A DNA stretch of 37,897 bases, from assembly GCA_028293825.1 (NCBI GenBank), contig JAQGNY010000004.1, positions 1 through 37,897 on the forward strand. Reading direction: 5' to 3'. Within the stretch, counting starts at the first letter, position 1. Every line of letters starts with the position of its first letter. The position numbers and the translations under genes were made by a program. Under the pieces are notes generated by a model. It saw nothing but the letters and a program-made list of their open reading frames with translations, was not told the DNA's origin and made no database searches. This document shows positions 1-37,897 of the stretch, piece after piece. Source of the stretch: Verrucomicrobiaceae bacterium (GTDB lineage: Bacteria > Pseudomonadota > Gammaproteobacteria > Pseudomonadales > CAMLJR01).

Positions 1-92
1 CCGATCTTGTCACTCAAAAATAAATATCGTTTTATGACCGCCGAAGCGCTCGTTGCGAACTGCGTTTTTAGATCGCCGTTGTATTTTATCAA
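1..92 (-). CDS. possible start of an unidentified gene running off the window edge
   Basis: A reading frame opens with TTG at 92-90 and stays open to position 1, giving about 30 residues that I do not recognise. It lies 20 bases after the hydrolase stop codon on the same strand, so it could be the next gene of that operon. No Shine-Dalgarno sequence is visible and the start codon is weak. The frame is also open upstream into the hydrolase, so the true start may differ, or the frame may be chance. Confidence 0.25.
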   Translation of the reverse strand, partial: MIKYNGDLKTQFATSASAVIKRYLFLSDKI

Positions 93-111
93 GCCATCGA
101 GTCGCCGGTAA

Positions 112-984
112 TCAGGCGGCCGGCAGCTTCTGCGTTGCGATACTCGCAACCCACGCAGCGATCGCGGCAACGATCCGCTGCTGATAATCGAGATTGGTAA
201 TGATGTGATTCACCTCGGGGTAATAATCGACGCGCAGCAGATCGCGAAATTTCACGCTGCGAAAACTATCGCGGTATTGCCCCGTATAAATGTACTCCGG
301 CGCGCCGCCGGTAAAGATCACAAATAAATGCACGCCCCGATCAACCAGCGCACGCAGCCCCAGCGTCACTTCTTCGCGCGGCGGCACGCGGCGCGAATAT
401 TTCGGGACTTCCAAATATTGCTCGTCCAGCCCCGGCGCGGCTGGCGTCTTGGAATCGCCGCCAGAGCCGCTCAAGCGCTTAATTTTTTTAGAGAGAAATG
501 CTTTCCAGCGCTCCATGTTCAGCAGCAGCGGCACATAGTAGCGAATCGGGTATTGCCATGTTTCGTAACAGTACGGATCGATTTTGATCATCCCCACCAC
601 GCGCTTATCGATAAGGCCGGTGAAATACGACGCATCTGCGCCCGAGCACAAACCGTACAAAAAGAAGTGGCTGGTGCCACGCGTTTTCTGGATGTAATCC
701 ATCACTTCCTGAGTTTCGGCAATCGTCGTTTCTTCAGACGACATGCCGCCGCGCCGCGACTCGCTGTCGCCGAGGCCGGAATAATCGAAACGCACGGCGA
801 GCAACCCAGCGGCCGCGACCGCTCGGCCAATATTGACCGATAGCCGACAGGTACCGACGTGATGCATCACGCCCGAGTTTAGGATCAAAATCGCCGGCAA
901 TGCCGGGTCGAATTGCTCTGGCTCGCTCATGACGCCAACCAGCGGGGTCGGCTTGCCGATTTGCAGTGCGCGCTCTCTCATCAC
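112..984 (-). CDS. exosortase A system-associated alpha/beta hydrolase (hydrolase 1 type)
   Basis: An alpha/beta-hydrolase-fold protein of 290 residues. It resembles the hydrolase 1 family (TIGR03100) that occurs with exosortase A/PEP-CTERM systems. The oxyanion-side motif RFDYSGLGDSES lies near residues 65-76. The nucleophile elbow reads YGLCSGADAS, so by the G-x-Nu-x-G pattern the nucleophile would be Cys rather than Ser. The likely start is GTG at 984, with GGAG nine bases upstream; ATG at 981 is the alternative. It follows the second hydrolase by 17 bases on the same strand, and the two are surely cotranscribed. In exosortase genomes such hydrolases usually come as a pair beside an acyl-CoA ligase and a small acyl carrier protein, neither of which is in view. 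The substrate is unknown. Confidence 0.75.
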   Translation of the reverse strand: MMRERALQIGKPTPLVGVMSEPEQFDPALPAILILNSGVMHHVGTCRLSVNIGRAVAAAGLLAVRFDYSGLGDSESRRGGMSSEETTIAETQEVMDYIQKTRGTSHFFLYGLCSGADASYFTGLIDKRVVGMIKIDPYCYETWQYPIRYYVPLLLNMERWKAFLSKKIKRLSGSGGDSKTPAAPGLDEQYLEVPKYSRRVPPREEVTLGLRALVDRGVHLFVIFTGGAPEYIYTGQYRDSFRSVKFRDLLRVDYYPEVNHIITNLDYQQRIVAAIAAWVASIATQKLPAA

Positions 985-1001
985 TTAATATTGCTCCACC
1001 A

Positions 1002-1823
1002 CTAACCCGTCCTGCCGCTGTCCATCCAACCGCCATCCATCGAACCGATAATGGCTTGAATAATCGGTTGCGGCAGTAGAATAGCGCCGAAATTATCGAC
1101 GTAATTCCAGTCATGCGGCGCTGGCGTAAATTGATAGTGCAGCCCGGCATGGGTCTGCCAACTCGCGTTGAGCTTGGAAAACTCCGCCGTCTCGTGCGAT
1201 ACGGCCAGCAATACTTTATCGACTCCCGCCAGCGATACATCCGGCAACGAAAGCTTCCGAATCGAATCTCTGAAGCTCGCCGTGAGCGGGAATCCGTTGA
1301 AATAAACAGTCCCGTCGCTGGCGACGCGATTGCCGGATGATCCGCCCCATGGGCTCGGTTTTTCGTTGGCGATTTCCGTCAGCAATTCTTGCTCGTATTC
1401 GCCACCACTGAGAATCGGATCCCACACAATCAAGCGGTCGACATCGGTACGAGCTGCGCACGCGGCTCCCGCAATCAATGCGCCTAAACGCAAGCCGAGC
1501 ACGGTGACCGAACTCAACCCTTTAACTTCGCGCATTTCGCGAATGGCTTCACCCACGTCATCGACCCAATCGTGCGCGTTAACCGACTTCATATCACCGC
1601 TGGAATCGCCCGTGCCGCGATAGTCAAAACGCAGTACGTGATAGCCTTTTTTTGCGAGCAATGAAGCGAGCTGGCGATAGGCGCGATGCGCGCGCATGTA
1701 TTCCTGGCCGAACGGATAACACAACACCACACCGGCATCGCGCGCTGTTGCCTTGGGCGGTAAGTACACGCCGTATAAAGGGGCCTCACTACTTCCAAAA
1801 AAATACGGAATCATTTTTCCCAT
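1002..1823 (-). CDS. exosortase A system-associated alpha/beta hydrolase (hydrolase 2 type)
   Basis: An alpha/beta-hydrolase-fold protein of about 273 residues, matching the hydrolase 2 pattern (TIGR03101) of exosortase A loci. It shows an early FFGSSEAPLYGVYLPP segment, then CYPFGQEYMRAHR, RFDYRGTGDSSGD and the elbow VLGLRLGALIAG. In the elbow an Arg sits where the catalytic Ser normally would, so classical serine-hydrolase chemistry is doubtful. The start is ambiguous: TTG at 1826, ATG at 1823, or ATG at 1814 (preceded by GGGA and matching the usual MI-start of relatives). It is first of two genes, with hydrolase 1 following after 17 bases. The 5' gap to the sugar transferase stop contains that gene's terminator, so this pair must have its own promoter, for which I saw no convincing match. 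Confidence 0.75.
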   Translation of the reverse strand: MGKMIPYFFGSSEAPLYGVYLPPKATARDAGVVLCYPFGQEYMRAHRAYRQLASLLAKKGYHVLRFDYRGTGDSSGDMKSVNAHDWVDDVGEAIREMREVKGLSSVTVLGLRLGALIAGAACAARTDVDRLIVWDPILSGGEYEQELLTEIANEKPSPWGGSSGNRVASDGTVYFNGFPLTASFRDSIRKLSLPDVSLAGVDKVLLAVSHETAEFSKLNASWQTHAGLHYQFTPAPHDWNYVDNFGAILLPQPIIQAIIGSMDGGWMDSGRTG

Positions 1824-1952
1824 CAACCAAGAGTCTTTGGAACTCTTTTAGCGGCAGTCGTAAATAGCTGCAACGCTCGTCAAGAATCGGCGCGGCGCAA
1901 GCCTGAATAAATTTTTGCGATTTAATTTTAGCGGAGCATTATTTTTGTAAAT

Positions 1953-1991
1953 TAAAAAATGAAATGCGCGGTGAAGTTAACGTCGCATTTC
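1953..1991 (-). terminator. intrinsic terminator of the sugar transferase gene
   Basis: On the minus strand, eight-base arms GAAATGCG and CGCATTTC (1991-1984 and 1968-1961) flank a 15-base loop and are followed by ATTTTTTAAT. An alternative stem GCGCGG/CCGCGC overlaps it, so the structure can be drawn two ways. It lies just after the transferase stop and separates that gene from the hydrolase pair. Confidence 0.55.
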
Positions 1992-1998
1992 CGCGCTA

Positions 1999-3423
1999 TC
2001 AGCGCACGCCCTTGCCTAACAAAATGATTTCAACCGTGCGCACCAGAATGTACAGATCGAACATCAGGCTATGGTTCTTGATGTAGTACAGATCGTACTT
2101 CAATTTCTGTTCGGCATCGTTCACCGAAGCACCGTACGGATAACACAGCTGCGCCCAACCGGTGATACCCGGCTTGACGCGATGACGTTCGCGATAGTAC
2201 GGAATCTGCTGCGACAGCTCTTCGACAAATTGCGGCCGCTCGGGACGCGGGCCAACAAAACTCATTTCGCCTTTCAGCACATTAAATATCTGCGGCAGTT
2301 CGTCGATGCGGGTGTTGCGGATAAATTGGCCGACACGGGTGACGCGGGCATCGTTCTTCTGCGCCCACTGCGCTTTGCCGTCTTTCTCCGCATCGACTCC
2401 CATACTGCGAAATTTGTGCACGCGAAAAACCTTACTGCCATAACCGACGCGCTCCTGGCTGTAAATCAGCGGCGCGCGCATGCCCTCTTCCAATTTGATG
2501 GCAATAACCGTGAATAACATAAACGGCCACGTCACCAACAACAGCGATAGGCTAGCGATGATATCGAAACCACGTTCGAGAAAATCGCGCATCGGTGAAA
2601 ACGAAAAGCCCTCGGAAAACACTAGCCAGCCCGGCGACAAAGTGCGTATATCAAGCTGGCCCGATTCGCGCTCCAGGAAGGTGAGATCGTCGATCACATC
2701 GATGCCATCGAGTTTGCAATCGAGCAACTCGTCCAACGGAAAACTATTGCCGTCGGAACGCCGACGCTCATCGACCGCGACCACAATTTCCTGCACTTTG
2801 CGCCGCAAGCTGAATTGCAGCAGCGTGCCTTCCGGTTGAATCAATTTTTGCGCTGGGACTTTTGGTTCGGCGGTGCTCACCGGCCAGCAGCCGATTAAAT
2901 CGATATCGTCATCGGCGTTCATTTCCGTCAACACATTCAACACGCGTTGCGCACGATCGCCGGCACCGACCACCAAAACCTGCCAACGCAAAGTCTCGGT
3001 GCCAACCAATTCGCGGGCGACATAGCGCAGCAATGCAATGAAGGCTAACGAAATGATGCTGGTGATGGCGAGTACACCGCGGCCGAAATAAATCTCAAGC
3101 GAGGGAAATAAATAAAAGCTGGCGGAGAGAATCGCCGTGCCGATTAAAAATATCGCCACCATTGAGCGCAATATCGAACCGGTTAGACCCTCGGTGCTGT
3201 GCGGGCGATAAGCGCCCATCGCGATCATGCAAATCAGATTTACGATTGCGTAAATCTGCGCACGCGATTGCACGCCGCTGAAATCGGAAAACACGCTGTA
3301 ACCAAATGAAAAGCGTAAGCTGTGTGCCGCATAAACTGCAGTCACCATCGCTAAATATTCGAGCAATACCAGCAGCAAAATATACGCTGGTATGTACTGC
3401 CGAAATATCCTGATATGATTCAC
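1999..3423 (-). CDS. EpsB-type undecaprenyl-phosphate sugar-phosphate transferase (PEP-CTERM/EpsH system type)
   Basis: This membrane enzyme of 474 residues transfers the first sugar phosphate to undecaprenyl phosphate and so starts exopolysaccharide repeat-unit assembly. The N-terminal half has several hydrophobic segments and a nucleotide-binding-like stretch ([14 protein letters not shown]). The C-terminal half is a bacterial sugar transferase domain with [47 protein letters not shown] and LKYDLYYI. Overall it fits TIGR03013, the version seen in exosortase genomes. I chose GTG at 3423 because AAGGG lies six bases upstream and relatives start close to this point; an in-frame TTG at 3474 adds 17 unlikely residues. 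It is divergent from pgi across a 139-base gap. The exact sugar is unknown. Confidence 0.85.
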
Positions 3424-3562
3424 GGCAAACCCTTGCAGAGCCCAGAAAAAGCGGGCAATTATGGACCAGCTCAATAACGCTGTCTAATTAACGCGACCGT
3501 GTTGTAACTCTCGGACTTCCGTATCAACCCAGGCACCAGTGTAGACTAACGACGTGACGGAC

Positions 3563-5167
3563 ATGGCCGAATTACTGCAACGCTTTGCAACGCATCAGCA
3601 ACTTCTGGATGCTTCCCCTTTACTTAATTTGTTTACTACCGAGCCGGATCGCGCTCGAAAGTTTTCGCTATACGCAGCGGATCTCTCACTGGATTTTTCG
3701 AAACATCTTTGTAACGCAGAAACATTAAAGTTATTCGATGAACTCGCTGCAAGCACACAGCTGCGCGCACATATCGAAGATCTCTTTAATGGCGCCATAG
3801 TAAATCGTACCGAACAACGCCCCGCGCTGCACACTTCATTACGCAGCGATGCAGCGTCGGCACCAAAGCACGACGAAGTCGCCGCCGCGCAACAACAAAT
3901 GCAAACATTAGTAAATGCATTGCACGCACAGCAGCTGCAGGGCTTCAGCGGACTGCCGTTTACCGATGTCGTCAATATCGGCATTGGCGGCTCGGATTTA
4001 GGGCCGCGCTTTGTCACCACCGCGCTGCGCCATTTTTGGAATACATCGGTACGCGTGCATTTCGTCGCCAATGTCGACCCGGACGAACTGACCGATACGC
4101 TGGCCAATTTAAATCCGGCGACGACCTTAATCATCACCGCATCGAAATCATTCAACACACTCGAAACCTTAACCAATACCCAAGCCGCACGCCATTGGCT
4201 GCAAACCGCAGCCGGCGAGCACAATGTCGATGCGCACTTCATCGCCATCACGTCGAACTCGGCCAAGGCCGTCGCCTTCGGCATTCCGCAGTCGCAAGTT
4301 TTCCCGATGTGGGATTGGGTCGGCGGTCGCTATTCGTTGTGGTCCGCCATCGGATTGCCGATTGCCATTGCCGTCGGCTGGGATAATTTTCACGCGCTGC
4401 TGCAAGGCGCCGCCGCGATGGACACACATTATCGCGAGGCGTCATTCACTGAAAATATGCCAGCGCTGTTGGCAGCACTCGAATGGTGGTACAGCAATTA
4501 TTGGCACGCGCACAGCGCGCTGGTATTGCCGTATTCGCATCGGCTGCGATTATTTCCCGCATTCCTACAACAACTGTCGATGGAGAGCCTCGGCAAATCC
4601 GTCGATGTAAATGGCAATTCGGTAACGACCCATACGGGACTGGTGGTATGGGGCGAGCCCGGTACTAACGGCCAACATTCGTTTATGCAACTGCTCCATC
4701 AGGGCACGCGCTTTATCCCGGTCGATTTCATTGCAGTCGCGCACGGCGAATCGAGTGGCGACGTGCGTCAGGCGCATTTATTCGCCAACTGCCTGAGCCA
4801 AAGCCGTGCATTGATGACCGGCAAATCTTTAGCGCAGGTGCAGCTCGAACTCGCCGCTGCCGGTGTCGATGCCGCTGAGGCGCAAGCCCTGGCGCCGCAT
4901 AAAGTGCATCCGGGCAATCGACCGAGCAGCACCATCTTGCTCGAATCGCTCACCCCCGCACGCCTTGGCGCCCTTCTCGCCTTGTACGAGCACAAAGTGC
5001 ATGCGTTAAGCGTGTTCTGGAACATCAACGCCTTCGATCAATGGGGCGTCGAACTCGGTAAGCAGTCGGCCAGCGTTATCTTCAATGCGATCAAAACACA
5101 GCCGGACGCGGAGCTCGATGGATCGACACTGCAATTAATTGGCGACTACAAAAGCGCCAATCAATAA
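3563..5167 (+). CDS. pgi: glucose-6-phosphate isomerase
   Basis: This cytoplasmic enzyme interconverts glucose 6-phosphate and fructose 6-phosphate. At 534 residues it is close to the usual bacterial length. Diagnostic stretches in order are [56 protein letters not shown], the signature [14 protein letters not shown] with the catalytic Glu near residue 365, and near the end [10 protein letters not shown] and [20 protein letters not shown] at 3563 is preferred; an in-frame GTG at 3554 is possible, and neither has a strong ribosome-binding site. It sits among sugar-nucleotide genes, where it balances the two hexose phosphates from which the GDP-mannose and UDP-sugar branches start. Confidence 0.97.
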
Positions 5168-5193
5168 ACAAATACTTGCTGGCGCACTCGGGC

Positions 5194-5220
5194 GAGCGTT
5201 GCTAGCCTCAGCAAACGCTC
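5194..5220 (+). other. stem-loop between pgi and the UDP-sugar dehydrogenase gene
   Basis: Arms GAGCGTTGCT (5194-5203) and AGCAAACGCTC (5210-5220) pair over ten positions with one bulged base around a six-base loop. No T-run follows, so it is not a standard terminator. It may stabilise or process the pgi transcript, or have no role. Confidence 0.4.
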
Positions 5221-5291
5221 TATTTATCGCTTCAACGCAGAAAGCATCGTTTGCCAAAAAGTATCGTTCGAACGCCAGGAAGCCTCACGAC

Positions 5292-6569
5292 ATGCAAAAC
5301 CAAGCAACACCGCGCATCGCTATTATCGGACTCGGCTACGTCGGCCTGCCGCTCGCCGTCGAATTTGGCAAACAAGTGCCAACAATTGGCTTCGATATTA
5401 ACGAGCACCGCATTAAACAGTTGCAGCAAGGCATCGACGCCACGCTCGAAACCACCGCTGAAGAACTCGCCGCATCCAAGCAATTACTGATCACCAACGA
5501 TCGCAATGCCATCGCCGATTGCAATGTCTATATCGTCACCGTGCCGACGCCGGTCGACGGCAATAAACAACCCGACCTGACGCCGCTGGTTAAAGCCAGC
5601 GAAACCGTCGGCCATGTGCTGAAGGCCGGCGACATCGTGATTTACGAATCGACCGTATACCCCGGCGCGACCGAAGAGGTCTGCGTGCCGGTGATGGAAA
5701 AAATTTCCGGCCTGGTTTTCAACAAAGACTTTTTTGCAGGCTACAGCCCCGAGCGCATCAATCCCGGCGACAAACAACGGCGCCTAACCAACATCCTGAA
5801 AATCACCTCCGGCTCGACACCGGAAAGCGCGGACTTTGTCGATGCGCTCTATCGTCGCATCGTCACCGCCGGCACCCACAAAGCAAGTAGCATTCGCGTC
5901 GCCGAGGCGGCAAAAGTTATCGAAAATACGCAGCGCGACGTCAACATCGCGCTGGTGAATGAATTAGCCCAAATTTTTAAACGCCTCGGCATCGATACCG
6001 AAGATGTGCTGAAAGCTGCCGGCACCAAATGGAATTTTCTGCCGTACCGCCCCGGCCTTGTCGGCGGTCATTGCATCGGCGTCGATCCGTATTATTTGGC
6101 GAGCAAAGCGCAACAACACGGCTACTTTCCCGAAATCATCACCGCCAGCCGTCGCATCAACGACAACATGGGCGTATATGTCGCCGGCGAAGTCATGCGC
6201 CTGATGACACAGAAACGCATTCATATCGTCGATGCGAATATTTTGATGATGGGCTTGGCGTTCAAAGAAAACTGTCCCGATCTGCGCAATACGCGCGTGG
6301 TCGATATCGTGCAAGAGCTAAAGCTGTGCAACGCGCATGTCGATGTGTACGACCCGTGGGTCAGTTCGGAACATGCGCTGGAAGAGTTTGGTTTTCCGAC
6401 TATCGAACATCCTGCGCAACGTCACTACGACGCTATTATTATCGCCGTCGCGCACGACAGCTTTCGCGAAATGGGCATTGAAGCAGTGCGTAAACTCGCG
6501 AAAAATACAGCCGTTGTTTTCGATATTAAATATTTGTTTCCAGCCGATGTGGTCGACGGTCGGCTATAA
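5292..6569 (+). CDS. tviB: UDP-N-acetylhexosamine 6-dehydrogenase, TviB/WbpO type
   Basis: An NAD-dependent nucleotide-sugar dehydrogenase of 425 residues that oxidises C6 of UDP-GlcNAc or UDP-GalNAc to the uronate. The N-terminal Rossmann motif is [18 protein letters not shown]. It is followed by [41 protein letters not shown] and the active-site region [12 protein letters not shown] with the catalytic Cys near residue 261. ATG at 5292 starts directly at the conserved N-terminus with AGGA upstream; a longer frame beginning inside pgi (5139) adds about 50 unrelated residues and is rejected. These motifs match the Vi-antigen/B-band subgroup rather than the UDP-glucose dehydrogenases, of which one is also present (10498-11850). 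It lies downstream of pgi and ends in a strong terminator. Confidence 0.88.
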
Positions 6570-6583
6570 AAATCTGTACTAAC

Positions 6584-6617
6584 AAAAACGGCGCGTAAAA
6601 AATTACGCGCCGTTTTT
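6584..6617. terminator. bidirectional intrinsic terminator
   Basis: A perfect 15-base-pair stem (6584-6598 with 6603-6617) encloses a four-base AAAA loop. A-runs on one arm and T-runs on the other make it a terminator on both strands. It lies between convergent genes and can end both the tviB transcript (plus) and the manB transcript (minus, whose stop codon is 68 bases away). Confidence 0.9.
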
Positions 6618-6685
6618 GTTTAATTATTTTTGTTTGAGTATTTTTTTAACTAAATGTCGACTCCATTCGACATAGGTATTTCCGA

Positions 6686-8059
6686 TTATCCGACCTTATC
6701 GATTGCGCTCAGTACTTCCGCCGTTTTCGCTTGCATCAACGCAATATCACCGCGACTTTCAACATTCACGCGCAATACCGGCTCAGTGTTGGAGCCGCGC
6801 ACATTCAAACGCCACTCGGCAAAGCTGAGACTCAAACCATCGGTGCGATCGACATCAATTGCGCTAGGCGCGTAACTCGATTCAATCGCGGCAATAACTG
6901 CTTTCACATCTTTCACCGTGCGATTAATTTCGCCGCTGCAAGGATAGGCTTGCACGCGTTCATGCACTAATTGCGACAGCGTTTTGCCGCTGATCGAAAT
7001 CAATTGCGCCACTAATAACCACGGAATCATGCCGCTGTCGCAATAAGCGAAATCGCGAAAATAATGGTGCGCGCTCATCTCGCCGCCATAAATCGCATTC
7101 TCTTTGCGCATGCGCTCTTTAATAAACGCGTGACCCGTTTTGCTTTGCACTGCATCGCCGCCAAGCCCAGTCACTATGTCGATCGTATTCCAGGTCAGGC
7201 GTGGATCGTGCACAATTTTTTCGCCAGGGCTTTTTAATAAAAACGCCTCGGCAAGCATACCGACCACGTAATAGCCCTCGATAAATTCGCCGCTTTCATC
7301 GAAGAAAAAACACCGATCGAAATCGCCATCCCACGCAATACCCAAATCGGCTTTGTGCGCGCGCACCGCGTCGATGGTCGGCGCACGGTTTTCTTCCAGC
7401 AATGGATTGGGTACGCCATTGGGGAATTCGCCATTGGGCTCGTGATGCAATTTAATAAATTCGAACGGCAAATAACTTTCGATGCGATCGATAACTTGGC
7501 CGGCGCCACCGTTGCCAGCATTAACGACAATTTTTAATGGCGTTAATTTAGCGACGTCGACATAACCGAGCAGATGATCGATATACGCGGTCGCGGTATC
7601 GAGTTTTTGAAAGCTGCCGCGCTGTGTCGGCGCCGCGAATTTATTCTCTTCAGCGAGACGCTGAATATCGAACAAACCGGTATCGCCGCTGATCGGCTTT
7701 GAATCTTCGCGCACGAATTTCATGCCGTTGTAATCTTTTGGATTGTGGCTGGCGGTGACTGCAACGCCTCCACCTAATTTTTTGCCATTAACCGTTGCAT
7801 GAAACGTAGCGAAATAAATTTCTTCAGTGCCGCATAAGCCGATATCGAAAACATCGACACCGCTGTCGCGCAAGCCATTAGCCAAGGCTAATTTCAGCGC
7901 TTCGCTGGTCAGACGAATATCGTGCCCCACTACTACCGAACCGGGTTTAACCACTTCGGCATAGGCGCGACCAATGCGATACGCAATATCTTCGTTAATT
8001 TGATCGGGGACTCGGCCACGCACATCGTAGGCCTTAAAACATTCGAACTTATCGGTCAT
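6686..8059 (-). CDS. manB: phosphomannomutase (CpsG/ManB type)
   Basis: A phosphohexomutase of 457 residues that converts mannose 6-phosphate to mannose 1-phosphate for GDP-mannose synthesis. Visible motifs are the start [15 protein letters not shown], the phosphoserine loop [15 protein letters not shown], the metal loop [13 protein letters not shown], the sugar-binding [13 protein letters not shown] and the phosphate-binding [16 protein letters not shown]. Length and motifs resemble E. coli CpsG; dual phosphoglucomutase activity, as in AlgC, cannot be excluded. ATG at 8059 has only a weak GAG upstream. The galU terminator stands between galU and this gene, so it probably has its own promoter within 8060-8160, although read-through is possible. 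Confidence 0.9.
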
Positions 8060-8081
8060 CGGTAGCGCTCAATAAATCTGT

Positions 8082-8165
8082 GAACTAGAAACTACATGGC
8101 GTGAAACCAGGGAACTTAAATCCATGAGATTCAAACCACGGAAACTAGAAAACTACGGCGTAAAA
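8082..8165. repeat. imperfect direct repeat between galU and manB
   Basis: Two copies of about 24 bases, starting near 8082 and 8141, share AACTAGAAA, ACTAC and GGCGTRAAA with a two-base gap and a one-base insertion. A shorter related element lies between them. The repeats sit in the probable manB promoter/leader region. They could be tandem regulator sites or remnants of a dispersed repeat. Confidence 0.4.
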
Positions 8166-8187
8166 AAACGCCCGATTATTCGGGCGT
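8162..8187 (-). terminator. galU intrinsic terminator with the stop codon in its loop
   Basis: The eight-base arms 8187-8180 and 8175-8168 (ACGCCCGA and its complement) enclose a four-base loop, followed by seven U residues on the minus strand. The galU stop codon (8178-8176) lies in the loop and the 5' arm encodes the last residues of the protein. It should end most ugd–manC–galU transcripts before manB. Confidence 0.85.
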
Positions 8188-9006
8188 GTAAATATTTTCG
8201 TAAACATAATTGGTCGCTTCAACGAAGCCATCCACCGAACCGCAATCGAAACGCCGACCGGCAAATTTATACGCCATTACGCAACCGTTACGCGCCTGTG
8301 TCAGCAGCGCGTCGGTGATTTGTACTTCACCGTTTTTGCCGGGTGGTGTGTCGCGCAAAATATCGAAAATATCTGGCGTCAAAATGTAGCGGCCAATAAT
8401 GGCGAGGTTCGATGGCGCATCAGCCGCTTTTGGTTTTTCCACCATGTTGTCGACGCGGTACAAACCGTCTTTTAATGATTCACCGGCAATCACACCGTAT
8501 TTTTCGATTTGATCCATCGGCACTTCCTGCACGGCAACAATGCTGCAGCGAAACTGTTTAAACAGCCGCACCATTTGCGCCATTACACCTTCGCCGCCTT
8601 CGTTCATGCACAAATCGTCCGACAAAATAACGCCGAACGGTTCGTTACCTATCAACACTTCGCCGGTGAGAATGGCGTGCCCGAGGCCTTTCATTTCGCG
8701 CTGACGCGTCAACGAAAATGTGCCTTTATCCAACACGCTGCGAATACTGGATAAATATTTTTCTTTGCCGGTGCCGGAAATTTGATGCTCTAATTCGTAG
8801 CTGATATCGAAATGGTCGGCAATCGAACGCTTGCCGCGACCGGTAACGAAAGCAATTTCGCGCAGGCCCGCGTCGATAGCTTCTTCAACGCCATATTGCA
8901 CCAACGGCTTATTTACGATCGGCAACATTTCTTTCGGCATTGATTTCGTTGCCGGCAAAAAGCGCGTGCCATAACCCGCCACTGGAAACAGACATTTTTT
9001 GATCAT
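8176..9006 (-). CDS. galU: UTP--glucose-1-phosphate uridylyltransferase
   Basis: This enzyme makes UDP-glucose from UTP and glucose 1-phosphate, feeding UDP-glucuronate and glycan synthesis. At 276 residues it is slightly shorter than E. coli GalU. The N-terminal nucleotide-binding signature is KCLFPVAGYGTRFLPATKSMPKEMLPI, seen as two adjoining blocks, followed by KPLVQYGVEEAIDAG, VILSDDLC, MVEKPKAADAPS and GRYILTPDIFDIL. ATG at 9006 has AAAGGG nine bases upstream. It follows manC by 57 bases in the same direction and is the last gene before the terminator embedded in its own 3' end. Confidence 0.95.
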   Translation of the reverse strand: MIKKCLFPVAGYGTRFLPATKSMPKEMLPIVNKPLVQYGVEEAIDAGLREIAFVTGRGKRSIADHFDISYELEHQISGTGKEKYLSSIRSVLDKGTFSLTRQREMKGLGHAILTGEVLIGNEPFGVILSDDLCMNEGGEGVMAQMVRLFKQFRCSIVAVQEVPMDQIEKYGVIAGESLKDGLYRVDNMVEKPKAADAPSNLAIIGRYILTPDIFDILRDTPPGKNGEVQITDALLTQARNGCVMAYKFAGRRFDCGSVDGFVEATNYVYENIYTPE

Positions 9007-9063
9007 GCGATAAAACCCTTTGTGGATTAACGGTTAGTCGATATATCGGCCTTGGACATATCG

Positions 9064-10476
9064 CTATTGATTGCGGCCGTAAACATCTTGGAAGCGCACG
9101 ATATCGTCTTCACCGAGATAACTGCCGGTTTGCACTTCGATCAATTCCAATGGAATCACGCCGGGGTTGGATAACCGGTGGCGATTTCCAAGCGGAATAT
9201 AAGTAGATTGGTCTTCGGATAATAAAAATTCTTTTTCACCGCAGGTCACTTTCGCGGTACCGCTGACCACGATCCAGTGCTCGGCGCGATGATGATGCAT
9301 TTGCAGCGATAATTGCTGGCCCGGGTTCACGATAATGCGTTTTACTTGAAACCGATGCGCGTTGACCAACGATTCGTAAGAACCCCACGGCCGATACACG
9401 CGCTTGTGCAACGTCGCTTCGTCGCGTTTATTTTTCTTCAACGCGGCGACAATATGTTTTACATCCTGCACGCGATTTTTATCGGCGACCAAAACAGCAT
9501 CGGATGTTTCGACAATAACTACATCGCTTAAACCAATCGCGGCAACTAAACGCGATTCGCTGCGTATGTAGCTCGAATCGACATCGTGCAACAACACGTC
9601 GCCGATCAAGACATTGTCCGCTTCGCCTTTCGGCTCGACATCCCACAACGAAGACCACGAGCCCACATCGCTCCAACCGCACGACATTGGAACCACCACG
9701 CCTTTGCGGGTGCGTTCCATAACGGCGTAATCGATCGAATCGCTGGGGCAGGTTTTAAACGCGGTGGCATCGAGACGCGAAAAATCGAGATCGTTATGCG
9801 CGCCGTCGAGCGCTTTGCGCACTGCGCCCAAAATTGCCGGTGCGTGCTGCTCTAATTCCTGCACGTAGACATCGGCGCGAAATAAAAACATGCCGCTGTT
9901 CCACACGTACTCGCCGCTCGCCAAATATTTTTCAGCCGTTTCACGATTGGGTTTTTCGACGAATTGATGCAGGTGGCGAATACCTTCGCTCCATTCGTCG
10001 CCGGCCTGAATGTAGCCATAACCGGTTTCCGGCGCGGTCGGAACAATACCGAACGTAACCAGATGGCCGGCATCAGCGGCCTTCATCCCGCGCACAACCG
10101 CATCAGCAAATGCGGCGGGATCACGAATGACATGATCGGCCGGCAATACCAGCAATACGGCTTGAGGATTAATCGCCAATGCACGCAACGCCGCCGCAGC
10201 AACTGCCGGCGCGGTATTTTTACCTTCGGGTTCGAGCAAAATCGCATTGGGCTTTATTCCACCCAAACGCAATTGCTCAGCCACCAGAAAACGATGTTCG
10301 TCGTTGCACACCACAATTGGCGCGCCAATATTGGGAACGTTAGCCGCGCGCGCTAAGGTTTGCAGCAACAGACTGGTGTCGCCAGTCAGCGGTAAAAACT
10401 GTTTGGGGTAAAGCTCACGCGAGACAGGCCATAAACGGCTGCCGACGCCGCCGGATAACAAAACGGGGATTAACAT
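9064..10476 (-). CDS. manC: mannose-1-phosphate guanylyltransferase / mannose-6-phosphate isomerase
   Basis: A bifunctional type II enzyme of 470 residues. The N-terminal nucleotidyltransferase (about 1-280) shows PVLLSGGVGSRLWPVSRE followed by LYPKQFLPL, then FVEKPNRETAEKYL and VWNSGMFLF. The C-terminal cupin (about 350-470) shows RPWGSYESL, the metal-binding region QLSLQMHHHRAEHWIVVSG, and ends with LGEDDIVRFQDVYGR. It makes GDP-mannose and can also isomerise fructose 6-phosphate to mannose 6-phosphate, the step just before ManB. Relatives are AlgA, CpsB and XanB. ATG at 10476 has AGGA upstream. It lies 21 bases after ugd and is clearly in the same operon. Confidence 0.95.
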   Translation of the reverse strand: MLIPVLLSGGVGSRLWPVSRELYPKQFLPLTGDTSLLLQTLARAANVPNIGAPIVVCNDEHRFLVAEQLRLGGIKPNAILLEPEGKNTAPAVAAAALRALAINPQAVLLVLPADHVIRDPAAFADAVVRGMKAADAGHLVTFGIVPTAPETGYGYIQAGDEWSEGIRHLHQFVEKPNRETAEKYLASGEYVWNSGMFLFRADVYVQELEQHAPAILGAVRKALDGAHNDLDFSRLDATAFKTCPSDSIDYAVMERTRKGVVVPMSCGWSDVGSWSSLWDVEPKGEADNVLIGDVLLHDVDSSYIRSESRLVAAIGLSDVVIVETSDAVLVADKNRVQDVKHIVAALKKNKRDEATLHKRVYRPWGSYESLVNAHRFQVKRIIVNPGQQLSLQMHHHRAEHWIVVSGTAKVTCGEKEFLLSEDQSTYIPLGNRHRLSNPGVIPLELIEVQTGSYLGEDDIVRFQDVYGRNQ

Positions 10477-10497
10477 CCTGGGGCTTCCTGGTCCGAT

Positions 10498-11850
10498 TTA
10501 AAGTGATTGCGGCTGATTGCCGCGACCGATTGCGTAGTACACAAAACCTTGCGCGGTTAAACCTTCCGGATCGTATTGATTGCGGCCATCGAACACGACG
10601 GTCTCGCGCATTAAATCTTTCATCGCGGCGAAATCGGGCTGGCGGAAGCGCTTCCACTCCGTCACCAGCACCATCGCGTCTGCGCCTTTTAATACGTCAT
10701 ATTGGTATTTCAATAATTCGACGCGACCTTCGGTGAGCCACTCGGGCGGCAATTCGCGCGCCGCTGTTTCGAGCGCAACCGGGTCGTAGGCATGAACAAT
10801 TGCGCCTGCTTCAACCAACGCTTTGATCAGCACGATGGATGACGCTTCGCGCATATCGTCGGTACCCGGCTTGAAGGATAGACCCCAGATGCCGAATTTG
10901 CGTCCGCGCAGATCGCCACCAAAATGGCCGCGGATTTTATCGAACAACACCAGCTTTTGCTGCTCGTTGCGCGCTTCGACGGCTTCCATCACTGTCGGGA
11001 CGAAATCCTGGGCGCGACTCATATGAATCAATGCCTGCACGTCCTTGGGAAAGCACGAGCCACCGTAACCGCAACCGGGATAGATGAAGGCATAGCCGAT
11101 ACGCTTGTCCGAGCCGATGCCTTTGCGCACGCTTTCGACATCGACGCCCAGGCGGTCGCACAGGCTGGCCACCTCGTTCATAAATGAAATACGGGTGGCG
11201 AGCATCGCGTTGGCCGCGTATTTGGTCATTTCCGCATCGCGCACGCCCATCACGATCAAACGATCATTGACGCGCACATAGGCTGCATAAAGCTCGGCCA
11301 TTTTCTCTTGGGCGCGCTCGCTGTCGGTGCCGATGATGACGCGGTCCGGACGCATAAAGTCTTCGACCGCCGCGCCTTCTTTTAAGAATTCAGGGTTGCT
11401 GACCACGTCGAACGGAATATCTACACCGCGCTTGGCCAGCTCTTCCGATATCGCCGCGCTTACTTTTTCCGCGGTGCCGACCGGCACGGTGGATTTGTCG
11501 ATGATGACGGCATAGCGCTGTAGATGCTGGCCGATGGAACGCGCCACCGCCAATACATATTGCAGATCAGCGGAGCCATCCTCGCCCGGCGGTGTGCCGA
11601 CCGCGATAAACACATATTCGGCTTTAGCGAGGGCTTCGGCCATGTCGCTGGAAAAAGTCAGTAGGCCATTGGCGACAGCGCTTTCCACGATGGGCTCAAG
11701 GCCGGGCTCGTAAATCGGCAATTCGCCGCGCCGCAGCCGCGCTAATTTGTTTTCGTCCACGTCCATACACACTACGTGGTTTCCTGTTTCGGTAAAGCAG
11801 GCTCCGGTCACCAAACCTACGTAGCCAGTTCCTATCACTGCGATATGCAC
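10498..11850 (-). CDS. ugd: UDP-glucose 6-dehydrogenase
   Basis: This enzyme oxidises UDP-glucose to UDP-glucuronate with two NAD+. At 450 residues it has the N-terminal Rossmann motif IAVIGTGYVGLVTGACF, then DENKLARLRRGELPIYEPGL, FIAVGTPPGEDGSADL, STVPVGTAEKV, SNPEFLKEGAAVEDFMRPDR and the active-site GYGGSCFPKDVQAL with catalytic Cys near residue 266. The start is GTG at 11850, firmly supported by GAGGA seven bases upstream; an ATG two bases earlier is out of frame. It is the first gene of ugd–manC–galU. A good sigma-54 element lies 48-63 bases upstream. Together with the TviB-type enzyme the organism has two distinct nucleotide-sugar dehydrogenases at one locus. Confidence 0.96.
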   Translation of the reverse strand: MHIAVIGTGYVGLVTGACFTETGNHVVCMDVDENKLARLRRGELPIYEPGLEPIVESAVANGLLTFSSDMAEALAKAEYVFIAVGTPPGEDGSADLQYVLAVARSIGQHLQRYAVIIDKSTVPVGTAEKVSAAISEELAKRGVDIPFDVVSNPEFLKEGAAVEDFMRPDRVIIGTDSERAQEKMAELYAAYVRVNDRLIVMGVRDAEMTKYAANAMLATRISFMNEVASLCDRLGVDVESVRKGIGSDKRIGYAFIYPGCGYGGSCFPKDVQALIHMSRAQDFVPTVMEAVEARNEQQKLVLFDKIRGHFGGDLRGRKFGIWGLSFKPGTDDMREASSIVLIKALVEAGAIVHAYDPVALETAARELPPEWLTEGRVELLKYQYDVLKGADAMVLVTEWKRFRQPDFAAMKDLMRETVVFDGRNQYDPEGLTAQGFVYYAIGRGNQPQSL

Positions 11851-11897
11851 ATCAACGTCCTCTAGTCAGCAATAAGTCGCGCCGGGCACGGAAATTA

Positions 11898-11913
11898 TGC
11901 GATTGCCGTGCCA
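11898..11913 (-). promoter_or_regulatory. sigma-54 (-24/-12) promoter for ugd–manC–galU
   Basis: The minus strand reads TGGCACGGCAATCGCA, preceded by C. The -24 block CTGGCACG is a full match to the RpoN consensus. The GG and GC dinucleotides are separated by exactly ten bases, and the -12 block TCGCA differs from TTGCA at one position. The predicted start is about 37 bases upstream of the ugd GTG. An inverted copy of GGCACGG lies at 11885-11891. Confidence 0.65.
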
Positions 11914-11996
11914 GTCGAATGAAATTCACAAAGGTCGCCATGGTAGTTTAATCCTGGACCTTTTTCTGTAGCCGTCGTCACTCAATCTAGCCGCTC

Positions 11997-12024
11997 TGGA
12001 CAACACTCTTTCAACCATTACAAT
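11997..12024 (+). promoter_or_regulatory. sigma-70 promoter for fabA–fabB
   Basis: The -35 TGGACA (11997-12002) and -10 TACAAT (12019-12024) each match five of six consensus bases and are 16 bases apart. The predicted transcript start is near 12031, about 48 bases before fabA. Confidence 0.65.
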
Positions 12025-12045
12025 GGCAAACCTTTTTGGCCAGCC

Positions 12046-12074
12046 CCGCTGAGCCTCATATAGCCTAACAGCGG
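12046..12074 (+). promoter_or_regulatory. stem-loop in the fabA 5' leader
   Basis: Arms CCGCTG (12046-12051) and CAGCGG (12069-12074) enclose 17 bases. The 3' arm includes the only GCGGA-like ribosome-binding sequence and ends four bases before the fabA ATG, so a folded leader could hide the start region. The stem is short and may be coincidental. Confidence 0.35.
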
Positions 12075-12078
12075 ATAC

Positions 12079-12615
12079 ATGCCGATGTCGTTGATGCAAC
12101 AACATGCGTTTAGCAAAGAAGATTTAATCGATTGCGGCAACGGCCGTTTATTCGGGCCAGGCAACGCACAGCTGCCTACCGACAACATGTTAATGCTCGA
12201 CCGTATCACGCACATTTCAGTGGAAGGCGGCGCCTACGGCAAAGGCGAATTGCGCGCCGAGCTCGATATCAACCCAGATCTCTGGTTTTTTAAATGCCAT
12301 TTCCCCACCGATCCAGTTATGCCGGGCTGCCTGGGACTCGACGCGATGTGGCAACTGGTCGGATTTTTCCTCGCCTGGAAAGGCAATCAGGGTCGCGGTC
12401 GCGCGCTCGGTGCGGGCGAAATTAAATTTACCGGGCAAATTCTGCCCACTGCAAAAAAGGTCACTTATCAGCTCGATTTGAAACGCACCATCGAGCGCAA
12501 ACTGATAATGGGTATCGCGGACGGCTCACTGGCCGTAGACGGCACCGTGATCTATACCGCTAAAGATCTGCGGGTTGGACTGTTTCAATCGGGTATCGAA
12601 GGACTGACTCCCTAG
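12079..12615 (+). CDS. fabA: 3-hydroxydecanoyl-ACP dehydratase/isomerase
   Basis: FabA dehydrates 3-hydroxyacyl-ACP and isomerises the C10 product, the branch point for unsaturated fatty acids in the anaerobic pathway. The 178-residue protein carries [31 protein letters not shown] with catalytic His near residue 74, and [20 protein letters not shown] containing the catalytic Asp. [17 protein letters not shown] and [16 protein letters not shown] also match E. coli FabA closely. ATG at 12079 is the first good start; in-frame ATGs follow at 12085 and 12094, and the ribosome-binding site is weak. It is followed by fabB after 83 bases in the same direction, the usual fabAB operon, and is divergent from ugd. 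Confidence 0.97.
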
Positions 12616-12698
12616 CTGGCTAGCGTATTAGCCAGCAGGAAGCGGTAACCGCACAATAATTTCTACACCAAAAATTTATGGAACAAAGGGGTATCAGC

Positions 12699-13919
12699 AT
12701 GAGACGCGTCGTCATCACCGGCATGGGCATTGTGTCCTGCATTGGCAATAACAAAGCCGCCGTTCTGGATGCCCTGCAAACGGGACGTTCCGGTATTCGT
12801 TTCCGCGAAGACTATAAGGAACTCGGCTTTCGCAGCCAGGTTGCCGGCACCATCGACATCGATTTCGCCGCGCTGATCGACCGCAAACAATTGCGCTTTA
12901 TGGGCGACGCTGCCGCTTATACGTATCTCGCGATGCAGGAAGCCATCGCCGATTCAGGGCTTGAAGAAAGCGAAGTCTCCAGCCCGCGCGCCGGCATTAT
13001 TGCCGGCTCCGGCGGCGCTTCATCGGCAAACCTGATCGAAGCCGCTGATATTCTGCGCACCAAAGGCTTGAAGCGCATTGGACCGTATCGCGTTACCCAA
13101 ACCATGAGCTCGACGGTATCGGCCTGTCTGGCCACGCCGTTCAAAATCAAAGGCGTGAACTATTCAATTTCCTCCGCCTGCGCCACCAGTGCGCATTGCA
13201 TCGGCAATGGCATGGAGCTGATTCAATCCGGCAAGCAGGACATTATGTTTGCCGGCGGCGGCGAAGAAGAACATTGGACACTAAGCTGTCTGTTCGATGC
13301 GATGGGCGCACTGTCCAGCAAATATAACGACACCCCCACCAAAGCATCTCGCCCCTACGACGCCAATCGCGATGGCTTCGTTATCTCGGGTGGCGGCGGC
13401 ATGGTCGTGCTGGAAGAACTCGAACACGCCAAAGCGCGCGGCGCGAAAATTTACGGTGAAGTGGTTGGCTATGGCGCCACATCCGATGGTTACGACATGG
13501 TCGCACCGAGCGGCGAAGGCGCCATTCGCTGTATGCGCCAAGCGCTCGAAACCGTCGACGGTCCGATCGATTACATCAACAGCCACGGCACCTCGACACC
13601 GGCTGGCGACATTCAAGAGCTGGGCGCGATCAGAGAAGTGTTCGCCGGCAAAACCGTGCCCACGATTAGCTCAACCAAATCGCTGGCCGGACACTCGCTG
13701 GGCGCCACCGGAGTGCACGAAGCGATTTACAGCCTGTTAATGATGCAGCACAACTTCATCGCCGCATCGGCAAACATCGAAACGCTGGACCCGCAAGCCG
13801 AGGGCATGCCGATCGCGCGTACGCTGCAACAAAATGTGACGCTTAATCGCGTGCTGTCGAATAGCTTTGGCTTCGGCGGCACCAACGCAAGCTTGGTATT
13901 GCAACGCCTGACCGCATGA
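12699..13919 (+). CDS. fabB: 3-oxoacyl-ACP synthase I
   Basis: A beta-ketoacyl-ACP synthase that elongates saturated and cis-unsaturated acyl-ACPs and works with FabA to form unsaturated fatty acids. The active-site Cys lies in [16 protein letters not shown] (Cys near residue 161), with the catalytic His residues in [12 protein letters not shown] and [16 protein letters not shown], and a C-terminal [19 protein letters not shown] at 12699 is chosen because AAGGGG lies upstream at proper spacing and it gives 406 residues, the same length as E. coli FabB. An in-frame ATG at 12678 would add seven residues. Second gene of fabA–fabB. Confidence 0.97.
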
Positions 13920-13939
13920 GGAGCAGAGGCTAAATCCTC

Positions 13940-13974
13940 GTGTCATGTGCGCAACGCAAACGCGCACATGACAC
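13940..13974 (+). other. long stem-loop after fabB
   Basis: A perfect 13-base-pair stem (13940-13952 with 13962-13974, beginning GTGTCATGTGCGC) encloses a nine-base loop, 21 bases after the fabB stop. No T-run follows. It may be a Rho-assisted or RNA-stabilising 3' end, or a palindromic operator. Confidence 0.5.
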
Positions 13975-14165
13975 ACTTACAGCCCCCGACGATTCACATT
14001 AAACTCACGCGCCGGACATTGCCGCCAATCAATTGATTCCCGCCCTTTCTCACCAACGCCATTCGCAGCTCAAACATTGTTAAGCGCAAAAACGTCTTTT
14101 AATGGACAGCTCCGAGCACTAATGCTCAACTTCTTTACCAGTTAATTTTGGTTTGGCACTGCCGC

Positions 14166-14885
14166 ATGAATACAACCGTTGGTACGTCTAACTTTTGCAC
14201 GGAGCCGCGCCGTATCTGGCCGTTTAAAATTAAGTTAGCGGAAATTAATTTAGTTTATTGTCGATTCCAACTGGATCGATTCACGCGCGCGGATCTCGAT
14301 GCTTTAGGCATGAACATCGCGTCGATCGAAAAATCTGTTCCGAAGCGCCAAGCCGAATTTACCGCCGGCAGAATTTGCGCACGCAAAGCACTGCAGTTGC
14401 TCAACGGCGATGGCACGCTTCCGCAAATCGGCAGCAATCGCGAACCGCTGTGGCATCCATCCACGATCGGCTCAATTACACATAACGAAACTATTGCGGC
14501 GGCGGCGATCAGCCGATCGACAATTTATCGTGGAATAGGCATCGATTTCGAGACAGTAATTGCACCAACCACGCGAGAAAATGTATTAACAGAAATTCTG
14601 ACTACAGCTGAATTAAATACTTACTATTCGTTGAATAATGAACAACGCGCTCAATTTTTTACTATTGTTTTTTCAGCAAAAGAAAGTTTTTTTAAAGCGC
14701 TATTTAATTCAGTGAACAAATTTTTCGGCTTTCACGACGCACTTGTTTCAAACATAGATTGGTCGCGCGGCACGCTCACATTACGGCTGCTGACGACGCT
14801 TTCAGATTCATTTCCAGATGGCCGCACATTCGACGCATTATTTTTTTATCGAAAAAATCACGTCGGCACGTTATTAACCATTTAA
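14166..14885 (+). CDS. 4'-phosphopantetheinyl transferase, EntD-like
   Basis: An enzyme of the EntD/Sfp superfamily, 239 residues, which moves phosphopantetheine from coenzyme A to a carrier-protein serine. Motifs are KRQAEFTAGRICARKAL, GSITHNETIAAAAIS, the metal-binding GIGIDFETV and FSAKESFFKALF with the catalytic Lys/Glu pair. The EntD-like N-terminal layout suggests a secondary carrier target rather than the housekeeping AcpS role. The start is uncertain: ATG at 14166 lacks a clear ribosome-binding site, and TTG at 14148 is also in frame. It stands alone on the plus strand, convergent with the acyltransferase. The 3' half is AT-richer than its neighbours. A plausible target is the small acyl carrier protein found in exosortase A loci, but that is inference. 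Confidence 0.82.
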   Translation: MNTTVGTSNFCTEPRRIWPFKIKLAEINLVYCRFQLDRFTRADLDALGMNIASIEKSVPKRQAEFTAGRICARKALQLLNGDGTLPQIGSNREPLWHPSTIGSITHNETIAAAAISRSTIYRGIGIDFETVIAPTTRENVLTEILTTAELNTYYSLNNEQRAQFFTIVFSAKESFFKALFNSVNKFFGFHDALVSNIDWSRGTLTLRLLTTLSDSFPDGRTFDALFFYRKNHVGTLLTI

Positions 14886-14887
14886 CT

Positions 14888-14909
14888 GCCAGCAAATTTA
14901 ATTGCTGGC
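14888..14909. terminator. hairpin shared by two convergent genes
   Basis: Arms GCCAGCAA (14888-14895) and TTGCTGGC (14902-14909) enclose six bases. It lies three bases after the phosphopantetheinyl transferase stop (plus) and contains the acyltransferase stop codon (minus) in its loop. There is no proper U-run on either side, so termination may be weak. Confidence 0.5.
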
Positions 14910-16118
14910 GACATGAGCTTCTTGAATCCGGCTGTCACTAAAGCGTCGCTTAAGCTGAAGAAAAGGCGACTCTAATAAATGCCATGACACAAACGCCGCC
15001 GCATACGCGCAAAAAAATACAGCAACTGCAAATAGTGTCGTCGAAATTGATGGCGGCAATACAATTCGCAATGCCTCCAAACTGCGCAGCCAATACGGTC
15101 CGCTCAAATAAATTAGCGGCAGCTGAAATACATAAATTGCGTAGCTGTACTTGCCGATACTACGCAGCGGCGCCGTGCGCAGAAAATTCTGCCAGGAAAT
15201 CACTTTAGAATTTGTTGCATCAATCGATAGTGTCAGCGTGGCCGCAAATAACAGCATCGCGATTGACTCATTGAGAAATAATCGCGGCCCTTCGATCGGC
15301 GCAAAATTTCTATTTAAGACAACAAAAATGACGATGTACAACAGTGTCAAATACACCGTCGGCTGCACTAACAACAATAACCGCTGGCTCAGCATCCGAT
15401 CACGCAAGGCAATCGCGACCAGCGCACCGCCAGCGAGCGCATCCCAGCGCGCCGGCGTGAATGTATACGCCGCTTTAAGCGCGAATTTCGCATCAAACAA
15501 GACCAGTCCCAAGCGAATCAGTGGCGCGGAAATAATCATCGCACCGCATAAATAAAGCAGTGTTTTGGGGCGACAAAAAATGACCGCGAGCGGCCACAAC
15601 AGATAAAACTGCTCCTCGACGGCGAGCGACCAGAAGTGGCCAAAATACATTTGCGAATGTTCGACCGGCGCGATCCAGTTCATTAAAAACAGCCAGTACC
15701 ACGACTGATATTCGCGCAACTCAGCGGAAACCGGCGGCAAAAATCCGAGCGCGGGTAACAATATAAAAGCGGTGATTAGCGCCGCGTAGTAGAGAGGGAA
15801 AATTCGCAGCGTGCGTCGCGCATAAAAATTGCGCCACTGGTGCGCCGTGCCTTTTTGATCGAGCAAAATACCGGTAATTAAAAATCCGGACAGCACAAAA
15901 AACAGCTGCACTCCGAGCCAGCCCGAATTTGAAATCATATCGACAACTTTTGCGAGATCACCGCCGGTGTAACGTCCAGCGGTCGCGTTATGCCAAACCA
16001 CAGTGATGATCGCGATAGCGCGCAATCCATCAAGCTCGGGCATACGCCCACAAATTATACGTTGCAGTAGCGCGAAGCGATCGATGTCTTCATGCGAGTT
16101 TAACGACGCCGATGCCAC
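14898..16118 (-). CDS. acyltransferase 3 family membrane protein (OafA/YrhL-like)
   Basis: An integral inner-membrane acyltransferase of 406 residues (PF01757), a family that O-acetylates or otherwise acylates lipopolysaccharide, exopolysaccharide or peptidoglycan sugars. The N-terminal MPELDGLRAIAIITVVWHN carries the conserved Arg and His of the family; LGVQLFFVLSGFLITGILL and FYARRTLRIFPLYYAAL follow, then about eight further hydrophobic helices. The start is GTG at 16118, supported by GGAG seven bases upstream. It lies 14 bases after moeA and so reads as the last gene of ssb–RmlD-like–moaB–moeA. Given the exopolysaccharide genes nearby it may decorate that polymer, but the substrate cannot be read from the sequence. 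Confidence 0.85.
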   Translation of the reverse strand: MASASLNSHEDIDRFALLQRIICGRMPELDGLRAIAIITVVWHNATAGRYTGGDLAKVVDMISNSGWLGVQLFFVLSGFLITGILLDQKGTAHQWRNFYARRTLRIFPLYYAALITAFILLPALGFLPPVSAELREYQSWYWLFLMNWIAPVEHSQMYFGHFWSLAVEEQFYLLWPLAVIFCRPKTLLYLCGAMIISAPLIRLGLVLFDAKFALKAAYTFTPARWDALAGGALVAIALRDRMLSQRLLLLVQPTVYLTLLYIVIFVVLNRNFAPIEGPRLFLNESIAMLLFAATLTLSIDATNSKVISWQNFLRTAPLRSIGKYSYAIYVFQLPLIYLSGPYWLRSLEALRIVLPPSISTTLFAVAVFFCAYAAAFVSWHLLESPFLQLKRRFSDSRIQEAHVASN

Positions 16119-16132
16119 GCTCTAACTCCGTG

Positions 16133-17338
16133 TTAATTCAAGAAACCGTTAAGCGGTATGACATCGATTAATTGGCCGCGACGCACGGGCTGCTCCGGGT
16201 AAATTACCGCCAACGCATTGGCCCACGCCACTGAGGCCAACACACCTGAACTTTGATTCGAAAAAATTTCGGTTTGAAAACCGGCTTCACTGGCAACGAT
16301 GCGCGCACGTAAATATTCTTGTCGCTTGCCCGCTTTTAACCACTCGAACGCAGCGGGAAGCTTTAATGTTGCGACTTCAATCTGACTTAAACCTTGCAGC
16401 TTTTTTAAATACGGCAATACGATCAGAAAAAAAGTGACGAAAGCCGAAGCGGGATTTCCCGGCAAACCAAAAAAAGGAACGCCTTGCATGCGCCCGTATG
16501 CCAACGGTTTACCCGGTTTGATATTGAGCTTCCACAAATTTAATTGGCCGTGCAACTCCAGCTGCGCCCGCACGTGATCTTCTTCCCCAGCTGAAACGCC
16601 GCCGGTGGATATCACGCAATCGGCCGCTTGCGCTGCGCGCTGTAATGCTTCAGCCGTCGCTTTAGCGGTATCGGCGACAATGCCCAAGTCCACCACTTCG
16701 ATTCCGATCTGCTCCAGCAAGCCCGTTAACAACGGTCGATTGGAATTATAAATTTGGCCCGGCGCAAGCGTGTTGCCGGGCTCGACCAATTCATCGCCAG
16801 TGGAAAGTAGCGCTACTTTAAGGCGCCCATAAACAGGCACCTCTATGATGCCGCTCCCCGCGAGCAAGGCAATATCTGCCGCGCGCAGGACTTCACCGGC
16901 ATTAACCAAGCGTTGCCCGATGTGAATATCCTGACCGCGCGGGCGTACGTTTTCACCGTGATTTACAGCGTCATTAAGAAATAAAACACCGTCCTGCTCG
17001 CGACAGTCTTCTTGCATCACCACGGCATCGGCACCGGCCGGCAATTCGGCGCCGGTAAAAATACGCGCGACCGTGCCGGGCGTTAATAACGCGCCAACGC
17101 TTCCCGCCGCAATGCGCTGCGTTATCGGCAGTGGCATTTTGGATTCGCTATCCGCAGCGCGCAACGCATAACCATCCATTGCGCTGTTGTCCGCGGGTGG
17201 CACGTCGACGGAAGAAAATTGGTCGTGCGCAAGCACGCGACCGCGCGCATTTCGCAACAACACCAATTCCGCTTCGGCGACAAATTGCGCATCGGCGAGA
17301 ATAATTTGCAGCGCCTGCGCAACCGGAGTGAGCGCCAT
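16133..17338 (-). CDS. moeA: molybdopterin molybdenumtransferase
   Basis: MoeA inserts molybdate into adenylylated molybdopterin in the last step of molybdenum cofactor synthesis. It has 401 residues. Visible are PPADNSAMDGYAL near residue 47, RIFTGAELPAGADAVVMQED, VRPRGQDI, LLSTGDELVEPG, the nucleotide-binding CVISTGGVSAGEEDHV, IKPGKPLAYGRMQGVPFFG and LPGNPASAFVTFFL. ATG at 17338 lies one base after the moaB stop codon, so the two are translationally coupled. The gene order moaB–moeA is common in gammaproteobacteria. Confidence 0.95.
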   Translation of the reverse strand: MALTPVAQALQIILADAQFVAEAELVLLRNARGRVLAHDQFSSVDVPPADNSAMDGYALRAADSESKMPLPITQRIAAGSVGALLTPGTVARIFTGAELPAGADAVVMQEDCREQDGVLFLNDAVNHGENVRPRGQDIHIGQRLVNAGEVLRAADIALLAGSGIIEVPVYGRLKVALLSTGDELVEPGNTLAPGQIYNSNRPLLTGLLEQIGIEVVDLGIVADTAKATAEALQRAAQAADCVISTGGVSAGEEDHVRAQLELHGQLNLWKLNIKPGKPLAYGRMQGVPFFGLPGNPASAFVTFFLIVLPYLKKLQGLSQIEVATLKLPAAFEWLKAGKRQEYLRARIVASEAGFQTEIFSNQSSGVLASVAWANALAVIYPEQPVRRGQLIDVIPLNGFLN

Positions 17339-17339
17339 G

Positions 17340-17873
17340 TTAATTAATACCGCGCTCGCGTACTTTTAAAACACCGACGAAATTACACGGCCGAAAACTG
17401 CTGTCGAGTTGCGTGCGGATTATTTTTTCCCAAGCAGTACGACACGCATTGGTTGAGCCGGGCACACAAAAAATTACTGTGTCGTTGGCAAGGCCAGCTA
17501 ACGCGCGCGATTGAATCGTAGAGGTTCCGATTTCATCGTAAGAAATTGCGCGAAACAATTCGCCAAAACCATCGATCGCTTTATCGAATAAAACAGCGAC
17601 GGCTTCGGGCGTCGAATCGCGCCCGCTAAAGCCGGTGCCGCCGGTGATTAATACGGTCTGTATGCGCACATCGGCAATCCAATTCGATAGCACCGCTCGA
17701 ATGCGATAAACGTCGTCGATGACGATTTGTTTATCAATCAGCTGATGCCCATCGGATTTTAATGCCTCGACTAAGTAGTCGCCGGAGGTATCGGTCTGGG
17801 CGGTACGCGTATCGGAAACCGTCAACACCGCTACGCCCAAATTCTGGCTTGGGCCTTCTTGCGCTTTGCTCAT
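17340..17873 (-). CDS. moaB: molybdenum cofactor biosynthesis protein B
   Basis: A MogA/MoaB-type molybdopterin adenylyltransferase-fold protein of 177 residues. Motifs are VAVLTVSDTRTAQTDTSGD, TVLITGGTGFSGRDSTPEAV, EIGTSTIQSRALAG and VFCVPGSTNACRTAWEK-like FCVPGSTNACRTAWEKII. The start ATG at 17873 overlaps the upstream stop codon as ATGA, showing tight coupling to the RmlD-like gene. Whether it adenylylates molybdopterin itself, as MogA does, or has the less defined E. coli MoaB role cannot be told. Confidence 0.93.
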   Translation of the reverse strand: MSKAQEGPSQNLGVAVLTVSDTRTAQTDTSGDYLVEALKSDGHQLIDKQIVIDDVYRIRAVLSNWIADVRIQTVLITGGTGFSGRDSTPEAVAVLFDKAIDGFGELFRAISYDEIGTSTIQSRALAGLANDTVIFCVPGSTNACRTAWEKIIRTQLDSSFRPCNFVGVLKVRERGIN

Positions 17874-18700
17874 CTCGGCTCACCCATTTGCATTTGTTTT
17901 AATAAATCGGGAATGGCTTTGCGCCACTGCGTTTGCTGGATGCCAAATGTATCGCGAATTTTTTGGCAATTCATAATCGGAAATGAGCTGCTATGAAACG
18001 ACATGGCATCGGCTTTCAAATGCGCTTTGTCGCTCAGATTCCAATATTGACTCGCCGCCGCGAGAACCACTTCGGCAAACTCGTACAACGTGGCGGTGTC
18101 CGAGCTGTGATAATGATAAATGCCCCAACATTCGGCGGCGCATTGCACTTGATCGCAAATCGCCGCGACCACGCGCGCTAAATCGAAAATTGAGATCGGG
18201 CAAAAGCGTGGCTCGGTGGCGGCCAATACATCGCCACCCTCCTGCATTTGCCGCACAAAATAAGTGAGCAAATTAGTGCCGCTCGCGGCCAGTAACGGAC
18301 CCGTGCGCAAAATGACATGACGCTCGGTTTGTTCGGCCAAATAGTGCTCGCACTGCAGCAATATTTCGCCTTCCGCCGAGGCCGGAATCGCTAAATCCCG
18401 CTCGCGGTAACGTTGATTGCCTGCGGCGAAGACGCGGCTGTCGGACAACATCAACACCGGCCATTCGCGTGCGGCACAATCGTCGATCAACGGCTTAAAT
18501 GCAGTGAAAGGTAAAACTGCACCGCCCAACTGATTCGCGCAGTCGACGATAACAATCGCAGCGACGTCGTCGTCGCTGCGCGGCGGCAATGCCAATTGAT
18601 CAATTTCAATATTGACGATCGGGCGATCACGCCGATCGAAATAAAGCTTGAAAACATCCACCAGGGTGGGCGCTTCACCGACAATAAATACGTTTACCAC
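17870..18700 (-). CDS. RmlD-like sugar-nucleotide-binding family protein
   Basis: A 276-residue protein that I place with low precision in the RmlD/NAD(P)-dependent epimerase-reductase superfamily. Support comes from the N-terminal strand NVFIVGEA, VLMLSDSRVFAAG (the place of the usual SSD-x-VF motif), VILRTGPLLAASGTNLL and FCPISIFDLARVVAAI. The glycine-rich GxxGxxG motif is not intact and no YxxxK catalytic pair is visible, so it may bind rather than reduce a substrate. The GTG start at 18700 is uncertain and has no strong ribosome-binding site. It lies 12 bases after ssb and overlaps moaB by four bases. A link to molybdenum cofactor or to surface sugars is open. Confidence 0.6.
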   Translation of the reverse strand: MVNVFIVGEAPTLVDVFKLYFDRRDRPIVNIEIDQLALPPRSDDDVAAIVIVDCANQLGGAVLPFTAFKPLIDDCAAREWPVLMLSDSRVFAAGNQRYRERDLAIPASAEGEILLQCEHYLAEQTERHVILRTGPLLAASGTNLLTYFVRQMQEGGDVLAATEPRFCPISIFDLARVVAAICDQVQCAAECWGIYHYHSSDTATLYEFAEVVLAAASQYWNLSDKAHLKADAMSFHSSSFPIMNCQKIRDTFGIQQTQWRKAIPDLLKQMQMGEPR

Positions 18701-18712
18701 TGGGTTCGATTC

Positions 18713-19204
18713 TTAAAACGGAATATCGTCGTCGAAGTCATCGAAATTGGCCGGTGGCGGCGCTTCACTCTGCGGCGGTGCCGACGGGCGTGGAGCCGAT
18801 TGACGCGGTGCGGATTGGCGTGGCGCCGGCGATTCGTAATTGGCATTGTCGCCGCCGGACGCGCCGCCGCGACTGTCTAGCATCTGCATTTCGCTGGCGA
18901 CGATTTCGGTGGTGTAGCGATCCTGGCCGCTTTGGTCCTGCCATTTGCGCGTGCGCAAACTGCCCTCAACATAGACTTTGGAGCCTTTGCGCAAATATTC
19001 GCCGGCAATTTCCGCAAGCTTGTTGAAAAACACGACACGGTGCCACTCGGTACGCTCTTGCGCCTGGCCGGTATTTTTGTCTTTCCACGACTCCGAAGTC
19101 GCCACCGTAATGTTGGTCACGGCGCCGCCGGAAGGCATGTACTTAGTTTCCGGATCATTGCCCAGATTACCGACCAAAATGACTTTATTAACGCCGCGCG
19201 CCAT
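18713..19204 (-). CDS. ssb: single-stranded DNA-binding protein
   Basis: SSB coats single-stranded DNA and recruits replication and repair enzymes. It has 163 residues. The OB fold begins [19 protein letters not shown] and contains [20 protein letters not shown] and [20 protein letters not shown] Pro/Ser/Ala-rich linker (about 115-150) repeats PRQSAPR-like units. The acidic tip ends DFDDDIPF, the conserved partner-binding tail. ATG at 19204 has GGGGAG five bases upstream. It is divergent from uvrA as in E. coli and leads the operon that continues through moaB and moeA. Confidence 0.97.
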
Positions 19205-19229
19205 GACATCTCCCCTGCTTAATGATTTA

Positions 19230-19243
19230 CGGGCGAACGCCCG
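19230..19243. other. palindrome upstream of ssb
   Basis: CGGGCG, AA, CGCCCG form a 14-base palindrome 26-39 bases upstream of the ssb start. It could be an operator or a small RNA hairpin in the ssb leader; no regulator is recognised. Confidence 0.35.
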
Positions 19244-19310
19244 CTGCTGCCCGCAACTATACGGAAAATGCGCTCATCGCGCACGGGCGGTTTTGCCTAC
19301 GATTATCGCT

Positions 19311-19338
19311 TTGGGCCACGCCTCGGGCGTCTTATACT
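19311..19338 (+). promoter_or_regulatory. possible sigma-70 promoter for uvrA
   Basis: A -10 like TATACT (19333-19338) is preceded 16 bases earlier by a weak -35 TTGGGC (19311-19316). It lies 28 bases upstream of uvrA. I looked for the SOS operator pattern CTG-N10-CAG through 19205-19365 and saw none. Confidence 0.4.
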
Positions 19339-19365
19339 CACCGGTTTTTGGGCAATAGGTGACGT

Positions 19366-22221
19366 ATGGAAAAGATAGTTGTGCGCGGCGCTCGAACCCA
19401 CAATCTCAAGAACATCGACATTGAAATTCCGCGCGACAAATTGGTGGTAATTACCGGGCTTTCCGGCTCAGGCAAGTCGTCGCTGGCCTTCGATACGCTC
19501 TACGCAGAAGGCCAGCGACGCTACGTCGAATCGCTATCGACCTATGCGCGTCAATTTCTTTCGATGATGGAAAAACCCGATGTCGACCATATAGAAGGAC
19601 TGTCGCCGGCGATTTCGATCGAGCAAAAATCGACATCGCACAATCCGCGCTCGACTGTCGGCACCATCACCGAAATTTACGATTATCTGCGTCTGTTGTT
19701 CGCCCGCGCCGGTGAGCCGCGCTGCCCCAATCACGACATTCCGCTCGCCGCGCAAACAGTCAGCCAAATGGTCGACAGCGTGCTGGAATTGCCCGAGGGC
19801 ACGCGCCTCATGTTGCTGGCGCCGGTTATTCGCGAGCGCAAAGGCGAGCATCTTCATATCTTCGAACAGCTGCGCAGCCAGGGCTTTGTGCGGGCGCGGA
19901 TTAACGGCTTGGTTACCGAACTCGACGACACGCCACAACTCGATAAAAACAAAAAACACACGATTGAAGTGGTCGTCGATCGCTTCAAAGTGCGCGCTGA
20001 TTTACAGCTGCGCTTAGCCGAATCCTTCGAGACCACACTCGAACTCAGCAGCGGTCTAGCCATGATTGCGTTCATGGACGAAAAGCGCGACGAGTTGGTT
20101 TTCTCATCGCAATTCGCCTGCTCGCAGTGCGGCTACAGTATCAGCGAACTGGAGCCGCGCCTGTTCTCGTTCAACAATCCGGCCGGCGCGTGCCCATCCT
20201 GCGATGGCCTTGGTGTGAAACAGTTTTTCGACGAGTCACGCATCATCACGCAACCCGATGCAAGCTTATCGACCGGCGCCATTCGCGGCTGGGACAAGCG
20301 CAGCGTTTACTATTTTCATATGCTCACATCGCTGGCCGAGCATTACGGCTTCGACATCGACACACCATTCAGTAAGCTGACGAAGAAATATCAGAAAGTC
20401 GTTCTGCACGGCAGCGGCGACGATGAAGTGTGCTTCAGCTACATCAACGATCGCGGCGATGTCTATCAACGCACCCACCGGTTCGAAGGTGTGATTCCGA
20501 ATTTCGAACGACGCTATCGTGAGACCGAATCACAATCGGTCCGTGATGAGTTGTCGAAATACCTCAGCAGCCAAAAATGCCCCGATTGCAAAGGCACGCG
20601 CCTGCGCGAAGAGGCGCGTCACGTATTTATCAAAGAACGCAACTTGCCGTCGCTAACGATGCTTCCGGTTGGCGAAGGACTCGCTTATTTCGCCGCGTTA
20701 AAGCTGAAAGGCAAGCAGGGTAAAATTGCCGACAAGATTCTCAAGGAGATTCGCGAACGCCTACAGTTTCTGGTCGATGTCGGCCTCAACTATTTAACGC
20801 TGGATCGCTCGGCCGAAACGCTGTCCGGTGGCGAGGCACAGCGCATTCGGCTGGCCAGCCAGATCGGCGCGGGCCTGGTGGGCGTCATGTACATCCTCGA
20901 CGAGCCATCGATTGGTTTGCATCAACGCGATAACGAACGCCTGCTCGGCACACTCACGCACCTGCGCGATCTTGGCAATACAGTGATCGTGGTCGAGCAC
21001 GATGAAGACGCGATCCGCAGCGCTGACTTCGTCATCGATATCGGACCGGGAGCTGGCGTGCATGGCGGCGAAGTGGTCGCCGCCGGCACGCTCAAAAATA
21101 TTCTCGATTGCCCGAAGTCGCTGACCGGCCAATACCTCAGCGGCAAAAAGAGTATCGCACTGCCGAAACAGCGCATCGCACCGAATCCCGAGCGCATGCT
21201 AATTCTGCAGGGCGCCACCGGTAACAACCTCAAAAACGTGACGCTCGAACTACCGCTGGGGTTGATGACATGCGTCACCGGCGTGTCCGGGTCGGGTAAA
21301 TCGACGCTCATTAACAATACGCTGTATCCGCTGGCCGCTACCGCGCTGAACGGCGCCGAGACTCTGCACGCAGCGCCCTGTACGGAAATTAGCGGGCTTG
21401 AGCATGTCGACAAATGTATCGACATTGATCAAAGCCCGATTGGCCGCACACCGCGTTCCAATCCAGCCACTTACACCGGAATTTTCACGCCGATACGGGA
21501 GCTGTTTTCCGGCACGCAAGAGGCTCGCTCGCGCGGCTATCAGCCAGGCCGCTTTAGCTTCAACGTGAAAGGCGGTCGGTGCGAAGCGTGTGAAGGCGAC
21601 GGCGTTATCAAGGTCGAAATGCATTTTCTTCCTGACGTTTACGTGCCCTGCGACATCTGCAAAGGCAAACGCTACAACCGAGAAACCCTGGAAATTAAAT
21701 ACAAAGGCAAAAGTATTCATGAAGTGCTGGACATGACTGTTGAGGACGCATGTCGCTTCTTCGAAAACGTCCCTTCGGTTGCCAAAAAATTACAGACGCT
21801 CATCGATGTCGGGCTTTCTTACATCAAGCTTGGACAGGCCGCCACAACGCTTTCCGGCGGCGAAGCGCAGCGGGTGAAATTGTCTCGCGAGCTTTCAAAG
21901 CGCGATACCGGACAGACGCTCTATATTCTCGATGAGCCAACCACGGGCCTGCATTTTCACGACATTCAACAGCTTCTGACTGTACTGCATCGTCTACGTG
22001 ACCACGGCAACACCATAGTCGTGATTGAGCACAACCTCGACGTGATTAAAACAGCAGATTGGATAATCGATTTAGGACCCGAAGGTGGCGACGGCGGCGG
22101 AGAAATCATCGCTCAGGGCACGCCGGAAACTGTCGTTAATCAATCCAAATCGTACACCGGGAAATTCCTGAAACCGTTACTCGGCATTCCCGCTAAGGGA
22201 CGCAAGCGGGCAGCCGGCTAA
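19366..22221 (+). CDS. uvrA: excinuclease ABC subunit A
   Basis: The damage-recognition ATPase of nucleotide excision repair. It has 951 residues, slightly longer than E. coli UvrA. ATPase domain I has Walker [10 protein letters not shown] (31-39), and ABC signature [16 protein letters not shown] with Walker [15 protein letters not shown]. Zinc-binding pairs CSQCG and CPSCDG, then CPDCKG, lie between. ATPase domain II has Walker [10 protein letters not shown] (about 639-647), the zinc module CEACEGDG and [10 protein letters not shown], signature [12 protein letters not shown] and [17 protein letters not shown] at 19366 follows AGGTGACGT. It is divergent from ssb and upstream of the PEP-CTERM pair, which has its own promoter. 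Confidence 0.98.
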
Positions 22222-22306
22222 CGATGTCGACTGCTTTTACACACCCCATTTTTGTCTGAGGCATTAAACCAGCCCATATCATTGTTTAAAAAGGAAAAAC
22301 TGTAAG

Positions 22307-22322
22307 TGGTCTGACACTTGCT
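22307..22322 (+). promoter_or_regulatory. sigma-54 (-24/-12) promoter for the PEP-CTERM gene pair
   Basis: TGGTCTGACACTTGCT has GG (22308-22309) and GC (22320-22321) exactly ten bases apart, with a perfect -12 TTGCT and -24 TGG; the CAC following the -24 TGG is not conserved. The predicted start near 22333 leaves a leader of about 50 bases. PEP-CTERM systems commonly carry the PrsK/PrsR pair, whose regulator is of the sigma-54-activating kind. Confidence 0.6.
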
Positions 22323-22383
22323 TAGAGATCGCAGACCGTGAACTACTTCACAGCTTTTTGAACACCGACATGAGGTCAAAATT

Positions 22384-22551
22384 ATGAACCGCAGCCTGAT
22401 ATCGATTTTTCTAATGGTTGCTTCGACGCAAGTATTGGCGGAGCCATTGAAGTACTTGCCGTCAATTTCAGTACCCGAGCCCAGCATAGTTTCACTGCTA
22501 GCGGCAGGCATAATTGCGCTGGGTATTGCTCGACGCCGAGCAGCAAAATAA
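22384..22551 (+). CDS. 55-residue PEP-CTERM micro-protein
   Basis: The protein starts MNRSLISIFLMVASTQVLA, a clear signal peptide with likely cleavage after VLA. It continues EPLKYLPSIS and ends with a full PEP-CTERM sorting signal: VPEPSIVSL, a hydrophobic stretch LLAAGIIALGIA and the basic tail RRRAAK. ATG at 22384 has AGGT seven bases upstream (GAGGTCAAAATT), a strong ribosome-binding site. It lies 47 bases before the next PEP-CTERM gene and after a sigma-54 element. If both ends are processed, only about 12-14 residues remain between the signal peptidase site and the PEP motif. Exosortase A would process it; that gene is not in this window. Usual PEP-CTERM proteins are 150 residues or more. 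Confidence 0.8.
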   Translation: MNRSLISIFLMVASTQVLAEPLKYLPSISVPEPSIVSLLAAGIIALGIARRRAAK

Positions 22552-22598
22552 TAGTATTAATTTAACTTACAGCCCAAGAAAGAAGAATGGAGAACAAA

Positions 22599-23111
22599 AT
22601 GAAGTCACTAATCGCTGGATTGTTGTTAAGCGTGCCTGTTTTGGCGCAAGCATACACCTGGACTGACACCGACCCAAGCACCCCAATCCTTGTCAACACA
22701 ACGACACCGTATCAATACACTTTTAGCCTGCTGGATCAGGGCTTTACCGTCGGCACCGACATCATCAGCAATTACAACGTCAGCATTCATTTGTTCGATA
22801 ATAGCCATTCGAGCTGGTTTGACTTTAACACCGCCGTGCTGGATCAACCCGGCCTTGTTGGCGATGATCTCAGCGTATTTTGGAGTGATGGCAGCCTCGG
22901 CGGATCGTCTTACCAGGGTCAAGTGAAGCTGAACCAAACCGGCACACTTGATGTATCAGTTTTTAGCCTGGCCGGAAGCTTCTTTATCGATAGCGCCAGC
23001 CTCACAGCAACTGGAACCAAAAAATCCAGCAATGTACCGGAGCCTACCAGCATCGCTCTACTCGCTGCAGGCCTTCTCGGTATTGCGGTTATGCGCCGCA
23101 AAAACGCCTAA
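22599..23111 (+). CDS. PEP-CTERM sorting domain protein
   Basis: An exported protein of 170 residues. The signal peptide MKSLIAGLLLSVPVLAQA is followed by a beta-rich region of about 125 residues with many Thr, Ser, Asp and aromatic residues (TWTDTDPS, YQYTFSLLDQGF, SIHLFDNSHSSWFDF). The C-terminal signal is VPEPTSIALLAAGLLGIAV with the basic end MRRKNA. ATG at 22599 is preferred because GGAG lies six bases upstream; ATG at 22587 would add four residues. It is cotranscribed with the micro-protein and closed by a good terminator. Such proteins are thought to be sorted by exosortase to the cell surface, often within an exopolysaccharide matrix; the core domain resembles a small beta sandwich of unknown role. 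Confidence 0.9.
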   Translation: MKSLIAGLLLSVPVLAQAYTWTDTDPSTPILVNTTTPYQYTFSLLDQGFTVGTDIISNYNVSIHLFDNSHSSWFDFNTAVLDQPGLVGDDLSVFWSDGSLGGSSYQGQVKLNQTGTLDVSVFSLAGSFFIDSASLTATGTKKSSNVPEPTSIALLAAGLLGIAVMRRKNA

Positions 23112-23125
23112 TCCTTTTTAGCGTG

Positions 23126-23152
23126 AAAAGCCGGCCTAATGGTCGGCTTTTT
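23126..23152 (+). terminator. intrinsic terminator of the PEP-CTERM pair
   Basis: Arms AAAAGCCGGCC (23126-23136) and GGTCGGCTTTT (23141-23151) pair over 11 positions with one G-T wobble, around the loop TAAT, and run into a T stretch. It starts 15 bases after the stop codon of the second PEP-CTERM gene. Confidence 0.85.
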
Positions 23153-23637
23153 ATCGCCTGATTTTTTGCCATACAGGAATCGCTATGGGCTCCTCCGAAA
23201 AAGCCAGCGCCAGCTTTAAGGCTCTTTCCGTACGAATGCTACTTAGCGCTGTAAAAACCCACGGCCACGAAATGAGCCGAGGTTAATAATTCGAAATACA
23301 TTGAGATCAATCTTCGTTATGGCCCGCACCGCGTTGCTTACGCCATACCGCACAAACTTACAGCGGCTTTGCAAACCAGCGGCCGTTAACTAATCATTAA
23401 AAAAACAAGTCATTTGATTTTTCGATAGCGTGCGCCTTATGGCTTTGTGCCCGTTCACAGACAGCGCTCCGCTCAGACCCCAGCGCTGCTCAAACATTGG
23501 ATCTTTAGATGATAAGCGCCGCTTCAAATCCACTCCCAGCCTCGGAAAAAATCCTTCGGCAACAAGACTGCATTAACGATGCGAATTCCTCAGAAACGAC
23601 TGACGCCTATATATCTACGACTATAGTTTTTAAAGCC
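23153..23637. other. 485-base stretch without a confirmed gene
   Basis: The region lies between the PEP-CTERM terminator and the rplQ terminator, which face each other. It holds the possible small pseudogene at 23185-23389 and a 47-codon minus-strand frame starting with GTG at 23533 (GAGG upstream) that I do not recognise. I see no tRNA, insertion-sequence end or repeat array. Confidence 0.5.
23185..23389 (+). pseudogene. possible frameshifted small hypothetical gene
   Basis: ATG at 23185 has AGGA six bases upstream and opens a frame of 33 codons (starting MGSSEKASASFKALSVRM). A second frame, shifted by one base, then continues with EVNNSKYIEINLRYGP and HRVAYAIPHKL to a stop at 23389. Removing one C at 23277-23278 would join them into one protein of about 67 residues. 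Both halves look protein-like, but I do not recognise the family. It could equally be a sequencing error, or two chance frames. Confidence 0.35.
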
Positions 23638-23667
23638 AAAAAAAAGCCCCGCATAAGCGAGGCTTTA
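23638..23667 (-). terminator. intrinsic terminator of the ribosomal/rpoA operon after rplQ
   Basis: On the minus strand AAAGCCTCGC and GCGGGGCTTT (23666-23657 and 23652-23643) pair over ten positions with one G-U wobble around the loop TTAT, followed by a U-run of eight. It starts 15 bases after the rplQ stop. Confidence 0.9.
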
Positions 23668-23680
23668 TAAAACGGAAATC

Positions 23681-24070
23681 TTAGTCAGCAGAGTCATCAG
23701 TAGCGCGCGTAACAGACCGGTCCACCAATTCAACATACGCCATCGGAGCGGTATCGCCAGCACGCAAACCGCACTTAAGAATACGAATATAACCACCTGG
23801 GCGAGCTTTGTAGCGCGGGCCTAATTCTGTAAACAACTTACCTACCGCCAACTTATCACGCAAACGATCAAAAGCAAGACGACGATTAGCAACGCTGTCG
23901 CTCTTTGCCAACGTGATCAACGGCTCTGCATAACGACGCAGCTCCTTTGCTTTCGGCAACGTGGTCTTAATCAACTCATGCTCAACCAAAGAGGCAGTCA
24001 TGTTCATGAACATCGCTTTGCGATGAGAGCTTGTACGATTAAAGTAGCGGCCGCTATTACGATGGCGCAT
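23681..24070 (-). CDS. rplQ: 50S ribosomal protein L17
   Basis: L17 binds 23S rRNA near the peptide tunnel exit. It has 129 residues with the N-terminal signature [20 protein letters not shown] and [20 protein letters not shown], ending in an acidic tail (TRATDDSAD). It is last in the alpha operon, 60 bases after rpoA, and is followed by an intrinsic terminator. Confidence 0.98.
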
Positions 24071-24130
24071 GACTAATTTCCTTCGACTTCAAATGCTTTC
24101 ACAGCAATACGTTAAAATCGGAGCGTCGTA

Positions 24131-25129
24131 TTAAAACGAACGATCCTCACCTTTTAAACTAGCTGGCGGCCAATTATCCAAGCGCAAACCGAGCGACAAA
24201 CCACGTGAAGCCAAAACATCTTTGATTTCAGTAAGTGATTTTTTACCAAGGTTTGGCGTTTTCAATAATTCAACTTCAGTGCGTTGCACCAAATCGCCAA
24301 TATAATAAATATTTTCCGCTTTGAGACAGTTCGCTGAGCGCACCGTAAGCTCAAGATCGTCGACTGGACGGAGCAGGATAGGATCTACCTCGTCTCTACG
24401 CTCAACAGGCTCTGATTGCTTCTCGCCTTCGAGATCTACAAACACCGCAAGCTGCTGCTGCAGAATTGTAGCTGCACGGCGGATTGCCTCTTCAGGATCC
24501 AGCGTGCCATTTGTTTCTAAATCTAAAACCAGTTTATCCAAATCTGTACGCTGCTCTACTCGAGCACTGTCTACCACATAGGAGACTCGAATTACTGGAC
24601 TAAACGTAGCATCGAGTTGCAAGCGGCCGATCGCACGAGTTTCGTCTTCAGCACTTTCACGCGAGTCTGCAGGCACATAACCGCGACCTCGTGCAATGCT
24701 GAGACGCATGTTCAAATTGCCGCGACCATTCAAATGTGCAATCACATGCTCGGGGTTCTTGATCTCAATACCATGATCAACCTGAATATCAGCAGCAGTA
24801 ACCACACCAGTGCCTTTTTTAGACAAGGTCAATACAGCCTCGTCCTTACCATGCATAACGATGGCAACACCCTTCAAGTTGAGCAATATTTCAATCACAT
24901 CTTCTTGAACACCCTCAAGCGCGCTGTATTCGTGAAGCACACCATCGATTTCAGCACCGACGATGGCACAACCCGGCATGGAGGAAAGCAGTATGCGTCG
25001 AAGCGCGTTGCCCAATGTATGACCAAATCCCCGTTCCAAAGGCTCTAATGTCACCTTCGCGCGAGTTGCACTAACTTCTTCAACTTCAATAACACGTGGT
25101 GTTAAAAATTCGTTCACTGCGCTCTGCAT
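24131..25129 (-). CDS. rpoA: DNA-directed RNA polymerase subunit alpha
   Basis: The 332-residue alpha subunit nucleates RNA polymerase assembly and contacts upstream promoter DNA and activators. The N-terminal domain shows [20 protein letters not shown] followed by LSSMPGCAI, and [20 protein letters not shown]. The C-terminal domain (about 250-332) shows [20 protein letters not shown] and [19 protein letters not shown]. It lies between rpsD and rplQ as in E. coli and Pseudomonas. Confidence 0.99.
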
Positions 25130-25171
25130 ATGGGCACCTGTGGTGATGAGAAGTGCATGACTGACCGAAAG

Positions 25172-25792
25172 TTACTTAGAGTAAAGCTCGACAATCAAAC
25201 TCTCGTTAATGTCGGATGAGAGCTCGCTGCGATCCGGATGGTTTTTATAAACACCTTCCATTTTACTTGCGACCACATCGAGCCATTCAACCTCACCACG
25301 CTGTGCAGATAACGCTAAAGCCTGCTGTATGCGGAGCTGATTTTTAGACTTTTCACGCACAGCAACCACATCGCCGGGTTGCAAATGAGCGGACGCTATA
25401 TTCACCGTAACGCCGTTAACTGAAATAGCTTTGTGCGCAACTAACTGACGCGCTTCTGCACGAGTAGCACCGAACCCCATGCGATAAACAACATTATCAA
25501 GACGAGACTCGAGAATGCGCAGCAGGTTCTCACCGGTAGCACCTTTTTTACGTGCCGCCTCTTTGTAATAGCTGCTGAATTGCCGCTCCAATACACCATA
25601 GATGCGACGAACTTTTTGTTTTTCACGCAACTGGATACCATAGTCGGACAGTCGACCGCGGCGAGCACCATGAACACCTGGTGCAGTCTCAGCTTTGCAC
25701 TTTGACTCTAAAGGACGAACACCGCTTTTAAGGAACAGATCAGTTCCTTCGCGGCGCGCGAGTTTACAAGTAGGGCCTAGATATCTAGCCAT
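25172..25792 (-). CDS. rpsD: 30S ribosomal protein S4
   Basis: S4 is a primary 16S rRNA binder and, in E. coli, the translational repressor of the alpha operon. It has 206 residues, beginning [20 protein letters not shown]. It lacks a full zinc-binding Cys set, so it is the zinc-free form. The S4 RNA-binding domain is seen in [20 protein letters not shown] and [13 protein letters not shown]. It sits between rpsK and rpoA. Confidence 0.98.
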
Positions 25793-25819
25793 AAATAAAT
25801 TCCCGTAAGCAGATCTTGA

Positions 25820-26212
25820 TCAAACGCGACGTTTTTTCGGTGGGCGACAGCCATTGTGTGGAATCGGCGTCACATCGGTGATGTTGGTAATTTTAAATCC
25901 GCAATTATGCAAAGCGCGCACAGCTGATTCCCGACCCGGCCCGGGACCCTTAACTTCAACATCGAGATTTTTCAAACCGAATTCTTTGGCAGCATTGCCA
26001 GCGCGCTCGGCAGCGACCTGCGCAGCAAACGGCGTGCTTTTACGTGAGCCGCGAAAACCAGAACCACCAGAGGTAGCCCAGGACAACGCATTACCTTGAC
26101 GATCGGTGATAGTCACAATCGTGTTATTGAAAGACGCATGCACATGCGCCATTCCATCGACCACAGTCTTTTTAACTTTTTTGCGGGGAGCCGCTTTAGA
26201 ACCTTTGTTCAT
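25820..26212 (-). CDS. rpsK: 30S ribosomal protein S11
   Basis: S11 is part of the 30S platform near the E-site mRNA path. It has 130 residues, with [40 protein letters not shown] and the conserved end [21 protein letters not shown] at 26212; 72 bases after rpsM. Confidence 0.98.
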
Positions 26213-26284
26213 TATTTAACGCCTACTCTAATATCAACGCCGCACGATGGTGCGGCTACACTAAAGCGCTTCGCAAATATGGCT

Positions 26285-26641
26285 CTATTTGCGAATCGGT
26301 TTACGCGGGCCCTTACGAGTACGCGCATTAGTTTTTGTGCGCTGACCACGAAGTGGCAAGCCTTTACGATGACGAAGCCCGCGATAACAACCGAGGTCAA
26401 GCAATCGCTTGATATTGATCGATATGGAGCGGCGCAAATCACCCTCAACAGTCAACTTGCCAATTTCATTGCGCAACGAATCCAATTGCTCTTCTGAAAG
26501 GCTCGAAATTTTAGCTGTTTCCGCTACACCGGTCGTTGAACACAATGCTTTTGCAGTTGTGCGACCAACACCATAAATATAAGTGAGCGAAATCACCGCA
26601 TGTTTGTTATCTGGTATGTTGACACCAGCAATACGAGCCAT
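26285..26641 (-). CDS. rpsM: 30S ribosomal protein S13
   Basis: S13 lies in the 30S head, contacting the 50S subunit and the P-site tRNA. It has 118 residues: [30 protein letters not shown] and the basic C-terminus [20 protein letters not shown]. It is first of the alpha-operon genes rpsM–rpsK–rpsD–rpoA–rplQ, and its 99-base leader holds a hairpin and a possible promoter. Confidence 0.98.
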
Positions 26642-26685
26642 TCAATTTACTCCAATACTCAGAACCGTCGAACCACTCGATTCGA

Positions 26686-26711
26686 AAGGCGCGGAAGTGT
26701 ATCTGCGCCTT
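26686..26711 (-). other. hairpin in the rpmJ–rpsM gap
   Basis: A perfect seven-base-pair stem AAGGCGC/GCGCCTT (26711-26705 with 26692-26686) encloses 12 bases. It overlaps the -10 element of a possible promoter, so it can form only in transcripts reading through from secY/rpmJ. It could be an attenuator or part of an S4-responsive leader. Confidence 0.4.
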
Positions 26712-26724
26712 GACGGAAAATCAA
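26696..26724 (-). promoter_or_regulatory. possible alpha-operon promoter upstream of rpsM
   Basis: On the minus strand TTGATT (26724-26719) and TACACT (26701-26696) are separated by 17 bases, four and four of six matches to the sigma-70 consensus. The predicted start is about 48 bases before rpsM. Confidence 0.4.
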
Positions 26725-26740
26725 TAACAATTAAAAGAGA

Positions 26741-26857
26741 TTAACCCTGACGCTGCTTGTGGCGCGGCTCAGTTTTACAGATGACTCGCACCGCCCCGTT
26801 TCGACGAACAACTTTACAGTTACGACAAATCTTTTTGACAGAAGCACGAACTTTCAT
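26741..26857 (-). CDS. rpmJ: 50S ribosomal protein L36
   Basis: This 38-residue protein starts [17 protein letters not shown] and ends [11 protein letters not shown]. Cys11, Cys14, Cys27 and His33 form the zinc site, so this is the zinc-binding form of L36. It lies 24 bases after secY and before the rpsM leader, its usual place. Confidence 0.97.
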
Positions 26858-26881
26858 TATCAAAACTCCAACTCAAAATGC

Positions 26882-28213
26882 TTAACGAGTTAAGCCAGTA
26901 CGGCCATAATTTTTCAAATTGGCCTTCTTCATCAGCGATTCATACTGATGCGACATCAAATGCGATTGCACTTGCGCCATAAAATCCATTACCACCACAA
27001 CAACAATCAGCAGCGAGGTTCCACCGAGATAGAACGGCACGTTCCACAGCACTACCAAAAACTGAGGAAGTAAACATACCAAGGTGATGTAAAGCGCACC
27101 AAACACTGTAAGCCGCGTTAAAACACCATCAATATAATTGGCGGTTTGCTGGCCAGGCCTAATACCCGGTAAAAATGCGCCCGACTTTTTCAAATTTTCC
27201 GCAACTTCGCTCGGATTGAACATTAAAGCGGTATAAAAGAAGCAGAAAAAAACCACGAGCACAGCAAACAACAAAATATTTAGTGGCTGACCCGGACCAA
27301 TAGCCATGGCCATATCCTGCAACCACTCGGCCTTACCACTGCCTTTGCCAAACCATTGAGCAATAGAGGCCGGGAACAACAAAATAGAGCTAGCGAAGAT
27401 GGCAGGAATAACGCCCGCCATATTTACCTTCAGAGGCAAATGACTCGACTGGGCTTGGTAAACTCGATTACCGCGCTGCTGCTTGGCATAATTAACCGTT
27501 ATTCGGCGCTGGCCACGCTCTATAAAAACCACTAAAAAAATTACAGCCGCCGCGAGCAAAACAATGAACGCAAGCACGAGCCAATTCATCTCACCCTGAC
27601 GGGCTTGCTCAAGAGATTGCCCGATTGCCCGAGGCAACCCCGCAACAATCCCCGCGAAAATCAGCATCGAAATACCGTTACCAATTCCTCGCTCAGTAAT
27701 CTGCTCGCCAAGCCACATCAGAAACAACGAGCCGGTAACGAGAGACACCACAGCAACAAAATAAAATGCAAAACCGGGCGCGTAAGCCATTCCTTGCAGC
27801 GCCCCGACAGCCATTCCCGAGCCCTGAACCAATGCCAGTAACACCGTTAAATAGCGCGTGTACTGAGTTATGCGCTTTCGACCAGACTCACCCTCTTTTT
27901 TCAGCGCTTCAAGCTGAGGACTAACAGAGCTCAACAACTGAATAATGATGGAAGACGAAATATAGGGCATGATCCCCAGCGCAAAAATACTCATACGCTC
28001 AAGCGCGCCGCCAGAAAACATATTAAACAAGCCCAGAATCGTGCCCTGATTCTGACTAAACATATTTGCCAGCTTGGCGGGATCAATACCGGGGACTGGT
28101 ATGTGCGTGCCAATCCGATAAACGATTAACGCGAGCAGCAGGAAACGAAGGCGGGCCAGCAGCTCGCCCATCCCCGCTTGAGTACCAACTGATTGCGCGC
28201 TGGGCTTTGCCAT
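26882..28213 (-). CDS. secY: protein translocase subunit SecY
   Basis: The channel-forming subunit of the SecYEG translocon, through which the PEP-CTERM proteins here would also pass. It has 443 residues and about ten membrane segments. Conserved parts are [37 protein letters not shown] (plug region nearby), [14 protein letters not shown]-like [18 protein letters not shown] and [20 protein letters not shown]. The ATG overlaps the rplO stop codon by one base (TAATG), implying translational coupling. Confidence 0.98.
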
Positions 28214-28659
28214 TATTCCTCGACCTTGCCGCCAGCTTTCTCGATCGCTTCTTTAGCGCCTTTGGTAAGCGATAAACCCTTGATCACCAGAGCCTTCGTA
28301 ACGTCGCCGCTTAAAAATATTTTTGCGCGCAAAATATTGCGGGTAACGAGATGAGCGCGTTTAAGCGCATCCAAATCGATAACGGCATCTTCGATAGCAT
28401 TAAGCTCAGAAGTCCGAATCTCTGCAGAAACGCGTGCGATCCGCGAAGTGAAACCAAACTTAGGCAGACGAATTTGCAAAGGCATTTGACCGCCTTCAAA
28501 ACCAGCGCGAACCTTGCCGCCAGAACGCGACTTTAAGCCTTTGTGTCCGCGGCCAGCAGTTTTACCCAAGCCACTACCAATACCACGACCCACACGACGA
28601 CGTGCTTTTTTGTGTCCAGGTGCAGGGCTTAACTCATTTAGACGAAGTTCCGTAGTCAT
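28213..28659 (-). CDS. rplO: 50S ribosomal protein L15
   Basis: A late-assembly 50S protein. It has 148 residues from [20 protein letters not shown]. The glycine/arginine-rich [20 protein letters not shown] and the [20 protein letters not shown] stretch are diagnostic. ATG at 28659 is preferred over the upstream ATT/ATG-less extension to 28674 because relatives begin here and GAGG lies just upstream in the end of rpmD. Confidence 0.97.
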
Positions 28660-28663
28660 ATCC

Positions 28664-28843
28664 TCACTCCTCAACGCGGACGAGATAGTTAACTTTATTA
28701 ATCATGCCGCGAATTGAAGGCGTATCTTCGACTTCGACCGTATGACCAATGCGACGCAAACCCAAGCCGCTAACACATGCTCTATGAGCTTGCAGACGAC
28801 CAAAAGCACTGCGTACCTGAGTAACTTTAATTTTCTGGGACAT
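28664..28843 (-). CDS. rpmD: 50S ribosomal protein L30
   Basis: A 59-residue protein starting [20 protein letters not shown] and continuing with [20 protein letters not shown] and [14 protein letters not shown]. It matches L30 in length and sequence. It lies 20 bases after rpsE and four bases before rplO, the standard spc order. Confidence 0.97.
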
Positions 28844-28863
28844 GACAAAAATTCCAACTCAAC

Positions 28864-29379
28864 TTAATTGAGAATCTCTTCAACTGTTTTGCCACGCTTT
28901 GCGGCAACAAAATCTGGAGAAGTGATTTCTTTTAACGCGTTAAATGTCGCGCGCACAACGTTCACAGGATTCGTCGAGCCGTAACACTTAGCGAGTACGT
29001 TATGAACACCAGCAAGTTCAAGTACAGCGCGCATAGCGCCACCGGCGATAATTCCAGTACCTTGCGACGCAGGCTGCATATAAACATGCGATGCGCCATG
29101 GCGAGCTTTAACCGCGTAGTGCAAAGTGTCGCCATTAAGATCAACTTCGATCATATTCCGACGTGCCGCTTCCATAGCTTTCTGGATGGCAGCTGGTACC
29201 TCTCGCGCCTTACCGCGGCCGAAGCCCACTTTGCCGCTGCCGTCACCAACAACCGTCAGGGCCGTAAAGGCAAAAATGCGACCACCTTTTACCACTTTCG
29301 CAACGCGATTAACCTGAACCAACTTTTCCTGGAGGCCTTCGCTGTTTGCGGTTTTGTCTTTTTGATCGTTAAACGCCAT
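28864..29379 (-). CDS. rpsE: 30S ribosomal protein S5
   Basis: S5 supports decoding accuracy and mRNA unwinding at the entry site. It has 171 residues from [20 protein letters not shown]. It includes [39 protein letters not shown] and [19 protein letters not shown] at 29379 has AAGG eight bases upstream; a longer frame to 29421 overlaps rplR and is rejected. Confidence 0.98.
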
Positions 29380-29389
29380 CGCTCTAACC

Positions 29390-29740
29390 TTAGAATTCCA
29401 AGCCGCCTTCACGGGCCGCATCAGCCAGGGCTTTTACCCGACCATGATATTTAAAGCCGCTGCGATCAAATGCTACCTTCGCAATGCCGGCCGCCTTTGC
29501 GCGCTCTGCAATCAGCTTACCTACGCTGGCTGCTGCCGCTGAATTACTAGTGCTGCCGCCACGCAAAGTCTCTTCCAAAGTAGAGGCTGTTGCTAAAACT
29601 CGGTCGCCTTCTGGTGCAATGATTTGCGCGTAAATATGTTGAGAAGTGCGATGCACGCTCAACCGATTGACACGCAACTCGCGCATCTTCAGTCGCGAGC
29701 GACGAGCACGCCGGAGTCTCGATTCTGTCTTTGCGTTCAT
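29390..29740 (-). CDS. rplR: 50S ribosomal protein L18
   Basis: L18 binds 5S rRNA in the central protuberance. It has 116 residues with the basic N-terminus [33 protein letters not shown] and [20 protein letters not shown]. It lies between rplF and rpsE. Confidence 0.98.
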
Positions 29741-29749
29741 AGTCGTGCC

Positions 29750-30283
29750 TTATTTCTTCTTGGCTTCTTTACGAAGCACGCGCTCATCGGAATAACGAAT
29801 ACCTTTGCCTTTATATGGCTCAGGAGGGCGGAAACCGCGGATCTTGGCAGCCGCCTGACCCAACGCCTGCTTATCAGCAGCGCGGAGCAAAATCTCTGTT
29901 TGAGTTGGAGTTTCTGCAGTGACACCTGCAGGCAACTCAAAATCAATAGGATGGGAGAATCCCAACGTCAGATTCAGAGTGTTGCCAGAGGACTTGGCGC
30001 GATAACCAACGCCAATAAGCTCGAGCTTTTTCTCAAAACCTTTGGTCACACCAACAACCATATTATTAACTAGCGCTCTCGCTGTTCCAGCTTGAGCCCA
30101 AGCTTGTTGGTCGGCACTCTTAACGTCGAACAATACTTTTCCGTCTTCAACGGTGATCGACACCAAGCCATGAATGCGACTCGACAGCGTACCTTTGGCA
30201 CCTTTCACAGTGACATCATTGCCGTTGAGATTGACCTCAACGCCTGCCGGTACGACAACCGGACTCTTAGCTACTCTGGACAT
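29750..30283 (-). CDS. rplF: 50S ribosomal protein L6
   Basis: L6 lies near the factor-binding site at the base of the L7/L12 stalk. It has 177 residues, made of two repeated folds: [20 protein letters not shown] and [12 protein letters not shown] in the first, and [12 protein letters not shown] and [20 protein letters not shown] in the second. It follows rpsH by 24 bases. Confidence 0.98.
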
Positions 30284-30307
30284 GGTATTAGCTCGTATCT
30301 CAATTCG

Positions 30308-30703
30308 TTAGAACACGGTACAAAGTACTTCACCGCCGACACCGGCCTGACGCGCTGCACGGTCGGTCATCACACCTTTGCTGGTGGAGACAATGGCAAT
30401 ACCTAAACCATTGCGAACGCGTGGCAAGTCACCCTTACCTTTATATGCTCGCAAACCCGGGGAGCTCACGCGGTCGATTTCAGCAATAACTGGTTTGCCC
30501 TGAAAGTACTTCAGGTCCAAATGCAATGTGGATTTACCGTCCACTGACTCAACACGCTGGGCAGCAATGTAACCTTCTGATAACAAAACATTGCCTAAAG
30601 CCACTTTCAATTTGGATGAAGGCATTGCAACTGCGGGCTTCCCCGCCAGTTGAGCGTTGCGGATACGGGTCAGCATATCGGCTACTGGATCTTGCATACT
30701 CAT
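30308..30703 (-). CDS. rpsH: 30S ribosomal protein S8
   Basis: A primary 16S rRNA binder and, in E. coli, the repressor of the spc operon. It has 131 residues: [38 protein letters not shown] and the end [23 protein letters not shown] at 30703 has AGGAG eight bases upstream. Confidence 0.98.
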
Positions 30704-30735
30704 AAATCTGCTCCTGAAAATCTGCTAACCCGCAA

Positions 30736-31041
30736 TTACCAGCTGGCCTTAACCAAGCCTGGAACATCACCACGCATAGCTGCTTCGCGCAATTTATTTC
30801 GCGACAAACCAAACTTGCGATAAACACCGCGGGGACGGCCAGTTAACTCGCAACGACGACGTTTCCTGCTTGGGCTCGCATCGCGCGGTTGCTGCTGGAG
30901 TTTAACCTGCGCTGCCCATTTATCTTCGTCGCTGGTGCTTGGATCTTGAATGAGCGCCTTCAACGAAGCGCGCTTCACAGCGAACTTAGCTGTGATACGG
31001 GCGCGTTTCTTCTCGCGTTCAATCATCGATGTTTTGGCCAT
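30736..31041 (-). CDS. rpsN: 30S ribosomal protein S14
   Basis: A 101-residue S14 of the long, zinc-free form: it has a single Cys and no CxxC pair. Conserved parts are [36 protein letters not shown] and [20 protein letters not shown]. It follows rplE in the spc operon. Confidence 0.98.
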
Positions 31042-31083
31042 TTCCGCTACCTTTGCTAGTCAGCTGTAATGCTGCGCTTCGAA

Positions 31084-31623
31084 TCAGTTTTTAAAGGGAA
31101 AACTAAACGCGCTAAGTAACGCACGCCCTTCTTCGTCAGTACGCGCAGAGGTCGTGATAGTGATATCTAAACCGCGCAACGCATCAACTTTATCGTATTC
31201 AATTTCTGGAAAAATAATTTGCTCTGTAACGCCCATCGCGAAATTGCCGCGACCGTCAAACGCTTTAGGGCTAATACCCCGAAAATCTCGAATACGCGGA
31301 ATCGCTATGCTGATCAACCGATCAAGAAACTCATACATACGATCGCTACGTAAAGTGACCTTACAACCAATAGGCCAACCTTCACGAACCTTGAACCCGG
31401 CGATCGATTTACGCGCTTTCGTCACAACAACTTTCTGGCCGCTGATCGTTTCGAGATCTTTGACAGCGTGCTCCATGACTTTTTTGTCGCCAAGCGCTTC
31501 ACCGACACCCATATTCAAGGTGATTTTGGTGATGCGAGGAACCGCCATTATGTTGTCGATGCCTAGATCTTCTTTCAGCTTCAAGCGCAATTCGTTTTTG
31601 TATAAATCTTGTAATCTTGCCAT
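31084..31623 (-). CDS. rplE: 50S ribosomal protein L5
   Basis: L5 joins 5S rRNA to the large subunit and touches the P-site tRNA. It has 179 residues: [60 protein letters not shown] and a C-terminal [20 protein letters not shown]. It lies 17 bases after rplX. Confidence 0.98.
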
Positions 31624-31640
31624 TTTGCTTCCGCTCGCAC

Positions 31641-31958
31641 TTACGCGTCGATAACTTCGCCGGTGGATTTGAAAACACGAACCTTACGTCCGTCTTCGAG
31701 AATTTTAAAACCCACTCGATCCGCTTTGCTGGTTGCCGAATTGTAGATCGCTACATTCGACACCTGAATCGGCGCTTCCTTCTCAATAATCCCACCTGCC
31801 TGGTTGAGCTGCGGGTTGGGCTTTTGGTGCTTTTTGATGAGATTCACGCCAGAAATCAGCACGCGATTATCATCAACCACTTTTGCCACTTTACCGCGCT
31901 TACCTTTGTCTTTGCCGGTCAGGACGATTACATCGTCTTCGCGTTTGATCTTGCGCAT
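31641..31958 (-). CDS. rplX: 50S ribosomal protein L24
   Basis: An assembly-initiator protein that binds 23S domain I at the tunnel exit. It has 105 residues with the KOW motif [20 protein letters not shown] and [13 protein letters not shown]-like [19 protein letters not shown]. It lies 42 bases after rplN. Confidence 0.97.
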
Positions 31959-32000
31959 AACCTTTCCTCTGCTCTCTGCCGTCGGTCTATAACGTTTACG

Positions 32001-32369
32001 TTACAGCACTTCCGGCGCCAAAGAGATAATCTTCATGAAACGCTCACTACGCAGCTCGCGCGTCACTGGTCCGAAAATACGGGTGCCGATTGGCGCCAAC
32101 TGGTTATTAAGCAATACCGCAGCGTTATCGTCGAATTTGATCAGCGAACCATCAGCGCGACGCACACCTTTTTTGGTGCGAACAACAACCGCGTTCATTA
32201 CCTGACCTTTTTTAACTTTGCCGCGAGGAATCGCTTCCTTTACGGCTACTTTAATCAAATCACCAATTCGTGCGTAGCGACGATGAGAGCCACCCAACAC
32301 TTTGATGCACATGACTTGGCGTGCGCCGCTGTTATCAGCCACTTCCAAATACGATTCTGTTTGAATCAT
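32001..32369 (-). CDS. rplN: 50S ribosomal protein L14
   Basis: L14 forms an inter-subunit bridge. It has 122 residues: [40 protein letters not shown] and [20 protein letters not shown]. It is the first gene of the classical spc group; the 44-base gap to rpsQ shows no clear promoter, so it is probably read from the S10 promoter. Confidence 0.98.
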
Positions 32370-32413
32370 GTTTTACTCCACACTCACTAGTGCATCAAAC
32401 GGCAATTTCGCTA

Positions 32414-32692
32414 TTAAACTGCGACAGCGTGTTCTTCAATTCGCAACAACGTCCAAGTTTTTGTTTTTGACAAAGGACGCGTTTCGTAGACTGTTACTAC
32501 ATCACCGATTTTGCATTCATTCTTTTCATCGTGTGCGTGCAACTTCGACGACCGAGTAAGATATTTTCCATACATCGGATGCTTAACACGTCGCTCGATC
32601 AAAACAGTAATCGTTTTGTTCATTTTGTCGCTGACGACCTTGCCTGTAACAGTACGTCCGCGCACTTCAACTTGAGCTTCACTCATGATCAT
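32414..32692 (-). CDS. rpsQ: 30S ribosomal protein S17
   Basis: A primary 16S rRNA binder with an OB fold. It has 92 residues if started at 32692 and 90 if at 32686, where most relatives begin (MSEAQ). The first ATG overlaps the rpmC stop as ATGA and has AAGG seven bases upstream, so I list it. Conserved parts are [20 protein letters not shown] and [19 protein letters not shown]. Confidence 0.97.
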
Positions 32693-32880
32693 TTACCCGC
32701 CTTCTGTGTGAGCACGGTTTTCAGACGCGCGATCTGGCGACGCGATTGCTTCAACAAATGCGTTTGCGTCAATTGACCAGTTGCTTTTTGAACACGCAGC
32801 TTAAATTGATCGCCAAACGATGTATGTAACTCGGCACCCAATTCATCAACTGACTTGTCACGCAGATCTTTCGCACTCAT
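32689..32880 (-). CDS. rpmC: 50S ribosomal protein L29
   Basis: A 63-residue helical protein at the tunnel exit, near the docking site for trigger factor and SRP. It starts [20 protein letters not shown] and has [20 protein letters not shown]. It is coupled on both sides: its ATG overlaps the rplP stop by one base and its stop overlaps the rpsQ start. Confidence 0.97.
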
Positions 32881-33293
32881 TACATTACCGTCCGCTTAAC
32901 AAACGTAGTAGGTACCGACAGCTTCGCTGCAGCCAACGCGAAAGCTTCACGCGCCAGCACCTCAGGTACACCTTCAACTTCATACAAAACTTTGCCCGGC
33001 TGAATCTGGGCTACCCAGTACTCGACAGAACCCTTACCTTTACCCATCCGAACCTCGAGAGGCTTCTTGGTAATAGGCTTGTCCGGAAACACACGGATCC
33101 AAACTTTACCGCCACGCTTCAGATGACGAGTCAGAGCTCGACGAGCTGCCTCGATCTGACGCGCGGTCAAGCGACCCCGACCGATCGACTTCAGCGCATA
33201 TTCGCCGAAGCTTACTTTACTGCCGCGCTGTGCAAGACCCGTATTACGGCCCTTAAACTGCTTGCGAAATTTTGTACGCTTTGGTTGCAGCAT
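32880..33293 (-). CDS. rplP: 50S ribosomal protein L16
   Basis: L16 shapes the A-site region of the peptidyl-transferase centre. It has 137 residues: [40 protein letters not shown] and [20 protein letters not shown]. It lies 47 bases after rpsC. Confidence 0.98.
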
Positions 33294-33340
33294 CGCAGAA
33301 ACCCTTAACTTTTTTTACAGAAACAAGCAGCGCTCTGTTT

Positions 33341-34015
33341 CTAGCTTTGAGCAGTCTTCTTGGGCTTAGCTTCAGGAGCCTCACGGGTATCCAGAATCTC
33401 GCCTTTGAAAATCCACACCTTCACGCCGATCACACCATAAGTTGTGTGTGCTTCGTGCGTGTTGTAATCGATGTCCGCACGCAACGTGTGCAGCGGAACT
33501 CGACCTTCGCGATACCATTCTGTGCGGGCAATCTCTGCACCACCCAGACGACCGCTAACCATGATCTTTACGCCTTCAGCACCTTGACGCAGTGCATTTT
33601 GCACAACGCGCTTCATAGCTCGGCGGAACATAACGCGACGCTCAAGCTGTTGCGCTACGTTAATAGCAACCAGCTTGGCATCGAGATCCGGCTTGCGAAT
33701 CTCTTCAATATTAATCTGGACCGGCACACCCATTTTTTCTGCCAGGTCTTTACGCAACTTATCGACGTCTTCACCTTTCTTACCGATCACGATGCCTGGG
33801 CGGGCAGTGTGAATGGTAATGCGCGCGGTCTGCGCCGGACGCTCAATGACGATGCGACTTACCGACGCACTAGCAAGCTTCTTCTGCAGATATTCGCGCA
33901 CGCCAAGGTCGCTAACCAGTTGCAGCGCGTAATTCTTACGGCCGGCATACCAGATCGAATTGTGATCACGGATAATGCCTAACCGAATACCAGTTGGGTG
34001 TACTTTCTGACCCAT
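33341..34015 (-). CDS. rpsC: 30S ribosomal protein S3
   Basis: S3 forms part of the mRNA entry tunnel helicase. It has 224 residues from [20 protein letters not shown]. The KH domain is seen in [20 protein letters not shown], then [20 protein letters not shown] and [19 protein letters not shown] at 34015 is the family start; the longer frame to 34108 runs into rplV and is rejected. Confidence 0.98.
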
Positions 34016-34031
34016 TTCGTTGTTCTCCTGC

Positions 34032-34373
34032 TCAGCTTTGGCCGTCGGCGACTTTAACCGTGATATGGCAGCTGCGTTTCGAAATACGATCAGCGCGACC
34101 TTTGGCACGAGGCATAATGCGTTTCATAGTGACGCCTTCATCAATAAAGATCGACGACACCTTCAACTCATCCACATCCGCACCTTCATTGTGCTCAGCA
34201 TTGGCAATTGCCGAGTTGAGCACCTTCTTGATCAGACTTGCCGCTTTTTTCGGGCTGAACGCTAAAATGTTCAACGCGTCTTCAACGCCTCTGCCGCGAA
34301 CTTGGTCAGCCACCAACCGGGCCTTTTGAGCGGAGATACGCGCGCCTTTCAATCGTGCGGTAACTTCCATCAT
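34032..34373 (-). CDS. rplV: 50S ribosomal protein L22
   Basis: L22 lines the nascent peptide tunnel; with L4 it forms the constriction. It has 113 residues (112 from the second ATG at 34370): [40 protein letters not shown] and [24 protein letters not shown] lies upstream at suitable spacing. Confidence 0.98.
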
Positions 34374-34394
34374 CTCAACCTCTTCTCAGCAAAA

Positions 34395-34670
34395 TTATTT
34401 CTTGGCTTTCTTGTCGGCTGCGTGACCTTTAAAGGTCCGCGTTACCGCAAATTCGCCGAGCTTGTGCCCAACCATGTCCTCAGAAACGAGAACCGGTACA
34501 TGTTGACGACCGTTATGCACGGCTATTGTCAGACCGACCATTTCCGGTGCGATCATCGAGCGACGCGACCAAGTTTTGATCGGACGGCGATCATTCTTCT
34601 CGACTGCCGTCTCCACCTTTTTCAACAGGTGAAGGTCTATAAATGGACCTTTCTTCAGTGAACGTGGCAC
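34395..34670 (-). CDS. rpsS: 30S ribosomal protein S19
   Basis: A 30S head protein of 91 residues: [39 protein letters not shown] and [17 protein letters not shown]. The start codon is GTG at 34670, supported by AGAGG eight bases upstream; there is no ATG near the conserved N-terminus. Confidence 0.98.
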
Positions 34671-34719
34671 AACTTAATCCTCTTTTCCTAGCCCCAAACT
34701 TGGGAACCGAAAATCTCTA

Positions 34720-35547
34720 TTACTTGTCGTTACGACGACGCACGATTAATTTAGTTGTGCGTTTGTTATTACGTGTTTTGTAGCCCTTGGTCGGAGTGCC
34801 CCACGGCGAAACTGGATGACGGCCAGACGAAGTCTTACCCTCACCACCACCATGCGGGTGATCTACCGGGTTCATTGCCACACCGCGAACAGTTGGGCGA
34901 ATTCCGCGCCAACGATTTGCACCAGCCTTACCAATTTTGCGCAGATTGTGCTCGCTGTTGGAAACTTCACCCAACGTTGCCCGGCAATCACTTAAAACTT
35001 TACGCATTTCGCCCGAGCGCAAACGCAATGTTGCGTATTGGCCTTCGCGAGCAACGAGCTGAACAGCAGCACCGGCGCTACGAGCAATTTGTGCGCCCTT
35101 GCCTGGCTTCATCTCAATGCAATGAACCGTGCTACCTACCGGAATATTACGCAGTGGCAGCGCATTACCAGGTTTAATCGGCGCATCACTACCTGATTGA
35201 ATTTGATCCCCGGCACTCACTCCCTTCGGAGCAATTACATAGCGGCGCTCGCCATCTGCATAAAGAACCAACGCAATAAAAGCAGTGCGGTTCGGATCGT
35301 ACTCAATCCGTTCAACCTTCCCAATCACACCGTCTTTGTTACGCTTGAAATCGATCAAACGATAATGCTGACGACTACCACCACCGATATGACGGGTCGT
35401 GATGCGGCCATTATTATTGCGTCCGCCAGTCTTGTTTTTCTTCTCGAGCAGCGGGAAGTGCGGATCGCCTTTATGGAGATCTGGATTAACCACTCGCACT
35501 ACAAAGCGACGGCCCGGAGAAGTCGGTTTACTTTTTACAATTGCCAT
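34720..35547 (-). CDS. rplB: 50S ribosomal protein L2
   Basis: L2 is required for subunit association and peptidyl-transferase assembly. It has 275 residues: [40 protein letters not shown], and the essential [20 protein letters not shown] near the C-terminus containing the conserved functional His. It lies 15 bases after rplW. Confidence 0.99.
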
Positions 35548-35562
35548 TTCAACAGACTCCGA

Positions 35563-35862
35563 TTATTCCGCTGCCGTTGCAAAGTCGATATCTTGACCCT
35601 GCTCCAGACGTACGTATGCTTTTTTCCAGCTCGGCTTTTTAACAACACCGAATTTATTGCGCTTAACTTTGCCTTTCACATTGAGTGTCTGCACACCAAG
35701 CACTTTAACGCTGAAGAGTTTTTCAACTGCCTTCTTCACTTCGAGCTTGGTGGCGGTCGGCAACACCTTAAACACAACCTGATTACCTGTTTCTGCACTA
35801 TTTGCCGCTTTTTCGGAAATATGTGGGCCAAGCAGAACCTTATAAATACGCTCAGAATTCAT
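35563..35862 (-). CDS. rplW: 50S ribosomal protein L23
   Basis: L23 sits at the tunnel exit and is the docking site of trigger factor and SRP. It has 99 residues: [40 protein letters not shown] and [16 protein letters not shown]. Its ATG overlaps the rplD stop by four bases (ATGA), so translation is coupled. Confidence 0.98.
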
Positions 35863-36476
35863 CCCAATATCTCCTCAAGCTTCTTTAGCGCCTGTACGGT
35901 GACGATCACCTTATCGAAAGCGATAAGGCTGACCGGATCCACACCGTGCGCATCGCGTACATCCACCTTGTGAAGGTTGCGCGAAGCTAAATATAAGTTT
36001 TCGGTAACTTCATCCGAAACAATCAGCGCGTCCTGCAGACCGTAATCGCCAAGCGCTTTAATCAGCAACTTGGTTTTGGGCTGATCAAGAGCAAAGCTCT
36101 CAACAACGATAAGACGATCTTGACGAGCCAACTCAGAAAGAATTACCTGCAGTGCCGCGCGGTACATTTTTTTGTTTACTTTCTGGCTGTGATCTTGGGG
36201 CTTAGCCGCAAAACTGATACCGCCGCCGCGCCATAACGGAGAACGAATTGTCCCTGCACGAGCACGACCAGTACCTTTTTGACGCCATGGCTTTTTACCA
36301 CCACCACTCACTTCGGCACGAGTCTTCTGAGCACGCGTACCTTGACGAGCACCCGCCAAATAAGCAGTCACTACTTGGTGAACGAGATCTTCGTTGTAGT
36401 CACGCGCAAAAGTCAGATCTGAAACTTGCAAAGTACCGGCTGCGCCGCTACCTGGTTTTACGATATTTAATTCCAT
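35859..36476 (-). CDS. rplD: 50S ribosomal protein L4
   Basis: L4 is an assembly protein binding 23S domain I, a tunnel-constriction protein and, in E. coli, the repressor of the S10 operon. It has 205 residues: [40 protein letters not shown] (the tunnel loop) and [20 protein letters not shown]. It lies 11 bases after rplC. It is the likely ligand of the rRNA-like element in front of rplC. Confidence 0.98.
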
Positions 36477-36487
36477 ATTCTCGCCCC

Positions 36488-37132
36488 TCAGGAATTCTTG
36501 AGCTTGACTGCGGGACGGACTAGCACATCGCCGCCGGTGGCGCCGGGAATCGCGCCTTTAATCAGCAGCAAATTACGCTCTACGTCGACTCGAACCACTT
36601 CCAGCGTTTGCACCGTGACTTGGTCAACGCCCATATGGCCGGTCATTTTTTTACCTTTGAATACACGACCAGGGCTTTGGTTTTGACCAATAGAGCCTGG
36701 AACGCGATGGGAGCGGGAGTTACCGTGGGTCCAATCTTGCGTGCGGAAATTCCAGCGCTTAACAGAACCTTGATAACCCTTACCCTTTGAAACACCGGTC
36801 ACATCAACTTTCTGACCGACTTCAAAAGCAGTAACTGTTATCTCGGAACCAACTGTCGGCGCTTCAACACCGTCTTCGAGACGAAATTCCCAAGTACCAC
36901 GCCCAGCTTCTACATTTGCTTTAGCGAAATGACCAGCTTCAGCTTTAGAAACCTTGGCAGCCTTGCGAGCGCCAGCGGTGATTTGAACGGCGCTATAGCC
37001 ATCAACATCACCAGTTTTAACCTGAGTAACGCGATTCGGGGAAACCTCAATCACCGTTACAGGTATAGATACGCCGTCGTCAGTAAAAACGCGGGTCATG
37101 CCGGACTTGCGACCGACTAAACCAATAGCCAT
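36488..37132 (-). CDS. rplC: 50S ribosomal protein L3
   Basis: L3 starts 50S assembly and reaches the peptidyl-transferase centre. It has 214 residues: [40 protein letters not shown] and [20 protein letters not shown], which carries the Gln that PrmB methylates in E. coli. ATG at 37132 has GAGG seven bases upstream. That ribosome-binding site directly follows an rRNA-like segment in the 115-base gap after rpsJ. Confidence 0.98.
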
Positions 37133-37146
37133 TTTGAAACCTCACA

Positions 37147-37189
37147 GTGTACGGGGCTTTCACCCTCTATGGCCGCTCTCTCGAGCGTT
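37147..37189 (-). promoter_or_regulatory. 23S rRNA-like (helix 19-20 mimic) element in the rplC leader
   Basis: On the mRNA strand the segment has a hairpin CGCUC-GAGA-GAGCG (37187-37174), then GGCCAUAGAGGGUGAA and AGCCCCGUACAC down to 37147. From memory this matches the domain I stretch of 23S rRNA near E. coli positions 300-340, where E. coli has GCGAUACAGGGUGACA and AGCCCCGUACAC and Pseudomonas-like rRNAs have GGCCAUAGUGGGUGAU. The second hairpin GGGU-GAAA-GCCC keeps a four-base loop like rRNA helix 20. The element ends 14 bases before the rplC start, five bases from its GAGG. L4 binds this part of 23S rRNA in E. coli, so L4 autoregulation is the leading idea. Confidence 0.7.
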
Positions 37190-37195
37190 ACACAA

Positions 37196-37215
37196 CTCAG
37201 GGGAAAGTCCCCGAG
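37196..37215 (-). other. stem-loop after rpsJ
   Basis: On the mRNA strand CUCGGGG and CCCCUGAG-type arms (37215-37209 and 37202-37196) pair over seven positions with one G-U, around a six-base loop. It lies 32 bases after the rpsJ stop and just upstream of the 23S-like segment. It may be part of the same folded leader or a weak attenuator; no U-run follows. Confidence 0.5.
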
Positions 37216-37247
37216 CGGGTCTTTCTAATTCAATTTACCGAAGCAAA

Positions 37248-37559
37248 TCAGCCGAGACTGATTTGAACCTCAACACCTGCAGCCAAATCCAACTTCATCA
37301 ATGCGTCTACGGTTTTTTCCGTAGGCTCTACGATATCGAGCAGACGCTTGTGAGTACGAATCTCATACTGGTCGCGAGCATCTTTATTTACATGCGGCGA
37401 AACCAGAATTGTGAAACGCTCAATACGAGTAGGCAGCGGAATAGGACCGCAAACCTGCGCACCAGTGCGCTTAGCCGTATCTACAATTTCCTGCGCCGAA
37501 GCATCGATGAGGCGATGATCAAAGGCCTTTAAACGAATACGAATTCGCTGGTTCTGCAC
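37248..37559 (-). CDS. rpsJ: 30S ribosomal protein S10
   Basis: S10 is a 30S head protein and the NusE transcription antitermination factor. It has 103 residues: [38 protein letters not shown] and [20 protein letters not shown]. The start codon is GTG at 37559, with GGAG ten bases upstream. It is first gene of the S10 operon and unusually is followed by a 115-base gap holding the 23S-like element. Confidence 0.98.
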
Positions 37560-37637
37560 TTGATCGACACTCCCAACACAAATCTATTTTGGTTGCCTGC
37601 GCTGTTCACGCGGACCACCCTGAAAAAGAGAGCCGGC

Positions 37638-37666
37638 ATTCTAATAACCACCCCCCTCGCTGTCAA
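37638..37666 (-). promoter_or_regulatory. strong sigma-70 promoter of the S10 operon
   Basis: On the minus strand TTGACA (37666-37661), a 17-base spacer and TAGAAT (37643-37638) give six of six and five of six consensus matches at optimal spacing. The predicted start near 37631 gives a leader of only about 70 bases before rpsJ, much shorter than the E. coli S10 leader. Confidence 0.9.
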
Positions 37667-37723
37667 TAAACATTTCACGGCTTTTGAAGTATTTTTATGT
37701 AAAAAAACTCAAAAAAACTCCGA

Positions 37724-37758
37724 GAAAACAAATGGACGCCATTGTGACGGCGCCCATT
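37724..37758 (-). terminator. intrinsic terminator after tuf
   Basis: On the minus strand AATGGGCGCC (37758-37749) and GGCGTCCATT (37740-37731) form a ten-base-pair stem with one G-U and an eight-base loop, followed by TGTTTTC and later U-runs. It starts 13 bases after the tuf stop. Confidence 0.85.
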
Positions 37759-37771
37759 CGCACAGCACACA

Positions 37772-37897
37772 TTACTCGACGATTTTAGCGACGACGCCAG
37801 CACCGACTGTACGACCGCCTTCGCGGATCGCAAAGCGCAGACCGTCTTCCATCGCGATTGGGTTGATCAACGTCACAACCATCTGGATGTTGTCGCC
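37772..37897 (-). CDS. tuf: elongation factor Tu (C-terminal fragment, cut by window edge)
   Basis: The last 41 codons of EF-Tu: [20 protein letters not shown], then [20 protein letters not shown] and a final Glu before TAA at 37774-37772. This is the conserved beta-barrel domain 3 end. The gene runs off the window. It lies directly upstream of the S10 operon, as tufA does in Pseudomonas-type genomes, and has its own terminator. Confidence 0.98.

Follow-up and report, generated by a model that had tools for sequence, protein, structure and literature searches.

A stretch of 37,897 nucleotides from contig JAQGNY010000004.1 of a Verrucomicrobiaceae bacterium (assembly GCA_028293825.1; hereafter the window) carries a gene for a 55-residue protein which consists of little more than an apparent signal peptide and a PEP-CTERM sorting signal. 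We regard it as highly probable that this micro-PEP-CTERM frame is a real gene wired like the genes of normal PEP-CTERM cargo, and it is probably expressed, judging from its sequence context. We also lean, with moderate confidence, toward the reading that its product is an expressed minimal substrate of XrtA-like exosortase sorting, under a PrsR/RpoN promoter and kept for some reason. Similar near-empty proteins occur elsewhere and may make up a small class of surface-sorting substrates that has been overlooked; no description of such a class was found among the titles and abstract openings listed in searches of an open-licence library.

The frame, its start, its stop and its translation are all as given in the earlier note, which described a signal peptide joined almost directly to a PEP-CTERM signal (Table 1). 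In profile searches the tail scored over both cut-offs (PF07589, 22.9 bits against 20.7; TIGR02595, 23.0 bits against 16), with the domain match stopping no more than four residues from the C-terminus, while the apparent signal peptide, judged by eye, shows a positive n-region, a hydrophobic h-region and V-L-A before the cleavage point. Ten residues lie between the two signals up to V30, or 14 with VPEP included; the 12-14 residues estimated earlier were thus about right. The claimed ribosome-binding site is present as well. Since none of 14 control genomes gave a PF07589 match over cut-off (weak matches below it appeared in 13 of the 14 when E up to 10 was allowed), a chance origin of the tail is unlikely.

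Table 1. Features of the micro-PEP-CTERM locus in the window and further micro-PEP-CTERM frames in this and other genomes
Feature	Position or genome	Strand	Basis or detail
Motif 1, activator box of PEP-CTERM regulon (putative PrsR site), TGTCGACTGCTTTTACA	22225..22241	+	TTTACA end and spacing as in PMC1569441
-24/-12 (sigma-54) element, TGGTCTGACACTTGCT	22307..22322	+	9/12 consensus positions; 65-nt spacer to motif 1; ATG 61 nt downstream
Shine-Dalgarno-like GAGG of micro gene	22372..22375	+	sequence; 8 nt 5' of ATG
Micro-PEP-CTERM gene, 55 aa	22384..22551	+	ORF translation, profile matches
Apparent signal peptide, residues 1-19, MNRSLISIFLMVASTQVLA	22384..22440	+	inspection of translation
Entire "mature" core, residues 20-29 (EPLKYLPSIS)	22441..22470	+	translation
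PEP-CTERM sorting signal, residues 30-55, VPEPSIVSLLAAGIIALGIARRRAAK (VPEP, hydrophobic helix, ARRRAAK)	22471..22548	+	PF07589, TIGR02595
Second gene, 170-aa PEP-CTERM protein, apparent signal peptide	22599..23111	+	ORF list, profile matches; 47 nt after micro gene
Likely intrinsic terminator of two-gene unit	23121..23157	+	hairpin -25.2 kcal/mol, z -6.15
Second micro of source genome	G000:C27		63 aa; no PEP-CTERM neighbour in 3-kb locus
Micros of G047 and G004	G047, G004		65 and 72 aa; cores ~6 residues
Micros of G013 and G054	G013, G054		68 and 67 aa
Micro of G405	G405		57 aa
Micro of G383	G383		62 aa
Micro of G163	G163		60 aa

Upstream, the sigma-54 element claimed in the earlier note was found, together with an activator box beyond that claim which starts 3 bases past the uvrA stop codon. 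Haft et al. 2006 (PMC1569441) describe for PEP-CTERM genes a motif 1 of 17 nt ending in TTTACA, followed after 62.8 +/- 10.6 nt by a -24/-12 motif 2 that lies on average 71 nt before the start codon, the pair being reported at 99/167. By the corresponding criterion (motif 1 ending in TTTACA, spacer of ~63 nt, -24/-12 motif 2) the micro gene is a putative member of the regulon: its motif 1 is exact, and spacer and motif 2 are as listed in Table 1. The score of the pair was reached in 0 of 1000 single-base shuffles of the 300 nt upstream of the gene, and the pair is unique in the window on both strands at the threshold used; motif 1 alone is unremarkable (with one mismatch, 2 in the window against 0.88 expected, and at least 2 in 24 of 100 shuffles). 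TTTACA, the spacing and the -24/-12 element were taken from PMC1569441. The TGTCG half of motif 1 was derived here from PEP-CTERM promoters, those of micros among them, and the pair scan of the window and the long genes used a threshold of 18 that was picked after these promoters had been viewed; the micro promoter scores are therefore partly circular.

The same scan found the pair upstream of 30 of 53 long PEP-CTERM genes from other genomes (55 examined, 53 with enough upstream sequence; a separate set, scanned without shuffle control), near the proportion of 99/167 given in PMC1569441. Within the source genome, two of the seven longer PEP-CTERM genes checked (C20b and C55) have a -24/-12-like site preceded at 64 nt by an exact TTTACA; the other five have no exact TTTACA at the proper distance from their best -24/-12 site. 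The same genome also holds a tandem array of six glycine-rich PEP-CTERM open frames of 634-679 aa (G000:C34:87717-97612; L011, L014, L001, L006, L008 and L007), for which the PrsR promoter pair was not found in the stretches examined.

The genome also encodes an exosortase and PrsR. Its one exosortase (G000:C12:23713-24468) reached 160.8 bits with PF09721 (cut-off 25.7), passed the cut-off of TIGR02602 and scored 132.3 bits against 105.55 with the general exosortase model; the best specific model, TIGR03109 (XrtA), gave 186.8 bits, under its cut-off of 208, and by these scores the enzyme is best called XrtA-like. It sits in an EPS locus, where nearby chain-length and export proteins score over XrtA-system cut-offs, and where a tyrosine kinase, an O-ligase-like protein and glycosyltransferases have XrtA-system models as their best matches, all below cut-off. 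PrsR is encoded on the same contig (G000:C12:44362-45678; TIGR02915, 712.8 bits against 502.6).

Directly downstream of the micro gene lies a gene for a normal-sized PEP-CTERM protein, with its own GGAG at 22589-22592 and an alternative upstream ATG at 22587 (174 aa), and with no promoter pair of its own in the window scan. The two products can be aligned in the tail only, where 13 of 28 residues are identical. The earlier statement that the micro gene heads an operon is borne out as far as layout goes: the gap is short, no terminator-like site was seen between the genes, and a strong hairpin follows the second (Table 1). The consensus scan of 22200-23700 returned no terminator-like site on the + strand, being blind also to this hairpin. 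The arrangement thus supports the micro gene as the first of a putative two-gene unit, in which co-transcription is predicted from sequence, whereas more than 65% of PEP-CTERM genes appear to be single-gene operons according to PMC1569441.

This pair looks lineage-specific. The spacing between uvrA and rplQ is 1459 nt in the window against 175 nt in G001, the only genus-mate (89% complete), and therefore both the micro gene and its partner are absent there. Absence of the frame from close relatives had been named in the earlier note as evidence against the gene, and absent it is, both from the gap of this sole genus-mate and, as a full-length relative, from the matches listed in 94 other genomes. 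Single-protein queries of genome contigs, which detect close relatives only and from which very near records may be omitted, likewise returned no relative of the micro-protein or of the 170-aa partner. Together with the short gap in G001, this indicates that the pair is a recent arrival or a fast-evolving orphan; by the same token, selection on this particular gene is not measurable.

Loci around uvrA were compared in 29 of the 92 other genomes that gave a match: the gap to rplQ could be measured in eight, at 64-175 nt (in the other 21, the rplQ pattern was unmatched inside the stretch examined), and no PEP-CTERM frame was seen 3' of uvrA on the uvrA strand in any of the 29. One hydrophilic match after uvrA (L068), returned by a loose regular expression, was rejected as chance. 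Within the corresponding gap of the window, the ORF list shows nothing of 60 aa or longer in the ~520 bases that separate the PEP-CTERM pair from rplQ (23160-23680). In two genomes of family f31, separate from the 29 loci, a PEP-CTERM gene with its own PrsR-type promoter pair (open frames of 168 and 154 aa; L033 in G031:C319 and L027 in G069:C206) runs convergent to the uvrA 3' end, in the same neighbourhood as in the window but on the opposite strand.

Beyond this locus, we found eight further micro-PEP-CTERM frames of 57-72 aa, one in the source genome and seven in four further families; the nine span five families (f1, f4, f13, f107 and f147 in our working numbering). The promoter pair stands upstream of seven of the nine, its score reached in 0 of 1000 shuffles for six and in 1 of 1000 for the second micro of the source genome; it was not seen at the G163 micro, nor at the G383 micro, upstream of which the contig holds only 194 nt.

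Three surveys with PF07589 covered 41 genomes and yielded 231 matches: 16 in the first, all over cut-off, and 118 and 97 in the other two, at E 0.003 or better with one in each below cut-off. Thirteen of the 231 lie in open frames of 90 aa or less, namely five full micros, six tail-only fragments and two contig-edge frames, frequencies that are not unbiased because the genomes of the two larger surveys were mostly picked for earlier matches. Short PEP-CTERM frames are thus a mixture, and a true micro is to be recognised by an intact signal together with an intact tail. Outside the 231 matches is the micro of G004:C22, counted as such despite a 123-aa open frame because the likely start, MKVTL, gives 72 aa, although an upstream start is possible. 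A class-wide search of 370 genomes, 81 with a match, had the G405, G163 and G383 micros among the matches listed, and micro counts there are lower bounds.

Several candidates were dropped: i) a 70-aa open frame with no ATG, GTG or TTG before residue 43 (G114:C10); ii) tail-only fragments without signal (G020:C12, G081:C205, G081:C222, G082:C89, G086:C23 and G054:C5), such remnants in relatives reflecting decay, frameshift or assembly error; iii) contig-edge frames (G023:C137 and G009:C44); and iv) frames that are longer, interrupted or without signal (G203:C4, G111:C144 and G393:C27). L085, L087 and L088, at ~82-110 aa, are short yet not micro. Short frames of genus g4 (L085, L088, L129 and L130, in G004 and G047) end in PEP-CTERM-like tails with other residues in place of PEP (DDLEPS, GLEPG, LEFG, SVDPS), possibly a variant sorting signal. 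Two PEP-CTERM matches of equal score at opposite ends of one contig (G067:C1:3949-4017 and 4468707-4468775) may represent a circular assembly whose overlap was left unresolved.

A search of relatives for short PEP-CTERM frames upstream of longer ones, proposed in the earlier note, was therefore productive for the frames themselves and not for their placement: among seven micros whose neighbours were viewed, only that of the window lies upstream of a longer PEP-CTERM gene, that of G405 is divergent to one and the other five stand apart. At the G405 locus (L162; G405:C8:17125-18706), the micro and the divergent normal PEP-CTERM gene each have a TTTACA box and a -24/-12-like site (spacers of 63 and 73 nt). 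In both L105 (G004:C22) and L106 (G047:C71), the g4 micro is flanked by glutamate-cysteine ligase on one side and by an EAL/GGDEF (cyclic-di-GMP type) protein on the other.

One pair of orthologs, in G013 and G054, allowed selection to be estimated. With 14 synonymous and 15 non-synonymous differences, dN/dS is 0.33 (Fisher p 0.006), a value resting on this one pair and its 29 differences. By part, dN/dS is 0.14 in the tail, 0.39 in the signal and 0.47 in the core, which also carries a one-codon indel. The neighbours are kept as well (in G013 they were identified as 6-phosphogluconate dehydrogenase and a fatty-acid hydroxylase; G054 has alignable frames of the same size), and their dN/dS of 0.05 and 0.15 indicates that the micro gene is under weaker constraint than they are. 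No core sequence is shared across the six aligned micros and three further ones.

A drifting core with an indel, beside a conserved tail and signal, speaks against a sequence-specific peptide and favours a substrate that works via its two processing signals. Two functions proposed in the earlier note lose ground: a released peptide, insofar as a specific one is meant, is weakened by cores that are mutually unlike and vary even between orthologs, and a scaffold for glycan attachment by a core with two Ser and no Thr or Asn.

From these features we infer expression, export, cleavage and possibly a function of the micro-protein along the following lines. The PrsR/RpoN promoter would drive the micro gene jointly with the gene of the normal-sized PEP-CTERM protein; signal peptidase I would remove the Sec signal; the PEP-CTERM helix would hold the product in the inner membrane; and exosortase would recognise VPEP and release or transfer a peptide of roughly 10-14 residues. 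Such passage through Sec and exosortase would be a natural consequence of the two signals, and we consider it quite likely. The useful part may be the passage of the near-empty substrate itself, whether by occupying exosortase or by carrying whatever exosortase attaches; this is favoured over a sequence-specific peptide because the two processing signals are conserved among micros and the cores are not. That the micro-protein is a substrate whose signals matter and not its core is our tentative preference, which we place ahead of an origin in gene turnover.

The latter would make the micro-protein a by-product: a PEP-CTERM paralogue whose mature domain was removed by an in-frame deletion and which is still transcribed and processed, without a selected role. 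Turnover of PEP-CTERM sets is rapid (PMC1569441, section 5), the micro frame and its neighbour look lineage-specific, and micros are sporadic within genera: the g13 family occurs full-length in 2 of the 12 genomes of its genus, and the G405 and G383 types in 1 of 3 genomes each. Tail-only fragments are moreover as common as true micros among the short frames of the surveys (six and five of 13, two being contig ends). Against it stand the intact promoter, ribosome site, signal and tail, the recurrence in five families, the constraint and conserved synteny in G013/G054, the retained synteny in G004/G047, and the finding of no long frame that matches the whole signal peptide and tail together among the matches listed. 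A decayed longer gene, which the earlier note had named as a finding that would speak against its reading, is disfavoured: the micro gene retains its promoter, ribosome site, signal and tail, each intact and all in one contiguous stretch, whereas the tail-only remnants of relatives have no signal peptide. We therefore rate the by-product as unlikely, though to be taken seriously.

Two other readings are improbable, and to a similar degree. The micro-protein could be the precursor of a specific, pheromone-like secreted peptide with the core as its active part, as its architecture of a two-step processed short precursor and its regulated promoter would allow, but the cores have no shared sequence, vary even among orthologs, where an indel is seen, and are under less constraint than any other part in the one measured pair; nor is there an obvious receptor or transporter among eight g4 and g13 neighbour proteins, the window neighbours being uvrA and rplQ. 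Alternatively, translation of the micro gene and not its product could matter for expression of the downstream PEP-CTERM gene, as for a leader cistron, which its first place in the two-gene unit and the 47-nt gap would fit; yet the second gene has a good ribosome site of its own, the second micro of the source genome and the g4 and g13 micros are not immediately followed by a PEP-CTERM gene on the same strand, and a full PEP-CTERM tail would be needless. A chance open frame, suggested by the mere 55 codons and the orphan status, is very improbable given a tail over a cut-off that none of the control genomes passed, together with a sound promoter pair, ribosome site and signal.

Compared with PEP-CTERM/exosortase (EpsH, XrtA) substrates of Proteobacteria (TIGR02595, PF07589; PMC1569441), the micro-protein has in common an apparent signal peptide (by eye), the tail and a PrsR/RpoN promoter with the published spacing, as well as an XrtA-like exosortase and an EPS locus in its genome; it differs in its ten-residue core, most PF07589 matches in the surveys lying in open frames of ~150-400 aa. 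It can be likened to the PepA-type floc proteins (NF033554), of which the Aquincola example is an RpoN-dependent PEP-CTERM protein tied to exopolysaccharide, with a signal peptide confirmed by PhoA fusion (PMC9850573). PepA, however, is full-length, with a model of 261 positions, of which the micro-protein matches the tail only (19.7 bits against a cut-off of 80). With whole-protein PEP-CTERM families of NCBIfam (NF041538, NF038129, NF038125 and others) it likewise shares the sorting tail: 11 such models of 165-307 positions were matched at their C-terminal end only and far under cut-off (for example, NF041538 at 25.4 bits against 100), and the micro-protein thus falls outside PepA, EDSAP-1 and the other families of this kind.

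More speculatively, near-empty or "blank" exosortase substrates may form a functional class that recurs within the PrsR regulon, a generalisation we put forward with considerable doubt. Equally conjectural is what they would do: signal-plus-tag proteins made alongside real cargo might occupy, pace or prime exosortase, or carry its attached group, with no need of a mature domain. To our knowledge, how exosortase cuts PEP-CTERM substrates, and whether it attaches a group to them, is still open. The role of VPEP is likewise left to be defined in the PepA study (PMC9850573). A core of about ten residues would make the micro-protein a good probe, since mass spectrometry could capture everything that is exported as a single peptide and read its C-terminus directly. 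If near-empty substrates are selected, this would point to the sorting signal itself, rather than the cargo, as what does a job in these cells.
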